Shown here one piece after another: positions 1 to 64,000 of a DNA stretch of 64,000 nucleotides. The DNA is from Burkholderiales bacterium 8X. GTDB taxonomy: Bacteria > Pseudomonadota > Gammaproteobacteria > Burkholderiales > Burkholderiaceae_C. Position 1 is the stretch's first letter, and the number at the start of each line of letters is the position of its first letter. Location of the stretch: contig LR732703.1 of NCBI GenBank assembly GCA_902506565.1, forward strand, positions 2,404,125 through 2,468,124. The letters run 5' to 3'. Position numbers and translations under genes: made by a program. A model generated the notes under the pieces. It searched no databases. It saw only the letters and a program-made list of their open reading frames with translations, and was not told the DNA's origin.

Positions 1-911
1 CAGGTCGCACCGGCGCAGCCCAGTGCGGCGACCTGCCGCTCGTCCAGTCCGCCGCAATGCGCCACCAGCAATTGGATGTCGAGTGCGCGGCAGGCGCGAG
101 CGATGCGATGAAAGATCTTGAAACGCCCGCCCTGCAGAGTGCCGAGCGAAGCAAAGACGAACGGCCGGTCGGCGGCGACCGGCAGGCCGAGCGGCTCTTC
201 GTTGGACGGCGGTGGCCGGAGCGGGCCGACATGATGGAAGCCCGCCGGCAGCTGCTCGCGGGGGAAATCGAAGCCGGCGGTGGTCTGGCTCAGTTGGAGG
301 AGCGGGGACACGCAGTCGGCCAGGCTGCTGCGTGGCGCCAGGCCCCAGTCGGCGGCCTGGCCGCGAATCACGCGGGCATGCGGCGTCATCAGCCAGTCGT
401 ACACCCGGGTGCTGCCCTCGTTGCGCTTCAGCGCACCGTCGTCCTCGGCATAGCCGAAGGGCATGACCGGCAACGGGACGCGAGTCTCGCGATTGACCGG
501 CAGCGCGCAGGCGACCGAGATGCACGGCAGCCCGAGCGCTTCGGCCAGCAATCCGCCGGCGGCTTCCATCTGGTCGGCAATCACCGCATCGACTCGCAGC
601 GCGACCAGCGCCTCGCGCCCGTCGCGGCACAGCATGGCCGTGGCCTGGCTCACGTCCTGGATCACGCGGCGCAGGCCGAGCGGTCCGCCCGGCCGCGCGG
701 CCCTGCCGAGCACGCCATCCAGGCTGCCCGGCGGATGGGTCACCACCCCGACCGGCCGAAACCCGATGCGCGAATCGCGCAGCAGCCGCTGAACGTCGGC
801 CTGCGCGACCCAGGTGACGCGGTGGCCGCGATCGATCAACTCGCAGGCAAGCGCTTCGAGCGCACGCACATGGCTCGGAAAGGGGGGGCTGACCACGGCG
901 AAATGCGTCAA
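1..911 (-). CDS. crtX: Zeaxanthin glucosyltransferase CrtX, 3' end cut off by window start
   Basis: Transfers glucose from UDP-glucose to hydroxylated carotenoids such as zeaxanthin. The about 303 residues visible start THFAVVSPPFPSHVRALEAL and keep CrtX family landmarks: THPPGSL, DQMEAAGG, VSVACALPVNRE, YDWLMTPH, FHHVGPLR, FASLGTLQGG and LLVAHCGGL. The C-terminal third, with the nucleotide-sugar signature, lies outside the window (the family is about 430 residues). Translation seems to begin at a TTG, because no ATG or GTG lies in frame just upstream and homologues begin at this point. It diverges from crtE across a 257-base gap, so the window edge clips a carotenoid gene cluster. Identity is recognised from remembered family sequence; the substrate is inferred. 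Confidence 0.87.
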   Translation of the reverse strand, partial: MTHFAVVSPPFPSHVRALEALACELIDRGHRVTWVAQADVQRLLRDSRIGFRPVGVVTHPPGSLDGVLGRAARPGGPLGLRRVIQDVSQATAMLCRDGREALVALRVDAVIADQMEAAGGLLAEALGLPCISVACALPVNRETRVPLPVMPFGYAEDDGALKRNEGSTRVYDWLMTPHARVIRGQAADWGLAPRSSLADCVSPLLQLSQTTAGFDFPREQLPAGFHHVGPLRPPPSNEEPLGLPVAADRPFVFASLGTLQGGRFKIFHRIARACRALDIQLLVAHCGGLDERQVAALGCAGAT

Positions 912-1168
912 GGATGCGGCTCGGGCAATGGGGATCGATGGGGATATCGGGGGCGCGGCGGGGCGTTTTGCGCAGAATGCGGTGATGTCCTGCACACTCC
1001 GGCAGAGTTTGCACCGATCTTCGGAAGCTTCGTTCCGCTCGCTTGCAGGACGAGACCGCGACCCGAGGTCGAGCGGTCGTGCGTTTCGCGGGCGTATGGT
1101 CATCTCCGACTGCCGTTCCAGACCGGGCCATCACGCCACCACGCCACCCAGCGAATACGCATCAAGCC
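912..1168. promoter_or_regulatory. Divergent crtX/crtE intergenic region
   Basis: This 257-base gap separates two genes reading outward, so it should hold both promoters. I see no convincing -35/-10 pair or palindrome. An in-frame ATG at 1043 would extend crtE by 42 residues, but those residues do not resemble the family. Confidence 0.4.
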
Positions 1169-2176
1169 ATGAACATTGCCGCCCTGCCCCGGCGCGACGC
1201 GCCTCCCGGCCGACGTGCTTCCCTCAAAGAGCTGCATGCATCGATCGAGCGGCGCCTGGCGCAGCTGTTGCCGATGCCGCGGGATGCGGACGATCTCGTG
1301 TCGCTCGCCATGCGGGAAGCCGTGCTCGGTCCCGGCAAGCGCGTGAGGCCGTTGCTGATGCTGGCCACCGCACAGGGCTTCGGCCTTCATTCGAGCGACG
1401 TGATGGATGCGGCTTGCGCGGTCGAGATGGTGCATGCCGCGTCGCTGCTGCTCGACGACCTGCCCTGCATGGACGACGCGCTCGAGCGCCGCGGCCGACC
1501 GGCCATGCATCTCCGGTTCGGCGAAGACATCGCCTTGCTGGCGTCGGTGGCCTTGCTCAGCCAGGCCTACGGCGTGGTCGCAGCGGCCGAGGACATGGCG
1601 CCGCTGCTGAGGGCGCGGGTGGTCGGCGTGCTGGCCGAGGCAGTCGGCACCGCAGGATTGGTCCGCGGCCAGTACCGCGACCTGCGCGAAGACCAGGCGA
1701 ATGCAGACGAGAAGGCGCTGACCGGCATCAACGACCTGAAGACCGGTTCGCTCTTCAAGGTGTCGCTGGTGGTGCCGGGCCTCGCGGCGCAAGCCGAAGA
1801 GGCCTTGCTGCAGCGATTGGCCGCTTGTGCCGGCGAGATCGGGCGGGCTTTCCAGTTGCGCGACGACCTCGACGACGGCGCCGACCTGCCACCCACATCG
1901 TCTGCCACGCCTTCCGATGGCTTCGGCTCGGGCGAAGACGAAGGCAAGGCCACGCTGGTGGCGCTGCTCGGTCGCCGGGCCGCGCGCGAGCGATTCGACA
2001 GCTGCCTGCAGAAAGCCGAGCGCTGCCTCATCGAGATCTTCCCGAACGACCAGACCCTTCTGCAGCTGGTGCGGCGCATCGCGCCGGAGCCGGCGCCGAG
2101 CCAGCTCGACGACTGTGACGGCTGGACACCTGCGTCACAGGCTGCACCGACCCTGCTGGCACGCACCAGCGCATGA
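1169..2176 (+). CDS. crtE: Geranylgeranyl diphosphate synthase CrtE (polyprenyl synthetase)
   Basis: Condenses isopentenyl diphosphate with allylic diphosphates to make C20 geranylgeranyl diphosphate, the entry point to carotenoids. The product is 335 residues. The first aspartate-rich motif (DDLPCMDD, near residue 93) has the two extra residues typical of bacterial type II GGPP synthases. The second is RDDLDD near residue 232. MREAVLGPGKRVRPLLML, the FGEDIALLASVALLS block and NDLKTGSLF match CrtE of carotenoid clusters better than IspA. I chose the ATG at 1169 because homology begins shortly after it. The adjacent divergent crtX supports a carotenoid role. IspA-like farnesyl diphosphate synthase is the less likely alternative. 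Confidence 0.88.
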   Translation: MNIAALPRRDAPPGRRASLKELHASIERRLAQLLPMPRDADDLVSLAMREAVLGPGKRVRPLLMLATAQGFGLHSSDVMDAACAVEMVHAASLLLDDLPCMDDALERRGRPAMHLRFGEDIALLASVALLSQAYGVVAAAEDMAPLLRARVVGVLAEAVGTAGLVRGQYRDLREDQANADEKALTGINDLKTGSLFKVSLVVPGLAAQAEEALLQRLAACAGEIGRAFQLRDDLDDGADLPPTSSATPSDGFGSGEDEGKATLVALLGRRAARERFDSCLQKAERCLIEIFPNDQTLLQLVRRIAPEPAPSQLDDCDGWTPASQAAPTLLARTSA

Positions 2177-2238
2177 TCCAGGCCCCTTGAAGCCGACCGG
2201 AGGCCGCATGCGAAGCCCCGCGCTTCGACCCTGAGGCC

Positions 2239-3654
2239 TCAGCGTCGGGCGGCTGCGCGCACCGAGCCTTCGAGCAGACTCGCGGCCAGCCGGCGATGTG
2301 TCTCGAGGTGCACCGGCAGGTCGAGCGTCGCCACCCGACCTTCTTCCACCACGACCCGGCCATCGACCACGCAGGTCGACGCCTGGACCGGCGCGCAGAA
2401 CACCAGCGCCGCGACCGGATCGGCGCCGCTGCCGGCATGCGTCGGGCCGCGAACGTCGAACGCGGCGAAGTCGGCGGACATGCCGAGAGCCAGCGCGCCG
2501 ATGTCGTCGCGGCCGAGTACGCGGGCACCTCCGAGGGTGGCGATCTCGAGCGCTTCGCGAGCGCCCATCGCCGCCGGGCCGAAGCCGACCCGTTGCAGCA
2601 ACAGCGCCTGGCGGGCCTCGCCCAGCATGTGCGCGCCGTCGTTGCTCGCGCTGCCGTCCACGCCGAGCCCGACCGCGACGCCCTGGTCGCGCATCGCCCG
2701 CACCGGCGCGATGCCGGAGGCAAGGCGCATGTTGGAGCAGGGACAGTGCGCAACGCCGGTGCCGGTCCGGGCAAAGAGCGCGATGCCCGCCGGATCGAGC
2801 TTGACGCAGTGCGCATGCCAGACATCCGGGCCGACCCAGCCCAGGCTCTCGGCGTACTCGGCCGGCGTCATGCCGAAGCGCTCGCGGGAATAGGCCACGT
2901 CGTTGTCGTTCTCGGCCAGGTGCGTGTGCAGCGAGACGCCGAAGCTGCGTGCCAGCAGCGCCGAGTCCCGCATCAGTTCGCGAGACACCGAGAACGGCGA
3001 ACAGGGTGCGACCACCACCCGCAGCATCGAATGCCGGCGGTCGTCGTGCCAGGTCTCGATCAGTCGTTGGGTGTCTTTCAGGATCGAGGCTTCGTCCTCG
3101 ACCACCTCGTCCGGCGGCAGGCCGCCTTGGCTGCGACCCACGCTCATGCTGCCGCGGGCCGCATGGAAGCGCATCCCGATCTGCGCCGCCGCCTCGATCG
3201 AATCGTCGAGCCGGCTGCCGTTGGGATAGATGTAGAGGTGATCGCTGCTGGTGGTGCAGCCCGAAAGCAGCAGCTCGGCCATGGCGGTGAGCGTCGAGAC
3301 GCGCACCATCTCGGGCGTCAGCCCGGCCCAGACCGGATAAAGGTTCGACAGCCAGCCGAAGAGCTCGGCATCCTGCGCGGCGGGGAGCACTCGGGTGAGG
3401 CTCTGGTACATGTGGTGATGGGTGTTGACGAGGCCCGGCACCACCACGTGGCCCCGCAGATCGAGCAACCGCGCGCTTCCGGCGCGAACGGCCTCGTCAT
3501 GCCGGGCCGGTAGTTCGGAACTCGGTCCGACCCAGTCGACGACCCCGTCGACCGCGACCAGCGCGCCGTCAGCGATTTCGCGGCGCTGGGAATCCATGGT
3601 GACCAGCACGTCGGCATGGCGCAGCACGAGGGTGCGGGTTGCTTGCGATGTCAT
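2239..3654 (-). CDS. 8-oxoguanine deaminase-like amidohydrolase
   Basis: A 471-residue metal-dependent hydrolase of the amidohydrolase superfamily (AtzB/TrzA/8-oxoguanine deaminase group). NTHHHMYQSLTR near residue 77 gives the metal-binding HxH. HTHLAENDND near residue 241 and WHAHCVKLD supply further histidines, and GLGVDGSASND near residue 325 holds the catalytic aspartate. Family knowledge says such enzymes remove amino groups from guanine-type purines or from s-triazine products. The set of residues fits cytosolic 8-oxoguanine deaminase best, but the substrate cannot be settled by reading. There is no signal peptide. It stands alone, convergent with crtE, and no purine catabolism genes sit beside it. 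Confidence 0.8.
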   Translation of the reverse strand: MTSQATRTLVLRHADVLVTMDSQRREIADGALVAVDGVVDWVGPSSELPARHDEAVRAGSARLLDLRGHVVVPGLVNTHHHMYQSLTRVLPAAQDAELFGWLSNLYPVWAGLTPEMVRVSTLTAMAELLLSGCTTSSDHLYIYPNGSRLDDSIEAAAQIGMRFHAARGSMSVGRSQGGLPPDEVVEDEASILKDTQRLIETWHDDRRHSMLRVVVAPCSPFSVSRELMRDSALLARSFGVSLHTHLAENDNDVAYSRERFGMTPAEYAESLGWVGPDVWHAHCVKLDPAGIALFARTGTGVAHCPCSNMRLASGIAPVRAMRDQGVAVGLGVDGSASNDGAHMLGEARQALLLQRVGFGPAAMGAREALEIATLGGARVLGRDDIGALALGMSADFAAFDVRGPTHAGSGADPVAALVFCAPVQASTCVVDGRVVVEEGRVATLDLPVHLETHRRLAASLLEGSVRAAARR

Positions 3655-3694
3655 GCGGGCATCTTCGCAGAGCGATACCCGCAGGCGGAAACGA

Positions 3695-4135
3695 TCAGAG
3701 CACCGAATTCATCGTCGTGAACATGCAGGTGTCCGGCGCGCCGTCGATATGCGGCCCGGAGAGATAGCTCGATGGAACGCCCTCCTCAGGCGCCAGCACC
3801 GTCTCGGCGTTCGCAGCCATGTCGCGCGAGGTGGTCCGACCCGTAGCCGGGCCGAGATTCGTGACGCTGCTCGCGTTCGTGGTTTGCCCGGCACGCGCCA
3901 CCAGCCCTTCCGGATGCCAGCCTTGACCGAAGACCGCCAGGCCCTGGGCCGCACGGACCGCCAGCGCTCCCTGCACCAGTGCTTCCGAATAGTCGGGATA
4001 GCCGCGAGTCGAGGAATCGATCGGCTTGTAGCCGAGGCAGTCTTCCGACTCGGCCTGCACGGCTTCCATCAGGATCCAGTGGAACTCGTTCGGTTCGAGC
4101 TCCAGCACCGTCACGGCGAGATCGCGGATAGCCAT
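3695..4135 (-). CDS. Hypothetical protein, 146 residues
   Basis: I do not recognise a family. The protein opens MAIRDLAVTVLELEPNEFHW, which reads like a soluble domain. A middle section follows (YPDYSEALVQGALAVRAAQG), then a Ser/Thr/Asn-rich C-terminal half ending MFTTMNSVL. There is no signal peptide, membrane segment or obvious metal motif; two cysteines are present. A GAGG sequence eight bases before the ATG supports the start. It lies between two genes on the same strand, 40 bases past the start of the amidohydrolase and 88 bases beyond the stop of the protease, and no function can be inferred from this. Confidence 0.6.
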   Translation of the reverse strand: MAIRDLAVTVLELEPNEFHWILMEAVQAESEDCLGYKPIDSSTRGYPDYSEALVQGALAVRAAQGLAVFGQGWHPEGLVARAGQTTNASSVTNLGPATGRTTSRDMAANAETVLAPEEGVPSSYLSGPHIDGAPDTCMFTTMNSVL

Positions 4136-4165
4136 AGGGGATTCCTCAACTGAGTCGTTGGCGCG

Positions 4166-4183
4166 ATTGTTGCTAATTGTTGC
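4166..4183. repeat. Two direct copies of ATTGTTGC, one helical turn apart
   Basis: ATTGTTGC occurs at 4166-4173 and 4176-4183, a 10-base period, with a GTTGC echo at 4187-4191. The site lies in the 88-base gap upstream of the 146-residue unknown gene, in an AT-rich patch where its promoter would be. The phasing suits binding on one face of the helix, but it may be chance. Confidence 0.35.
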
Positions 4184-4223
4184 GACGTTGCCAAGGCACT
4201 ATGGCACGTCGACAACAAGAAGC

Positions 4224-5723
4224 TCAGCCGAGGCGTACCGGCACGAAGATCCGTTCCCCGTCACGCTGGATCAGGAGCGCGACCGAAGCCGGCGACTTGG
4301 CGACGATCTCCCGCACCTGCTCCACGCTCTTGGCCGGCGTGCCGTTGATGGCCAGGAGCACGTCGCCTGGCTGCACGCCTGCCTGCGCCGAAACGCCGTT
4401 GGCGTCCTCGATCAGCAAGCCGCCGTCCAGCCCCGAGCCGCGCCGCTCCTGTGGCTGCAGCGGCCGGAGCGCCAGGCCCAGCTTGCCCTGCCCGGCCGCG
4501 GTATCGGACTTCGCATCGGCCACGACCTTCTCGCTGGCGTCGGCGAGGGTCGCGGTCAATTGCTCGCGCGCGCCTTGCCGCCAGACCTCGATCGCGACCT
4601 TGCTGCCCGGCTTCTGCTGCCCGATGACCGCGGGCAAGTCGCCGGAGGAGACGATCGGCTGGCCGTCGACCTGACGGATCACGTCGCCCGAGCGCAGTCC
4701 GGCACGATCGGCCGGACCGCCCTTCTCGACGTTCGACACCAGAGCGCCTTCCGGCTTGTCGAGCTTGAAGGCCTCGGCAAAAGCCTGGTTCACTTCCTGC
4801 ACCGCGACGCCAAGGCGCGCATGGCTCGCCTTGCCGGTGGCGACGATCTGGTCCTTGACCTGGATGGCGACGTCGATCGGGATCGCGAACGAGACGCCCT
4901 GGTAGCCGCCGCTGCGGCTGTAGATCTGCGAGTTGATCCCGACCACCTCGCCGCGTGAATTCAGCAATGGACCGCCCGAGTTGCCCGGGTTGATCGCCAC
5001 GTCGGTCTGGATGAAAGGCACGTAGCTGTCGTCCGGCAGCGACCGGCCCTTGGCGCTGACCACGCCCGCGGTCACGGTGTTCTCGAAGCCGAACGGCGAT
5101 CCGATCGCCAGCACCCATTCGCCGGGCTTCAGATCCTTGGTGCTGCCCATGGCGAGCGTGGGCAGATTCTTGGCCTCGATCTTGAGCACCGCGATGTCGG
5201 TCTTGGCATCGGAGCCCAGCACCTTGGCCCGGAACTCGCGCCGGTCGGTCAGCTTGACCGAGACCTCGCTCGCGTCCTTCACCACGTGCGCATTGGTGAG
5301 GATGATGCCGTCCGCGCTCACGATGAAGCCCGAGCCCTGGCCACGGACCGGCACCTCGCGCTGCGGGGCGCGCAGGCCGCCGCGGCCTTCCTGCGGGCCC
5401 TGCGGGCCCTGGAACCGGCGGAAGAACTCGTACATCGGGTCGCCCGGGTCCATGCCCGGAACGCCGCCGCCCTCGAACGCGGTCTTGGTGGTGCCGGTCA
5501 CGCTGATGTTGACCACGGCCGGGCCGTTTCGGGACGTGACGGTCGAGAAATCGGGCATGGTCACGAGCGGCGTTCCGGGTGCCACCGCGGCCGCCACGGC
5601 GTTCGTGTTGGGAGAGCCCACGGCATTCGCGCTGGTGTACGCGCCGGCGCCCGCGGCACCGATCACGCCCGCGGCGGCAAGTGCCAGGACCAGGGTACGG
5701 GGAGAGTCGATTCGGATGGACAT
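4224..5723 (-). CDS. degP: Periplasmic serine endoprotease, DegP/HtrA (Do) family
   Basis: Degrades or refolds damaged proteins in the envelope. The 499-residue product starts with an Ala-rich signal sequence (about residues 1-34). A trypsin-like domain follows with the complete triad: His146 in LTNAHVV, Asp176 in DAKTDIAVL and Ser249 in NPGNSGGP. Two PDZ domains occupy about residues 290-385 and 405-495. A Gly/Pro/Gln-rich linker near residue 105 corresponds to the LA loop region. AGGAG before the ATG supports the start. It lies 70 bases downstream of a two-component sensor gene on the same strand, so it may be a target of that system or simply share its transcript, as in MucD/DegP arrangements elsewhere. 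Confidence 0.93.
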   Translation of the reverse strand: MSIRIDSPRTLVLALAAAGVIGAAGAGAYTSANAVGSPNTNAVAAAVAPGTPLVTMPDFSTVTSRNGPAVVNISVTGTTKTAFEGGGVPGMDPGDPMYEFFRRFQGPQGPQEGRGGLRAPQREVPVRGQGSGFIVSADGIILTNAHVVKDASEVSVKLTDRREFRAKVLGSDAKTDIAVLKIEAKNLPTLAMGSTKDLKPGEWVLAIGSPFGFENTVTAGVVSAKGRSLPDDSYVPFIQTDVAINPGNSGGPLLNSRGEVVGINSQIYSRSGGYQGVSFAIPIDVAIQVKDQIVATGKASHARLGVAVQEVNQAFAEAFKLDKPEGALVSNVEKGGPADRAGLRSGDVIRQVDGQPIVSSGDLPAVIGQQKPGSKVAIEVWRQGAREQLTATLADASEKVVADAKSDTAAGQGKLGLALRPLQPQERRGSGLDGGLLIEDANGVSAQAGVQPGDVLLAINGTPAKSVEQVREIVAKSPASVALLIQRDGERIFVPVRLG

Positions 5724-5793
5724 TTCAAGGCTCCTTCAGGTATCGGTCGAAACCGGATGAAGTGAAATGTGGACCCGAAGACTTAGGCCTTCC

Positions 5794-7134
5794 TTAAACC
5801 TCGCGACCTTCGCCGGACCGCGCATCGACCAGTGCGAAATGCACCGCCACGCGCAGGCCGCCAAGCCGCTCGGAGCGCGCCAGCGACAAGCGCGCGCCAT
5901 GCAGGTCGGCGATCGACTTGACGATCGCGAGGCCCAGCCCGCTGCCCGGCCGCGAGCGCTCGCCGGCCCGGTAGAAGCGGTCGAGCACGCGCTGCCTTTC
6001 CTCTTCGGCCAGCCCCGGGCCGCTGTCCTCGACGCTGAGCTCGACCTCGTTCTCGCGCTTCGCGATGGCGAGGTCGATGCGACCCGCTTCGGGGCTGTAC
6101 TTGACCGCGTTGTCGAGCAGGTTGCGCAGCAGCGTGCGCAAGGCCTCCGGGTCGCCCGGCACCGAAGCGCCATCCGCATGCTCGATCCCGATATCGATGC
6201 GGCGCGCCTGCGCGGCGGCGATCACGTCCGAGATCGCGAGCTGCGCGAGTTCGTTCAGATCGACCGGCCGGCCGGGCGCTGCGGCCACGGCGCTCGCCTC
6301 GTGCCGGGCGAGTGCCAGCATCTGCTCGACCAGGCGGGTGGCGCGATCGATGCCGCTCGCCAGCCGCTCGACCGCCCGATCGCGGGTCGCATCGTCCGTC
6401 GCGCGCCGGAGCGCCTCGACCTGCAGCTTGAGTGCGGTCAGCGGCGAACGCAGCTCGTGCGCGGCATCGGCCACGAAGTTCTTCTGCGCCTCGAAGGCAT
6501 GCTGCAGCCTTCCGAACAGCAGGTTGAGTTCATGCACGAGAGGCCGCACTTCCTCGGGCAACTCGCCTTCGCTCACCGGCGACAGGTCGTCGGCCTGCCG
6601 GGCGGCGACCTGCTTTCTCACCCGGGATACCGGCGCCAGCGACAGGCTGACCACCCACCACACCACCAGCATCAGGAGCGGCGCCGCCAGCGCGATCGGG
6701 CCGACGGTGCGCAGCGCCAGCGCGCCCGCCATGTTCCGCCGCACAGCCATGTCCTGCGCCACCTGGATCACGAGCGGGCCGCTCTGCATCGAGAAGACCC
6801 GATAGGTGGTTCCGCGCGCCGGCACGTTCGAGAAGCCCAGCACCGCCCGCTGCGGCAAGGCGGCACGCGCGGCGGATTCGAAGATCCGGATGCCGTCCGC
6901 GGTCCAGACCTGCACCACGAACTCGAAGTTCTCCTCGGCGCCGCCGAGCCCGGCCGCGGCACCACCGGGCGGCAGGCCGGAGCGCAGCGACATCGCCATC
7001 TGCTGCATGTGGTAGTCGAAGATCTGGTCGGCCTCCTCCAGCACCGTTCGATAGGCGACGAAGGCCTGGGTGCCGGCGGCCAGCACGATGGCGCCCAGCA
7101 GGAAGGCCAGGAGGCGGGTGCGAAGCGATTTCAT
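5794..7134 (-). CDS. Two-component sensor histidine kinase (QseC/TctE-like)
   Basis: Senses an envelope signal and phosphorylates the response regulator encoded just upstream. The 446-residue protein has a membrane segment at about 8-28, a periplasmic region of roughly 125 residues, a second membrane segment at about 160-180 ending in a HAMP-like stretch, and the H-box FVADAAHELRSPLT with phospho-acceptor His226. The N-box, DSGPGLAEEE (G1) and GSGLGLAIVKSIADLHGA (G2) complete the ATPase domain. The periplasmic part looks like the two-component sensor N-terminal domain seen in QseC and TctE proteins. It starts 16 bases after the regulator stop. The ligand is unknown. Confidence 0.9.
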   Translation of the reverse strand: MKSLRTRLLAFLLGAIVLAAGTQAFVAYRTVLEEADQIFDYHMQQMAMSLRSGLPPGGAAAGLGGAEENFEFVVQVWTADGIRIFESAARAALPQRAVLGFSNVPARGTTYRVFSMQSGPLVIQVAQDMAVRRNMAGALALRTVGPIALAAPLLMLVVWWVVSLSLAPVSRVRKQVAARQADDLSPVSEGELPEEVRPLVHELNLLFGRLQHAFEAQKNFVADAAHELRSPLTALKLQVEALRRATDDATRDRAVERLASGIDRATRLVEQMLALARHEASAVAAAPGRPVDLNELAQLAISDVIAAAQARRIDIGIEHADGASVPGDPEALRTLLRNLLDNAVKYSPEAGRIDLAIAKRENEVELSVEDSGPGLAEEERQRVLDRFYRAGERSRPGSGLGLAIVKSIADLHGARLSLARSERLGGLRVAVHFALVDARSGEGREV

Positions 7135-7150
7135 CCGTGGTGCCCCGGCG

Positions 7151-7807
7151 TCAGACGTTCACCATGTAGCCGACCCCGCGCACGTTTCGGATGAAGTCGG
7201 TGCCGAGCTTCTTGCGCAGGCCATGCACGTAGACCTCGACCGCGTTGCTGCTGATCTCGTCCTTCCAGCTGTAGAGCTTTTCTTCGAGCTGCGTCCGCGA
7301 CAGCACCATGCCCGGCCGCGCGATCAGCGGTTCGAGCACCGCCCATTCGCGTGCAGAAAGGATGACTGGCTGGCCATCGACGCTGGCCTCGCGCGTGGCC
7401 GGGTTGATGCTGACCCCCCGGTGCTCGTACACCGGCTCGGCGCGGCCGAGCGATCGTCGCAGCAAGGCGCGGATGCGCGCCAGCAATTCGTCCAGGTCGT
7501 ACGGCTTCAGCACGTAGTCGTCGGCACCGGCATCCAGGCCCTCGATGCGCTGGCCGACGGAATCGCGCGCCGTCGCGATCAAGACCGGCATGCGCTGCTT
7601 GCGGGCGCGAAGGCTGCGCAGCACCTCGAGTCCGTCGCGCCGCGGCACGCCCAGGTCGAGCAGCACCAGGTCGTATTGCTGGGTCCGCAGCGCCATGTCC
7701 GCGGCCTCGCCGTCCTTGACCCAATCGACCGCGTACTGCTCGGCCCGGAGCAGGTCGAGCAGGGTCTCCCCGATCATGAGGTCGTCCTCGAGCAGCAGCA
7801 GCCTCAT
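7151..7807 (-). CDS. OmpR/PhoB-family response regulator
   Basis: A DNA-binding regulator controlled by the downstream kinase. The receiver domain (about 1-115) has the acidic pocket EDD at residues 7-9, the phospho-acceptor Asp51 in LVLLDLGVP, the conserved Thr/Ala switch in LIATARD and Lys in VLKPYD. The C-terminal winged helix (about 125-218) ends with the typical VYVHGLRKKLG and IRNVRGVGYMV. Its ATG overlaps the stop of the upstream IclR gene by four bases (ATGA), implying translational coupling between an aromatic-pathway regulator and this two-component system. The order regulator-kinase-protease on one strand suggests an envelope-stress or signal-response operon. Confidence 0.92.
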   Translation of the reverse strand: MRLLLLEDDLMIGETLLDLLRAEQYAVDWVKDGEAADMALRTQQYDLVLLDLGVPRRDGLEVLRSLRARKQRMPVLIATARDSVGQRIEGLDAGADDYVLKPYDLDELLARIRALLRRSLGRAEPVYEHRGVSINPATREASVDGQPVILSAREWAVLEPLIARPGMVLSRTQLEEKLYSWKDEISSNAVEVYVHGLRKKLGTDFIRNVRGVGYMVNV

Positions 7808-8574
7808 AGCAAGGGCCGCACTTCCCGAGCCGCCTCGAAAAGCAGCGGCAGCAACTCGCGCCGCATGCTGTCCTCGCTGCGGCCGGCTCCCGAGAGCACC
7901 ACGTTGAGCGCGGCAACCGTGTGGCCCTGCATGTCGCGCAGCGGCACGGCCAGCGCCTGGACGCCGAGCTCGTGTTCTTCGCTAGCGAAGCAGAAGTCGT
8001 CCTTGCGTGCGAGCGCGATGCGCTGGCGCAGCGCGCGGCCCTGGGTCAGGGTGTGCTGCGTCAGGCGCGGAAGCGGATGGCCGGCCAGCCAGCGCGAAAG
8101 CTGGACGGGCGACAGGGCCGCCAGCAGCACCCGGCCGGTGGAGGTCGCATGAGCAGGCAGGCGTGCGCCCAGATGCAGCCCGTAGGCGAGCACGCGGGTC
8201 GGTGCGCCATAGCTGCCGCTGCGGGCCACGATGACCACTTCCTCGCCATCCAGCACCACGGCCGAGAAGGATTCGAGCGTTTGCGCCGCCAGCCGGTTGA
8301 GCGTCGGCTGCAGGACTCGCGGCAGCCGCGACGACGCGAGATAGCTGCCCGAGAAGCGCAGCACCTTCGGCGACATCCAGAAATAACTGCCGTCGGTTTC
8401 GAGATAGCCCAGATGTGCAAGCGTCAGCAGATGGCGCCGGGCCGCGGCCCGGGTCAGGCCGGCGCGCTCGGCAGCCAGCGTGGCGTTGAGGCGCTGGCGC
8501 TCGGTGTCGAAGCTCTCGAGCACAGCGAGGCCCTTGGCGACACCTTCGATGAAGTCCGGTTTGGCGATGGTCAT
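7804..8574 (-). CDS. pobR: IclR-family regulator, probable PobR activator of pobA
   Basis: Predicted 4-hydroxybenzoate-responsive activator. The 256-residue protein has an N-terminal winged helix (about 10-70; RLNATLAAERAGLTRAAARRHLLTL) and a C-terminal IclR effector domain (about 85-255) with HATSTGRVLLAAL and EHELGVQALAVPL. The opening DFIEGVAKGLAVLESF matches the PcaU/PcaR/PobR branch. It diverges from pobA with a 115-base gap that contains repeated operator-like elements. This arrangement is known for pobR-pobA in other bacteria. The 3' end overlaps the response regulator start. Assignment as PobR rests on the family branch plus position; another regulator of the beta-ketoadipate pathway is possible. 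Confidence 0.85.
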   Translation of the reverse strand: MTIAKPDFIEGVAKGLAVLESFDTERQRLNATLAAERAGLTRAAARRHLLTLAHLGYLETDGSYFWMSPKVLRFSGSYLASSRLPRVLQPTLNRLAAQTLESFSAVVLDGEEVVIVARSGSYGAPTRVLAYGLHLGARLPAHATSTGRVLLAALSPVQLSRWLAGHPLPRLTQHTLTQGRALRQRIALARKDDFCFASEEHELGVQALAVPLRDMQGHTVAALNVVLSGAGRSEDSMRRELLPLLFEAAREVRPLL

Positions 8575-8583
8575 GCAGCAGTT

Positions 8584-8621
8584 GCGCGATCATCGCGCAG
8601 ACCGCTTCATCATCGCACAGA
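8584..8621. promoter_or_regulatory. Probable PobR operator: direct repeats 20 bases apart, one inside a palindrome
   Basis: In the pobR/pobA gap, ATCATCGCRCAGA occurs at 8589-8601 and 8609-8621, offset by exactly 20 bases or about two helical turns. The first copy is also half of the perfect palindrome GCGCGAT-C-ATCGCGC (8584-8598). IclR-family activators of this branch are known to bind sets of repeated 10-base elements. Position and spacing fit such an operator serving both divergent genes. Confidence 0.6.
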
Positions 8622-8662
8622 GCCTCGCTTCGAGCCACCCGCCGCATCGATCTTGAACCTAA

Positions 8663-9871
<1,209 letters not shown>

Positions 9872-9929
9872 TCGGGCGGACGCTCTTCCCCGCGCACCCG
9901 CGGCCTGCGCCCGAGCGCCGACCCGAGGC

Positions 9930-12254
9930 CTAGTCGTTCATCAACTGCCATAGCCGGGACGAGCTGAGCGGCATGTCGAGGCGACCAGCCCGATCGGCCA
10001 GGCCGTTTCGCGCGAGCGCGTCGGCCACCGCATTGACGATGGCCGGCGTCGCGCCGATGGTGCCGAGTTCGCCCACGCCCTTCACGCCGAGCGGATTGTT
10101 GAGGCAGGGCGTGCTCTCGTCCATCTCGGTCTTCATCATCGATGCCAGCACATCGGCGCGCGGCGCCGCATAGTCCATCAGGCTGCCGGTGAGGGGCTGG
10201 CCGGTTTCGCGGTCGTACACCACCCGCTCGTAGAGGGCCTGGCCGATGCCCTGCACCGCGCCGCCTTCGAGCTGGCCGCGCACGATGAGCGGATTGACCA
10301 CCCGCCCGACATCGTTGACCGAGGCGTAGGCGACCACCTCGACCTCGCCGGTCGGCGCATCGATCTCGACCTCACACACATGGCAGCCGTTCGGCCAGGT
10401 CGGGCCCGCCACGTTGCTGGTCGAGTCCACGAAGATCTGCCGGTCGGGCTGGCGGCCGGCAAGGCTGAACAGGTCGAGTTCGATGTCGGTGCCGGCCACC
10501 TTGAACACGCCGGCCGCGTATTGCACGTCGGCGGCGGACACCTCCAGCTCCTGCGCCGCGAGGCTCTTCGCCTTGTCGATGGTGCGATCGGCGCCGACCC
10601 GCACGGCCGAGCCGCCGGTGAAGAGCGACCGCGAACCGGCGCTGCCGAAGCCGTCGCCCCGATCGGTGTCGCCGAGCACGATCCGCACCTTCTCGATCGG
10701 CACGCCGAAGGCGTCGACCGCCAACTGCGCGAGCGTGGTCGCGATGCCCTGCCCCATCGCGTTGACCGCGGAAAACACTTCGATCACGCCGTCGGCCTGG
10801 ACCGAGACCGTGACCCGCTCCTCGAACACGTTGCCACCCGTCCATTCGAGGAAGGTCGCGATGCCGAGGCCGCGCAGCTTGCCGCGCTGCTTCGACTCGG
10901 CCGCGCGCGCCTCGAATCCCTGCCAATCGGCCAGCGCCAGGCCCTGGTCCATGACCGATTCGAAGCGCCCGGTGTCGTAGACCTGCTTCATCGGGTTGGT
11001 GTAGGGCATCTGCTCCGGCCGGATGAAGTTGCGGCGGCGCAGCTCGATGCGATCGATGCCGATCTGCCGCGCCGCCTCGTCCATCAGGCGCTCGATCGTG
11101 TAGATGGCTTCGGGTCGGCCGGCGCCGCGGTAGGCGCCGGTCGGCGCGGTGTGGGTCAGCACGGCAAGGAAATGGAAATCGATGGTCTGGATGTCGTAGA
11201 CGCTGGTCTGCACCCAGGGGCCGATCAGGAGCTGGATCGCGACGCCGGTGCCGGTCGCGTAGGCGCCGACATTGGCATGCGTCTGGATGCGCAGGCCCAG
11301 GATCTTTCCGTTGGCGTCGAGCGCGAGTTCGGCCCGTGCCTCGATGTCGCGGCCGTGGCTGGTCGAGATGAACTCTTCGCTGCGCTCGGCCACCCACTTG
11401 ACCGGCCGCCGAACCGTCCGGGCCGCATGCGCGACCACGATGTCTTCCGGATAGGCGCCGGTTTTCATGCCGAAGCCGCCGCCCACGTCGCCGACCACGA
11501 CCCGAACCTGTTCCTTGGGCAAGCCCAGTGCCGAACAGACCGAGTTGCGCAGGCCCGATGGCATCTGCGTGCTGAGTCGGATGGTGAGCTGCTCGGACGC
11601 GCCATCGAAGTCGACCAGCACCGAGCGAGGCTCGATCGTGAGCGCCACCACGCGCTGGTTGACCACGTCGAGGGAAACGACATGCGCGGCCTTGTCGAAC
11701 GCCTCTGCGGTGGCCGACACGCTGCCATGCCGCATCTCGGCCGCGATGTTGCCGGTGGCGGGTTCGAACACCTGCGGCGCGTCGGGCGCGATCGCATCCT
11801 GCAGCGCGACCACCACCGGCTGAGAGTCGTAGTCGACCATGATGGCCTCGGCCGCATCCCGGGCCTGCTGCACGGTCTCGGCGACCACCGCAGCCACCGG
11901 CTCGCCGACGAAGCGGACCGTGTCCACGGCGAGCGGATGGCGCGGCGGGGTTGCGCACTCGGCGCCGTCGGCACGCTTGAAGCCCGACGCGCCGGGCAGG
12001 GGCTGGACGCCGGCTGCTTTGAGATCGGGGCCGGTGAGCACGCGCAAGACGCCAGGCATGGCCGCCGCCGCGGAGACATCAATCGATGTGAGCCGGGCGT
12101 GCGGATAAGGCGATCGCAAGAAGTAGAGGTGCGCCTGGTCGGGCAGGTTGACGTCGTCGGTATAGCGGCCTGCACCGGCCAGGAGACTTTCGTCTTCGAG
12201 CCGGCGAACGGCTTGGCCGCTGCCGAAGCGGATGGGTTCGATGAGGTTGCTCAC
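9930..12254 (-). CDS. Xanthine dehydrogenase-family molybdopterin-binding subunit, CoxL form II type
   Basis: Large catalytic subunit of a molybdenum hydroxylase. The protein is 774 residues from a GTG at 12254, chosen because AAGGA lies five bases upstream and homology (NLIEPIRFGSGQAVRRLEDE) starts there. GGGFGMKTGAYPED and AYRGAGRPEA are cofactor-contact regions. The AYRGAGR form marks the form II (putative) group, not the AYRCSFR of true aerobic CO dehydrogenase. KGVGELGTIGA near the C-terminus carries the conserved active-site glutamate. The usual FAD (CoxM) and 2Fe-2S (CoxS) partner genes are absent on either side, so partners would have to be encoded elsewhere. The substrate is unknown. 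Molybdenum cofactor genes sit 27 kb away. Confidence 0.88.
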   Translation of the reverse strand: MSNLIEPIRFGSGQAVRRLEDESLLAGAGRYTDDVNLPDQAHLYFLRSPYPHARLTSIDVSAAAAMPGVLRVLTGPDLKAAGVQPLPGASGFKRADGAECATPPRHPLAVDTVRFVGEPVAAVVAETVQQARDAAEAIMVDYDSQPVVVALQDAIAPDAPQVFEPATGNIAAEMRHGSVSATAEAFDKAAHVVSLDVVNQRVVALTIEPRSVLVDFDGASEQLTIRLSTQMPSGLRNSVCSALGLPKEQVRVVVGDVGGGFGMKTGAYPEDIVVAHAARTVRRPVKWVAERSEEFISTSHGRDIEARAELALDANGKILGLRIQTHANVGAYATGTGVAIQLLIGPWVQTSVYDIQTIDFHFLAVLTHTAPTGAYRGAGRPEAIYTIERLMDEAARQIGIDRIELRRRNFIRPEQMPYTNPMKQVYDTGRFESVMDQGLALADWQGFEARAAESKQRGKLRGLGIATFLEWTGGNVFEERVTVSVQADGVIEVFSAVNAMGQGIATTLAQLAVDAFGVPIEKVRIVLGDTDRGDGFGSAGSRSLFTGGSAVRVGADRTIDKAKSLAAQELEVSAADVQYAAGVFKVAGTDIELDLFSLAGRQPDRQIFVDSTSNVAGPTWPNGCHVCEVEIDAPTGEVEVVAYASVNDVGRVVNPLIVRGQLEGGAVQGIGQALYERVVYDRETGQPLTGSLMDYAAPRADVLASMMKTEMDESTPCLNNPLGVKGVGELGTIGATPAIVNAVADALARNGLADRAGRLDMPLSSSRLWQLMND

Positions 12255-12369
12255 TGTGTTCCTTGTGGTCGGCCGCCGCGCAGCACGGATCAGCCGACGA
12301 CTATAGGGTTTTCGGGCTCTTTCGGCAGGCGAAGCGCGCGCCGCTTGCGAAGCCGTGTATACCCGCTGC

Positions 12370-13122
12370 ATGAAGCTTCCATGGCTCGCACCCGGCGATC
12401 CGCTGCCCGACGCCAGCCGGGCATGGGGAGAACGCGACCCGGTGCCGGGATTGCTCGCGGCCGGCGGCGAGCTGGGCGTGTCGAGCCTGCTCGAAGCCTA
12501 TGGCAAGGGCGTTTTTCCGTGGTTCAGCGACGACCAGCCGATCCTGTGGTGGAGCCCCGATCCGCGGATGGTGCTGGAAGTCGAGCATTTCAAGCTGCAC
12601 CGGTCGCTGCGCAAGACCCTGCAACGCTTCGTTGCCGACAGCCGCTGCGAAATCCGCTTCGACCACGATTTCGAGTCGGTGATCAGGGCCTGCTCCGAGA
12701 CGCCCCGGGATGGCCAGGCCGGCACCTGGATCCTGCCAGAAATGGTGCAGGCCTACATCGCGCTGCATCGCGCCGGGCATGCCCACAGCGTCGAAACCTG
12801 GATCGACGGCGAACTCGCCGGCGGCCTGTATTGCGTTGCGATCGGACGCGCGGTGTTCGGCGAATCGATGTTCGCCCGGCGCACCGACAGCTCGAAATTT
12901 GCGCTGGCCGCGCTGGTCGCCTTCTGCCGCCGCAACGGCATCGGGGCGATCGACTGCCAACAGAACACCGGCCATCTCGCGAGTCTCGGCGCCCATGAAA
13001 TCCCTCGCCGGCGCTTCGTGGCCCACGTGGCGAAAGCCAGCAAGGAAGCCCCTCCGCGCTGGCGATTCGAGCCCGTATACTGGTCCGACATCCTGCCCGC
13101 GAGACCCCCCCTTCAGACGTGA
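12370..13122 (+). CDS. aat: Leucyl/phenylalanyl-tRNA-protein transferase Aat
   Basis: Adds Leu or Phe from aminoacyl-tRNA to proteins with N-terminal Arg or Lys, marking them for ClpS/ClpAP (N-degron pathway). The 250-residue product keeps [38 protein letters not shown] and [18 protein letters not shown], diagnostic of Aat. The ATG at 12370 suits the family's length; an in-frame ATG 15 bases upstream is also possible. A TATACC hexamer ends seven bases before the chosen ATG, so the mRNA could have almost no leader. Its stop overlaps the bpt GTG, so the two N-end-rule transferases form one operon. Confidence 0.95.
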
Positions 13123-13868
13123 CGCACCTCAAGGATCTTCCGCTCCAGACGCTGCAGTTCTACGCGACCGCGCCCTATCCGTGCAGCTACCTGCCGGACC
13201 GGCAAGCCCGCTCGCAGGTGGCCACGCCGAGCCACCTCATCCACAACGACGCCTACTCGGACCTGGTCCTGAGCGGCTTTCGCCGCAGCGGCATGTTCAC
13301 CTATCGCCCCCATTGCGACGGCTGCAGCGCCTGCGTGCCGCTGCGGGTGCTGGCCCACTCGTTCGTGCCCAGCCGCAGCCAGAAGCGAGCCGCCAAGAAG
13401 CACGCCGGCCTGCAAGCCCGGGTCTTGAAGCTCTGCTTCGTGCCGGAGCACTACCAGCTCTACCTTCGCTACCAGACCGGTCGCCATTCCGGCGGCGGCA
13501 TGGATCACGACAGCATCGACCAGTACACCCAATTCCTGCTACAGAGCCGGGTCAACTCGCGCCTCGTGGAGTTTCGCGAAACGCTCGACGACGGCAGCGC
13601 CGGCAAGCTCAAGATGGTGTCGATCCTCGACGTGCTCAACGACGGCCTGTCGGCGGTCTACACCTTCTACGAGCCGGAGCCGGGTGCCTGCTACGGCACC
13701 TACAGCGTGCTCTGGCAGATCGCGCAGGCCCGCAAGCTCGGGCTCGATCACGTCTATCTCGGCTACTGGATCGCCGGCAGCACCAAGATGAACTACAAGG
13801 CGCTCTACCAGCCGCACGAGCTCCTCACCGGCGGCCGGTGGCAGGCGGGCCCGCATTCCATTACGTAA
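13119..13868 (+). CDS. bpt: Aspartate/glutamate leucyltransferase Bpt (arginyltransferase-like)
   Basis: Transfers leucine to N-terminal Asp or Glu, extending the bacterial N-degron pathway to acidic residues. The 249-residue protein resembles eukaryotic ATE1: an N-terminal domain with [15 protein letters not shown] and [13 protein letters not shown] (a cysteine cluster near residues 65-71), and a C-terminal GNAT-like half with [23 protein letters not shown] and [14 protein letters not shown]. Translation starts at a GTG overlapping the aat stop by four bases, implying coupling. Pairing of aat with bpt is common in proteobacteria that use both branches. Confidence 0.95.
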
Positions 13869-13897
13869 GATGTGCAGCCGGTCCTTCCGCGCAGCTC

Positions 13898-14692
13898 ATG
13901 AGAAAACCACAATCAGACGTTCCCGCTACGCCGGTCATCCAGGTGATCGAGCGCATGTTCATGCTCATCGACGTGCTGGCCTCGCGTGAAGAAGCGATCT
14001 CTCTCAAGGAGATCAGCGAGAAGACCGGCCTCCATCCCTCCACCACCCACCGCATCCTGAACGACCTGGCAGTCGGCCGCTTCGTCGATCGGCCCGAGGC
14101 CGGCAGCTACCGGCTCGGCATGCGCCTCCTCGAACTCGGCAACCTCGTCAAGGGCCGGCTCAACGTGCGCGATGCCGCCATGACGCCGATGCGCGAACTG
14201 CACAAGTTGACCCAGCAGCCGGTCAACCTCAGCATGCGCCAGGGCGACGAGATCGTCTATATCGAGCGTGCCTACAGCGAGCGCTCCGGCATGCAGGTGG
14301 TTCGCGCGATCGGCGGGCGGGCGCCGCTGCATCTCACGTCGACCGGCAAGCTCTTCCTGGCAGTCGACGAACCGCAGCGCGTGCGCAGCTACGCCACCCG
14401 CACCGGCTTGGCCGGCCACACGCGTAACAGCATCACCCAGCTGCCGGTGCTCGAACGCGAGCTCTCCAAGGCGCGGCAGTACGGCGTCGCGCGGGACAAC
14501 GAGGAGCTCGAACTCGGCGTGCGCTGCATGGCTGCCGGCATCTACGACGACCAGGGTCGTCTGGTGGCGGGGCTATCGATTTCCGCGCCGGCCGATCGAC
14601 TGGACGAAGGCTGGATGCCGAAGCTCCAGGCCACGGCCAACGAGATTTCTTCGGCGCTCGGCTACAGCGCGAATTCACCCGGCGAGGCTTGA
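13898..14692 (+). CDS. IclR-family transcriptional regulator
   Basis: A 264-residue regulator distinct from the pobR-like gene. Residues about 10-75 form the winged helix (VIERMFMLIDVLASREEAISLKEI then KTGLHPSTTHRILNDL). Residues about 90-260 form the effector-binding domain with YIERAYSERSGMQVVRAIG, APLHLTSTGKLFLA and LELGVRCMAAGIYDDQGRLVAGLSIS. The start at 13898 is an ATG 29 bases after bpt; the frame is open further upstream but that part shows no homology. Target genes are not evident because neighbours are housekeeping genes, and the effector is unknown. Confidence 0.88.
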   Translation: MRKPQSDVPATPVIQVIERMFMLIDVLASREEAISLKEISEKTGLHPSTTHRILNDLAVGRFVDRPEAGSYRLGMRLLELGNLVKGRLNVRDAAMTPMRELHKLTQQPVNLSMRQGDEIVYIERAYSERSGMQVVRAIGGRAPLHLTSTGKLFLAVDEPQRVRSYATRTGLAGHTRNSITQLPVLERELSKARQYGVARDNEELELGVRCMAAGIYDDQGRLVAGLSISAPADRLDEGWMPKLQATANEISSALGYSANSPGEA

Positions 14693-14712
14693 GCCGCAGC
14701 GGCTGATGCAAG

Positions 14713-14745
14713 AACGCCCACGTTCCGGCGACGGAAGTGGGCGTT
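14713..14745. terminator. Hairpin between convergent iclR and pbpG genes
   Basis: AACGCCCAC (14713-14721) pairs perfectly with GTGGGCGTT (14737-14745), and the loop can extend the stem through TTCC/GGAA. It sits between two converging genes. Neither side has a strong T run (TTGTT on the + side), so it could be a weak bidirectional terminator. Confidence 0.55.
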
Positions 14746-14789
14746 GTTCGAAGCGAGCGGGCTCGAGGGGCCTGGCCCCGGTCGCCGAC

Positions 14790-15959
14790 TCAACCGGCAA
14801 TCTGCGCAGACAAGCTTTGATGCGTAGCCGGGTTGCTCATGTGGGTGGCTTCGACCCAGCGTTTGACCCGCTCGGCATCGCCGATGCGGCTCAGCTTGCC
14901 GGCTGAATCCAAGAACACCATGATGACCTTGCGACCGGCGATCCGGGCCTGCATCACGAGGCACTGACCCGCTTCGGAGATGTAGCCGGTCTTCTGCAGG
15001 CCGATGTCCCAGTCGGGGCTCTTCACCAGGCGATTGGTGGTGTTGTACTGGAGAACCCGCTTGCCGACCTCGACCTGGTACTCGGGCGAGGTCGAGAGCT
15101 GGCGAACCGTGGCGTCGGCATAGGCCGCATTGACCAGCAACGCGAGGTCTTGTGCGCTCGACTGATTGCTGCTGGACAAGCCCGTCGGCTCGACGTAGCG
15201 CGTGTCCTTCATGCCGAGCATGCGCGCCTTGGCGTTCATCACGCTCACGAAGGTGGCAAGGCCGCCAGGGTAAGTGCGCCCGAGCGCATGCGCGGCGCGG
15301 TTCTCGCTCGACATCAGCGCCAGGTGCAGCAGCTCGCCCCGTGGCAAGGTGGTGCCGACGGTGAGGCGGGAACGGCTCCACTTCTCGGTGTCGACGTCGT
15401 CCTGGGTGATGGTGACGAGTTCGTCGGCAGGCAACCGTGCCTCGCTGATGACCAGCCCGGTCATGAGCTTGGTGAGCGATGCGATCGGCAGTACGGCGTG
15501 ATCGTTCTTGCTGAAGAGGACTTCGCGCGTGTCCTGGTCGATGACCAGGGCGACGCTCGACTTGAGGTCGAGGGCATCCTCGGTGCCGTGCAGGCCGGCC
15601 ATCTGACCGAACGATTGGCGGGCCGGCGCTTCGGCCACGCTCACGAGCGAACGGCGCTGCACCGCGACCACCGTCTTGCCGTTCTTCTGGCGAATGGTGG
15701 CGACGACATTGCGGCCTGCCTTAACAGAGCGCTCGGCTTTGGCGGGAGTGCGCCGCTCGGCGACCGCGCGAGAAGATGAAGATGAAGACGACGAGCGCTT
15801 CGAATCGGCGCTGGCCGAAGTCTTCTTGGAAGTCGGGGTCTTCTTGGCTGCGTTGGCAGCGGGCAGCAAAAACGCCGTGGCACAGAGCGCGACGGCGATG
15901 AGGCGGAAGAACGGCTGGAAGCGCTGGCTTGAAACTCGATGAAAACGGGCTTCGGGCAT
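14790..15959 (-). CDS. pbpG: D-alanyl-D-alanine endopeptidase (PBP7/8 type)
   Basis: Cleaves peptide cross-links in peptidoglycan in the periplasm. The 389-residue protein has a signal sequence (about 15-38), a basic Ser/Lys/Ala-rich stretch (about 40-85) and a peptidase S11 domain with active-site SxxK in ASLTKLM, SxN in SSENRAAHA and KTG in LQKTGYISEAG. I chose the ATG at 15959 over one 60 bases upstream because GGAG precedes it and a promoter with 17-base spacing ends at 15995, inside the longer version. The basic N-terminal tract is longer than in E. coli PBP7 and may contact the wall or nucleic acid. Confidence 0.92.
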   Translation of the reverse strand: MPEARFHRVSSQRFQPFFRLIAVALCATAFLLPAANAAKKTPTSKKTSASADSKRSSSSSSSSRAVAERRTPAKAERSVKAGRNVVATIRQKNGKTVVAVQRRSLVSVAEAPARQSFGQMAGLHGTEDALDLKSSVALVIDQDTREVLFSKNDHAVLPIASLTKLMTGLVISEARLPADELVTITQDDVDTEKWSRSRLTVGTTLPRGELLHLALMSSENRAAHALGRTYPGGLATFVSVMNAKARMLGMKDTRYVEPTGLSSSNQSSAQDLALLVNAAYADATVRQLSTSPEYQVEVGKRVLQYNTTNRLVKSPDWDIGLQKTGYISEAGQCLVMQARIAGRKVIMVFLDSAGKLSRIGDAERVKRWVEATHMSNPATHQSLSAQIAG

Positions 15960-15994
15960 TAAGTGTTTCTCCAGCGGCATCGAAAAGGAACCGC

Positions 15995-16023
15995 AGTGTA
16001 TCGAATACAAAAAAAGCATGCAA
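15995..16023 (-). promoter_or_regulatory. Sigma-70-type promoter for pbpG
   Basis: On the minus strand TTGCAT (16023-16018), 17 bases, then TACACT (16000-15995). Each hexamer matches consensus at four positions. Transcription would start near 15988, leaving about 29 bases before the ATG at 15959. Confidence 0.6.
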
Positions 16024-16076
16024 TATCAGTTACTTGCACTACGTTCTTCATCTTGATGAAAGATTGCACGAAAAGC

Positions 16077-17630
16077 CTAACCTTGTGCGGCCACTTTCTC
16101 CGATTGGCGCTGTAACTTGTTGAGCGCACTCAGATAAGCCTTGGCCGAAGCCACCACGATGTCCGGATCGGCGCCGACCCCGTTCACCACGCGGCCGGCA
16201 TTCTGCAATCTCACCGTCACTTCGCCCTGGCTCTCGGTCGAACCGCTGATCGCGTTGACCGAATACAGGACCATCTCCGCGCCGCTCTTCACCTGCGCCT
16301 CGATCGCCTTGAGCGAAGCGTCGACCGGGCCGTTGCCCTCGGACTCGGCGTGGACCTCCTGCCCTTCCACCGTGAACACGATCCGCGCCCGCGGCCGCTC
16401 GCCGGTCTCGCTGTGCTGCGACAAAGAAACAAACGCAAACTGCTCTGAAACGTGCGACAGCTCTCCGTCGCTGACGAGCGCGAGGATGTCTTCGTCAAAT
16501 ATTTCGCTCTTGCGATCCGCGAGCTCCTTGAAGCGCGAGAAGGCAGCGTTGATGTCCGCCTCGCTTTGCATCGCGACGCCGAGTTCCTGCAGCCGCTGCT
16601 TGAACGCATTGCGGCCGCTCAGCTTGCCGAGCACGATCTTGTTGGCGCTCCAGCCCACGTCCTCCGCACGCATGATCTCGTAGGTGTCGCGGGCCTTGAG
16701 CACGCCGTCCTGGTGAATGCCGGAGGCATGAGCGAAGGCATTGGCACCGACCACGGCCTTGTTCGGCTGCACCACGAAGCCGGTGGTTTGGCTCACCATG
16801 CGGCTCGCGGCGACGATGTGGCGGGTGTCGATCCGCAGGTCGAGGCCGAAGTAGTCCTTGCGGGTCTTGACCGCCATCACGATCTCCTCGAGCGAACAGT
16901 TGCCCGCTCGCTCGCCGAGGCCGTTGATGGTGCATTCGACCTGCCTGGCACCGCCGATCTTCACGCCGGCGAGCGAGTTGGCGACCGCCATGCCGAGATC
17001 GTTGTGGCAATGCACCGACCAGATCGCCTTGTCGCTGTTCGGAATGCGCTCCCGCAGGTTCTTGATGAAATTGCCGTACAGCTCCGGAATCGCATAGCCG
17101 ACCGTGTCCGGCACGTTGATGGTGGTGGCGCCTTCGTCGATGACCTTCTCGATGACCCGGCACAGGAAATCGGGGTCGCTCCGATAGCCGTCCTCGGGGC
17201 TGAACTCGACGTCGCCGATCAGGTTGCGGGCAAACCGTACCGCGAGCTTCGCCTGCTCGAACACCTCGTCGGGGCTCATTCGCAGCTTCTTCTCCATGTG
17301 CAGCGGCGAGGTCGCGATGAAGGTGTGGATGCGGCCTCGCGCTGCGCCCTTCAGCGCCTCGGCCGCGCGGGAGATATCGCGGTCGTTGGCGCGCGAAAGG
17401 CCGCAGACCACCGAATCCTTGATGGCGTCGGCGATCGCCTTCACCGCCTCGAAGTCGCCGTTGGAGCTGGCCGGGAAACCCGCTTCGATCACGTCCACCC
17501 GCAGCCGTTCGAGTTGCTTGGCAATGCGCAGCTTCTCGTCCTTGGTCATCGATGCGCCGGGCGATTGCTCGCCGTCGCGCAAGGTGGTGTCGAAGATGAC
17601 GAGCTGGTCGGACGCTGCGGGGCTGGACAT
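16077..17630 (-). CDS. leuA: 2-isopropylmalate synthase, bacterial-type LeuA
   Basis: Condenses acetyl-CoA with 2-oxoisovalerate, the first step of leucine synthesis. The 517-residue protein begins with the catalytic TIM barrel: [17 protein letters not shown] (metal-binding Arg-Asp), [16 protein letters not shown] with metal histidines near residue 205, and [14 protein letters not shown]-terminal LeuA regulatory domain (about 380-510) gives leucine feedback. This is the family found in E. coli. AAGGAG precedes the ATG. It lies 39 bases after a second leuA of the other family and should share its transcript and attenuator. Having both families in tandem is unusual; one may be specialised for another 2-oxoacid. 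Confidence 0.92.
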
Positions 17631-17669
17631 GGGGTTCTCCTTGCTGGATGGCGGGGATCGGCGAGGCTC

Positions 17670-19373
17670 TCAGGCCGCTTCGACCGCCGATTGTGCTTGC
17701 TTTGCGCCCGGCGCCCGGGCCCGCTCGAGACCCGACACGATCGCCTTCAACGACGCGGCGACGATGTTCGCGTCGATGCCCACGCCGAACAGCGTTCGCC
17801 GGTCATCCACTCGAAGCTCCAGATAGGCCACCGCCCGCGCGTCGGCGCCGGCGCCGATCGCATGCTGGTGGTAGTCGATGACGCGGATGGCATGCCCGGT
17901 CGCGCGGGCCAGGCCCTGGATGAAGGCGTCGATCGGGCCGTTGCCCTCGCCCTCGATCTTGATCTCTGCGCCGTCCCACAGCATGTCGGCCTGCAGCACG
18001 ACCGATGCCGAACCACCCTCGCCTCGCTCCTCGATCGCCCGATGGCGCGGCGCCGCCGGGGAATCGAGGCGGTACTCGCCTTCGAAGAGCTGCCAGAGGT
18101 CGCTCGCCACCAGCTCCTTGCCGGCCACGTCCATCACGCGCTGCACCGCCTGGCTGAATTCCATCTGCAGCCGCCGCGGCAACTCGAGCCCGTACTCGCT
18201 TTCGAGCAGGTACGAGATGCCGCCCTTGCCCGATTGGCTGTTGACCCGGATCACCGCTTCGTAGCTGCGGCCGACGTCCTTCGGGTCGATCGGAAGGTAG
18301 GGCATGTCCCAGGCATCGTCCGGCCGGCGCGCGGCGAAGGCCTTCTTGATCGCATCCTGGTGCGAGCCCGAGAACGAGGTGTAGACCAGGTCCCCGACGT
18401 ACGGATGCCGCGGATGCACCGGGATCTGGTTGCAATGCTCGACCACGGTTCGCAGTTCGTCGATATTGGAGAAGTCGAGGTGGGGCGAGACGCCCTGCGT
18501 ATAGAGGTTGAGCGCCACGTTCACGATGTCGAGGTTGCCGGTGCGCTCGCCGTTGCCGAAGAGGCAGCCTTCGATGCGGTCGGCGCCGGCCATCAACGCG
18601 AACTCGCCGGCAGCGGTGCCGGTGCCGCGATCGTTGTGCGGATGAACCGACAACACGATCGAGTCGCGCCGTTCGAGATGTCGGTGCATCCACTCGATCA
18701 TGTCCGCGAAGATGTTCGGCGTCGAATGCTCCACCGTCGAAGGCAGGTTGACGATGCACTTGCGAGAGGGCGTCGGCTGCCACACCGCGGTGACCGCGTC
18801 GACCACCTGCTTGGAAAACGCGAGATCGGTGCCGGAAAACATTTCGGGTGAGTACTGGAAGGTCCAGCGCGTCGTCGGCTGGGCGGCGGCAAGCTCGTTG
18901 AACATGCGTGCATGCGTGGTCGCGAGTTCGACGATCTGGTCCTCGTCCATGCCGAGCACGACCCGCCGCATGATCGGCGCGACGGCGTTGTACAGATGGA
19001 CGATCGCGCGGGGTGCGCCCTGCAGGGCCTCGAAGGTGCGGGCGATCAGCTGGTCGCGAGCGGGCGTCAGCACCTGGATCGTCACATCGTCCGGAATGCG
19101 GTCTTCCTCGATCAGCTTGCGCACGAAGTCGAACTCGACCTGCGACGCGGACGGGAAGCCGACCTCGATCTCCTTGAAGCCGATCGACACCAAGGTCTCG
19201 AACATGCGCATCTTGCGGGCCATGTCCATCGGCTCCACCAGGGCCTGGTTGCCGTCCCGGAGGTCCGTCGACAGCCAGATCGGCGCCTGGGTCAGCACGG
19301 CATCGGGCCAGGTGCGGTCCTTGAGGCCGATGGGCGCGAAGGCGCGGTACTTGCGATCGGGTTGTTGCAACAT
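17670..19373 (-). CDS. leuA: 2-isopropylmalate synthase, yeast/actinobacterial-type LeuA
   Basis: Catalyses the same committed step of leucine synthesis as the gene that follows, but belongs to the longer family known from yeast and actinobacteria. The 567-residue protein starts [20 protein letters not shown]. It then has [15 protein letters not shown] (catalytic barrel, near residue 36), [39 protein letters not shown]-type metal and substrate motifs near residue 240, and a C-terminal regulatory domain (about 430-560). The leader upstream contains a Leu-codon attenuator, direct evidence that leucine controls expression. It is first in a two-gene leuA operon downstream of pssA. Confidence 0.94.
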
Positions 19374-19410
19374 GTGAAGCTCTCTGGTGGTGGGGGTCCA
19401 ACCAGCAACC

Positions 19411-19448
19411 TCAAAACAAACGGCCCGTTGCTGGTGCTAACGGGCCGT
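19411..19448 (-). terminator. Leucine attenuator: rho-independent terminator
   Basis: On the minus strand ACGGCCCGTT (19448-19439) pairs with AACGGGCCGT (19429-19420) around a nine-base loop, and is followed by TTGTTTTGAGG. It lies between the leader peptide stop (19469) and leuA (19373). Its 5' arm carries GCCCGT, which can instead pair with ACGGGC inside the leader peptide gene (19485-19480), giving an antiterminator. The loop and 3' arm can also pair with GTTGCTGGT further downstream (19409-19401). Confidence 0.85.
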
Positions 19449-19468
19449 GTCGAGGAGATGCGCGTGCG

Positions 19469-19522
19469 CTACCTTTTCCGCCCGTGGGGGATCGGTAGTA
19501 GGGCCAGCGAGATCTTGTTCAT
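19469..19522 (-). CDS. leuL: Leucine leader peptide of the leuA attenuator, 17 residues
   Basis: Encodes MNKISLALLPIPHGRKR and a TAG stop. Three leucine codons occur in four positions (CTG GCC CTA CTA); CTA is a rare codon in GC-rich genomes. It starts 28 bases past the pssA stop and ends 20 bases before the terminator hairpin. The Leu codons contain GCCC (19504-19501), which can pair with GGGC in codons 14-15. A ribosome stalled for lack of leucyl-tRNA would cover GCCC and free ACGGGC to block the terminator. This is the classic logic of amino-acid attenuators. The ribosome binding site is weak. Confidence 0.8.
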   Translation of the reverse strand: MNKISLALLPIPHGRKR

Positions 19523-19550
19523 GAGGGTTGCGAATTTAGCACAGCATCCG

Positions 19551-20375
19551 TCAATCGTGTAGACCGCGTTCGTCGGGCTCGTCGGTCGAGATGCTGATCA
19601 CGCTCACCGGCTGCCCCTTGGCACGGCGCCAACCGTAGACGATGTAGCCGCTCAAGCCGTATGCGACGAAGAGACCGAACAGCACCGTTGGCGGATGGAT
19701 GTTGATGACGGCGATGCCGAGCGCGATCAACACGATCACGGCGAAGGGCACGCTCCGCTTCATCTGCACGTCCTTGAAGCTGTAGAACGGCGCATTCGTC
19801 ACCATCGACAACCCGGCATACAGCGTGAAGGCGAAGGTGATCCAGGTGATCTGGTTCCACGACAGGTAGAGCACTTCGCCGCCGCGTCGGCCCCATTCGG
19901 TCATGAGCCAGATGAAGCCCGCCACCAGCGCGGCAGCCGCCGGGGAAGGCAGCCCCTGGAACCAACGCTTGTCGACCACGCCGGTGTTCACGTTGAAGCG
20001 TGCGAGGCGCAGGGCCGCGCAGGCGCAGTAGACGAAAGCGGCGATCCAGCCCCAGCGGCCCAGGCCCTTGAGCGACCATTCGTAGGCGATGAGTGCCGGC
20101 GCCGCACCGAAGGAGACCATGTCCGAGAGCGAATCCATCTGCTCCCCGAAAGCGCTCTGCGTGTTGGTCATGCGGGCCACCCGGCCATCGAGACTGTCGA
20201 GCACCATGGCGGCGAAGACCCCGATCGCGGCGAGATCGAAGCGCGCGTTCATGGCCATCACGATCGAATAGAAGCCGCCGAACAGGGCAGCCAGGGTGAA
20301 CAGGTTGGGCAGGATGTAGATGCCCTTGCGCGGCTTGCGCACCGGCGCGTCGTCCGGGATCGTGTCGTCATGCAT
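19551..20375 (-). CDS. pssA: CDP-diacylglycerol--serine O-phosphatidyltransferase
   Basis: Makes phosphatidylserine, the precursor of phosphatidylethanolamine, at the inner membrane. The 274-residue protein has about seven to eight hydrophobic segments and the CDP-alcohol phosphatidyltransferase signature DSLDGRVAR...GEQMDSLSD (near residues 61-86), with all conserved Asp and Gly residues. It is of the membrane-integrated (Bacillus-like) type. It sits between ilvC and the leuA pair on the same strand; in this group pssA and BCAA genes are often neighbours. A terminator after ilvC suggests pssA has its own promoter in the 99-base gap. Confidence 0.93.
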   Translation of the reverse strand: MHDDTIPDDAPVRKPRKGIYILPNLFTLAALFGGFYSIVMAMNARFDLAAIGVFAAMVLDSLDGRVARMTNTQSAFGEQMDSLSDMVSFGAAPALIAYEWSLKGLGRWGWIAAFVYCACAALRLARFNVNTGVVDKRWFQGLPSPAAAALVAGFIWLMTEWGRRGGEVLYLSWNQITWITFAFTLYAGLSMVTNAPFYSFKDVQMKRSVPFAVIVLIALGIAVINIHPPTVLFGLFVAYGLSGYIVYGWRRAKGQPVSVISISTDEPDERGLHD

Positions 20376-20424
20376 GGGGAGTCGCTCGCATCGCGGCAGT
20401 GTAGTTCAGCGCCCAATGGCAGCT

Positions 20425-20454
20425 GCAAGAAAAAGGGCCACGCAAGGTGGCCCT
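20425..20454 (-). terminator. Rho-independent terminator of the ilvIHC operon
   Basis: On the minus strand AGGGCCAC (20454-20447), loop CTTGC, GTGGCCCT (20441-20434), then TTTTTCTT. It lies 20 bases after the ilvC stop. Confidence 0.88.
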
Positions 20455-20474
20455 CGGACGAGCGCGGCGCGGCC

Positions 20475-21500
<1,026 letters not shown>

Positions 21501-21529
21501 CTAGGAATCGTTGGTGGTGGGTGGACTGC

Positions 21530-22021
21530 TCAAACGCGCAGGATGCGTTCGCCTCGGCCAATGCCGCTGGCGCCGGTTCGGACCGTCTCGAGGATGGCGC
21601 CGCGGTCGATCGCCTCGATGAAGGCGTCGTTCTTGCCGTGATCGCCGGTGAGCTCGATGGTGAAGCTCTTGTCGGTCACGTCGATGATGCGGCCGCGAAA
21701 GATCTCGGCCATGCGCATCATCTCCTCGCGCTCCTTGCCGACCGCGCGCACCTTCACCATCATCAGCTCGCGCTCGGTGTAGGCGCCTTCGGTCAGGTCG
21801 ACCACCTTGACCACTTCGATCAGGCGGTTCAGGTGCTTGGTGATCTGCTCGATCACGTCATCGGAACCGGCGGTCACGATGGTCATCCGCGAGAGGCTCG
21901 CGTCCTCGGTGGGCGCGACGGTCAGCGATTCGATGTTGTAGCCACGGGCAGAGAACAATCCCACGACGCGGGAGAGCGCGCCGGGCTCGTTCTCCAGCAG
22001 GACGGCAATGATGTGTTTCAT
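21530..22021 (-). CDS. ilvH: Acetolactate synthase small (regulatory) subunit
   Basis: Regulatory subunit that confers valine feedback and full activity on IlvI. The 163-residue protein has an N-terminal ACT domain (about 3-77) with VLLENEPGALSRVVGLFSARGYNIESLTV, where the Gly and Asn residues form the valine site, and a C-terminal ALS_ss_C domain (about 85-160). It begins 117 bases after ilvI and ends 38 bases before ilvC. A stable hairpin in the ilvI-ilvH gap may adjust the relative yield of the two subunits. Confidence 0.96.
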   Translation of the reverse strand: MKHIIAVLLENEPGALSRVVGLFSARGYNIESLTVAPTEDASLSRMTIVTAGSDDVIEQITKHLNRLIEVVKVVDLTEGAYTERELMMVKVRAVGKEREEMMRMAEIFRGRIIDVTDKSFTIELTGDHGKNDAFIEAIDRGAILETVRTGASGIGRGERILRV

Positions 22022-22052
22022 GTGGATGCGACGCCTCTTTTCGCCGCCCTCC

Positions 22053-22074
22053 CCCGCGCACGGTAATGCGCGGG
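22053..22074. other. Hairpin in the ilvI-ilvH intercistronic gap
   Basis: CCCGCGCA (22053-22060) pairs with TGCGCGGG (22067-22074) around a six-base loop. It has no T run, so it is not a standard terminator. It could be an mRNA processing or stability element separating large and small subunit expression. Confidence 0.5.
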
Positions 22075-22138
22075 CTCGGCGGGCAATAGATTTGTCTTCG
22101 GGTTGAGGAAACTGGAAAAACGCGAATGCCGCGGGCGA

Positions 22139-23923
22139 TCAGAGGTCTTCGGAGCCGAGCAGCATCTCGGTGATGCCCATGCCGGCCTTGACCATCGGGA
22201 AAACGTTCTCGGTCGGATCGGTGCGGATATCCATGAAGACGGTACGGTCCTTGAGCTTGCGTGCCTCGCGCAGAGCCGGCTCGACATCCTGCGGGCGCTC
22301 GATCAGCATGCCCACGTGGCCGTAGGCCTCTGCCAGCTTCACGAAGTTGGGCAAGGCGTCCATGTAGCTGTGGCTATAGCGCCCGGAATATTCGATTTCC
22401 TGCCACTGCCGCACCATGCCGAGGTAGCGGTTGTTGAGCGAGAGGATCTTGATCGGCGTGTTGTATTGCAGGCAGGTCGAGAGTTCCTGGATGCACATCT
22501 GCACCGAACCGTCGCCCGTGACGCAGAACACCTCGGCGTCCGGCTTGGCCATCTTCACGCCCATGGCGTAGGGAATGCCGACGCCCATGGTGCCGAGACC
22601 ACCGGAGTTGATCCAGCGGCGCGGTTCGTCGAAGCGGTAGTACTGGGCAGCCCACATCTGGTGCTGTCCGACGTCGGACGTGATGTAGGTGTCCGCGTCC
22701 TTGGTCATGTTCCAGAGCGTCTCGACCACGAACTGCGGCTTGATGACGTCCTTGTTGCCACGGTCGTACGCCAGGCAATCCTTGCTCCGCCATCCTTCGA
22801 TGGTGCTCCACCAGCTCTCGAGCGCCGCTGCGTCCGGGCGGGTGTCGCCTTCCTTGATCATCGAGATGAGTTCGGTGAGCACGTCCTTGACGTCGCCGAC
22901 GATCGGGATGTCGACCTTCACGCGCTTCGAGATGCTCGAAGGATCGATGTCGATATGGATGATCTTGCGTTCGTTCTGCGCGAAATGCTTGGGATTGCCG
23001 ATGACCCGATCGTCGAACCGGGCACCCACGGCCAGCAGCACGTCGCAGCTCTGCATCGCGTTGTTGGCCTCGATCGTGCCGTGCATGCCGAGCATGCCCA
23101 GGAACTTGCGATCGCTCGCCGGATAGGCGCCGAGGCCCATCAGCGTGTTGGTGACCGGGTAGCCCAGCAGGTCGACCAGTGCGCGCAGTTCGTTGGTGGC
23201 ATTGCTGAGCAGTACGCCGCCGCCGGTGTAGATGTAGGGCCGCTTGGCGTTGAGCAGCAGCTGGAGCGCCTTGCGAATCTGGCCGCCATGGCCCTTGCGC
23301 ACCGGGTTGTACGAGCGCATGACGATCTTCTCGGGGTAGCCGGCATAGGCCACCTTCTTCAAGGAGACGTCCTTCGGGATGTCGACCACCACCGGGCCCG
23401 GGCGGCCGGTGCGGGCGATGTGGAAGGCCTTCTTCATGGTCGCTGCGAGGTCCTTCGGATCCTTGACCAGGAAGTTGTGCTTGACGACCGGACGCGTGAT
23501 GCCGACGGTGTCGCATTCCTGGAAGGCGTCGAGTCCGATGGCAGCGGTCGGGACCTGGCCCGAGATGATCACCATCGGGATGCTGTCCATGTACGCGGTC
23601 GCGATGCCGGTCACCGCATTGGTGAGGCCTGGACCCGAGGTCACCAGCGCCACGCCGACGTCGCCGGTCGCACGGGCATAGCCGTCGGCCGCATGGACCG
23701 CCGCCTGCTCGTGCCGAACCAGCACGTGCTGGATGGTGTCCTGCTTGTAGAGCGCGTCGTAGATGTAGAGCACCGCGCCGCCGGGGTAGCCCCAGACGTA
23801 TTGGACGTTCTCGGCCTGCAGTGCCTTGATCAGCACTTCGGCGCCCATGAGCTCTTGAGTCGGATTGCCGAGCCCGGAAGAGGCTGCAGCCGCGGAAGCG
23901 AGTTCCACGTGATTGATTTGCAT
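22139..23923 (-). CDS. ilvI: Acetolactate synthase large (catalytic) subunit
   Basis: Thiamine-diphosphate enzyme that condenses pyruvate with pyruvate or 2-oxobutyrate. The 594-residue protein has the N-terminal ThDP domain with GYPGGAVLYIYDAL and the catalytic Glu in VRHEQAAVHAADGYARATG, a central FAD-binding domain (about 215-350), and a C-terminal ThDP domain with VTGDGSVQMCIQELSTCLQYNTPIKI-type GDG motif near residue 465. An N-terminal extension of about 20 residues precedes the conserved core. AAGG lies before the ATG. A 140-base leader separates it from a divergent promoter region. No leader peptide rich in Ile, Val or Leu codons was found there. Confidence 0.96.
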   Translation of the reverse strand: MQINHVELASAAAASSGLGNPTQELMGAEVLIKALQAENVQYVWGYPGGAVLYIYDALYKQDTIQHVLVRHEQAAVHAADGYARATGDVGVALVTSGPGLTNAVTGIATAYMDSIPMVIISGQVPTAAIGLDAFQECDTVGITRPVVKHNFLVKDPKDLAATMKKAFHIARTGRPGPVVVDIPKDVSLKKVAYAGYPEKIVMRSYNPVRKGHGGQIRKALQLLLNAKRPYIYTGGGVLLSNATNELRALVDLLGYPVTNTLMGLGAYPASDRKFLGMLGMHGTIEANNAMQSCDVLLAVGARFDDRVIGNPKHFAQNERKIIHIDIDPSSISKRVKVDIPIVGDVKDVLTELISMIKEGDTRPDAAALESWWSTIEGWRSKDCLAYDRGNKDVIKPQFVVETLWNMTKDADTYITSDVGQHQMWAAQYYRFDEPRRWINSGGLGTMGVGIPYAMGVKMAKPDAEVFCVTGDGSVQMCIQELSTCLQYNTPIKILSLNNRYLGMVRQWQEIEYSGRYSHSYMDALPNFVKLAEAYGHVGMLIERPQDVEPALREARKLKDRTVFMDIRTDPTENVFPMVKAGMGITEMLLGSEDL

Positions 23924-24067
23924 GATGAACCTTGGTGATTTTCGGGAACGAAATACCTGGGTGCTCCTTCGCCAGCTCTTGTGAAGCCGCGTCGGAACTT
24001 GAGGTCAAAGCCATGGGCGGACTTTGTGTACCGCCGAACCGTGACCCGTTTGCCTGATGACGTGCCG

Positions 24068-24146
24068 GCGGATTATGCCACTCCGAGGGCAACCTCGACC
24101 CCGAGCGAGGCCCTGCGACCTGGATGGCGCCCCGGGCATAATCCGC
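24068..24146. promoter_or_regulatory. Divergent promoter region: outward-facing copies of a 12-mer containing CATAAT
   Basis: GCGGATTATGCC at 24068-24079 is the exact reverse complement of GGCATAATCCGC at 24135-24146, 55 bases away. Read outward, each copy gives a -10-like CATAAT: one toward ilvI on the minus strand, one toward the sigma-factor gene on the plus strand. The matching flanks suggest a shared recognition sequence rather than chance -10 boxes. No clear -35 hexamers are seen. Confidence 0.55.
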
Positions 24147-24201
24147 GGCTGAAAAATCACGGCAGAGACATCACACCGCGCTCAGCTTGCGCAGATTCCG
24201 C

Positions 24202-24768
24202 TTGGCCACCGAAAAAGAACTATCCGACTTCCTGAAGAGCGTCGAGCGACGGGCCTTCAAGCGCTCCGTCTATCACGTACGGGACGAGGAAGCGGCGCTC
24301 GACATCGTGCAGGACAGCATGATGAAGCTCTCGGAGCATTACGGCGACAAGCCGCCGGCCGAGTTGCCGATGCTGTTCCAGCGGATCCTCTCCAACTGCA
24401 CGCTCGACTGGTTCCGGAGGCAGAAGACCCGGCGGGCGCTGTTCTCGAACCTGAGCGATTTCGAAGGCGCGGACGACGGCGACGACTTCGACCTGCTCGA
24501 CCGTGTCACCGGGCCCGCCGACAACCGCGAGTCGGAAAGCGCGGAAGACACCACCCGCCGGACCCAGGTCTTCCACGAGATCGAGGAACAAATCGCGCTG
24601 CTGCCGGGTCGTCAACGTGAGGCCTTTCTCATGCGTTACTGGGAAGAAATGGACGTCGCCGAAACGGCTGCCGCTATGGGCTGCTCCGAAGGCAGCGTCA
24701 AGACCCATTGCTCCCGCGCCGTCCATGCCTTGAGCAAAGCGCTGAAAGCCAAGGGAATCTCGCTATGA
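24202..24768 (+). CDS. ECF-type RNA polymerase sigma factor
   Basis: An alternative sigma factor of 188 residues. Region 2 lies at about 10-80, with RDEEAALDIVQDSMMKLSE and LFQRILSNCTLDWFRRQKTRR. Region 4 lies at about 120-185, with LLPGRQREAFLMRYWEEMDVAETAAAMGCSEGSVKTHCSRAVHAL as its helix-turn-helix. An acidic linker (EGADDGDDFDLLD) joins them. Both possible starts are TTG (24187 or 24202); I prefer 24202 since homologues begin ATEKELSDFL. Its stop overlaps the start of a single-pass membrane protein gene, the layout expected for sigma and anti-sigma pairs. Promoter specificity is unknown. Confidence 0.9.
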   Translation: MATEKELSDFLKSVERRAFKRSVYHVRDEEAALDIVQDSMMKLSEHYGDKPPAELPMLFQRILSNCTLDWFRRQKTRRALFSNLSDFEGADDGDDFDLLDRVTGPADNRESESAEDTTRRTQVFHEIEEQIALLPGRQREAFLMRYWEEMDVAETAAAMGCSEGSVKTHCSRAVHALSKALKAKGISL

Positions 24769-25184
24769 ACGCATCGCATCCGAACCCATTCGCCGCTTCC
24801 GAAGACGCCTTCGGGCGCCAGGTTGCCGCCCAGCTGTCGATCGGCACCCAGGAACTACCTCGGGACATCGGTGAGCGCCTGCGAGCGGCGCGGGTCCAGG
24901 CCATGGCCCGGCGCAAGCTGGCTCCCCGCACGCCCACGCTGCTGGTCGAGTCCGGCCACACCGCAGTGTTGGGCGGCGGCTGGTGGACCCGGGTCGCCTC
25001 GATCGTGCCGCTGGTGGCGCTCCTGGCTGGCCTGGTCGCCATCAGCGTGGTGCAGGACGAGCGCCGCGCCGACGAGCTGGCCGAGGTCGACTCGGCACTC
25101 CTGACCGACGAGCTTCCGCCCGCGGCCTTCACCGATCCGGGGTTCGCCCAGTTCCTCCGGTCCGAGGCTTCGGCGCAGCGATAG
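24765..25184 (+). CDS. DUF3619-family single-pass membrane protein, possible anti-sigma factor
   Basis: The 139-residue product has a cytoplasmic N-terminal region of about 70 residues with FGRQVAAQLSIGTQELPRDIGERLRAARVQAMARRK, one membrane segment at about 78-100, and a short periplasmic tail ending DELPPAAFTDPGFAQFL, a motif I associate with DUF3619. Its ATG overlaps the sigma-factor stop (ATGA), so the two are translationally coupled. Topology and coupling resemble anti-sigma factors, but the N-terminus lacks the zinc HxxxCxxC motif of ZAS domains. An anti-sigma role is therefore inference only. Confidence 0.75.
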   Translation: MNASHPNPFAASEDAFGRQVAAQLSIGTQELPRDIGERLRAARVQAMARRKLAPRTPTLLVESGHTAVLGGGWWTRVASIVPLVALLAGLVAISVVQDERRADELAEVDSALLTDELPPAAFTDPGFAQFLRSEASAQR

Positions 25185-25203
25185 CCGGACAACCACGTCG
25201 AGC

Positions 25204-26061
25204 ATGTCATTCGAGATTGCAGCCACAACGCAGAGACCGGTCACATTGCGGCCGGTCGGTCGCGCTGTCGCGCTGCGTCTGGGCGTCCTTCTGGTCAGCT
25301 CGCTTCTCGCCTTCGCCTCCTTTCAAGCCTCTGCACAGGGCAAGGCTTCTTCAACCCCTTCGACCTCTTCCGAAACCAAGGCTTCGCCATCGACCGGCGC
25401 CTCGAAGTCGGAGGCTGCGAGCAGCAAGGCTGCGTCTCGCCCCTTGTGGCGCGAGCTTTCGGCCAAGCAGCAAAAGGCCCTGGCGCCGCTCGCCCAGCTC
25501 TGGAACGGGCTCACCGAACAGCACAAGCGCAAGTGGCTCGCCGTGTCGCGCAACTTCTCGGAAATGCCCGAGGACGATCAGGCGGTGCTGCACAGCCGGA
25601 TGAACGAATGGGCCGGGCTGAGCGTGCAAGAGCGGGCGCAGGCCCGACACAACTTCGCCGAGGTCAAGCGCATTCCCGCAGACGAGCGCAAGGCGAAGTG
25701 GGAGGCCTATCAAGCCCTGAGCGACGAGCAGAAGCGCGAACTCGCGGCCCGGAGCTCGGCCCGCCCGCCCGGCGCCACGGCCACGATCCAGCCCACGCCG
25801 GCTGCCAAGCTGGCACCGCTTCCGGCTTATGCGGAAGGACACACCCCGCGCATCCAATTGGCGCCGCCGCCGGCAACGGGTACCAGCGGCACATTCGGTA
25901 GAGCGCCGGTCGCGCCCGCATCCGTCCCGTTCCCGCCGGTTTCCGCAGAAGCACAGGTGCCGCCACCCAGCGGGCCTTCTGCCCCGGCGCAGGCAGAATC
26001 GCAGGAACCGCAGGCCGCCTCCGCGCGTGCCGCCGCCGATTCCCGTCCTTCTGCACCCTAG
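25204..26061 (+). CDS. DUF3106-family periplasmic protein
   Basis: A 285-residue exported protein with a signal sequence (about 22-45, ending ASAQG), then a Ser/Thr/Ala/Lys-rich segment. A helical core (about 80-180) repeats units such as LSAKQQKALAPLAQLW, LTEQHKRKWLAVSR, MPEDDQAVLHSRMNEW and LSVQERAQARHNF. The C-terminal 100 residues are Pro/Ala-rich. The spacing of LxxxQ and W residues recalls CpxP/Spy-type periplasmic chaperone repeats, although the family has no assigned function. Third in the sigma-DUF3619-DUF3106-RDD string, it could be the envelope-side effector or sensor of that regulon. Confidence 0.75.
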   Translation: MSFEIAATTQRPVTLRPVGRAVALRLGVLLVSSLLAFASFQASAQGKASSTPSTSSETKASPSTGASKSEAASSKAASRPLWRELSAKQQKALAPLAQLWNGLTEQHKRKWLAVSRNFSEMPEDDQAVLHSRMNEWAGLSVQERAQARHNFAEVKRIPADERKAKWEAYQALSDEQKRELAARSSARPPGATATIQPTPAAKLAPLPAYAEGHTPRIQLAPPPATGTSGTFGRAPVAPASVPFPPVSAEAQVPPPSGPSAPAQAESQEPQAASARAAADSRPSAP

Positions 26062-26067
26062 CCTTCC

Positions 26068-26643
26068 ATGCCGACTGCGTCCCGCCCTCCTTCCACCGAA
26101 GGGGTCGAAGCCCCGCTATTGCGCGACGATCCGGCTCGCCCGCCGCCAGAGTCGCTGCAAGCGCCCGGGCTTTGGCGCCGAATGGCATGTTGGCTGTACG
26201 AGGGCATGCTGCTCTTCGCGGTCGTCTTCGTCGCCGGCTGGCTCTTCAGCACGCTCGGCCAGATGCGCGACGCGATGGACGTCCGACGTGGGCTGCTCCA
26301 GGCCTTCATGTTCGTTGTGCTCGCGGTGTACTTCGGCTACTTCTGGTCGAAGGGTCAGACCCTGGCCATGAAGACCTGGGGCATCGCCATCGTCGATCGA
26401 CACGGACGAGCCATCACCCAGGTACGCGCGCTTTTTCGCTACCTCTTGAGCTGGATCTGGTTTCTTCCGCCCCTGGCCGTCATCGCGCCCTTTCACCTGC
26501 CCGCAGGCGAGACGGCGGTCCTGATGTTCGGCTGGATCGCGGCCTGGGCGATCGCCTCCCGCTTTCATCCGGAGGGGCAGTTCTGGCATGACGCCCTTGC
26601 CGGCACCCGGCTGGTTTCATCGAAGCCGCTCAGCCGCCGATGA
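26068..26643 (+). CDS. RDD-family integral membrane protein
   Basis: A 191-residue inner-membrane protein with about four hydrophobic segments after a Pro-rich cytoplasmic start. The RDD signature appears as LWRRMACWLYEGMLLF near residue 37 (with Glu where the first Asp usually lies), KTWGIAIVDRHGR in the middle and FWHDALAGTRLV at the end. RDD proteins are of mostly unknown function; some affect ion or compatible-solute transport. It starts seven bases after the DUF3106 gene and its stop overlaps dgkA, tying it into the same transcript. Confidence 0.85.
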   Translation: MPTASRPPSTEGVEAPLLRDDPARPPPESLQAPGLWRRMACWLYEGMLLFAVVFVAGWLFSTLGQMRDAMDVRRGLLQAFMFVVLAVYFGYFWSKGQTLAMKTWGIAIVDRHGRAITQVRALFRYLLSWIWFLPPLAVIAPFHLPAGETAVLMFGWIAAWAIASRFHPEGQFWHDALAGTRLVSSKPLSRR

Positions 26644-27038
26644 GCACCGAAGAATCTGTTCCCGCCAATCCGCAGGCTGCTCGCCGGGGCCTGCACCGGC
26701 TTTTCCACGCGGGCCTGATCTCCGCCAGCGGATTCCGAAGCGCCTGGCAAGAAGCGGCCTTCCGGCACGAGGTGCTCTGGGCGGTGCTGCTGCTGCCGGC
26801 GGCTTGGTGGGTGGGCCGAAGCTGGATCGAGTCGGTGCTGCTCACGGCGGTGGTCGTGCTGGTGCTGATCGTCGAACTGCTCAACAGCGCCATCGAAGCG
26901 GCCATCGACCGCATCGGCCCGGAGTGGCACCCTCTTTCGAAGTCGGCCAAGGACATGGGCAGCGCGGCAGTGCTCCTCGCGCTGCTTCTTTGTGGCGGCA
27001 CCTGGGCTGCGGCCCTCTGGCATCGCTTCGCGGCATGA
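26640..27038 (+). CDS. dgkA: Diacylglycerol kinase DgkA
   Basis: Small membrane kinase that phosphorylates diacylglycerol to phosphatidate, recycling lipid by-products. The 132-residue protein has three membrane helices and the active-site sequences FRHEVLWAV, ELLNSAIEAAIDR and HPLSKSAKDMGSAAV with the conserved Glu, Asn, Lys and Asp. It is slightly longer at the N-terminus than E. coli DgkA (122 residues). The ATG overlaps the RDD gene stop. A LOG-family gene follows after seven bases. Confidence 0.94.
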   Translation: MSTEESVPANPQAARRGLHRLFHAGLISASGFRSAWQEAAFRHEVLWAVLLLPAAWWVGRSWIESVLLTAVVVLVLIVELLNSAIEAAIDRIGPEWHPLSKSAKDMGSAAVLLALLLCGGTWAAALWHRFAA

Positions 27039-27045
27039 TCGACGC

Positions 27046-27639
27046 ATGACGAATTCGACTTTTTCGATCTGTGTCTACTGCGGATCCCGCAGCGGCGAGG
27101 GGCCCGCGTTCACGGCCATTGCCCGGGGCGTCGGCGAATGGATCGGCGCCCAGGGCGGGCAGCTGGTCTACGGCGGTGGCCGCACCGGCCTGATGGGCAC
27201 GGTTGCAGAAGCGACCCGACTCGCAGGCGGCCGGGTGGTCGGCATCATCCCGGAGGCGCTGGTCAATCGGGAACTCGCCAACACCTTGTGCGACGAGCTT
27301 CACGTCGTGGACAACATGCACCAGCGCAAGGCGCTGATGGGCGAACGCGCAGACGCCTTCCTTGCGCTTCCGGGCGGCATCGGCACGCTCGAGGAACTCT
27401 TCGAAGTCTGGACCTGGCGTCAGCTCGGCTACCACGACAAGCCGATCGGCATCCTCAATGCCAACGGCTATTTCGACGCCCTTCTCGCGTTTCTGGGCCA
27501 GAGTGTGCGCGATGGCTTCATGGGCGAGTGGCAGATGGGTCTGGTTCAAACCGGCCCGGACGCCATTGCGTTGCTGGAGCGATTGCGCGAAGAGGCAGTC
27601 CGCCATCCCAAGGGCGACAAGCTCGCCGAGATTCTCTGA
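27046..27639 (+). CDS. LOG-family nucleotide 5'-monophosphate phosphoribohydrolase
   Basis: Cleaves the N-glycosidic bond of nucleoside 5'-monophosphates (cytokinin-activating LOG or YgdH/PpnN-like class). The 197-residue protein opens SICVYCGSRSGEGPAF, then has the phosphate-binding YGGGRTGLMG near residue 40 and the catalytic PGGIGTLEELFEVWTWRQLG near residue 105, the family's PGGxGTxxE signature. It is the compact LOG type. I chose the ATG just before the conserved core, seven bases after dgkA. The physiological substrate in bacteria is mostly unknown. Confidence 0.9.
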   Translation: MTNSTFSICVYCGSRSGEGPAFTAIARGVGEWIGAQGGQLVYGGGRTGLMGTVAEATRLAGGRVVGIIPEALVNRELANTLCDELHVVDNMHQRKALMGERADAFLALPGGIGTLEELFEVWTWRQLGYHDKPIGILNANGYFDALLAFLGQSVRDGFMGEWQMGLVQTGPDAIALLERLREEAVRHPKGDKLAEIL

Positions 27640-27685
27640 AGGCCGGCGCCTCGCAGACGCCTCCAGGGCGTCCTCGCATGCAGAC

Positions 27686-29129
<1,444 letters not shown>

Positions 29130-29139
29130 AGAGGCAGAC

Positions 29140-30291
29140 TTGACCGAGCCGACGCTCCACATCCACGGCACGGCTTCCGAGATCGATGCCCGTCAATGGG
29201 ATGACCTGTTGCTGGCGCAGCAAGCGCCCTCGCCCTTCATGCGCCATGCCTACCTCGATGCGCTCGACCGCAGCCAGAGCGCTTCGCCCAAGACCGGCTG
29301 GCTGCCGCGCTTCATTCTGCTCAAGCGCGGCAAGAAGCTGCTGGCGGCCTGCGCGCTCTACCTCAAGGACCATTCGTATGGCGAGTACGTGTTCGACTGG
29401 GCCTGGGCCAACGCGTACGAGCAGCACGGGCTCGCCTACTACCCCAAGGCGCTGATCGCCGTTCCGTTCACGCCGGTACCCGGTACCCGCCTCCTTGCGC
29501 GCGATGCAGAAAGCCGCGCACTCCTGGTGCGGGCGCTGGTGGGCTGGTGCGAGGCCGAGGAACTATCGTCCTTGCACCTGCTTTTCGGCGCCGACGAAGA
29601 CGTGGCGGCCTGCACCGAAGCCGGACTGATGCTGCGGCACACGGTGCAGTTCCACTGGACGAATGCCGATCCGGGTTGGCGCGACTTCGACGACTTCCTC
29701 GCGAGCCTCGCGCACGACAAGCGCAAGAAGATCCGGCAGGAGCGCCGCAAGGTGAACGATGCCGGGGTCAGCTTTCGCTGGGCCCGTGGCGCCGACATCT
29801 CGTCCGAGGATTGGGATTTCTTCTATAGCTGCTATGCGCGCACGTACCGCGAGCACGGCAATCCGCCCTACCTCCATCGTTCGTTCTTCGAGATGGTGGC
29901 GGCCGACATGCCCGAAGCTTGGCTGCTCTTCATCGCCGAGCGCGACGGAAAGCCGATCGCAAGCAGCCTGATCGCCCTGTCCGACGACGGCAAGGTGGCC
30001 TACGGCCGCTACTGGGGAGCGCAGGAGCGGGTCGACTGCCTGCACTTCGAGGCGTGCTACTACCAACCGCTCGCCTGGTGCATCGAACACGGAGTACAAC
30101 GCTTCGAGGGCGGTGCGCAAGGCGAGCACAAGATGGCGCGCGCGCTGATGCCGGTCAAGACCACCAGTGCGCACTGGCTGGCACATCCGGCGTTCGCGAA
30201 TGCGGTGGAGCGCTTCCTGCAATCCGAAGACGCCGGCATCGCAAACTACATCGACCACCTGGGCGAACGCAGTCCGTTTCGCAAGGCCTGA
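29140..30291 (+). CDS. GNAT/FemAB-like acyltransferase family protein (DUF482 type)
   Basis: A 383-residue protein of the group annotated as GNAT-family or peptidoglycan-related FemAB-like (PF04339). Two GNAT-like folds are expected. Visible blocks are SPFMRHAYLDALDRS, YGEYVFDWAWANAYEQHGLAYYPKAL, FDDFLASLAHDKRKKIRQERRK, YLHRSFFEMV and FEGGAQGEHKMARAL. Such proteins are thought to transfer acyl or aminoacyl groups, with substrate unproven. Translation starts at a TTG, supported by GAGG seven bases upstream and by homology beginning there. It directly follows the EamA gene. Confidence 0.82.
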   Translation: MTEPTLHIHGTASEIDARQWDDLLLAQQAPSPFMRHAYLDALDRSQSASPKTGWLPRFILLKRGKKLLAACALYLKDHSYGEYVFDWAWANAYEQHGLAYYPKALIAVPFTPVPGTRLLARDAESRALLVRALVGWCEAEELSSLHLLFGADEDVAACTEAGLMLRHTVQFHWTNADPGWRDFDDFLASLAHDKRKKIRQERRKVNDAGVSFRWARGADISSEDWDFFYSCYARTYREHGNPPYLHRSFFEMVAADMPEAWLLFIAERDGKPIASSLIALSDDGKVAYGRYWGAQERVDCLHFEACYYQPLAWCIEHGVQRFEGGAQGEHKMARALMPVKTTSAHWLAHPAFANAVERFLQSEDAGIANYIDHLGERSPFRKA

Positions 30292-30387
30292 TCGAGCCGG
30301 CCCGAACCCGATCGGACCCTGATTTCGAGCAGGCTTCGATCGCAGGCTGGCGGCATCGGCCGCGCAAACGACGCAGCCGGCCCTCGA

Positions 30388-30915
30388 CTACTTCACGTAG
30401 TTCGCAATGCCGGTGGAGACTTCGTTCTTCGCTGCATCGAGGCCTTCCCAGCCGAGCACCTTGACCCACTTGCCGGCCTCGAGGTCCTTGTAGTGCTCGA
30501 AAAAATGCGAGATGGCCTTGAGCCGCATCGGGTTGACGTCGTCGACGGTTTTCCAGTGACTGTAGATAGGAAGAACCTTGTCGGTGGGCACGGCCAGCAC
30601 CTTGCCATCGACGCCCGCTTCGTCTTCCATCATCAGGATGCCGAGCGGCCGGCACGGAACCACCACGCCGGGGAGCAACGGATACGGAGCGATCACCAGC
30701 ACGTCGACCGGGTCGCCGTCGCCGCTCAGCGTCTGAGGCACGTAGCCGTAGTTGGCCGGATAGTGCATGGCGGTCGTCATGAACCGGTCGACGAAGATCG
30801 CGCCGGACACCTTGTCGACTTCGTACTTGATCGGATCGGCGTTCATCGGGATCTCGATCACGACGTTGAATTCGTTCGGAGCGTTCTTGCCTGGGGGGAT
30901 TTGGTCGAAGGCCAT
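30388..30915 (-). CDS. ppa: Soluble inorganic pyrophosphatase, family I
   Basis: Hydrolyses pyrophosphate to phosphate in the cytosol, pulling biosynthetic reactions forward. The 175-residue protein is the prokaryotic hexameric type. [19 protein letters not shown] lies near residue 17, [18 protein letters not shown] near 44, the metal-binding DGDPVDVLV near 66, and LGIL then [14 protein letters not shown] near 98. It is divergent from hppA, which encodes a proton-pumping enzyme using the same substrate, with a 257-base gap between. Confidence 0.96.
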
Positions 30916-31048
30916 GGTGTGGTGAGTTGGGTTGGATCGTCTTTGCGCGCCGACATGCGGACAAACCCGAAGTTTAATGACCCGGCCCTGGTACTTGCTT
31001 ACAAGATGCGTTTTTTGCCTGTAGATTCAGCGACGTTGGCCAATCGGT

Positions 31049-31080
31049 TTTCGTCTTGGAGACGAAAGCTTCGAGGAAGC
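31049..31080 (+). promoter_or_regulatory. Two adjacent hairpins in the hppA leader
   Basis: TTTCGTCT-TGG-AGACGAAA (31049-31067) is followed immediately by GCTTC-GAG-GAAGC (31068-31080). They lie 93 bases before hppA in the ppa/hppA gap, downstream of a possible TAGATT -10 at 31022. There is no T run, so they may be a leader RNA structure or protein sites rather than a terminator. Confidence 0.45.
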
Positions 31081-31172
31081 AACGCGGCGGAAGCACAGTC
31101 CCGTACGCGTTGACGCACCGGGTCTCGCTGACGCCTCCACAAGTCACAACGTACGAATGGAGAAGCATAGGC

Positions 31173-33365
<2,193 letters not shown>

Positions 33366-33386
33366 CGACTCGGCGCGCGAGGCGCG

Positions 33387-33971
33387 CTAGTTGAGACCCA
33401 TTCGGTGGCTGTGCATCGCCACCGAAGAATCTCCCGCCCGAAGCGGCACGCCTTGCAGCGTGTCGAAATCGGACGCGTTGTCGCCGGCGCGGGACTCGGC
33501 GATGTCGTGCAGCGAAGCAACCCAACGACCTGCGGAGGAATTCGCAGGTTCGTCGTTGGTGAAGACGCCGTTTCGGATGTAGAAGGTTTCACCGACCGGC
33601 CGCTCGGCGTGCAATTCGAGCAAACGGGCGATCGGGAAGGTATAGGTCACCAGCTTCTCTTTCGAATTGCGATCCTTGCCGCCGCAATTGAAGAACCCCT
33701 CGGCCGCGATGACGATGCAGGAGCCATCGACGTCGTTGCTGACTTCGCTTGCGATGTCGCCGCTGCACCGCCAGATGGCGCTCGGCAGGCGGACCCGAAC
33801 CTTGTCGATCACCAGGTCTCGCTGCTTGGTCAACCCGGTCAATGGCGGTACCAGCGACCGAAGCTGCCGCAGCCGGTCGGCGAAGTTGTCGTCGAGGGTG
33901 AACTCGACATGGTGGTTTCCTCCGCCTGTGCGCTTGATGACCTGCATAACGACGCGGCGAGCCTGGCTCAT
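33387..33971 (-). CDS. Hypothetical protein, 194 residues
   Basis: I do not recognise a family. The protein begins MSQARRVVMQVIKRTGGGNHH, continues with FTLDDNFADRLRQLRSLVPPLTGL, and has a Gly/Cys/Asn segment (EGFFNCGGKDRNSKEK) and a polar C-terminus with many Asp, Ser and Asn. There is no signal peptide or membrane segment; two Cys are present. AGAGGA lies 11 bases before the ATG. It ends 21 bases from the convergent hppA stop. The region upstream is AT-richer than the rest of the window, suggesting recent acquisition. Confidence 0.6.
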   Translation of the reverse strand: MSQARRVVMQVIKRTGGGNHHVEFTLDDNFADRLRQLRSLVPPLTGLTKQRDLVIDKVRVRLPSAIWRCSGDIASEVSNDVDGSCIVIAAEGFFNCGGKDRNSKEKLVTYTFPIARLLELHAERPVGETFYIRNGVFTNDEPANSSAGRWVASLHDIAESRAGDNASDFDTLQGVPLRAGDSSVAMHSHRMGLN

Positions 33972-34184
33972 AGCTTATTCATCCTCTTTGCACTGATTAC
34001 AGCCCTGCAAATTAAAACAATCGATTTAATTCTCGTGTTGGAGAGACAACCGAGCGTTCGTATTGTTCAGCGCCGCCCAGGAATCAATTGTTTCCAATTG
34101 TACTGGGGCAGCGCTGATTTGCACAGCAATTTCCGAACCAAGCATGCCGCATCGTGATGTCGGGAGAATGACTCCCGAGATCAA
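33972..34184. other. AT-rich intergenic region
   Basis: 213 bases without a gene, clearly richer in A+T than the flanks. It includes TTAAAACAATCGATTTAATT at about 34011-34030 and two CAATTG hexamers at 34085-34090 and 34095-34100, ten bases apart. It must hold the promoter of the 194-residue gene and the 3' end of the small-gene pair. No insertion element ends were seen. Confidence 0.45.
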
Positions 34185-34418
34185 TTAGGAATCCACCAGC
34201 TCGTCAAGTGCCTTGCAAGAAGGCGCGCAGACCGTTTGTGACTTACCCAACAGTTGGCGGGTTCGCATTTGTGAACGCACGCGATGTTTGCCGCACATGA
34301 AGCAGGACATCGTTGCACCACTGAAGGATGCGGATGCACGGAAGGGGGAACCGGGGGCCTTTGCCTTGTAGCGCAAGCCGTCGGCCAGAACGGCAGTCTT
34401 AACGTCAGCCTTAGCCAT
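34185..34418 (-). CDS. Small cysteine-containing hypothetical protein, 77 residues
   Basis: Unrecognised. The protein is basic and starts MAKADVKTAVLADGLRYKAK. It has a CxxC in MSCFMCGKHRVRS and a later pair in VCAPSCKALDEL, which together could hold a zinc ion. The ATG overlaps the stop of the preceding 115-residue gene by eight bases, so the two are likely translated together. A zinc-ribbon role in nucleic acid binding is possible but unproven. Confidence 0.6.
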   Translation of the reverse strand: MAKADVKTAVLADGLRYKAKAPGSPFRASASFSGATMSCFMCGKHRVRSQMRTRQLLGKSQTVCAPSCKALDELVDS

Positions 34419-34758
34419 GGGATGTGTCCGTTTCAGGGTTTTGCTTGGCCCGTGCGATCGCTCTTTTCGCTGCAAGCTCGGACGCGAGGGAGGCGTCGAG
34501 CGGAGAGCGGCACAGGCCGGCGTGTTGATAGTTGGTATTTTCGTACACCTGGGCCGCCGCCGGGTAAGCGTCGAGAAGTTTCCCCAGCATTGGTCCGGTT
34601 TCCACCTGGCGGAATTGTTCGGCAAGGCGCAGCACGACCGAGCGATATTGCTCGGCGCCGATGGGTACTCGGCTGCGATCGAGTCGTTCGAGCAGTTCGG
34701 CAAGCACTTGGGTCACTGCCAGATCCGAGGAATGGGTATGGGAGTCAGTCGTGCTCAT
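34411..34758 (-). CDS. Hypothetical protein, 115 residues
   Basis: No domain that I can name. The protein begins with a Ser/Thr/His-rich stretch and then has amphipathic helices: VTQVLAELLERLDRSRVPIGAEQYRSVVLRLAEQF and MLGKLLDAYPAAAQVYENTNYQHAGL, then a short basic end. Similar small proteins with AYPAAAxxYENxxYxxAGLCRSPL occur, to my memory, as uncharacterised proteins in Burkholderiales. It lies 73 bases beyond the phospholipase D stop and overlaps the next small gene. Confidence 0.65.
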   Translation of the reverse strand: MSTTDSHTHSSDLAVTQVLAELLERLDRSRVPIGAEQYRSVVLRLAEQFRQVETGPMLGKLLDAYPAAAQVYENTNYQHAGLCRSPLDASLASELAAKRAIARAKQNPETDTSHG

Positions 34759-34831
34759 GCTTGCAATTGAGGGCGGCCCTCTCGGATTGCAAGTCGTATG
34801 CCCATCCGGCCCCGCCCGGCCGCCGCGATCT

Positions 34832-36409
34832 TCAAAGAAGCATTTCGGGCACGATCGGCGCAATGAGCGAATTGTAGAAACGCTGGAAAAAAGTCGATTC
34901 CGGTTCCGAGTTAAGGATCATTTCCTTCTCGCCGTCGGTGGTCAACCATTCCAGCGCCGAGCCGTCCTTCGCCAGCCGCAGCCGATAACTGTTCTGGAGC
35001 TTGCTCACGTTGATGACCCGGAGCATTTCGCGGGCGAGCTGGGGGCTCTCGACCACGATGCCCATCTCGGTGTTCTGGGTTGCCGACCGCGGGTCCAGGT
35101 TCATGGAGCCGACGAAGATCCGCTTTCGGTCGATCGCTGCAGTTTTCGAATGGAGACGGCCGAGCGACTTGCCGAAGGTTCCGAAGCGCTTGCTTGCCGT
35201 CGTCCGTTCGGGGCTCAACTCGTAAAGGTCGGCACCGCCGGCCAGAAGCCGATGCCGGTAGCGCGCATAGCCGGTGTGCACCAACGGCTCGTCGTTGGCG
35301 GCCAGCGAATTGGTGAGAAGCGTGAGCTTGACCTTGCGCAAGGCCAGGTCGTCGAAGGCAGCCATTCCCTTCTCACCGGGTACGAGATAGGGCGAGGTGA
35401 TATCGACTTCGGTCTTGGCGTCGAGCAACAAGCCCCAGACCTTCATCGTGACGCTGGTCGCGAGGGCCTCGTCGGCCGTCATGGTGGCTGGCTTGTTCGG
35501 CGGATCGGCAATCGCCTTGGCCTCGCCCCACAGGAGGCCCATTCGTCCGGCGTCCAGTTCCTCGGCGATCGGGCCGTAGCCGAGGATGTCGGCCGGCGGC
35601 AATTCGACCTTGGGCGCCGGCGCCGACATGCCGATCCATTCGTCGAAGTCTCGCGCGGTAGGCTTGCGGCCGCCGGCACCCGAGACGATCTCGTCGATCG
35701 GCCAGACCTGTTCGGCATTCCAGTAGGCATCGAAGATGGTCTCGAGCTGGGGAACCACCTTGCCGATCACCAGCGCATCCATGTCGATGAAGTTCTGCGC
35801 TTCGCTCAGCACGAAGTAGTCGTCCGCGATGTTCCGGCCGCCGACGATGGCCATCGCGCCATCGGCGACGAACAGCTTGTTGTGCATGCGATGGTTGAGC
35901 CGAACGATCTCGTGCGGAGAGGCAACGAAGCGCGACAGGAAGCCGTTGCGACCGCAGCAGAACGGGTTGAAAAGCCGCACCTCGACGTTCGGAACCTGCG
36001 CGAGTGCCAGCAGCGGCTGCTGGCTCTTGGCGGTATAGAGGTCGTCCACCAGCATGCGGACCTTGACGCCTCGGCCGGCAGCTTCGCGAATGGCACGCAT
36101 CAACAGCCTGCCGGTCGAATCGTTCTCGAACTGGTAGTACTGGACGACCAGCGAGCGCTGTGCGCGCTGCGCCAGCTGGACCCGCGCATCCAGCGAATAG
36201 ACGCCCAGCGGCATCAGCCGGAAGCCGGAATGCTCATCGGGCGGCGTCGATGCCGCGGCGATCTTGGCCAGCGCGGTATTCGGATCCGCCTTGGCGGCCA
36301 GCGCCGCCGGCCGCTCGCGCACCGCCGGCAACGACCCGCAGCCTGCGAGCAAACACATCGCCACCAGCCACAGCATCGCGGGCCAAGCCCGTCCTTGCAT
36401 CGTTTTCAT
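34832..36409 (-). CDS. Phospholipase D/cardiolipin synthase-family lipoprotein
   Basis: A 525-residue member of the HKD superfamily. An N-terminal lipoprotein signal ends in the lipobox LLAGC (Cys near residue 24), so the mature protein should be lipid-anchored in the envelope. Two HxK(x)4D motifs are intact: HNKLFVADGAMAIVGGRN near residue 172 and HSKTAAIDRKRIFVGSMNLD near residue 422. Family members hydrolyse or transfer phosphatidyl groups, including ClsC-type cardiolipin synthases. The lipoprotein form resembles envelope PLD-like proteins of unknown substrate. It is divergent from the peroxiredoxin gene across an interval with a perfect 14-base palindrome. Confidence 0.88.
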   Translation of the reverse strand: MKTMQGRAWPAMLWLVAMCLLAGCGSLPAVRERPAALAAKADPNTALAKIAAASTPPDEHSGFRLMPLGVYSLDARVQLAQRAQRSLVVQYYQFENDSTGRLLMRAIREAAGRGVKVRMLVDDLYTAKSQQPLLALAQVPNVEVRLFNPFCCGRNGFLSRFVASPHEIVRLNHRMHNKLFVADGAMAIVGGRNIADDYFVLSEAQNFIDMDALVIGKVVPQLETIFDAYWNAEQVWPIDEIVSGAGGRKPTARDFDEWIGMSAPAPKVELPPADILGYGPIAEELDAGRMGLLWGEAKAIADPPNKPATMTADEALATSVTMKVWGLLLDAKTEVDITSPYLVPGEKGMAAFDDLALRKVKLTLLTNSLAANDEPLVHTGYARYRHRLLAGGADLYELSPERTTASKRFGTFGKSLGRLHSKTAAIDRKRIFVGSMNLDPRSATQNTEMGIVVESPQLAREMLRVINVSKLQNSYRLRLAKDGSALEWLTTDGEKEMILNSEPESTFFQRFYNSLIAPIVPEMLL

Positions 36410-36452
36410 GGTTTTCTCCAGAGTGCATCATGTACGACCTCGGGCTCTATTC

Positions 36453-36466
36453 GGTTTCATGAAACC
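36453..36466. promoter_or_regulatory. Perfect 14-base palindrome in a divergent promoter region
   Basis: GGTTTCATGAAACC lies midway between the phospholipase D start (36409) and the peroxiredoxin start (36519). It ends 18 bases before a TAGAAT -10-like box (36485-36490), so it overlaps the -35 position of the peroxiredoxin promoter. A dimeric regulator could use it to control both genes. Confidence 0.55.
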
Positions 36467-36518
36467 TGCGAACGGAACCGCTCCTAGAATTCGCGACGCC
36501 CTCCACCGGAGTTACATC

Positions 36519-37079
36519 ATGAAGAGCTCGATCGTCTCACGCGCCGCGTCCCTGGTCATCGCCTCCGCGTTCGCGCTACCGGCCTGGGCCGCGCTCGACA
36601 TCGGCGATCCGGTACCGAAGTTCACCGCCACCGCCGCCCTCGGCGGAAAGACCTTTACCTACTCGCTGGCCGATGCCCTGGCCAAGGGGCCGGTGGTGTT
36701 GTACTTCTTCCCGGCCGCGGACACTGCCGACTGCTCGATCGAGGCACACGCCTTCGCGGAGGCCATCGACAAGTTCTCGCAACTCGGGGCGACGGTGATC
36801 GGGGTTTCGGCCGACGACATCGATACGCTGACCAAGTTCTCGGTCAAGTCGTGCCAAAGCCGCTTCCCGGTGGCTTCGGACCAGGGCAAGACGGTCATCA
36901 ACGGCTTCGACGCACTGATGCAGACCCGCCCCGACTTCGCCAACCGCCTCTCGTACGTCATCGCAAGCGATGGCAAGGTGGCCTATTACTACCAGAACCT
37001 CAATCCGGACAAGCACGTCGAGCGGATGCTCAACGCGGTCGGCGACCTCGCGCGCCGCGACCCCGCTCGGCGCCCTTGA
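36519..37079 (+). CDS. Periplasmic peroxiredoxin (AhpC/TSA, BCP-like)
   Basis: Reduces hydrogen peroxide or organic peroxides with a cysteine thiol. The 186-residue protein has a signal sequence (1-25, ending PAWAA) followed by a thioredoxin-fold peroxiredoxin domain. The peroxidatic Cys lies in FFPAADTADCSIEAHAF. The resolving Cys that BCP enzymes place five residues later is His here; another Cys occurs in SVKSCQSRF and might serve instead. GGAG lies eight bases before the ATG. Export to the periplasm and the Cys arrangement set it apart from cytosolic Bcp. Confidence 0.87.
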   Translation: MKSSIVSRAASLVIASAFALPAWAALDIGDPVPKFTATAALGGKTFTYSLADALAKGPVVLYFFPAADTADCSIEAHAFAEAIDKFSQLGATVIGVSADDIDTLTKFSVKSCQSRFPVASDQGKTVINGFDALMQTRPDFANRLSYVIASDGKVAYYYQNLNPDKHVERMLNAVGDLARRDPARRP

Positions 37080-37122
37080 GCCGATCGTCCCCACTGCTGC
37101 CCGCCCTGCCCCACAAGCCGTC

Positions 37123-38556
37123 ATGCAACTCAACTACATCGCCAACGAAAACGTCGCCTCGGCCTCGAACCAGACATTGCCGGTCATCGATCCTTCGACC
37201 GGAGAAGAATTCGATCGCCTCCAGCGCAGCGACGCCGCCGACATCGACGCCGCGGTACGCGCTGCGCAGCATTGCCTCGAAAACGGTTGGCGCAAGCTGA
37301 GCGCCGTCGAACGCGGAAGGCTGCTCTACAAGCTGTCGCGGAAGGTAGAGGAGCATGCCGACGAGCTTGCGCTGCTGGAACAGCGCGACTGCGGCAAGCC
37401 GGTCAAGCAGGCCCGCGCCGACGCGCTGGCGCTGGTGCGCTACTTCGAGTTCTATGCAGGCGCCTGCGACAAGCTGCACGGCGAAACCATTCCGTACCAG
37501 GACGGCTACAGCGTTTTCACCTGGCGCGAGCCGCATGGCGTCACCGGCCATATCGTGCCCTGGAACTATCCGATGCAGATCTTCGGACGAAGCGTCGGCG
37601 GCGCATTGGCCGCGGGCAACGTCTGCGTGGTGAAGCCGTCCGAGGATGCCTGCCTGTCGCTGATCCGGGTCGCGCAACTGGCAGCCGAAGTGGGCTTTCC
37701 GGCGGGCGCCATCAACCTCGTGACGGGCTACGGCCACGAGGTCGGCGACGCGCTCGCGCGCCATCCGGGCATCGACCACATCAGCTTCACCGGAAGTCCG
37801 TCGGTCGGCACCCTGATCCAGCAGGTGGCGGCCGAGCGGCACTGCCCGGTGACGCTCGAACTCGGCGGCAAGAGTCCGCAGGTGATCTTCGCGGATGCCG
37901 ACCTTGATGCGGCGGTACCGGTGGTCATCAATGCGATCGTGCAGAACGCCGGGCAGACCTGCTCGGCAGGCTCGCGGGTGCTGATCGAGCACGGCATCTA
38001 CGAAAGCCTGCTCGATCGCCTGGGCGCTGCCTTCCAGGCTCTCCAGGTCGGGCCTGCCGCGATGGACCTCGACGTGGGGCCGCTGATCCGGCAGACCCAG
38101 CAGCAGCGAGTCGCGCAGTTCCTTGCAGACGCCAAGGCCGCCGGCATCCCGACCGTGGCGCAGGGTTCGATCGTCGACCAGGCGCCACCGACCGGCTTCT
38201 ACCAGGCGCCGACGCTGCTGCGGGACGTGCCGGTCGATCACCGGCTGGCCCAGGAAGAAGTCTTCGGCCCGGTGCTGGCCGCCATGTCGTTCCGCGACGA
38301 GGACGAAGCCGTGGCATTGGCCAACGCCACCCGATTCGGGCTGGTCGCCGGCGTGTGGACACAGCAAGGCGCGAGGCAGTTTCGCATCGCCAAGCGCCTG
38401 CAGAGCGGCCAGGTCTTCATCAACAACTATGGCGCCGGCGGCGGTGTCGAGTTGCCGTTCGGCGGGGTGAAATCGTCCGGCTATGGGCGCGAGAAAGGCT
38501 TCGAAGCCCTGTACGGCTTCACCACGCTCAAGACCGTGGCCGTGCGCCACGGCTAA
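37123..38556 (+). CDS. NAD(P)-dependent aldehyde dehydrogenase, betaine-aldehyde dehydrogenase-like
   Basis: Oxidises an aldehyde to the acid. The 477-residue protein shows the standard ALDH fold: HIVPWNYPMQIF, KPSEDACLSLIRVA for cofactor binding, SFTGSPSVG (Rossmann loop), catalytic general base Glu in LELGGKSPQ and nucleophile Cys280 in NAGQTCSAGSR, then EEVFGPVLA. The N-terminus and the FINNYGAGGGVELPFGG region resemble betaine-aldehyde and gamma-trimethylaminobutyraldehyde enzymes, but no choline genes are adjacent. Its last 21 coding and stop bases belong to a 27-base tandem repeat that continues past the stop. Confidence 0.9.
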   Translation: MQLNYIANENVASASNQTLPVIDPSTGEEFDRLQRSDAADIDAAVRAAQHCLENGWRKLSAVERGRLLYKLSRKVEEHADELALLEQRDCGKPVKQARADALALVRYFEFYAGACDKLHGETIPYQDGYSVFTWREPHGVTGHIVPWNYPMQIFGRSVGGALAAGNVCVVKPSEDACLSLIRVAQLAAEVGFPAGAINLVTGYGHEVGDALARHPGIDHISFTGSPSVGTLIQQVAAERHCPVTLELGGKSPQVIFADADLDAAVPVVINAIVQNAGQTCSAGSRVLIEHGIYESLLDRLGAAFQALQVGPAAMDLDVGPLIRQTQQQRVAQFLADAKAAGIPTVAQGSIVDQAPPTGFYQAPTLLRDVPVDHRLAQEEVFGPVLAAMSFRDEDEAVALANATRFGLVAGVWTQQGARQFRIAKRLQSGQVFINNYGAGGGVELPFGGVKSSGYGREKGFEALYGFTTLKTVAVRHG

Positions 38557-38604
38557 GTCTGCGTGGCCGTGCGCCACGGCTAAGTCTGCGTGGCCGTGCG
38601 CCAC
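38536..38604 (+). repeat. 27-base tandem repeat across the aldehyde dehydrogenase stop codon
   Basis: Two full units (38536-38562, 38563-38589) and the first 15 bases of a third (38590-38604) are identical. Each unit begins GTGGCCGTGCGCCAC and contains GGCTAA, so the gene's final codons and stop are duplicated in frame downstream. The unit also has a GTGGC/GCCAC inverted repeat that could form small hairpins. Confidence 0.85.
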
Positions 38605-38632
38605 CGTCGAAAGGCCGCGTGGCCAGGCGTTG

Positions 38633-39535
38633 TCAGCCGAGCGCGGTGTCGAGCAGCATCATCAGCACGAAGCCGATCATCAGCCCGCCGGTCGCATAGG
38701 CTTCGTGCCCCTTGCGATGCGATTCCGGAATGATCTCGTGGCTGATCACGAAGAGCATCGCGCCGGCCGCGAAGCCGAGGCCCCATGGCAGGAGCAGCGC
38801 CGAATAGCTCACGATCGCCGCGCCGAGCACCGCGCCGATCGGCTCCACCAGGCCCGACGCCATGCCGATCGAAACCGCAAAGGCCCGCCGGTAGCCGGCG
38901 CCCAAAAGGGCCACCGCGACCACCAGCCCTTCCGGCACGTCCTGGATCGCGATGCCGGTCGCCAGCGCGTCGCCGCTGACGTTGCCGCCGGCATAGCCGA
39001 CCCCGATCGCGAGGCCCTCCGGCAGGTTGTGCAGCGCGATCGCGAAGACGAAGAACCAGGCCCGCCGCATCGCACGTGCCGAATGGCCTTCGCGCCCCTT
39101 GATGAAGTGCTCGTGCGGCAAGACCCGATCGATCAGCAGCAGCATCGCGCCGCCGAGGAGGATGGCGGTCGCGATCACACCGCCCGCCGCCCACGGCCCT
39201 CCACCGAAGATGCCGGTGGTGCGCGCCGCCGCCAGTCCCGGGATGATCAACGAGAAGGCCGAGGCCGCCAGCATGACGCCGGCGCCGAAGCCGGACATGG
39301 TGTCCTGGACCCGCTGCGAAAGGTTCTGCGAAAACAGGACCGGCAGCGTGCCCAATGCCGTGGCCAGCGCAGCCACCGAACCGCCCATCAACGCGCGCAG
39401 CACCATCGGGCTGCTCCTGACCGCAAGCCAAAGCTCGACCGCCAGCCACACCGCCAGCAGGCAGGCCAGCGCCCAGAGCACCCAATAACGGCCCTGCGTC
39501 TCTCTGCGCAATGCAGGACTTCCTTGCTCTTCCAT
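38633..39535 (-). CDS. ZIP-family divalent metal transporter
   Basis: Inner-membrane carrier for Zn2+ or a related divalent cation. The 300-residue protein has about eight membrane helices, a polar loop containing His and Arg between helices 3 and 4 ([16 protein letters not shown]), and the metal-site motifs HNLPEG in helix 4 and QDVPEG in helix 5. The ATG at 39535 has GGAG nine bases upstream; the frame is open for 35 more codons but those residues are not membrane-like. Direction (import or export) cannot be told from sequence. It is divergent from the molybdenum cofactor operon. Confidence 0.9.
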
Positions 39536-39717
39536 TCTTCGATCTCCAGGTCCTCGCGTCGGGACCATCGATGCTTTTACAACGTGGATTCCTCCGGCCA
39601 CGCAGGACGACGACGCAGCCCGGGAGAAGACAGGCGGCAAGCGCCGGTTGCACCAGCGCGGTTATCCGGAAGGCCTTGGGAATGGATGTGCAGGATTGGG
39701 GTAAATTGCCCTCTTCC

Positions 39718-40839
39718 ATGAGCAAGCACATCGTCGTTCCCCTGTCGGAAGTCGGCCGCAGGCGTCACGCCGAGCTGCCGAGCCTGATGGTGCCCGCCAC
39801 GGGTGGCTTGAGCGATCGGCTCGGCCGACCGTTGACCGACCTCCGCATCAGCGTTACCGACCGCTGCAACTTCCGCTGCAGCTACTGCATGCCGAAGGAA
39901 GTCTTCGACAAGGACTACCAGTACCTTCCTCACAGCGCCTTGCTGAGCTTCGAGGAAATCACGCGACTGGCACGCATCTTCGCGTCCCATGGCGTGCGCA
40001 AGATCCGGCTCACCGGCGGCGAGCCGCTGCTGCGCAAGAACATCGAGGTGCTGGTGGCGCAGCTTGCCGCCATCCGGACCACGGACGGCACGCCGATGGA
40101 CCTCACCCTCACGACCAACGGCTCGCTGCTCGCACGCAAGGCCGAGGCCTTGAAGGCGGCGGGATTGAACCGGGTCACCGTCAGCCTGGACGGCCTCGAC
40201 GACGTGGTCTTTCGCAGCATGAACGACGTCGACTTCCCGGTCGCGCAGGTCCTGACCGGCATCGAGGCCGCCCATGCTGCCGGGCTGGGTCCGATCAAGG
40301 TCAACATGGTCGTCAAGCGCAGCACCAACGACCAGGAAATCCTGCCGATGGCGCGCCGTTTTCGGGGTACCGGCATCGTGCTGCGCTTCATCGAATACAT
40401 GGATGTCGGTGCCACCAACGGCTGGCGCATGGACGAAGTGATGCCGTCAGCCGAAGTCATCCAGCGCATCTCGACCGAGTTCCCGCTCGAACCGCTCGAA
40501 GCCAGTGCACCCGGCGAAACCGCGCAGCGCTGGGCCTACCGCGACGGCGCCGGCGAAATCGGCGTCATCAGCAGCGTGACCCGCGCGTTCTGCAGCGACT
40601 GCAGCCGAGCCCGGCTCTCGACCGAAGGACAGCTCTACCTGTGCCTCTTCGCGAGCGGCGGCCACGACCTGCGGCCCCTGTTGCGAGGCTCGGCGGACGA
40701 TGCGCAGATCGCATCGGCCATCGGCCACATCTGGCAGGGCCGCGCCGATCGCTATTCGGAATTGCGCGCGCTGCGGGGTCCGGATTCGAGCGACGGCCCT
40801 TCGCCGCGCCGGGTCGAGATGAGCTACATCGGCGGATGA
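39718..40839 (+). CDS. moaA: GTP 3',8-cyclase MoaA
   Basis: Radical SAM enzyme that, with MoaC, converts GTP into cyclic pyranopterin monophosphate, the first step to molybdenum cofactor. The 373-residue protein has the radical SAM cluster motif CNFRCSYC near residue 50, [10 protein letters not shown] near 101, and the second [4Fe-4S] site from [21 protein letters not shown] near 291. It ends with the essential Gly-Gly (SYIGG). The N-terminal 40 residues are an extra non-conserved segment. Its stop overlaps the mobA start (ATGA). moaC is not in the window. Confidence 0.96.
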
Positions 40840-41510
40840 CCTCGGCACCGCAGACCGATGCGCCGCCCGCTTCGCGCGGGATCGCGGCCGAGCACATCAC
40901 CGGGCTGATCCTCGCCGGGGGCCGCGGTTCGCGAATGGGCGGCATCGACAAGGGCCTGCAGAATTTCAACGGCATCCCGCTGGCCATGCATGCCTTGCTG
41001 CGACTCGGCATGCAGGTGGGCGAGGTCATGATCAATGCGAACCGCAACCTGGCGGCCTACGAGTCGTTCGGCGCGCCGGTATGGCCGGACGGCCTCGCCG
41101 ACTACGCCGGGCCGCTGGCCGGCTTCCTGACCGGCCTGGAGCGATGCGAGACGCCCTTCATGCTGACGGTGCCCTGCGACAGTCCGCTCTTTCCACTCGA
41201 CCTGGCAAGCCGTCTGGCCGAAGCCCTGGTGGCGAGCGATGCCGACATCGCGATGGTCTCCGCGCCCGAGCCCTCGCGCAATCCCGGCGCGCCGGCCATG
41301 CTTCGGCCGCAACCGGTGTTCTGCCTGCTGCGGGCCACGCTGCTCGAGAGCCTGGTGCGCTTCACCCAGGGCGGCGGCCGCAAGATCGACGCCTGGACCG
41401 CATCGCATCGCGTGGCCCTGGTGCCGTTCGACCGGCCGGACGATCCGCCGAATGCCTTCGCCAACGCCAATACGCTGGCCGAGCTGCAGGCGCTGGAGCG
41501 CGCCCGATGA
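40836..41510 (+). CDS. mobA: Molybdenum cofactor guanylyltransferase MobA
   Basis: Attaches GMP from GTP to molybdopterin to form the MGD cofactor. The 224-residue protein has the nucleotidyltransferase opening [18 protein letters not shown] near residue 24, [19 protein letters not shown] near 83, and the metal-binding [10 protein letters not shown] near 111. It is coupled by four-base overlaps to moaA before it and moeA after it. MGD is used by DMSO-reductase-type enzymes. The CoxL-type subunit in this window would more often carry MCD, made by a MobA relative. Confidence 0.95.
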
Positions 41511-42823
41511 GCCGCATCGCCGAGATCGCAGCAGCGCTCGAAGGCTACGACCCGAATCTGCTCGGCGTCGATGCGGTTCAGTCGTTCTTGTCGCGATTGA
41601 CCGACGCCCTGGTGGTCTCGGACAGCGAGCCAGTCGCGCTGCGCGATGCGCTGGACCGGGTGCTGGCACGCGACATCGTCTCGCCGATGAACGTACCGCC
41701 GCACGACAACTCGGCGATGGACGGCTTCGCGTTCGACGGCGCCATGCTCGAGCGGCCGGATGCCGCTGGCAACGTGGTGCTGCAGGTTGCCGGCACCGCG
41801 CTCGCCGGCATGCCGTGGCGCGGCGACGGAGACGGCCGGCAAGGCGCCGCCGTCAAGATCATGACCGGCGCGGTGATGCCCGTCGGGCTCGATACCGTGG
41901 TGCCGCAGGAGTTCTGCCGGGTCGACGCCGGCAACCTGTCGTTTCCGGCTGCGGCCTTGCGAGCCGGCGACAACCGGCGCTTTGCCGGCGAAGACCTGCG
42001 CCAGGGCTCGGCCGCCCTGCGCCGAGGAGATCGCATGTCGCCGGCCGCACTCGGCCTGGTCGCCAGTCTCGGCATCCCGGAGGTGCCGGTGCAAAGGCGG
42101 CTGCGCGTCGCCTACTTCTCGACCGGTGACGAGATCCTGAGCCTCGGCGAGTCCGTTCGGCCAGGCGCCGTGTACGACAGCAATCGATTCACGGTCTTCG
42201 GCTTGCTGGCCCGGCTGGGCTGCGAGGTGATCGACCTCGGCGTGGTGCGAGACGATCCCGAGGCCCTGTCCGCGACCTTGCAGCGGGCAGCCAGCGAGGC
42301 GGACGCGATCGTGACCAGCGGCGGCGTCAGCGTGGGCGAGGCGGACCATACGCGCGCCGTCATGAAGCAGCTGGGCGACATGGCCTTCTGGCGAATCGCG
42401 ATGCGTCCCGGTAGGCCGATGGCGGTCGGCCTCATTCCGAAATCGGTCCAGGGCAGCGGTCCGGCCGTGCTGTTCGGCCTGCCCGGCAATCCGGTCGCGG
42501 TGATGGTGACCTTCCTCGCTTTCGTGCGCCCCGCCTTGCTGCGGCTCATGGGCTGCAACGAGGATGCCGCAGCAGCACCGCCGTTGCTGCGTGCCATCAG
42601 CACCACGCCGATCCGCAAGAAGGCCGGACGCACCGAATACCAGCGCGGTCGGGTCGAAGCCCGTCGCGGCGCCATGCCGGAGGTCAGCATCGCCGGCAAC
42701 CAAGGCTCCGGCGTGCTGAGCTCGATGGTCCGGGCCAACGGCCTGGTGGTGCTCCATCACGAGCAAGGCAATGTCGCCGCAGGGGAGGCGGTCGATGTCA
42801 TGATGTTCGACGGCATCGTCTAG
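41507..42823 (+). CDS. moeA: Molybdopterin molybdenumtransferase MoeA
   Basis: Inserts molybdate into adenylated molybdopterin. The 438-residue protein shows the MoeA order: domain with [15 protein letters not shown] near residue 64, [19 protein letters not shown] near 118, STGDEIL near 204, PGAVYDSN near 218, the MoCF-binding [12 protein letters not shown] near 265, and GLPGNPVAV near 325, then the C-terminal domain IV. Its ATG overlaps the mobA stop. Together moaA-mobA-moeA form one coupled operon. Confidence 0.96.
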
Positions 42824-42873
42824 AGGGCTCGCAGGGCTTGCCGGGTTTGCCGCATCGTCGACGGGAGATGCAC

Positions 42874-43368
42874 ATGATCGCGACGCGAATCGAATTGCTG
42901 CAGCAGATGCCGATCTTCGGCGGCATCACCGAGGAGGCGCTCGAGTACCTGCTCCAATCGGCGCCCCTGGTCGAGGTCGAGGCCGGACGGTATTTCTTCC
43001 ACGAAGGCGATACGGCGCTCGGCATGTACGTGCTCGAGTCCGGCCAGGTGAGCGTCTCCAAGAGCTGGCAGCATTGCGAGCTCCTGCTGCGCCAGCTGGC
43101 GAGCGGCGACTGCTTCGGCGAGATGGGCCTGCTCGACCTGTACCCCCGGAGCGCCTCGGTGCGAGCGGATATCGATTGCCGCGCGATCGAGCTGTCGTCC
43201 GCCAACCTCTACCGGATGTTCGAACGCGATGCCACCCAGTTCGCACTGATCCAGATGAACATCGCACGCGAGATGAGCCGGCGGCTTCGTCACACCGACG
43301 ACCAGTTGTTCCGCGCCCGGATGGGCGAAGCGCTCGAGGCGCCACGCCCGGTCATTCGCAAGGACTAG
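42874..43368 (+). CDS. Cyclic nucleotide-binding domain protein without DNA-binding domain
   Basis: A 164-residue protein made almost entirely of one cNMP-binding domain (about 12-125). The phosphate-binding cassette appears as FGEMGLLDLYPRSASVRA near residue 88. The C-terminus is a helix with RARMGEALEAP, and no CRP helix-turn-helix follows. I chose the ATG at 42874 because GGGAG lies six bases upstream; an ATG six bases earlier overlaps that site. It lies 50 bases after moeA and may be co-transcribed. It may act as a stand-alone regulator or partner; the ligand is unknown. Confidence 0.82.
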   Translation: MIATRIELLQQMPIFGGITEEALEYLLQSAPLVEVEAGRYFFHEGDTALGMYVLESGQVSVSKSWQHCELLLRQLASGDCFGEMGLLDLYPRSASVRADIDCRAIELSSANLYRMFERDATQFALIQMNIAREMSRRLRHTDDQLFRARMGEALEAPRPVIRKD

Positions 43369-43403
43369 CCGGGCAAGTTCGCGTCGGCACCGAGACGGCG
43401 AAA

Positions 43404-43853
43404 TCAGAGCTTGCCGAGCACCTGGTCGACGCCCTTGTTGGCCAGCATGTCCGCGCGCTCGTTGCCCACGTCGCCCGAGTGCCCGCGCACCCAGCGCCAA
43501 TCGATCTGATGGCCGCCCTCGCTCACCAGCTTGTCCAGCTGCTGCCAGAGCTCCACGTTCTTCACCGGCTGCTTGGTGGAGGTGCGCCAGCCGCGGGCCT
43601 TCCAGCCTCGAACCCATTCGGTGATGCCGAGCCGCACGTACTGGCTGTCCAGGTACAGGATCACCTTGCAAGGCCGCTTCAGAGCGCTTAAGCCCTCGAT
43701 GACCGCCTTGAGTTCCATGCGGTTGTTGGTGGTGGCCAGCTCGCCGCCGAAAAGCTCCTTCTCGGTGGCGCCCGACTTCAGCCACACGCCCCAGCCGCCC
43801 GGACCGGGATTGCCTCGGCAGGCGCCGTCGGTATAGATCTGTACTTCGTTCAA
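43404..43853 (-). CDS. rnhA: Ribonuclease HI
   Basis: Cleaves RNA in RNA-DNA hybrids during replication. The 149-residue protein begins with the family [17 protein letters not shown] (catalytic Asp9). Catalytic Glu lies in [13 protein letters not shown], Asp in YLDSQYV and the final Asp in NERADMLA, with the basic protrusion [16 protein letters not shown]. Translation begins at TTG: in-frame stops lie six codons upstream and no ATG or GTG lies between. The TTG overlaps the stop of the methyltransferase gene (TTGA), so the two are coupled. Confidence 0.95.
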
Positions 43854-44650
43854 GAACTGCTCACTTCATCACTTGTTTCGAGGTTGGCGCGGTGTACCTT
43901 GCCCGCGATCGGCACCGGCGCGCTGGCCCGCGATGCAGCGCGGCGCCAGTCGGCGCTCAGGAGCCGCATGCCGCGCACCCGCTTCACCGCGACCAGGAAA
44001 TAGACCGAGCCGAAGATCGGCCACCATCGCTCGCCGACCTTGTCGAACCAGCGGCTTCGCTCCAGCCAGGCTTCGGTGCGCACCGCCGGGCGGTACAGGC
44101 CGAAGTCGCCCGACTCGACCTCGAAGCTCAGGAGCCTCAACCAGTCTCGAAGCCGCCGATAACCGATGAAGTCCCCGGCGTCCGGCAGGTAAAGCTCGCC
44201 GAACCCCAGGTGCCGGTAAAGCCTGGCACGGCGCTGGCGAAGGCCCCACAAGCTGGCGGGGTTGAAGCCGCTGATGACGACCCTGCCCTCGGGCACCAGT
44301 ACCCGCTCGACCTCGCGCAGCACCGCATGCGGCTCGTTGCCGAGTTCCAGCGCATGCGGCAGCACCACCAGGTCGATGCTGTTCGCGGAGAACGGCAGCG
44401 CACTGAAGTCGGCGAAGAGGGTCGCGCCGTGGGAGCCCCCCTGGAGGGCGCCGGCGTCGTCCAGCGACAGCCAGCGGTGCGGCATGCGGTTGGCACGCAA
44501 GGTGCTCAGTTCGGGCAGGCCCAGTTGAAGCGCGTGATAACCGAAGATATCGGCCACTGCCCGATCGAAACGGGCCTGTTCCCAGGCCAGCAGATAGCGG
44601 CCGGGCGGGGTCTTGAACCAATCGTGCAAACCTATAATTTGACCGCTCAT
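43850..44650 (-). CDS. Class I SAM-dependent methyltransferase, YafS-like
   Basis: A 266-residue putative methyltransferase. The methyltransferase type 11 core (about 50-160) shows [52 protein letters not shown]-type sequence, where the acidic loop binds SAM. The opening [18 protein letters not shown] is typical of the YafS neighbourhood protein. The gene sits between rnhA and gloB, as in E. coli. Its start codon shares the CATG at 44648-44651 with gloB on the opposite strand. GAGG lies three bases upstream. The substrate is unknown. Confidence 0.85.
44613..44638 (+). promoter_or_regulatory. Promoter of gloB inside the opposing methyltransferase gene
   Basis: A perfect TATAAT at 44633-44638 ends ten bases before the gloB ATG. 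TTGAAC lies at 44613-44618, but the 14-base spacing is short. Transcription would begin within a few bases of the ATG, giving an almost leaderless mRNA. Confidence 0.6.
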
Positions 44651-45428
44651 GACCCTCGTTCCGCTGCCCGCCTTTGCCGACAACTACATCTGGATGCTGC
44701 AGGACGGTCGCCACGCGATCGTGGTGGATCCGGGGCAGGCCCCGCCCGTCTTCGACGCGCTCGAAAGGCACGGTCTGCAACTGGCCGCGATTCTAGTCAC
44801 GCACCATCATGCGGATCACACCGGCGGCGTCGCGGCGCTGCGCGATGCCACCGGCGCGAAAGTGTTCGGGCCCGCATCCGAAACCGTGCCGCAGCCCTGC
44901 ATTCCGTTGAAGCAAGGCGACACCGCCGAAGTGCTGGGCCTTCGCTTCGAGGTCATCGACATCCCCGGTCACACCGCGGGGCACATCGCTTTCTTCCTGC
45001 CGGCCGGCGACCATGGCGAGCCGATCGTCTTTTGCGGCGACACGCTTTTCTCGGGCGGCTGCGGACGTTTGTTCGAAGGCACGCCGGCGCAAATGCTGTC
45101 GTCGCTCGACGCGCTGGCCCGCCTCCCCGGCGATACGCGCGTATGCTGCGGCCACGAGTACACCCTCTCCAACCTGAAGTTCGCCGCCGCGGTGGAACCC
45201 GGCAATACCGAGCTGGCCCGCTACCGGGCGGCCTGCGAAGCACGCCGGGCGCGGGGCGAACCCACCCTGCCTTCGCAGCTGGATACCGAGACACGGATCA
45301 ACCCTTTTCTTCGCAGCCGCGAAGCCTCCGTCCAACAAGCAGTGCTGGCGCACGCACGGCTCTCGGCCAAGGCCGATGAAGTCGACGTGTTCGCAGCGCT
45401 GCGTCAATGGAAAAACGACTTCCGATGA
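44649..45428 (+). CDS. gloB: Hydroxyacylglutathione hydrolase (glyoxalase II)
   Basis: Hydrolyses S-lactoylglutathione to lactate and glutathione, the second step of methylglyoxal detoxification. The 259-residue protein is a metallo-beta-lactamase-fold enzyme with the binuclear metal motif THHHADHTGG near residue 55, further ligands in IPGHTAGH and CGDTLFSGGCGRLFEG, and CCGHEYTLSNL. The C-terminal glutathione-binding part includes NPFLRS. A TATAAT lies ten bases upstream and no Shine-Dalgarno fits between. Its stop overlaps the mltD start (ATGA). Confidence 0.95.
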   Translation: MTLVPLPAFADNYIWMLQDGRHAIVVDPGQAPPVFDALERHGLQLAAILVTHHHADHTGGVAALRDATGAKVFGPASETVPQPCIPLKQGDTAEVLGLRFEVIDIPGHTAGHIAFFLPAGDHGEPIVFCGDTLFSGGCGRLFEGTPAQMLSSLDALARLPGDTRVCCGHEYTLSNLKFAAAVEPGNTELARYRAACEARRARGEPTLPSQLDTETRINPFLRSREASVQQAVLAHARLSAKADEVDVFAALRQWKNDFR

Positions 45429-47062
45429 AACTTATCGTTGCTGCATTCCTCGCGGGTTCGCTCTTGCTCGCGGGATGCGCGAGCACCACGACCGGCAAGG
45501 ATGCAACACCCTCGGCTGGCATCGGCGCCGCTGGCTCGGCTCCGGCCGGCGCGGCCGCACCGGTGTACCCCGACGGTTCGCTGACGCCGATCACGACCGG
45601 CGAGACCCGCTCGCGGGCGGTGACCACCCTCGCGCCACCGGTCGACATGTGGGATCGCATTCGCCGCGGCTTCAAGATGCAGGATCTCGATTCCGAGCTC
45701 GTGCGCGACCGCGAACAGTGGTATGCCAGCCGGCCCGACTACATCCAGCGGATGACCGAGCGCTCGAGCCGGTACATCTTCTACATCGTCGAGGAACTCG
45801 AACGGCGCGACATGCCGACCGAACTCGCACTGCTTCCCTACATCGAAAGCGCTTTCAATCCCCAAGCCGTATCGAGCGCCAAGGCGGCCGGCATGTGGCA
45901 GTTCATGCCCGCGACCGGCAGCGACTTCGACTTGAAGCAGAACATCTTCAGGGACGATCGCCGGGACGTGGTGGCCTCCACCCGTGCCGCGCTCGACTAC
46001 CTGCAGAAGCTCTACAACATGTTCGGCGACTGGCACCTGGCGCTGGCCGCCTACAACTGGGGAGAAGGCAGCGTGGGCCGCGCCATCGCCAAGAACCAGC
46101 GCGCGGGCCTCCCCACCGGCTACACCGACCTCGGCATGCCGAACGAGACCCGGTACTACGTGCCGAAGCTGCAGGCCGTGAAGAACATCGTCGCGCATCC
46201 GGAGCGCTTCAACGCCGACTTGCCGGTCATCGCCAATCACCCCTACTTCCAGACCGTCACGCTGCAGCGCGACCTCGACGTCGCGCTGGCCGCGAAGCTG
46301 GCCGACATCAAGCTGGAAGACTTCCGCGCGTTGAACCCGTCGGCCCACAAGCCGGTGCTGCTGGCCGCGGGTACGCCCGAGATCCTGCTGCCCTGGGACA
46401 ACGCGGCGGTGTTCAAGCGCAACTTCGAGGCCTACTCGCAAGGCCAGTACGCGAGCTGGACCGCCTGGACCGTGCCGAGCACCATGACCGTCGCCGATGC
46501 CGCGCTGCGCTCCGGGATGAGCGAAGCCGACCTGCGCGCCATCAACAACGTGCCCCCGCGAATGCTCATCAAGGCCGGATCGACCTTGATCGTGCCGCGC
46601 GGCGCGCGCGTGACCGAAGACGTGGTCGCTTCGGTCGCCGACACCGGCCACCTAAGCTTCCAGCCCGAGATCGTCACCCGGCGCACGCTGGTGAAGGCCG
46701 GCCGCCGGGACACGGTCGCAAGCATCGCCCAGCGTTATCGCTTGAGCGCAGCCAATGTCGCCGAGTGGAACGACGTCAAGACCAACGCCGCGTTTAAGCG
46801 CGGCGAATCGGTCGTGGTGTACCTGCCGGTGCGAGCTTCGGGCCTGGCACGGGTCGGCACCGGCGTGCGGTCGGCAGGCTCCTCCACCACGGTCATCACC
46901 AGCAAGCGCGGCGGTGGCGTGGTGCAAACCAGCACCTCGCCCGCAGCTTCTGGCAAGGCGGTCGCCAGCCCATCCAGCAAGAAGGCGGTCGCCAAGTCGC
47001 CCCGCGAAACCCGCATTGCACGCGAACCCCGCGGCGGAACTTCGAGCAAGAAGAAGCGCTGA
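45425..47062 (+). CDS. mltD: Membrane-bound lytic murein transglycosylase D
   Basis: Cleaves glycan strands of peptidoglycan to anhydromuropeptides at the outer membrane. The 545-residue lipoprotein has the lipobox LLAGC (Cys near residue 18) and an SLT domain (about 125-260) with catalytic Glu in LPYIESAFNPQAVS, then AAGMWQFMPATG and LALAAYNWGEGSVGRAI. Two LysM-like wall-binding repeats follow (about 355-400 and 415-465). The last 80 residues are Ser/Lys/Ala-rich and basic, an extension not typical of E. coli MltD. It is coupled to gloB by a four-base overlap. Confidence 0.94.
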   Translation: MKLIVAAFLAGSLLLAGCASTTTGKDATPSAGIGAAGSAPAGAAAPVYPDGSLTPITTGETRSRAVTTLAPPVDMWDRIRRGFKMQDLDSELVRDREQWYASRPDYIQRMTERSSRYIFYIVEELERRDMPTELALLPYIESAFNPQAVSSAKAAGMWQFMPATGSDFDLKQNIFRDDRRDVVASTRAALDYLQKLYNMFGDWHLALAAYNWGEGSVGRAIAKNQRAGLPTGYTDLGMPNETRYYVPKLQAVKNIVAHPERFNADLPVIANHPYFQTVTLQRDLDVALAAKLADIKLEDFRALNPSAHKPVLLAAGTPEILLPWDNAAVFKRNFEAYSQGQYASWTAWTVPSTMTVADAALRSGMSEADLRAINNVPPRMLIKAGSTLIVPRGARVTEDVVASVADTGHLSFQPEIVTRRTLVKAGRRDTVASIAQRYRLSAANVAEWNDVKTNAAFKRGESVVVYLPVRASGLARVGTGVRSAGSSTTVITSKRGGGVVQTSTSPAASGKAVASPSSKKAVAKSPRETRIAREPRGGTSSKKKR

Positions 47063-47084
47063 GCAAAGCCCCTCGGGGCACCGG

Positions 47085-47918
47085 TCAGAGCTTCTCGGTT
47101 TCGCCGCTGCGCGGTTGCCACTTCATCAGGCGCCGCTCGACGAGGCCGACCAATCCGTCCAGCACCAGCGCGAACACCGTCAGGACGACGATGCCGGCGA
47201 AGACGGTGTTCACGTCGAAGGTGCCTTCGGCTTGCAGGATGAGGTAGCCGACGCCTCGGGCAGACCCCAGGTATTCGCCCACCACCGCGCCCACGAACGC
47301 GAGGCCGACCGAAGTATGCAGGCTCGAGAACACCCAGCTGGTGGCGCTCGGCAGGTAGACCGTCCGGAGCAGCTGGCGCTGGTTGGCGCCGAGCATTCGC
47401 GCATTGGCCAGCACCACCGGGCTCACCTCGCGCACGCCCTGGTAGACGTTGAAGAACACGATGAAGAAGACCAGCGTCACCGCCAACGCGACCTTGCTCC
47501 AGATGCCGAGGCCGAACCAGAGCGCGAAGATCGGCGCGAGGATCACCCGGGGCATCGAGTTGGCCGCCTTGATGTACGGGTCGAGGATCAAGCCGGCCGT
47601 GGGCGCCAATGCCAGCCATAGGCCGCAGCCAAGCCCCGCCACGGTGCCGATGCCGAAGGCCAGCACGGTTTCGAGCAAGGTCGTTCCGAGGTGTCGGTAG
47701 ATGTCCGCATTGCCGGCAACGCCTTCCGGAAAAAGCCGGTTGGCCGGCACGTCGAACGGCAGGAACCAGGCCCAGATCCGACCGGCGACCCGGATCGGCT
47801 CACCCAGGAAGAAAGCCACCTGCTGGTCGCGGGAAAGCGCATGCCAGGCCAGCAGCAGGAGAACCAGCAGCCCCAGCTGCCAGAGCCGTGCATTGCCTTC
47901 GTGAGGGCGCAATTTCAT
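47085..47918 (-). CDS. NitT/TauT-family ABC transporter permease
   Basis: Membrane subunit of an importer. The 277-residue protein has about six membrane helices. The EAA-like coupling loop lies around ARMLGANQRQLLRTVYLPSATSWVF and a typical VGEYLGSARGVGYLI segment near residue 213, as in SsuC/TauC/NrtB-type permeases. A long periplasmic loop (about 35-75) follows the first helix. It is last in the order binding protein, ATPase, permease, starting five bases after the ATPase stop. The substrate (sulfonate, taurine, nitrate or a pyrimidine compound) cannot be told. Confidence 0.9.
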   Translation of the reverse strand: MKLRPHEGNARLWQLGLLVLLLLAWHALSRDQQVAFFLGEPIRVAGRIWAWFLPFDVPANRLFPEGVAGNADIYRHLGTTLLETVLAFGIGTVAGLGCGLWLALAPTAGLILDPYIKAANSMPRVILAPIFALWFGLGIWSKVALAVTLVFFIVFFNVYQGVREVSPVVLANARMLGANQRQLLRTVYLPSATSWVFSSLHTSVGLAFVGAVVGEYLGSARGVGYLILQAEGTFDVNTVFAGIVVLTVFALVLDGLVGLVERRLMKWQPRSGETEKL

Positions 47919-47923
47919 CGTTC

Positions 47924-48781
47924 TCAGGCCGCGCGCCGCAGCTGTTGCGAGTAGCCCTTGAGCACCTCGTCCCGCAGCACGTTCCAGATCTGCGTGTGGA
48001 GCTCGACGAAGCGCGGCAGAACCCGCACTTCGGCCACGTCGCGCGGCCGCGGCAGGTCGATCGAGAACTCGCCGATCGGATGGGTCGCCGGCCCCGCTGA
48101 CAGCACCACCACGCGGTCGCTCATCGCAATCGCCTCGTCGAGATCGTGCGTGATGAAGACGACCGCCTTGCGGCCGGATGACTCCCGCCCGTCGGACCCG
48201 ACCGGCCGCGAGCTGCCACCTGCCCAGAGGTCGAGCACTTCGTTCTCCATCAATTGCCGGGTCTGCACGTCGAGCGCGCTGAAGGGCTCATCCATGAGGA
48301 TGATGTCCGGATCGAGCGCGAGCACCTGCGCCAGGGCGCAGCGCTTGCGCATGCCGCCCGACAGCTGGTGCGGATAGCGGTCGCCGAAATCCGAAAGACC
48401 CACCCGCGCGAGCCATTGCTGCGCCAACCCCCGGGCTTCTTCATCGGGCATGCCGCGGTACTCGAGGCCGGCCATCACGTTGGCCAAGGCGCTGCGCCAT
48501 GGCATCAAGGCATCGCTCTGGAACATGTAGCCGGCGCGCCGGTTGATGCCGGTGAGCGCCTGTCCGAAGACCTTGACCGAACCGGACGAAGGCTCGAGCA
48601 GGCCGGCCGCCACGTTGAGGAGCGTCGACTTGCCGCAGCCGGTCGGCCCGACGATCGAGACGAACTCGCCGGCGGCGACACGCAGCGTGGTGTCCGCCAC
48701 CGCCGTATAACGCGCCGAGGCATCGTCCTTGGCGCTGAAGACGCAGCGGATATCGATCAGTTCGAGCGCGGGTTCTGACAT
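47924..48781 (-). CDS. NitT/TauT-family ABC transporter ATP-binding protein
   Basis: Energises the importer. The 285-residue ATPase has Walker A GPTGCGKST near residue 45, the Q-loop FQSDALMPW, the signature LSGGMRKRCALAQ near 147, Walker B IILMDEPFSALD near 168 and the H-loop FITHDLDEA. An insertion (GGSSRPVGSDGRESSGRK, about 193-210) between Walker B and the H-loop is unusual for SsuB/TauB proteins and rich in Gly and Ser. It lies between the binding-protein and permease genes on one strand. Confidence 0.92.
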   Translation of the reverse strand: MSEPALELIDIRCVFSAKDDASARYTAVADTTLRVAAGEFVSIVGPTGCGKSTLLNVAAGLLEPSSGSVKVFGQALTGINRRAGYMFQSDALMPWRSALANVMAGLEYRGMPDEEARGLAQQWLARVGLSDFGDRYPHQLSGGMRKRCALAQVLALDPDIILMDEPFSALDVQTRQLMENEVLDLWAGGSSRPVGSDGRESSGRKAVVFITHDLDEAIAMSDRVVVLSAGPATHPIGEFSIDLPRPRDVAEVRVLPRFVELHTQIWNVLRDEVLKGYSQQLRRAA

Positions 48782-48847
48782 GGATTGATCATGCGAGGCC
48801 GCAGGCCGTCGCGGCGCACGGCGGCGCGGCGCAGGGCCCGGGCCGCC

Positions 48848-49882
48848 TCAGGCCTTGTACTTGTCCTTGGCCCGACGAGCAAAGTCGTTGGTGAAGGTCT
48901 TGCCGAGATCGATCTTGTCGCTCTTGACGCTGGTGTCGAAGCTCGCAATGGCCGCCAGCGCGGTCTTGGGGCCATCGGCCGGCAGCATGCCGTCGACCGC
49001 GATCGACTCGCGCACCTTGTCGAAGGACGCCAGGTACAAGGCGCGGTCGCCGAGCAGGTAGTTGTCGGGCACCGTCTTGATGATGTCGCCCGGCCCCGCC
49101 GTCTGCAGCCACTTGAGGCCGTGCACCATCGCATTCGCCAGCGCCTGGCAGGTGTTCGGGTTCTTCTGCACGAACTCGGCCGAAGCGTAGAGGCAAGCCG
49201 CCGGCATCGGGCCGCCGAACACCTCGTGCGTACCCTTGAGGGTGCGCGTGTCGCTGATGATCTTCACGTCGCCCTTCTGCTCGAGCATGGTCATCACCGG
49301 ATCGGTGTTGCTGATGGCGTCGATCTGCCCCGAGCGCAACGCGGTCAACGCGCCGGCCGAGACCCCGACCCCGATGAAACTCACGTCGCTTGCCTTCAGG
49401 CCGCCGCGCGACAGCACGAGGTTGGCCACCATGTTGGTCGACGAGCCGGGCGCCGACACGCCGATCTTCTTGCCTCGCAAGTCGGCAATGCCGCTATAGC
49501 CCGACATGTTCTTGGTCGAGACACCGACCGCGATCTGCGGTGCGCGACCGGCGAGCACGAAGGCCTGGTAGAACTGGTTCTTCGACTGGAGATTGATGGT
49601 GTGTTCGTAGGCGCCGGCGCAGACGTCCGCCGAGCCACCGACCACCGCCTGCAAGGCGCGCGCACCGCCCGCGAAATCGGAGATCTCGACGTCGAGCCCC
49701 TCTGCCTTGAAGTAGCCCAGCTGCTCTGCAATGGTGAGCGGCAGGTAGTAGAAGGCGGCCTTGCCGCCGACCGAGATCGCGATCTTGGTCTTCTCAGGCT
49801 TGGCCTGTCCCCAGGCTGCAGGAAGTGCGATGGAAGCCGCGCCCAATGCGGCGAGCGCACTGAACTTTCGTCGGTTGAGCAT
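48848..49882 (-). CDS. NitT/TauT-family ABC transporter substrate-binding protein
   Basis: Periplasmic solute receptor of the NMT1/SsuA type, 344 residues. The signal has a twin-arginine pattern (NRRKFSALAALGAAS), suggesting possible Tat export. The mature part shows KTKIAISVGGKAAFYYLPLTIAEQLGYF, GGARALQAVVGGSADVC, DLRGKKIGVSAPGSSTN and a lower-lobe segment around SGQIDAISNTDPVM. I used the ATG at 49882 just before the signal; one six codons upstream is possible. First gene of the transporter operon. The ligand is unknown. Confidence 0.9.
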   Translation of the reverse strand: MLNRRKFSALAALGAASIALPAAWGQAKPEKTKIAISVGGKAAFYYLPLTIAEQLGYFKAEGLDVEISDFAGGARALQAVVGGSADVCAGAYEHTINLQSKNQFYQAFVLAGRAPQIAVGVSTKNMSGYSGIADLRGKKIGVSAPGSSTNMVANLVLSRGGLKASDVSFIGVGVSAGALTALRSGQIDAISNTDPVMTMLEQKGDVKIISDTRTLKGTHEVFGGPMPAACLYASAEFVQKNPNTCQALANAMVHGLKWLQTAGPGDIIKTVPDNYLLGDRALYLASFDKVRESIAVDGMLPADGPKTALAAIASFDTSVKSDKIDLGKTFTNDFARRAKDKYKA

Positions 49883-49993
49883 GTGATGGGTCCGCTGCAT
49901 TCGCGTCGTTGTGATTCGAAACGAGCTTAGGCAAGGACCCCTTGCCCTGCATCGGGAACATCCCCTGCGGGTTTCCACGTAACCAATTGGCGT

Positions 49994-50383
49994 TCATCGA
50001 CCCGCGAAAAGAAGCGCGACGTTGACGAGGAAAGCCAGTGCCCAGACCGCGCTTCGAGCCCAGCCGATGCCGGCCAGGTAGAACGCGAGATAAGCCATTC
50101 GCAAGCCCAGATAGCAGGCCGCGAGAAGATCGATCGTGCCTTGCGCGGCGCCGAGCTGGTGGGCGATGATCACAGCGCCGATGAAGAACGGCAGGCCTTC
50201 GAAGCCGTTGGCCTGGGCGGCATTGGCCCGGGCCCGCCAACCGCTCAAGCCGCGGCTCCATTCGCGCGGTTGTTCGTTGTCCTTGGCGCCGAAGGCGCCC
50301 GCCTTGGCGATGTAGGCCGCAACATAAGGCAGCGTCGCGGCAAACAGCACGCACCAGTAGGCCAGCGGAAGCGAGAAGTTCAT
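49994..50383 (-). CDS. MAPEG-family membrane protein
   Basis: A 129-residue protein of the eicosanoid and glutathione metabolism (MAPEG) family with four membrane helices. Typical features are the first helix PLAYWCVLFAATLPYVAAYIAK, the polar loop with NEQPREW, and RARANAAQANGFEGLPFFIGAVI, where Asn, Glu and Arg residues match the glutathione-binding region of the family. Bacterial members are mostly uncharacterised, some with glutathione transferase activity. It starts 12 bases after recR and may be the tail of the dnaX-ybaB-recR transcript. Confidence 0.88.
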   Translation of the reverse strand: MNFSLPLAYWCVLFAATLPYVAAYIAKAGAFGAKDNEQPREWSRGLSGWRARANAAQANGFEGLPFFIGAVIIAHQLGAAQGTIDLLAACYLGLRMAYLAFYLAGIGWARSAVWALAFLVNVALLFAGR

Positions 50384-50394
50384 GGGGTGCCCTG

Positions 50395-50985
50395 TCAGCG
50401 ACGATCGACCAGAGCGTGCGCGATGGTGCCGAGGTCGACGTATTCAAGTTCGCTGCCGGCGGGCACGCCGCGCGCGAGCCGCGTGACCGTCAAGCCGCGC
50501 TGCTTCAGGGCGTCTCCGATGACGTGCGCCGTGGCCTCGCCCTCTGCGGTGAAGTTGGTGGCCAGGATGACCTCGGTGACCGTGCCGTCGAGCGCTCGGT
50601 CGAACAGCCGCTTGAGGCCGATGTCGTTCGGACCGATGCCGTCGAGTGGACTCAGCTTGCCCATCAGCACGAAGTAGTAGCCGCGGAAAGCGCCGGTGCG
50701 TTCGAGTGCGGCCTGGTCGGCTGGCGTCTCGACCACGCACAGCTTGGTGGCGTCGCGCCGCGGATCGAGGCAGACCCGGCAGACCGGGTCTTCGGTAAAG
50801 GTGTTGCAGCGCTCGCAATGCCGCACCTGGTCGGCGGCTTGCTGAAGGGCCCGCGACAGCACCCGGGTGCCATCACGATCATGCTGCAGCAAGTGGAAGG
50901 CCATGCGCGATGCCGACTTGACGCCCACACCCGGCAATCGCCGCAGGGCCTCGACCAGCGCCTCGAGGGAGCTCGAATCCGCCAT
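50395..50985 (-). CDS. recR: Recombination mediator protein RecR
   Basis: Works with RecF and RecO to load RecA at gaps. The 196-residue length is normal. An N-terminal helix-hairpin-helix ([17 protein letters not shown], about 17-33) is followed by a four-cysteine zinc finger ([16 protein letters not shown], 56-71), a Toprim domain starting [10 protein letters not shown] with acidic residues through [15 protein letters not shown], and a C-terminal Walker-B-like [18 protein letters not shown]. Six bases separate it from ybaB, the conserved dnaX-ybaB-recR order. Confidence 0.96.
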
Positions 50986-50990
50986 CAGGC

Positions 50991-51323
50991 TCAGAACGGC
51001 AGCTTCATGCCCGGCGGGAGGCCAGGCATGCCGGCGCTGAGCTTGCCCATCTTCTGCTCGCTGGTCTCCTCGGCCTTGCGCACGGCTGCGTTGAAAGCTG
51101 CGGCGACCAGGTCCTCGAGCATGTCCTTGTCATCGGCCAGCAGGCTCGGGTCGATGGTGACCCGCTTCACGTCGTGCTTGCAGGTCATCACCACCTTCAC
51201 CATGCCGGCGCCCGACTCGCCTTCGACCTCGATCAGCGCGAGCTCTTCCTGCGCCTTCTTGATGTTGTCCTGCATGGCCTGCGCCTGCTTCATGAGGCCG
51301 GCAAGTTGTCCTTTGTTGAACAT
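50991..51323 (-). CDS. ybaB: YbaB/EbfC-family nucleoid-associated protein
   Basis: Small DNA-binding protein of the nucleoid. The 110-residue product opens [18 protein letters not shown], followed by the helix [21 protein letters not shown] and the strand region [21 protein letters not shown] typical of the family dimer fold. It ends in a Gly/Met/Pro-rich tail ([13 protein letters not shown]). I chose the ATG at 51323, since the family starts there. It is located between dnaX and recR, as in most bacteria. Confidence 0.95.
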
Positions 51324-51363
51324 CGTTTCGTTCCTGTGGATGAGTGGAAAGATCAATCTAAAA

Positions 51364-53286
51364 CTAAGCGGGTCTGAGGGTACCCGGGACGATCTTGGCG
51401 TCCCAGTCTCGCATCATCGACTGGATCTCCGGGTCGCCCTGGATCGCTTCCTCGGCCGCACGTTGACGCTGGTCGCTCGCGAATCGATTGCGGCGAGCCG
51501 GACTGTCGCTCACGGGGCCGATCTCGATCGCGATCTTGACCTCGTGGCCCAGGTTGGCCAGTGCCGCCTGCAGCTTGTCGCGGCAGCTGGCCTGGTTGAG
51601 GCTTTCGCGCTCGACGCGCAGGAGCCATTGATCGACATCGCGTGCCACCAGCTGCGACTGCAGCGCCAGTTCGCGTGCCAAGGCATTCACCATCTCGGCC
51701 GCGACCATCTGGGTGACGGTGGCGTGCCAGAAGTTGCCTTCTTCGCTGGACGGCGCCACCGCGATCGAAGGTTCGCGCATTGCGTCCCGGGATCCTGCCG
51801 GCGGCTGCACCCGGACCGGCATCGCCAGCACCTTGCCATCCGACTGCTGCATCTGCTCGCCAGTCGACGGCGCGCACTGGACGCCGTCGTTGCGCGATGG
51901 CGAATCGACGACGGGCAGCCGATGACCTTGTCGGGCAGGTTGGTCGCTGCGCCGCTCATGAGACACGGCGGATGGCGCTCGGGAGGCGCCTTCAGCCCGG
52001 TCGGCGGAGCCGCGTTCAGGCATGGGCGCGACCTCAGGAGAAAGGTCGGCTGATGTCGCTGCGGGTTGGTCTCGATGCTCGGACCCATCGGGCGACGACG
52101 GCAACGCAGCCGATGGCCCATGCGATTGCACGGGCCTCGGCGGTTCATTCAGAGTTTTTTTTTCCGCGGTGCCGGTCGAGCTCGGCTTGAACGCAAGGAG
52201 TCGCAGCAGCACCATCGTGAGGCCCGCGTACTCGTCCGGCGCCAAGCCGAGTTCGCTGCGCCCGTGCAGGCAGAGGCTGTAGAGCAGCTGGGTCTCGTCG
52301 GCCGGCATCGCTGCCGCGAGCCTGGCGGTTTCGACGGCGTCCGGGTCGCCGGAAGCGGCACCGGCCGCCCGCGACGGTACCGCCTGCAGCACCGCCATGC
52401 CTTGCAGGATCGCGGTCATCTCCTCGAGCGTGGATGCCGCGGACAGTCCGTCTTGCCGCAGAGCCTCCACCACCTCGACCACGGTCTTGCCGTCGCCCTT
52501 GGACAAGGCGTCGACCAGGCCGAACACGTGGCCGCGATCGGCGCTGCCGAGCATGCGGCGGACGCTGGTTTCTGCGAGCTCGCCGTTGCCGAACGCGATC
52601 GCCTGGTCGGTCAGCGAGAGCGCGTCTCGCATCGATCCCCGGGCCGAGCGCGCAATCAGCCGCAGCGCCTGCGGCTCGGCTGGAACCGACTCGCCCTGCA
52701 GCACCTGCGTGAGATGCTCGAACACGGTTTCGGGCGCCATCGGGCGCAGGTTGAACTGCAGGCACCTCGACAGCACGGTGACCGGCACCTTTTGCGGATC
52801 GGTGGTGGCGAGCACGAACTTGAGGTACTCCGGCGGTTCCTCGAGCGTCTTCAGCATCGCGTTGAAGGCATGTCCGGTCAGCATGTGGACTTCATCGATC
52901 ATGAAGACCTTGAAGCGCCCCTGGACCGGCTTGTAGACCGCCTGCTCGAGCAAGGCCTGCACCTCGTCCACGCCCCGATTCGAGGCGGCATCGAGCTCGG
53001 TGTAGTCGACGAAGCGGCCGGCATCGATATCCCGGCAGGCCTGGCAGACGCCGCAAGGCGTCGCGGTGATGCCGCCCTGCCCGTCCGGCCCCTGGCAATT
53101 GAGCGACTTGGCCAGGATGCGCGAAACCGTGGTCTTGCCGACACCGCGGGTGCCGGTGAAAAGGTAGGCGTGATGCAGTCGCTGCGAGGTCAGTGCATTG
53201 GACAAGGCCTGCACCACGTGCTCCTGGCCCACCATCTCCGCGAAGGTTTTCGGACGGTGTTTGCGAGCGAGCACGAGATAGGCCAT
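51364..53286 (-). CDS. dnaX: DNA polymerase III subunits gamma and tau
   Basis: Clamp-loader ATPase (gamma/tau) organising the replisome. The 640-residue tau form has the AAA+ domain with Walker [16 protein letters not shown] near residue 44, a zinc module of cysteines ([21 protein letters not shown], split here for brevity: Cys near 64, 76, 79 and 82), Walker [11 protein letters not shown] near 128, and [11 protein letters not shown]. Domain III ends near residue 365. A nine-A run at codons 375-378 is followed by a -1-frame stop four codons on, giving a predicted 380-residue gamma. The tau tail is Pro/Ser-rich, then conserved near the C-terminus. Confidence 0.96.
52115..52163 (-). promoter_or_regulatory. 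Slippery A9 run with downstream stem-loop in dnaX
   Basis: On the minus strand GGAAAAAAAAACTCTGAATGA contains nine A's at 52163-52155 (the string is 21 bases; the run itself is nine). Slipping by -1 gives Asn-Ser-Glu then TGA at 52147-52145. A stem of GGCCCGTGC (52136-52128) with GCATGGGCC (52123-52115), loop AATC, begins 18 bases later. Thermus dnaX uses a similar A9 run for transcriptional slippage; E. coli uses a ribosomal -1 shift. Confidence 0.75.
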
Positions 53287-53400
53287 CGATGCATTTTAGG
53301 TCGCGGTGCCGCCGCACCCGGCGGAGCGGCGTAGGCCTTCTTGCAGATGTTTTTTTCTAGCGGGCTGCCTAGCATGCAGTGCTGCAGGAGGAGACACACC

Positions 53401-54510
53401 ATGTCGACGACGACCAGCAAACGGCCCGCTGCCAGGCAAGGCAAGGCTTCCGCCCGCCCGATCCCGATGTACTGCTCGCAACCGTTGCAGACGGCGCGCC
53501 AGTTCGATTCGGCGGTAGCGGCCGGCCGTGCTCGCGCGATATTGGCTTCGGAAAAAAAGTGGGTCAACGGCACCTCGATCCGCTACTACTGCTTCAAGCG
53601 CGGCGATGCGGTTCCGGCCGCCTGGCAAGGCAGCGCGGCCGATCTCGCCGCGGTCGACAAGGCCTTCGATGCATGGGCGCAGCTGGGCATCGGCATCGGC
53701 TTCCAGCGGGTCGATGCGGCCGAGGACGCGGCGGTGCGCATCGGCTTCAGTCCGCAGGACGGCTCCTGGTCGTATGTGGGCCGCGATGTCCTCGGCATTC
53801 GCGATCCGCTCCAGCGCACCATGAATTTCGGCTGGTCGCTCGCAACGGCCTACGGCGCCGACACGGCGCTCCATGAAATCGGCCATACGCTCGGTCTCGA
53901 GCACGAGCACCAGAACCCGCACGCGGGCATCACCTGGAACCGCGAAGCCGTGATCGCCTACTTCAAGGGTCCACCCAACAACTGGGACGATGCCCAGATC
54001 GAATGGAACATCCTTCGCAAGATTCCCGCCGGCCAGGTCAAGGGCACCACCTGGGATCCGGATTCAGTCATGGAATATTCGTTCGATGCCGGCTTGATCG
54101 AGGCGCCTGCCAAATACCAGGCAGGCGTCTCGCCGAAGGGTGGGCTCTCGTATGCGGACAAATCGTGGGTTGTCGAGTCGTACCCCGGCGTGAGGGCGCC
54201 CGCGACCTTGCAATTGAAGGTGGGGCTGTCGCAGCTGCTCAAGCTCAAGGCGGGCGAAACCCGCAATTTCGAGTTCGTTCCCACCCGTACCCGCACCTAC
54301 CAGATCGCCACCTTCGGCACCTCGGACACCGTGCTGGTGCTTTTCGAAGTCACGCCCGAAGGCAACCTGCAGATCGGCGGCAACGACGACAGCGGTACCG
54401 ACCTCAATGCCCGGGTCGCCATCCGGCTCACCCGTGGCCGGCGATACCTGGTGGGCGTGCGTCTCTATTACGCCGATGCCGTCATGGAGACCTCGTTGAT
54501 GGCCTGGTGA
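53401..54510 (+). CDS. Astacin-like (M12A) zinc metalloprotease with C-terminal PPC-like domain
   Basis: A 369-residue protease. The zinc site HEIGHTLGLEHEH (near residue 160) gives the metzincin HExxHxxGxxH, and SVMEYS about 60 residues later is the Met-turn. The C-terminal 110 residues (LSQLLKLKAGETRNFEF to METSLMAW) look like a bacterial pre-peptidase C-terminal beta-sandwich. There is no signal peptide after the strong GGAGGAG ribosome site and ATG, so export would need a non-Sec route or the enzyme is intracellular. It is divergent from dnaX. Targets are unknown. Confidence 0.87.
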   Translation: MSTTTSKRPAARQGKASARPIPMYCSQPLQTARQFDSAVAAGRARAILASEKKWVNGTSIRYYCFKRGDAVPAAWQGSAADLAAVDKAFDAWAQLGIGIGFQRVDAAEDAAVRIGFSPQDGSWSYVGRDVLGIRDPLQRTMNFGWSLATAYGADTALHEIGHTLGLEHEHQNPHAGITWNREAVIAYFKGPPNNWDDAQIEWNILRKIPAGQVKGTTWDPDSVMEYSFDAGLIEAPAKYQAGVSPKGGLSYADKSWVVESYPGVRAPATLQLKVGLSQLLKLKAGETRNFEFVPTRTRTYQIATFGTSDTVLVLFEVTPEGNLQIGGNDDSGTDLNARVAIRLTRGRRYLVGVRLYYADAVMETSLMAW

Positions 54511-54526
54511 TCGGCTCCCCTACAAT
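54496..54526 (+). promoter_or_regulatory. Promoter of the SRP RNA gene
   Basis: TACAAT at 54521-54526 with TTGATG at 54496-54501 (19-base spacing) lies partly within the 3' end of the metalloprotease gene. Transcription starting seven bases after the -10 would begin at the 5' end of the SRP RNA helix. Confidence 0.6.
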
Positions 54527-54533
54527 CGGCGCT

Positions 54534-54627
54534 GACGGGCCTCCCCGCATGGTGAAGTGGCCAACCGGGTCAGGTGGGGAACCAAGCAGCCCTAACTGCG
54601 TAGCCAGTGCCGGGGGTAAGGCTCGTC
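54534..54627 (+). ncRNA. ffs: Bacterial small signal recognition particle RNA (4.5S)
   Basis: RNA core of the signal recognition particle, which binds Ffh and targets nascent membrane proteins. The conserved domain IV appears as GGTCAGGTGGGGAACCAAGC followed by AGCC, with the GGAA-type tetraloop and the internal loops that bind Ffh. The ends pair: GACGGGCC (54534-54541 region) with GGCTCGTC (54620-54627), then CCCCGC with GCCGGGG. The length, about 94 nucleotides, suits the small bacterial class lacking the Alu domain. Position next to the dnaX cluster is common. Exact ends are approximate. Confidence 0.9.
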
Positions 54628-54742
54628 AACCTCATTTCACGCGTCGGCTCGCCATCCGCTCCTTCAAGCGACATTGCCCAAGCCGCCGCTCGATTCAGCA
54701 CCCTTCCAGCGGCCCTGCCGTTACCTTTCCATACAATGGCGC

Positions 54743-54940
54743 ATGCTCAAGTGGAAGGTGCTCGCAGCGGTCGTGTTCGGCGCCATCGGTCTCGTCGCCG
54801 CCCTCTGGATCAACAAGGGCGCGACCGAGCGAGATGTGGCCAACACGCTTGAGCAGTGCGGCACCTTGCCCGCCGATCGTTCTGCCCAGGACGACTACCT
54901 CAACTGCGCAGCCGACGTGCGAAACAGCATGGGCCGTTAG
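54743..54940 (+). CDS. Small single-pass membrane protein, 65 residues
   Basis: Unrecognised. The protein begins MLKWKVLAAVVFGAIGLVAALW, one membrane helix, then a periplasmic domain of about 40 residues with two cysteines (LEQCGTLPADRS and YLNCAADVRN) that could form a disulfide. A TACAAT box at 54732-54737 ends five bases before the ATG, so the mRNA probably starts at or next to the A of ATG, with no leader. The stop overlaps the convergent flavoprotein gene by four bases. Confidence 0.65.
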   Translation: MLKWKVLAAVVFGAIGLVAALWINKGATERDVANTLEQCGTLPADRSAQDDYLNCAADVRNSMGR

Positions 54941-56175
54941 CCTTCGGCGAGGATCCCGTCCGCTGCCATCACGGCGCTCGCCACGCAGGCCGTCAGCAGG
55001 TAGCCACCGGTCGGGGCTTCCCAATCCAGCATTTCGCCGGCCACGTACAAGCCGGGCAGATTCCTGCACATCAGCCGGTCGTCGAGCCCTTCGAGGCGCA
55101 CGCCGCCCGCCGTGCTGATGGCTTCGTCGATCGGCCTCGGGGCCACCAGGCGAATCGGCAAGTGCTTGATCGTCGCGGCCAAGGTCTCGGGCGAATGCAC
55201 TGCCTGACTGCCGAGCACTTCGTAAAGCACCGCGGACTTGATGCCTTCGAGGCCGAGGCGGCCCTTTAGGTGACTCCCGAGCGATCGGGCGCCGCGCGGA
55301 TGCGATACCGCGGCCAGCACCTGCGCCGTGCTTTTGTCCGGCAACAAATCCAGCCACAAGGTCGCTTCGCCCGCCGCAGCGATTTCATCGCGCAGCAGCG
55401 ACGAAACTGCATAGACGAGACTGCCCTCGATCCCGGTCGCCGTCACGACGAACTCGCCCTTGCGTTCGAAGCGATGTCCTTGACGGTCCTCGAATGCGAT
55501 GGCCACCGACTTGAACGGCTGTCCGGCAAAACGTTCGATGAAATGCGGCGTCCAGCGTTCGACATCGAAGCCGCAGTTCGCAGGTTGCAAGGGCGCGATG
55601 TCGACGCCTCGTCGTTGCAGGATGTCGACCCAGGTGCCGTCCGATCCGAGTCGAGGCCAACTGGCACCTCCCAGCGCCAGCAGCACCGCGTCCGCTTCGA
55701 ACACGGTCTCGCCGTCGGCGGCGCCGAAGCGCAGAACGTGGCGTCCACCGTCGCCCTCGCTCCATCCGAGCCATCGATGGCGCATGTGGAAGCGGACGCC
55801 GGCGGATCGGAGCCGATGAATCCAAGAGCGCAGCAATGGCGCGGCTTTCATGTCACGAGGGAACACCCGGCCCGAGCTTCCGACGAAGGTCTCGATGCCG
55901 AGCCCGGAAGCCCAGCCGCGCACCTGATCGGGCCCGAAGCGACTTAACCAGCGCTCGACCTGCGAACTGCGCGAGCCGAATCGGGCGGCGAAGTGCTCGA
56001 AGGGTTCCGAGTGAGTGAGGTTGAGGCCTCCTCTGCCGGCCAACAGGAACTTGCGCGCAGCCGAAGGCATGGCGTCGAACAGGTCGACCTGCACGCCGCC
56101 GGCTCGACTCAGCACTTCAGCCGCCATCAGGCCCGCAGGACCTCCGCCCACGATGGCGATACGCGAATTTTTCAT
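54937..56175 (-). CDS. HI0933/YhiN-family NAD(P)/FAD-dependent oxidoreductase
   Basis: A 412-residue flavoprotein of the HI0933/BaiN-like family. The FAD Rossmann motif IAIVGGGPAGLMAAEVLSRAG lies at residues 6-26, KFLLAGRGGLNLTHSEP near 43 is diagnostic for the family, LLALGGASWPRLGSDGTW near 165 follows, and near the C-terminus TAGGVRLEGLD and LPGLYVAGEMLDWEAPTGGYLLTAC bind FAD again. The family's function is largely unproven. It reads divergently from trxA across an interval with two palindromes, and converges with a small membrane protein gene. Confidence 0.9.
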   Translation of the reverse strand: MKNSRIAIVGGGPAGLMAAEVLSRAGGVQVDLFDAMPSAARKFLLAGRGGLNLTHSEPFEHFAARFGSRSSQVERWLSRFGPDQVRGWASGLGIETFVGSSGRVFPRDMKAAPLLRSWIHRLRSAGVRFHMRHRWLGWSEGDGGRHVLRFGAADGETVFEADAVLLALGGASWPRLGSDGTWVDILQRRGVDIAPLQPANCGFDVERWTPHFIERFAGQPFKSVAIAFEDRQGHRFERKGEFVVTATGIEGSLVYAVSSLLRDEIAAAGEATLWLDLLPDKSTAQVLAAVSHPRGARSLGSHLKGRLGLEGIKSAVLYEVLGSQAVHSPETLAATIKHLPIRLVAPRPIDEAISTAGGVRLEGLDDRLMCRNLPGLYVAGEMLDWEAPTGGYLLTACVASAVMAADGILAEG

Positions 56176-56201
56176 TGGGGTAGGGGTCGGGTCAGCCGAT
56201 T

Positions 56202-56233
56202 GCTATGGCGGCCATAGCGACCTCGATGGCCAT
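56202..56233. promoter_or_regulatory. Two related palindromes between the flavoprotein gene and trxA
   Basis: GCTATGGC-G-GCCATAGC (56202-56218) is a perfect palindrome, and ATGGCCAT (56226-56233) repeats its core. They lie in the 132-base divergent gap, about 20 bases before a CACAAT -10-like box for trxA. The paired arrangement suggests a dimeric repressor or activator site. Confidence 0.5.
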
Positions 56234-56307
56234 GATTACATCGGCTTTCTGTCACAATCACCGGCACTTTAGCCGCACCGCAACACCCCGCGCACAAGGA
56301 TTCCTCG

Positions 56308-56640
56308 ATGGCCAGCGATCTCATCAAACACGTCTCCGACACCTCCTTCGAAACCGATGTGCTTCAAGCCGGCAAGCCCGTGCTGGTCGACTACTGGGCC
56401 GAATGGTGCGGCCCCTGCAAGATGATCGCGCCGATCCTCGACGAGGTCTCCGCCACCTACCAGGACAAGCTGCAAGTCGCCAAGATGAATGTCGACGAGA
56501 ACAGCCAGATTCCGGCCAAGTTCGGCATCCGCGGCATTCCGACCTTGATGTTGTTCAAGGATGGCGTTCTGGCCGAAACCAAGGTGGGCGCCATGAGCAA
56601 GGCCCAGCTGACCGCCTTCATCGACAAGCACCTCGCCTGA
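56308..56640 (+). CDS. trxA: Thioredoxin 1
   Basis: General cytosolic dithiol reductant for ribonucleotide reductase, peroxiredoxins and others. The 110-residue protein has the active site WCGPC at residues 33-37 in [15 protein letters not shown], the buried Asp28, the cis-Pro in [12 protein letters not shown], and Gly in [12 protein letters not shown] lies upstream of the ATG. A strong terminator follows, then rho, the trxA-rho order seen in many proteobacteria. Confidence 0.97.
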
Positions 56641-56650
56641 AGCGTTTCGG

Positions 56651-56686
56651 ATGCCGGTGCGCAACACGCCGGCATTCTGTTTTTTC
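56651..56686 (+). terminator. Rho-independent terminator after trxA
   Basis: ATGCCGG (56651-56657) pairs with CCGGCAT (56669-56675), followed by TCTGTTTTTT. It separates trxA from rho, which then needs its own promoter; CATAAT at 56691-56696 is a candidate -10. Confidence 0.88.
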
Positions 56687-56819
56687 CTGTCATAATCTCC
56701 CGCAGATCGCCGGCCCGCTCAGGCACCCGGTTCGAGTTCCCGGTTTGCGAGGCACTTCTCGCCTCGCTGCAAACCTCCCCCCTGTGTTTCGACTGATTGC
56801 CCCTGAACGGGGTCGTTCC

Positions 56820-58109
56820 ATGCACCCCACGCTCCCGAAGTCACTACACCTCAACGAACTGAAGGCACTTCACGTGTCCGAGGTCTTGAAGCAGGCCGAA
56901 GCGCTCGAGATCGAGAACGTCGGCCGGATGCGCAAGCAAGAATTGATGTTCGCGATCATCAAGAAGCGCGCGCGGGCTGGCGAACAGATCTTCGCCGACG
57001 GGGTGCTCGAGATCCTGCCGGATGGTTTCGGCTTCTTGCGCAGCCCCGACACCAGCTTCACCGCGAGCACCGACGACATCTACATTTCGCCGAGCCAGGT
57101 TCGCCGCTTCAACCTGCATACGGGCGACATGATCGAGGGCGAGGTTCGCACTCCCAAGGACGGCGAGCGCTACTTCGCGCTCACCAAGCTCGACAAGGTG
57201 AACGACGGTCCGCCCGAGGCGAACAAGCACAAGGTCATGTTCGAGAACCTGACGCCCCTGTTCCCGAAGGAGCTGATGCGCCTGGAGCGTGACCAGTTCA
57301 AGGGCGAGGAGAACATCACCGGCCGCATCATCGACATCATCGCGCCCATCGGCAAGGGCCAGCGCGCGCTGCTGGTGGCCCCGCCCAAGAGCGGCAAGAC
57401 GGTGATGATGCAGCACATCGCGCACGCCATCAGCGCCAACTATCCCGAAGTCCACATGATGGTTCTCCTGGTCGACGAGCGGCCGGAAGAAGTCACCGAG
57501 ATGCAGCGCACCGTCAAGGGCGAAGTCATCGCGTCGACCTTCGACGAACCGGCGGCGCGCCATGTGCACGTCGCCGAAATGGTGATCGAGCGCGCCAAGC
57601 GGCTGGTGGAGCTCAAGAAGGACGTGGTGATCCTGCTCGACTCGATCACGCGGCTCGCGCGGGCCTACAACAACGTGGTGCCCTCCTCCGGCAAGGTCTT
57701 GACCGGCGGCGTCGACAGCAATGCACTGCAACGTCCTAAGCGCTTTTTGGGTGCGGCGCGCAATGTCGAGGAAGGCGGCTCGCTGACCATCATCGGCACG
57801 GCGCTGATCGATACCGGGAGCCGCATGGACGAAGTGATCTTCGAGGAGTTCAAGGGCACCGGCAACTCCGAAATCCACCTCGATCGCCGGCTCTACGAGA
57901 AGCGCGTGTTTCCGTCGATCCAGCTCAACCGCAGCGGAACCCGTCGCGAAGAATTGCTGCTGCCGCCCGAAATCCTCCAGAAGACCCGCATCCTCCGACA
58001 GCTCATGTACAACATGGACGAGATCGAGTCGATGGAGTTGATGCTGAAGAACATGAAGGCCACCAAGAACAACGTCGAGTTCTTCGACATGATGCGCCGG
58101 GGCGGTTGA
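56820..58109 (+). CDS. rho: Transcription termination factor Rho
   Basis: Hexameric RNA-dependent ATPase that ends transcription. The 429-residue protein begins with the Rho N-terminal helical domain ([17 protein letters not shown]), followed by the RNA-binding cold-shock domain (about 60-125; [14 protein letters not shown]). The ATPase domain has Walker [12 protein letters not shown] near residue 185, Walker [17 protein letters not shown] near 275, the Q-loop/R-loop region [14 protein letters not shown] and [14 protein letters not shown] 124-base leader follows the candidate promoter; rho genes elsewhere are autoregulated in such leaders. Confidence 0.97.
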
Positions 58110-58164
58110 CCTTCTGGAGGGGTCGGTGGGCTTGGCGAATTGCCGCGGCCCGTTCGGCTCCACC

Positions 58165-59244
58165 TCAAGGTTTTGGCAAGGACTCTGCCGACAGCGCCCG
58201 CCCTTCGCGGGCGCTTCGCATTCCGGCCTCCAGCCACCTCATCAGTTCGACTGCGGAGTCGGGGCGGACCGGATTCGCGCCCATGCCGCGAATCGCATCG
58301 CGGACCGCGGCGTAGTAGTCGGCATAGTTACCCGGGACGCCGGGTATCGAACGGCTTCGGCTCGAGCCATCCGCTTCTTGCACGATGCATGCGCCTTCTT
58401 GCGGATCGTGCCCCCATCCCTTCCCGCCCGGCCGCCCGCCGGCTCGCAGTGCATCTTCCTGCGGCTCGACGCCATGCTTGATGTAGCTTCCCTTGGTGCC
58501 GTGGACCACGTAGCGGGGCGCCGGCGCGGCGGCCAGCGTGGTTGCATGCAACACCGCTCTCAGGGTCGGCTGCTGGCCGGAAGCCTGGTAGCGCAGGACG
58601 GCATGAAAGTAGTCCTCGACCAACGCCCCGTCGCGCAGGGCGGCGATGTCCAGTTGAATGGTGTCGGGCGGTCCGAACAGCTGGATGGCCTGGTCGAGCA
58701 GATGGGGGCCGAGGTCGACCCACAAGCCGGCTCCCGGAACCGGCTGTTCGCGCCATCGGTCGCGAATCTGCGGTCGAAATCGATCGAAGTGGGATTCGAA
58801 GTAGACCGGGCGGCCCAGCTCGCCACTCGCCAGAAACGACTGAAGCGTCAGGAAATCGCCATCGAAGCGCCGGTTCTGGTAGACCGACAGCAGGCGTCCG
58901 CCAGCCTCTGCCAACCGGGCCAGGTCGCTCGCCTCGGCGACATCGAGCGTGAACGGCTTGTCCACCACCACGTGCTTGCCTGCCATAAGTGCGCGCCGGG
59001 CCAACGGATGGTGCTGTGCGTTCGGTGCAGCGATCACGACCAGGTCGACCTGGCAACGCTCGAGGAGCGCGTCGATGTCGGGCACCACCTCGACGCCCGC
59101 CCATGCTTGGCGGACCGCCTCGGGCTGGCGACTCGCGACGGCCGCCAGGGACAATCCGGGAACGGACGCGATCACCGGCGCATGAAAGGTGCGGCCCGCG
59201 AAGCCGAAGCCGACGATGCCAACGCGCAAGGGGACGGATGTCAT
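58165..59244 (-). CDS. Gfo/Idh/MocA-family oxidoreductase
   Basis: A 359-residue NAD(P)-dependent dehydrogenase for sugar-like or inositol-like substrates. The N-terminal Rossmann motif is [16 protein letters not shown] (near residue 8), then [16 protein letters not shown] and the catalytic-region signature [16 protein letters not shown] with Lys near residue 95. The C-terminal domain includes [15 protein letters not shown] with the conserved His. It resembles YdgJ/YhhX-type members. The ATG at 59244 was chosen because family homology begins there. It stands between rho and rpmE2; substrate unknown. Confidence 0.88.
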
Positions 59245-59353
59245 TCGCTCAGTATGCGATAATCGCAGGCTTCGCGAAAAGTGCAGTGCCCGGCCGTCCT
59301 CATGCGGTGTGTCGTGGTGTGTTGTGGCTTTCGCATCGACCAAAGGAAAGACC

Positions 59354-59620
59354 ATGAAATCAGGCATTCACCCCAATTACCGCGAAGTTCTGTTCGTCGA
59401 CATGTCGAACGGCTTCAAGTTCGTGACCCGCTCGTGCTGCAACACGAAGGAAATGGGCACCACCGACGACGGCCGCGAACTTCCTCTTTTCAAGCTCGAC
59501 ACCACCAGCGAATCCCATCCGTTCTACACCGGCACCCAGAAGTCGGTCGACAACATGGGCGGCCGCGTCGAGAAGTTCCGCAATCGCTTCAAGAAGACCA
59601 CCGCCAGCGCCGCCAAGTAA
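59354..59620 (+). CDS. rpmE2: 50S ribosomal protein L31, type B
   Basis: Ribosomal protein of the central protuberance and subunit bridge. The 88-residue protein has [27 protein letters not shown] (split: opening [10 protein letters not shown], then [10 protein letters not shown]) and [22 protein letters not shown], typical of type B. It lacks the CxxC zinc ribbon of type A, so it does not depend on zinc. An AGGAAAG ribosome site precedes the ATG. Such zinc-free paralogues are often induced by zinc shortage; a palindrome TGCGAT-A-ATCGCA lies at 59255-59267, about 90 bases upstream. A terminator follows. Confidence 0.95.
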
Positions 59621-59637
59621 GAAGGCGCTTCCGATCC

Positions 59638-59672
59638 AGGGCAGCCCGGTTAGCCGCGCTGCCCTTTTTCTT
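59638..59672 (+). terminator. Rho-independent terminator after rpmE2
   Basis: AGGGCAGC (59638-59645) pairs with GCTGCCCT (59658-59665) and is followed by TTTTTCTT. It lies 18 bases after the rpmE2 stop. Confidence 0.88.
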
Positions 59673-59740
59673 GCCCGTTATCCTTCAAGCCCGTCCACGC
59701 GGCGCCCGACCTTTCCGCGCCCACTGCACCTGACCCCGAC

Positions 59741-61480
59741 TTGAACCAGCCGACGCCTGCCATCGTTGCCCAAAGCGCCGTTCGCCGCCTTCCGCGGCTG
59801 GCGCTTCTGCTTCTTTGCGCGGCCTACCTGATGCCGGGCCTCATCGGTCGCGGGCCCTGGAAGAGCGCCGATATCTCCGCCTACGGCTACATGGCCGAAC
59901 TGGCTCAAAGCGGCCAGGGCCTTCTTCGCTGGCTCGATCCGCTCTTGCTCGGATTGCGCCCCGAGACGCCGGCGCTCCTGCCGTACTGGATCGGCGCCTG
60001 GGCCATCAAGGCCGCACCCGCCTGGATCTCGCCCGATCTCGCCGTTCGTTTCGCCTATGCGCTGATGCTGTGGCTGACCTTTACCGCGACCTGGTATGCG
60101 GCGTATTACCTGGCGCGCACCAGCCAGGCGCAGCCGGTGGCCTTCGCGTTCGGCGGCGAAGCCAGGCCCAAGGACTATGCCCGTGCGATCGCGGATGGCG
60201 CCTTGCTGGCCTTGATCGCCTGCCTGGGGCTCGCCCAGCTGGGACACGAGACCACGCCAGCGTTGGCGCAGCTCTTCTTTTCTTCTCAGCTTTTCTACGG
60301 CATCTCGGCCCTGCCCTACCGCCGCAAGGGCCCGCTCGTCGCCATCCTGGTAGGCCTCGCAGGTACCGCGCTCAGCGGCGCACCCGCGGTCGCCTTGCTG
60401 CTGGGCTTCTTCGCCATGCTCTTCGTCAGCTCCGACCGGCGGCGCAGCACCGGGTCGGCCTCGTCCGAAGATTCCACCTACCCGCTATTCGCGCTGAGCG
60501 CAATGATCGTGGCGACCGCGCTCACGGGGCTGCTGGCGGCACAGCTCGGCCTCTGGCACTGGAAGATCGATCTGCCCGGCACCAGCGCGTCGAAGTCGCT
60601 CGCATCCGACCTGCGCAGCCAGGCGAAGCTGCTGCTGTGGTTTACCTGGCCGGCGTGGCCGCTCGCGGTCTGGACCCTGTGGCGCTGGCGTCGCCAGCTG
60701 GGCGCTCGGCATGTCGCCGTGCCCTTGCTGTTCGCGCTGGTGCCGCTCGCCGCCACCTGGACGACCGCCTTCTCCGAGCGGTCGCTGCTGCTCGCCCTGC
60801 CCGCACTGGCCACCCTGGCGGCATTCGCCCTTCCCACCTTCCGGCGAAGCGTATCAGCGCTGATCGACTGGTTCACCCTGCTTTTCTTCAGCGGCTCGGC
60901 GGCCATCATCTGGGGCTACTGGATCGCGATGCAGACCGGTTACCCGCCGAAGATGGCCGCCAGCGTGACGCGGCTGGTGCCGGGCTTCATACCTTCGGTT
61001 TCATGGCTTGCGTTGGTGTTCGCACTGGCGGCCACGCTCGCGTGGTGCTGGCTGGTGCGCTGGCGCACCGGTCGACATCGTGCGGCCCTCTGGAAGACCC
61101 TGGTGCTGCCCGCCGGGGGTGCGGCGCTGTGCTGGCTGCTGGGCACGACCTTGTGGTTGCCGGCACTCGACTACGCGCTCAGCTACGCGCCGCAGGTTCA
61201 CGCCATCGCGCAACGCGTCGGGCAACCGAGCTGCATCTCCACCGTTGCCCTGACTCGGCCCCAGATCGCCGCGCTGCGGTATCACGCCCAGTTCAACCTG
61301 AAGCCGTTGGACGTCAGCGTCCCGCTCTGCCCCTGGATCGTTGCCGGCCCGGACGCCATCGGCAGCCTCCACCAGATCGTCAACCTGGAGGGTTGGCGCT
61401 TCGACGGCACGCTGCGGCGACCCACGAGCGCGAGCGACGACCTGCTGCTCTTCCAAAGGGTCGCACCCAGCGGTGGCTAG
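59741..61480 (+). CDS. GT39-like polytopic membrane glycosyltransferase
   Basis: A 579-residue inner-membrane protein with roughly 11 hydrophobic helices, resembling ArnT/GT39 family enzymes that use polyprenyl-phosphate sugars. Near the N-terminus RGPWKSADISAYGYMAELAQSGQ holds the acidic residue pair expected in the first periplasmic loop. A Ser/Arg-rich cytoplasmic loop (SSDRRRSTGSASSED) divides the protein. The C-terminal ~100 residues are soluble. The start is TTG at 59741. Its 3' end overlaps the MATE gene, suggesting an operon. The acceptor is unknown. Confidence 0.78.
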   Translation: MNQPTPAIVAQSAVRRLPRLALLLLCAAYLMPGLIGRGPWKSADISAYGYMAELAQSGQGLLRWLDPLLLGLRPETPALLPYWIGAWAIKAAPAWISPDLAVRFAYALMLWLTFTATWYAAYYLARTSQAQPVAFAFGGEARPKDYARAIADGALLALIACLGLAQLGHETTPALAQLFFSSQLFYGISALPYRRKGPLVAILVGLAGTALSGAPAVALLLGFFAMLFVSSDRRRSTGSASSEDSTYPLFALSAMIVATALTGLLAAQLGLWHWKIDLPGTSASKSLASDLRSQAKLLLWFTWPAWPLAVWTLWRWRRQLGARHVAVPLLFALVPLAATWTTAFSERSLLLALPALATLAAFALPTFRRSVSALIDWFTLLFFSGSAAIIWGYWIAMQTGYPPKMAASVTRLVPGFIPSVSWLALVFALAATLAWCWLVRWRTGRHRAALWKTLVLPAGGAALCWLLGTTLWLPALDYALSYAPQVHAIAQRVGQPSCISTVALTRPQIAALRYHAQFNLKPLDVSVPLCPWIVAGPDAIGSLHQIVNLEGWRFDGTLRRPTSASDDLLLFQRVAPSGG

Positions 61481-62825
61481 CAGCAGCGAACGAGGGCTGA
61501 TCGCCCGCCACGCCGGCACGGTCTTGGTCGGCCAGCTCGCCACCATGGCATTCGGCGTGACCGATGCTATCGTCGCCGGCCGGTTCGCCGAAGGCGCCCT
61601 GGCGGCCCTGTCGGTGGGATCCGCCATCTTCATCAGCGTCTTCGTCTCGCTCAGTGGCGTGCTGCAGGCGCTGCTGCCGGTCTGGGCCGAACTGCATGGC
61701 GCCGGCCGCACCGCGCAGGTCGGCGCGTCGCTCAGGCAATCGCTCTACCTCGCGCTGGTCGTCGTGCTGCTCGGCATGGCGGTGCTGCTGTTCCCGGCGC
61801 CGCTCCTTCGATGGGCGGAGGTGCCGCCAGAAATGCGAGCCGAGGTCGAGACCTACCTGCAGGTGCTGGCCTTCTCGCTCGCACCCGCGCTGCTGTTCCG
61901 GCTTTTCAGCACGCTCAACCAGAGCCTCGGCCGACCCAAGCTCATCACCGCGATGCAGATCGGATCGCTCTGCATCAAGCTGCCGCTCTCGATCTGGCTG
62001 ACCTTCGGCGGCGGCGGAATGCCGGCGATGGGGCTGGTCGGCTGCGGCATCGCGACCCTGGTGGTTTACTGGGCGCTCTTCATCGGCGCGATCTGGCTGA
62101 TGCGCACTCGCACGTTCTTCCTGGAGCTTCGCCTCTGGCAGCGCATCGAGCCGCCCGATTGGGCGCAGATTCGCCGCTTCGCCCGCCTCGGGTTGCCGGC
62201 CGGCATGGCCGTGCTGGTCGAAGTGACCTCCTTCACGCTGATGGCGCTCTTCATCGCGCGGCTCGGCACCTCGGCGTCGGCTTCGCACCAGATCGCAGCC
62301 AGCCTCACCGCGGTCGCGTACATGATGCCGCTCTCGCTTTCCATCGCGACCAGCGCGCGCGTCAGCTTCTGGCTCGGTGCCTCGGACGAGAGGCGTGCCC
62401 GCGGTGCCGTCGCCAAAGGTCTGGAGATGACGCTCGTCGCCGCCTTGCTGGTGGCGACCGCGATGGTGGCCTTGCGCAGCCAGCTCGCCACGATCTACTC
62501 GCCGAATCCGGCCGTGGTGGCGCTCGCCTCGACCCTGCTCCTGGCAACCGCTGCCTACCACCTGGCGGATGCCGTGCAGACCCTGTGCGTCTTTTTGCTG
62601 CGCTGCTATCGCATCACCTTCGTGCCACTGGCGATCTACGGCACCCTGCTGTGGGGCCTGGGCCTCGGCGGGAGCTACCTGCTGGCCTACCGCGGACTCG
62701 GCCCGTGGCCGGCGATGCAATCGCCGCTGGCTTTCTGGCTGATGAGCGCCGCGGCGCTCTGGATCACGGCGCTGCTCTTCGTGGCCCTGCTCTGGCGCAC
62801 CCTCAAGCGGCGCCGCTTCGACTAG
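61473..62825 (+). CDS. MATE-family multidrug/cation antiporter
   Basis: A 450-residue NorM-like transporter with twelve membrane helices in two MatE repeats: the first from HAGTVLVGQLATMAFGVTDAIVAGRFAEGALAAL (about 12-45, shown in part), the second from FARLGLPAGMAVLVEVTSFTLMALFIARLG. It exports cationic drugs or metabolites using Na+ or H+ gradients. Translation seems to start at GTG 61473, eight bases inside the GT39-like gene. The 3' end overlaps the convergent phoR stop by 23 bases. Substrates are unknown. Confidence 0.88.
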   Translation: MASSSERGLIARHAGTVLVGQLATMAFGVTDAIVAGRFAEGALAALSVGSAIFISVFVSLSGVLQALLPVWAELHGAGRTAQVGASLRQSLYLALVVVLLGMAVLLFPAPLLRWAEVPPEMRAEVETYLQVLAFSLAPALLFRLFSTLNQSLGRPKLITAMQIGSLCIKLPLSIWLTFGGGGMPAMGLVGCGIATLVVYWALFIGAIWLMRTRTFFLELRLWQRIEPPDWAQIRRFARLGLPAGMAVLVEVTSFTLMALFIARLGTSASASHQIAASLTAVAYMMPLSLSIATSARVSFWLGASDERRARGAVAKGLEMTLVAALLVATAMVALRSQLATIYSPNPAVVALASTLLLATAAYHLADAVQTLCVFLLRCYRITFVPLAIYGTLLWGLGLGGSYLLAYRGLGPWPAMQSPLAFWLMSAAALWITALLFVALLWRTLKRRRFD

Positions 62826-64000
62826 TTGCTGCCGGCCTCACTCTTGCCGCCGGAAAACACAAGGCGAAACGCGAACCCTTGCCCAGCTCGCTTTCGATCC
62901 GCAGCTCCACCGCATGCCGCTGTGCCACGTGCTTGACGATGGCGAGTCCCAGCCCGGTGCCGCCGGTCTCGCGCGAGCGACTGCGGTCGACCCGATAGAA
63001 GCGTTCGGTGAGCCGCGGTATGTGCTCGGGCGCCACGCCGGGGCCGCTGTCCTGCACGGAAAACTCGCCGCGGCCGTCCGGCAGGATCCGCCAAATCACG
63101 GTCACGTTGCCGCCGCCGGGCGTGTAGCGAATGGCGTTGCTCACCAGGTTCGACATCGCGCTTTGCAATTCGGTCGCCGCGCCCGCGATTTCCGAATCGT
63201 CTTCCGCTGAAAAGGTCAGCCGATGCGGCTGGGTCAGCCGCCCCGACAAACCGCGCGCTTCCTCCTCGCATTGCGCCAGCAAGGCCCGCACGCGCGTCCA
63301 GCTGCTGAGCGGCGGCGCCGCGCTGCCCTCCAGCCGCGACAGCGTCAGCAGGTCGTTGACCAGCGTCTCCATCCGGTGCGATTGCTGCGCCATGAGGCCG
63401 AGATAGCGCAATCGCTCCTCGGCTTCGAGCGGAAGGTTCTGCAGGGTCTCGACGAAGCCTGCGAGTACCGTGAGAGGCGTGCGGATTTCGTGCGACACGT
63501 TGGCCACGAAGTCACGCCGCATCGCCTCGGCCTGCTCCAGCGCCGTGATGTCCCTCGTGAGCAGCATGCGCCGGTTGCCGGCATACGGATGGACCTGCAC
63601 CGAAAGCCTGGCGGGCTGCCCGCGCTGCATCTGGCTCGGCGACGGCGCGTCGATCACGACGTCGCGGCTGTAGTTCCAGGACGCGAGGTACGCCACGAAG
63701 GCCGGGTCGCGCACCAGGTTGATCAGGTGCTGCAGCAAATCGCGCTCGGCATCGATGCCGAGTTGCGCGGCGGCGGTCTGATTGCACCACTCGATCCGGC
63801 CTTGTGCGTCGATCAGCACCACGCCGTTCGGGGAAGCCTGGATGGCCGCCAGGAATTCCTGCAGCCGATCCTCGGCATGCCGGGCCTGCTGCTCGCGCGT
63901 GCGAAGCAGCTTGCGAATGCGCTCGGCCAGTTCGCCCCAGGTGCCGGCACCGCGGCCCGGAAGCCCGACGCCGTCGTTGCGCAGGGCCGCCAGCAAGCGC
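62803..64000 (-). CDS. phoR: Phosphate regulon sensor kinase PhoR, 5' end beyond the window
   Basis: Histidine kinase controlling PhoB in response to phosphate. About 399 residues are visible. A PAS domain (about 45-150; SPNGVVLIDAQGRIEWCN) precedes the H-box DFVANVSHEIRTPLTVLAGF. The N-box SNLVSNAIRYTPGG, G1 DSGPGVAPEHIPRLTERFYRVD and G2 GGTGLGLAIVKHVAQRH follow. The frame stays open to the edge and the membrane anchor expected at the N-terminus is missing, so a TTG near 63996 is not the true start. phoB should lie just outside. The 3' end overlaps the MATE gene. Confidence 0.88.
   Translation of the reverse strand, partial: RLLAALRNDGVGLPGRGAGTWGELAERIRKLLRTREQQARHAEDRLQEFLAAIQASPNGVVLIDAQGRIEWCNQTAAAQLGIDAERDLLQHLINLVRDPAFVAYLASWNYSRDVVIDAPSPSQMQRGQPARLSVQVHPYAGNRRMLLTRDITALEQAEAMRRDFVANVSHEIRTPLTVLAGFVETLQNLPLEAEERLRYLGLMAQQSHRMETLVNDLLTLSRLEGSAAPPLSSWTRVRALLAQCEEEARGLSGRLTQPHRLTFSAEDDSEIAGAATELQSAMSNLVSNAIRYTPGGGNVTVIWRILPDGRGEFSVQDSGPGVAPEHIPRLTERFYRVDRSRSRETGGTGLGLAIVKHVAQRHAVELRIESELGKGSRFALCFPAARVRPAATSRSGAA

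Follow-up and report, generated by a model that had tools for sequence, protein, structure and literature searches.

The 64,000-nucleotide stretch of Burkholderiales bacterium 8X analysed here (the window) carries two leuA genes in tandem, and the first is very probably preceded by a ribosome-mediated transcription attenuator that senses leucyl-tRNA. A leucine attenuator had been proposed at this position by an earlier sequence-only reading, and family-wide comparison supports the proposal: the leader peptide, its leucine codons, the terminator and the antiterminator are all conserved. Re-reading of the minus strand showed the coordinates given in that reading for leader, terminator and pairings to be exact. 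A further helix, formed between the terminator loop and a segment past the U tract, had been mentioned as an aside and proves to be one of the strongly covarying features of the element.

Locus and conservation

On the minus strand, the attenuator follows genes which we take to be ilvB, ilvH, ilvC and pssA, with an ilvH RNA before ilvH, and is itself followed by a yeast-type and then a regular leuA. The yeast-type gene (17670-19373, minus strand) encodes a 2-isopropylmalate synthase of 567 aa (HMGL-like, IPMS_D2, LeuA_dimer) and would be the first regulated gene. The regular leuA (16077-17630, minus strand; 517 aa; HMGL-like, HCS_D2, LeuA_dimer) lies downstream in the same direction and may be co-transcribed with it. 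The ilvH RNA (RF02993, 87.5 bits, 22029-22096, minus strand, between ilvB and ilvH) is a cis-regulatory RNA of the same branched-chain cluster in another position, and its model does not match the leuA leader. Elsewhere in the window, a bacterial small SRP RNA (RF00169) lies at 54534-54630 on the plus strand.

The best 80 of 275 yeast-type LeuA relatives, all from named genomes and 76-89% identical, are in their majority from Variovorax, the others including Xenophilus, Pseudacidovorax, Ramlibacter and Hydrogenophaga. Judged by these similarities, the source genome is a relative of Variovorax, and we infer that the family sampled for conservation is the Comamonadaceae. The leader is present upstream of leuA in all 80 named loci.

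An RNA model (R1) built from 49 leaders was searched without reference to leuA. Within the family it matched 157 of 250 genomes at E 1e-4. At the loci fetched from this search, with matches listed down to E 4.2e-6, and from the order-wide one described below, leuA adjoins in 151 of 151 cases (tblastn, both LeuA types): 70 are yeast-type and 80 regular, locus L157 being left out. Twelve of 150 model-found loci share their last 150 nt with a named locus, so that the two sets overlap a little. Across the order, R1 gave matches in 25 of 300 genomes at E 0.01. Besides the window's own locus, 10 loci with E 3.7e-6 or better adjoin leuA; the 16 weaker matches (E 1.6e-4 or worse) were dismissed as noise, since tblastn shows no adjoining leuA, pssA or ilv. 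A broader model (R2), derived from 57 diverse leaders, is found in 100 of 110 family genomes and 99 of 109 genera, with no match at E 1e-5 in the other 10 genomes. Its 18 matches among 399 genomes of the order comprise 11 in the window's family, four from one genus of a second family and three partial matches spanning 34-58 model positions. The device would thus give leucine control in a betaproteobacterial family a concrete RNA basis (100/110 genomes), and a leuA leader with a switchable terminator would very probably confine leucine synthesis to times of shortage.

The leader is found with either type of leuA, and in one genome (G342) with both: one of its two leader copies (L129 and L148) lies before a yeast-type leuA and the other before a regular leuA. 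At locus L139, an apparent relic of the yeast-type leuA N-terminus (MLKQP...), recognized by eye, lies between leader and regular leuA, which suggests gene replacement under a retained leader.

Leader peptide gene and its probable start

The leader gene described by the sequence-only reading is present as claimed: 17 codons, MNKISLALLPIPHGRKR, with ATG at 19522, a TAG stop ending at 19469 (minus strand) and the run CTG GCC CTA CTA. A rule-based parse was applied to 232 sequences, that is, 231 loci and the window; it found a terminator in 231 and a leader ORF in 230. The two failures, L157 (no terminator by the rule) and L216 (no leader found), are absent from the later counts. Leaders are 17 or 18 codons long in 196 of the 230. 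Every one of the 230 contains CTA and 226 have tandem leucine codons, so that a short ORF rich in codons for the regulated amino acid, as expected of an attenuator, is a constant of these loci; the alignment that had been suggested as a check therefore finds peptide and leucine codons conserved. The choice of codon is itself biased: CTA makes up 518 of 1028 leader leucine codons, compared with 1 of 194 leucine codons across six window genes. The CGGG motif of the antiterminator region stands in constant phase to the leader ATG in 178 of 207 leaders, and the stop-to-terminator distances scatter across the three phases (82/75/68).

An extended -10 box, TGTGCTAAATT in the window (19533-19543, minus strand, ending 10 nt before the leader ATG), ends 6-10 nt upstream of the leader ATG in 224 of 225 loci, with the consensus TGTGCTACATT over the 225. 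The figure of 225 out of 230 is partly selected, because the rule used to choose the ATG preferred starts close to a -10 box. The same spacing was found at none of the 231 ATG codons of leuA itself, which served as control. A genome-wide scan for TGTGNTANANT-N4-11-ATG gave a single site, at this leader, and one for the reversed control pattern likewise gave a single site. Moreover, Shine-Dalgarno-like 4-mers (GGAG, GAGG, AGGA) precede 3 of 225 leaders as against 97 of 231 leuA starts under the identical rule; with GAGA and AGAG added, the counts are 28 of 225 and 184 of 231. Sigma-70 promoters have a usual spacing between -10 box and start point and, given the position of the box, the RNA would begin 0-4 nt before the leader ATG. 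The leader gene, which has no Shine-Dalgarno sequence in the window, is therefore probably leaderless, a property that the earlier reading, right about the gene, did not see. No sigma-70 consensus site came out of a promoter scan of the region, which is probably explained by a promoter consisting of an extended -10 box alone.

Terminator and antiterminator

The terminator is as had been described, ACGGCCCGTT-AGCACCAGC-AACGGGCCGT at 19448-19420 followed by TTTGTTTT. Arm 3, ACGGCCCGTT, occupies 19439-19448 and arm 4, AACGGGCCGT, 19420-19429; the U tract, at 19413-19420, has as its first T the last base of arm 4 (all minus strand). The stem is a perfect 10 bp with a 9-nt loop and the hairpin folds to -20.5 kcal/mol. 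A hairpin scanner did not list it because loops were limited to 3-8 nt. The 157-nt leader is more stable than all of 200 shuffles (z -3.1); the 120 nt up to the T tract are less striking (z -2.5, with 3 of 200 shuffles as good). By a rule requiring stem and T run, the intrinsic terminator between leader ORF and first gene is found in 231 of the 232 sequences.

Three mutually exclusive pairings had been drawn, 1:2, 2:3 and 3:4, and all three are present. Region 2, ACGGGC at 19485-19480 (minus strand) within codons 13-15, is the putative antiterminator partner of arm 3. Region 1, GCCCTACTAC (19495-19504, minus strand), includes the leucine codons CTA CTA. The 1:2 hairpin had been given as GCCC with GGGC; CCC does pair with GGG, but this is only part of the helix, since the consensus adds pairing of CUACU of the leucine codons with GGUAG round the stop codon.

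Compensatory change depends on the breadth of the alignment. A first, narrow alignment (49 of 81 sequences) had none in 19 predicted pairs because its sequences are too alike. A wide alignment took 57 of the 65 sequences that survive an 80% similarity filter of 222; eight with misplaced terminators or odd or long leaders (L062, L133, L205, L225, L226, L235, L240, L248) were left out by eye. On these 57 sequences, 94% of terminator cells are paired and 5 of 10 pairs show two-sided change. The strongest changes lie just outside the core that the terminator shares with region 2 (C-G to A-U in 18 of 57, G-C to A-U in 4 of 57), and the terminator core, obliged to pair with both region 2 and arm 4, is nearly invariant. 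For 2:3, 92.7% of cells are paired, with one core pair in 57 of 57. Two-sided change is confined to one pair, a number reached by 240 of 500 shuffles; it amounts to 4 cells, which 1 of 500 shuffles reaches. This end pair varies as a pair should. Eight loci have C as the last base of arm 3, and in 6 of them region 2 carries G (by eye, at least two of these, L231 and L247, are close relatives); a final T, the state of 204 loci, is accompanied in region 2 by A in 154 and by G in 8. Both arms of the switch, which it had been suggested to examine for such changes, are thus conserved across the family, with compensatory change on the wide alignment at five pairs of the terminator and one of the antiterminator.

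Folding was compared in several ribosome states, masking the nucleotides covered. In the window transcript before arm 4 is made, 6.1 pairs of 2:3 are expected with a ribosome at the last CTA against 0.6 without a ribosome and, by the masking itself, 0 with a ribosome at the stop codon. Among 196 distinct leaders, at least three 2:3 pairs are expected in 117 with a stalled ribosome, in 29 without a ribosome and, again by masking, in none with one at the stop. In equilibrium folding, the terminator is the preferred structure in each ribosome state examined, the stalled-ribosome mask included, so that antitermination must be kinetic. In energy, 2:3 is unremarkable (29 of 173 at the 5% level of shuffles or better) and 1:2 moderate (61 of 189). 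The case for 2:3 as antiterminator would rest instead on position, conservation and the end pair: the segment excludes the terminator, would be covered by a ribosome at the stop codon and free when one stalls at the leucine codons, has an invariant core and covaries at its end.

A helix that straddles the terminator

A fourth pairing, between ACCAGCAAC (segment 4', 19435-19427: the loop of the terminator plus 3 nt at the start of its 3' arm) and GTTGCTGGT (region 5, 19409-19401, past the U tract; both minus strand), had been noted as merely possible. It is real and recurs in many covarying versions, which is more than the status of an aside. Over 205 distinct pairs of 4' and region 5, the mean duplex energy is -15.0 kcal/mol, and -10.8 when region 5 is borrowed from loci whose loop differs; 171 of the 205 beat at least 95% of shuffles and 83 at least 95% of such swaps. 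When loci are grouped by loop class, 7 of 10 named classes pair best with what lies downstream in their own loci. In the three exceptions, ACCTGCAGC, ATCCGCA and AACCCGCA, a related class is an equal or better partner, and the mixed class of other loops shows little partner specificity. Counting each distinct loop once, 51 of 74 outscore 95% or more of their shuffles, compared with 2 of 56 control terminators; the controls came from the window, from 27 named loci and from L270-L299, and were picked by a T rule that was a little stricter. Among 120 distinct combinations (energy -11 or better), 11 of 14 positions have at least two kinds of Watson-Crick pair: one position, for instance, has A-T in 52 and G-C in 48, another A-T in 55, C-G in 42 and T-A in 7. 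This table, chosen by best duplex, is biased if taken alone.

Region 5 begins 5-31 nt past the terminator (median 11.5). Exact matches of at least 7 nt occur at 129 of 149 loci with a yeast-type leuA and at 38 of 77 with a regular one, so that the helix appears weak or lost in part of the family. Two other pairings were noticed by eye. A CAACC just downstream of region 5 in many Variovorax loci might pair with region 5, and a TGCAT near the T tract at five loci (L053, L068, L143, L160, L161) could pair with the loop TGCA besides the region 5 helix.

The helix could nest with 2:3 and could form an H-type pseudoknot with 3:4. Region 5 is made after the termination point and hence cannot influence termination by the same polymerase. 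Two functions were tried and rejected. The helix does not look like a second terminator: T makes up 0.30 of the 8 nt that follow region 5, compared with 0.28 of the interval, and five or more T occur in just 20 of 201. Control of the leuA ribosome site finds no support in folding: masking region 5 changes predicted access by a mean of +0.006 over 178 loci (more than 0.1 in 21), and a control mask in the same test by +0.027 in 98. This leaves an effect on the read-through mRNA, or base pairing between that mRNA and terminated RNA acting in trans. We favour the first, a post-transcriptional function exerted in cis through mRNA stability, protection or processing, though with low confidence.

Proposed mechanism and alternatives

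Judging by the promoter, transcription would start at the leader ATG or a few bases away from it, so that ribosomes would load on a leaderless leader gene. When leucine is plentiful, the ribosome would reach the stop codon and cover region 2; 3:4 would form and polymerase would stop at the U tract. When leucine is short, the ribosome would stall at the rare CTA CTA, and region 2 would pair with arm 3 before arm 4 exists, allowing transcription to proceed into the first leuA and then the second. In the absence of translation, the 1:2 hairpin would leave arm 3 free for the terminator. The read-through RNA would gain region 5, whose partner would be the terminator loop together with the opening bases of arm 4. 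Since this helix fits both states, nested with 2:3 and pseudoknotted with 3:4, it would mark the full-length leuA mRNA.

It is tempting to extend this attenuator to a five-segment switch, in which 1:2, 2:3 and 3:4 are joined by a 4':5 pseudoknot that straddles the terminator, distinguishes full-length from terminated RNA and superimposes post-transcriptional control (stability, processing or trans pairing) as a second layer; the whole would belong, as one branch, to a family of leaderless attenuators spread across the order. This wider proposal is tentative, and we regard it as somewhat doubtful. A covarying helix here sits where a classical attenuator has no use for one, and makes the fate of an RNA that has passed a terminator directly testable.

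Other explanations share part of this evidence. In the simplest, the hairpin would be an ordinary terminator insulating leuA from ilv-pssA upstream of it, and the short ORF would be incidental; the terminator is indeed perfect and lies downstream of co-directional genes. An insulator does not, however, account for a conserved promoter box between pssA and the ORF, for CTA in 230 of 230 leaders or for the co-variation of region 2 with arm 3 at the end pair, which together make this explanation extremely improbable. It is scarcely more credible that translation of the leader controls translation of leuA, a mode suggested for the actinobacterial LEU element, or acts via Rho, with the hairpin secondary. 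Such control would suit the other families of the order, where 18 of 28 leuA loci have a leaderless leucine leader and one of these 18 a hairpin with an unbroken T run. Here, however, the terminator is strong and covarying, and predicted access to the leuA start is left unchanged when region 5 is masked (mean +0.006).

A third possibility adds to attenuation rather than replacing it: the terminated leader RNA might also be a trans-acting sRNA, its loop 4' binding region 5 of the leuA mRNA. Loop and region 5 covary, as this would require, and rnTrpL of Sinorhizobium offers a precedent for a trans-acting attenuator RNA (PMC7298713). Against it, the same loop present in cis in the full-length leuA mRNA should outcompete an RNA in trans, and the genome contains 30 exact GGTTGCTGGT sites and 15 of the reversed control sequence. 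We consider such an additional role unlikely, though it has better prospects than either of the two preceding explanations. Attenuation by leader translation thus stays the preferred reading for the element itself.

Relation to known systems

Attenuation by leader peptides is textbook knowledge. As in the amino-acid attenuators of other Gram-negative bacteria (trp, his and enterobacterial leu), the element has codons for the end product, mutually exclusive pairings and an intrinsic terminator before biosynthetic genes; unlike them, it has a probably leaderless leader and an extra helix past the U tract. The E. coli leu leader has 28 aa with 4 leucines (PMC6123439).

Leaderless leader peptides are likewise known. 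In S. meliloti, the 14-aa trpL leader peptide is leaderless and rnTrpL acts in trans on trpDC (PMC7298713); that system differs from the present one in its amino acid (tryptophan), its class (Alphaproteobacteria), the length of its leader and a trans target that is another operon. Leaderless leuL1 of Streptomyces lividans stands before leuA and is described as having no typical terminator (PMC8079986). For the LEU element of Actinobacteria, a pseudoknot has been proposed whose base stem pairs leucine codons with the leuA Shine-Dalgarno sequence (PMC1262725). A leucine-rich leader before leuA, here only probably leaderless, and a proposed pseudoknot are common to both systems; in contrast, a terminator is present here (231 of 232 sequences) and covaries, and the extra pairing straddles it.

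Rfam (release 15) gave no family match over 19300-19600 at E up to 10. Among the literature matches listed, judged by titles and the beginnings of abstracts, there was no description of a betaproteobacterial leuA leader peptide; a prediction in the survey of Vitreschak et al. 2004 is possible. The element adds a probable case of leaderless attenuation outside the Alphaproteobacteria and Actinobacteria.

Leaders in other families and before other genes

Twenty-eight leuA loci of other Burkholderiales families (L272-L299) were inspected, three of them truncated or odd under the rule. In 18 of the 28, a leucine-rich leader ORF of 22-35 codons has a TAnnnT box 4-11 nt before its ATG; 0.5 such leaders are expected from shuffles of the same stretches and none was found in their reverse complements. 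By eye, 15 of the 18 have LLR near the end. A terminator-like hairpin follows in six of the 18 by a loose rule, with an unbroken T run only at L275, and in nine of the 18, C accounts for 38% or more of the 40 nt that follow the stop codon, a raw count with no background control. A Rho-type attenuator is conceivable for these leaders. Taken together, these sequences suggest that the leaderless leucine leader predates the family, its termination module differing between lineages, which would place the present element within an order-wide family. Three of the longer leaders, and one aromatic leader, matched no peptide family in NCBIfam or Pfam.

A similar attenuator design occurs before a DAHP synthase gene at three loci, L268, L269 and L301, the last in the window's own genome (contig C1, about 4047400); at L268 and L301 the gene was assigned by TIGR00034 (aroFGH). 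By analogy, such an attenuator would sense aromatic amino acids. At L301, a TACATT box lies 8 nt before the ATG of the leader MSLRAVFYFSYFWFPNSGGREASA; the leader at L269 is MQTQRAYFFYFWFSPPAAER. The DAHP synthase leaders are followed by a GC-rich terminator with a T run.
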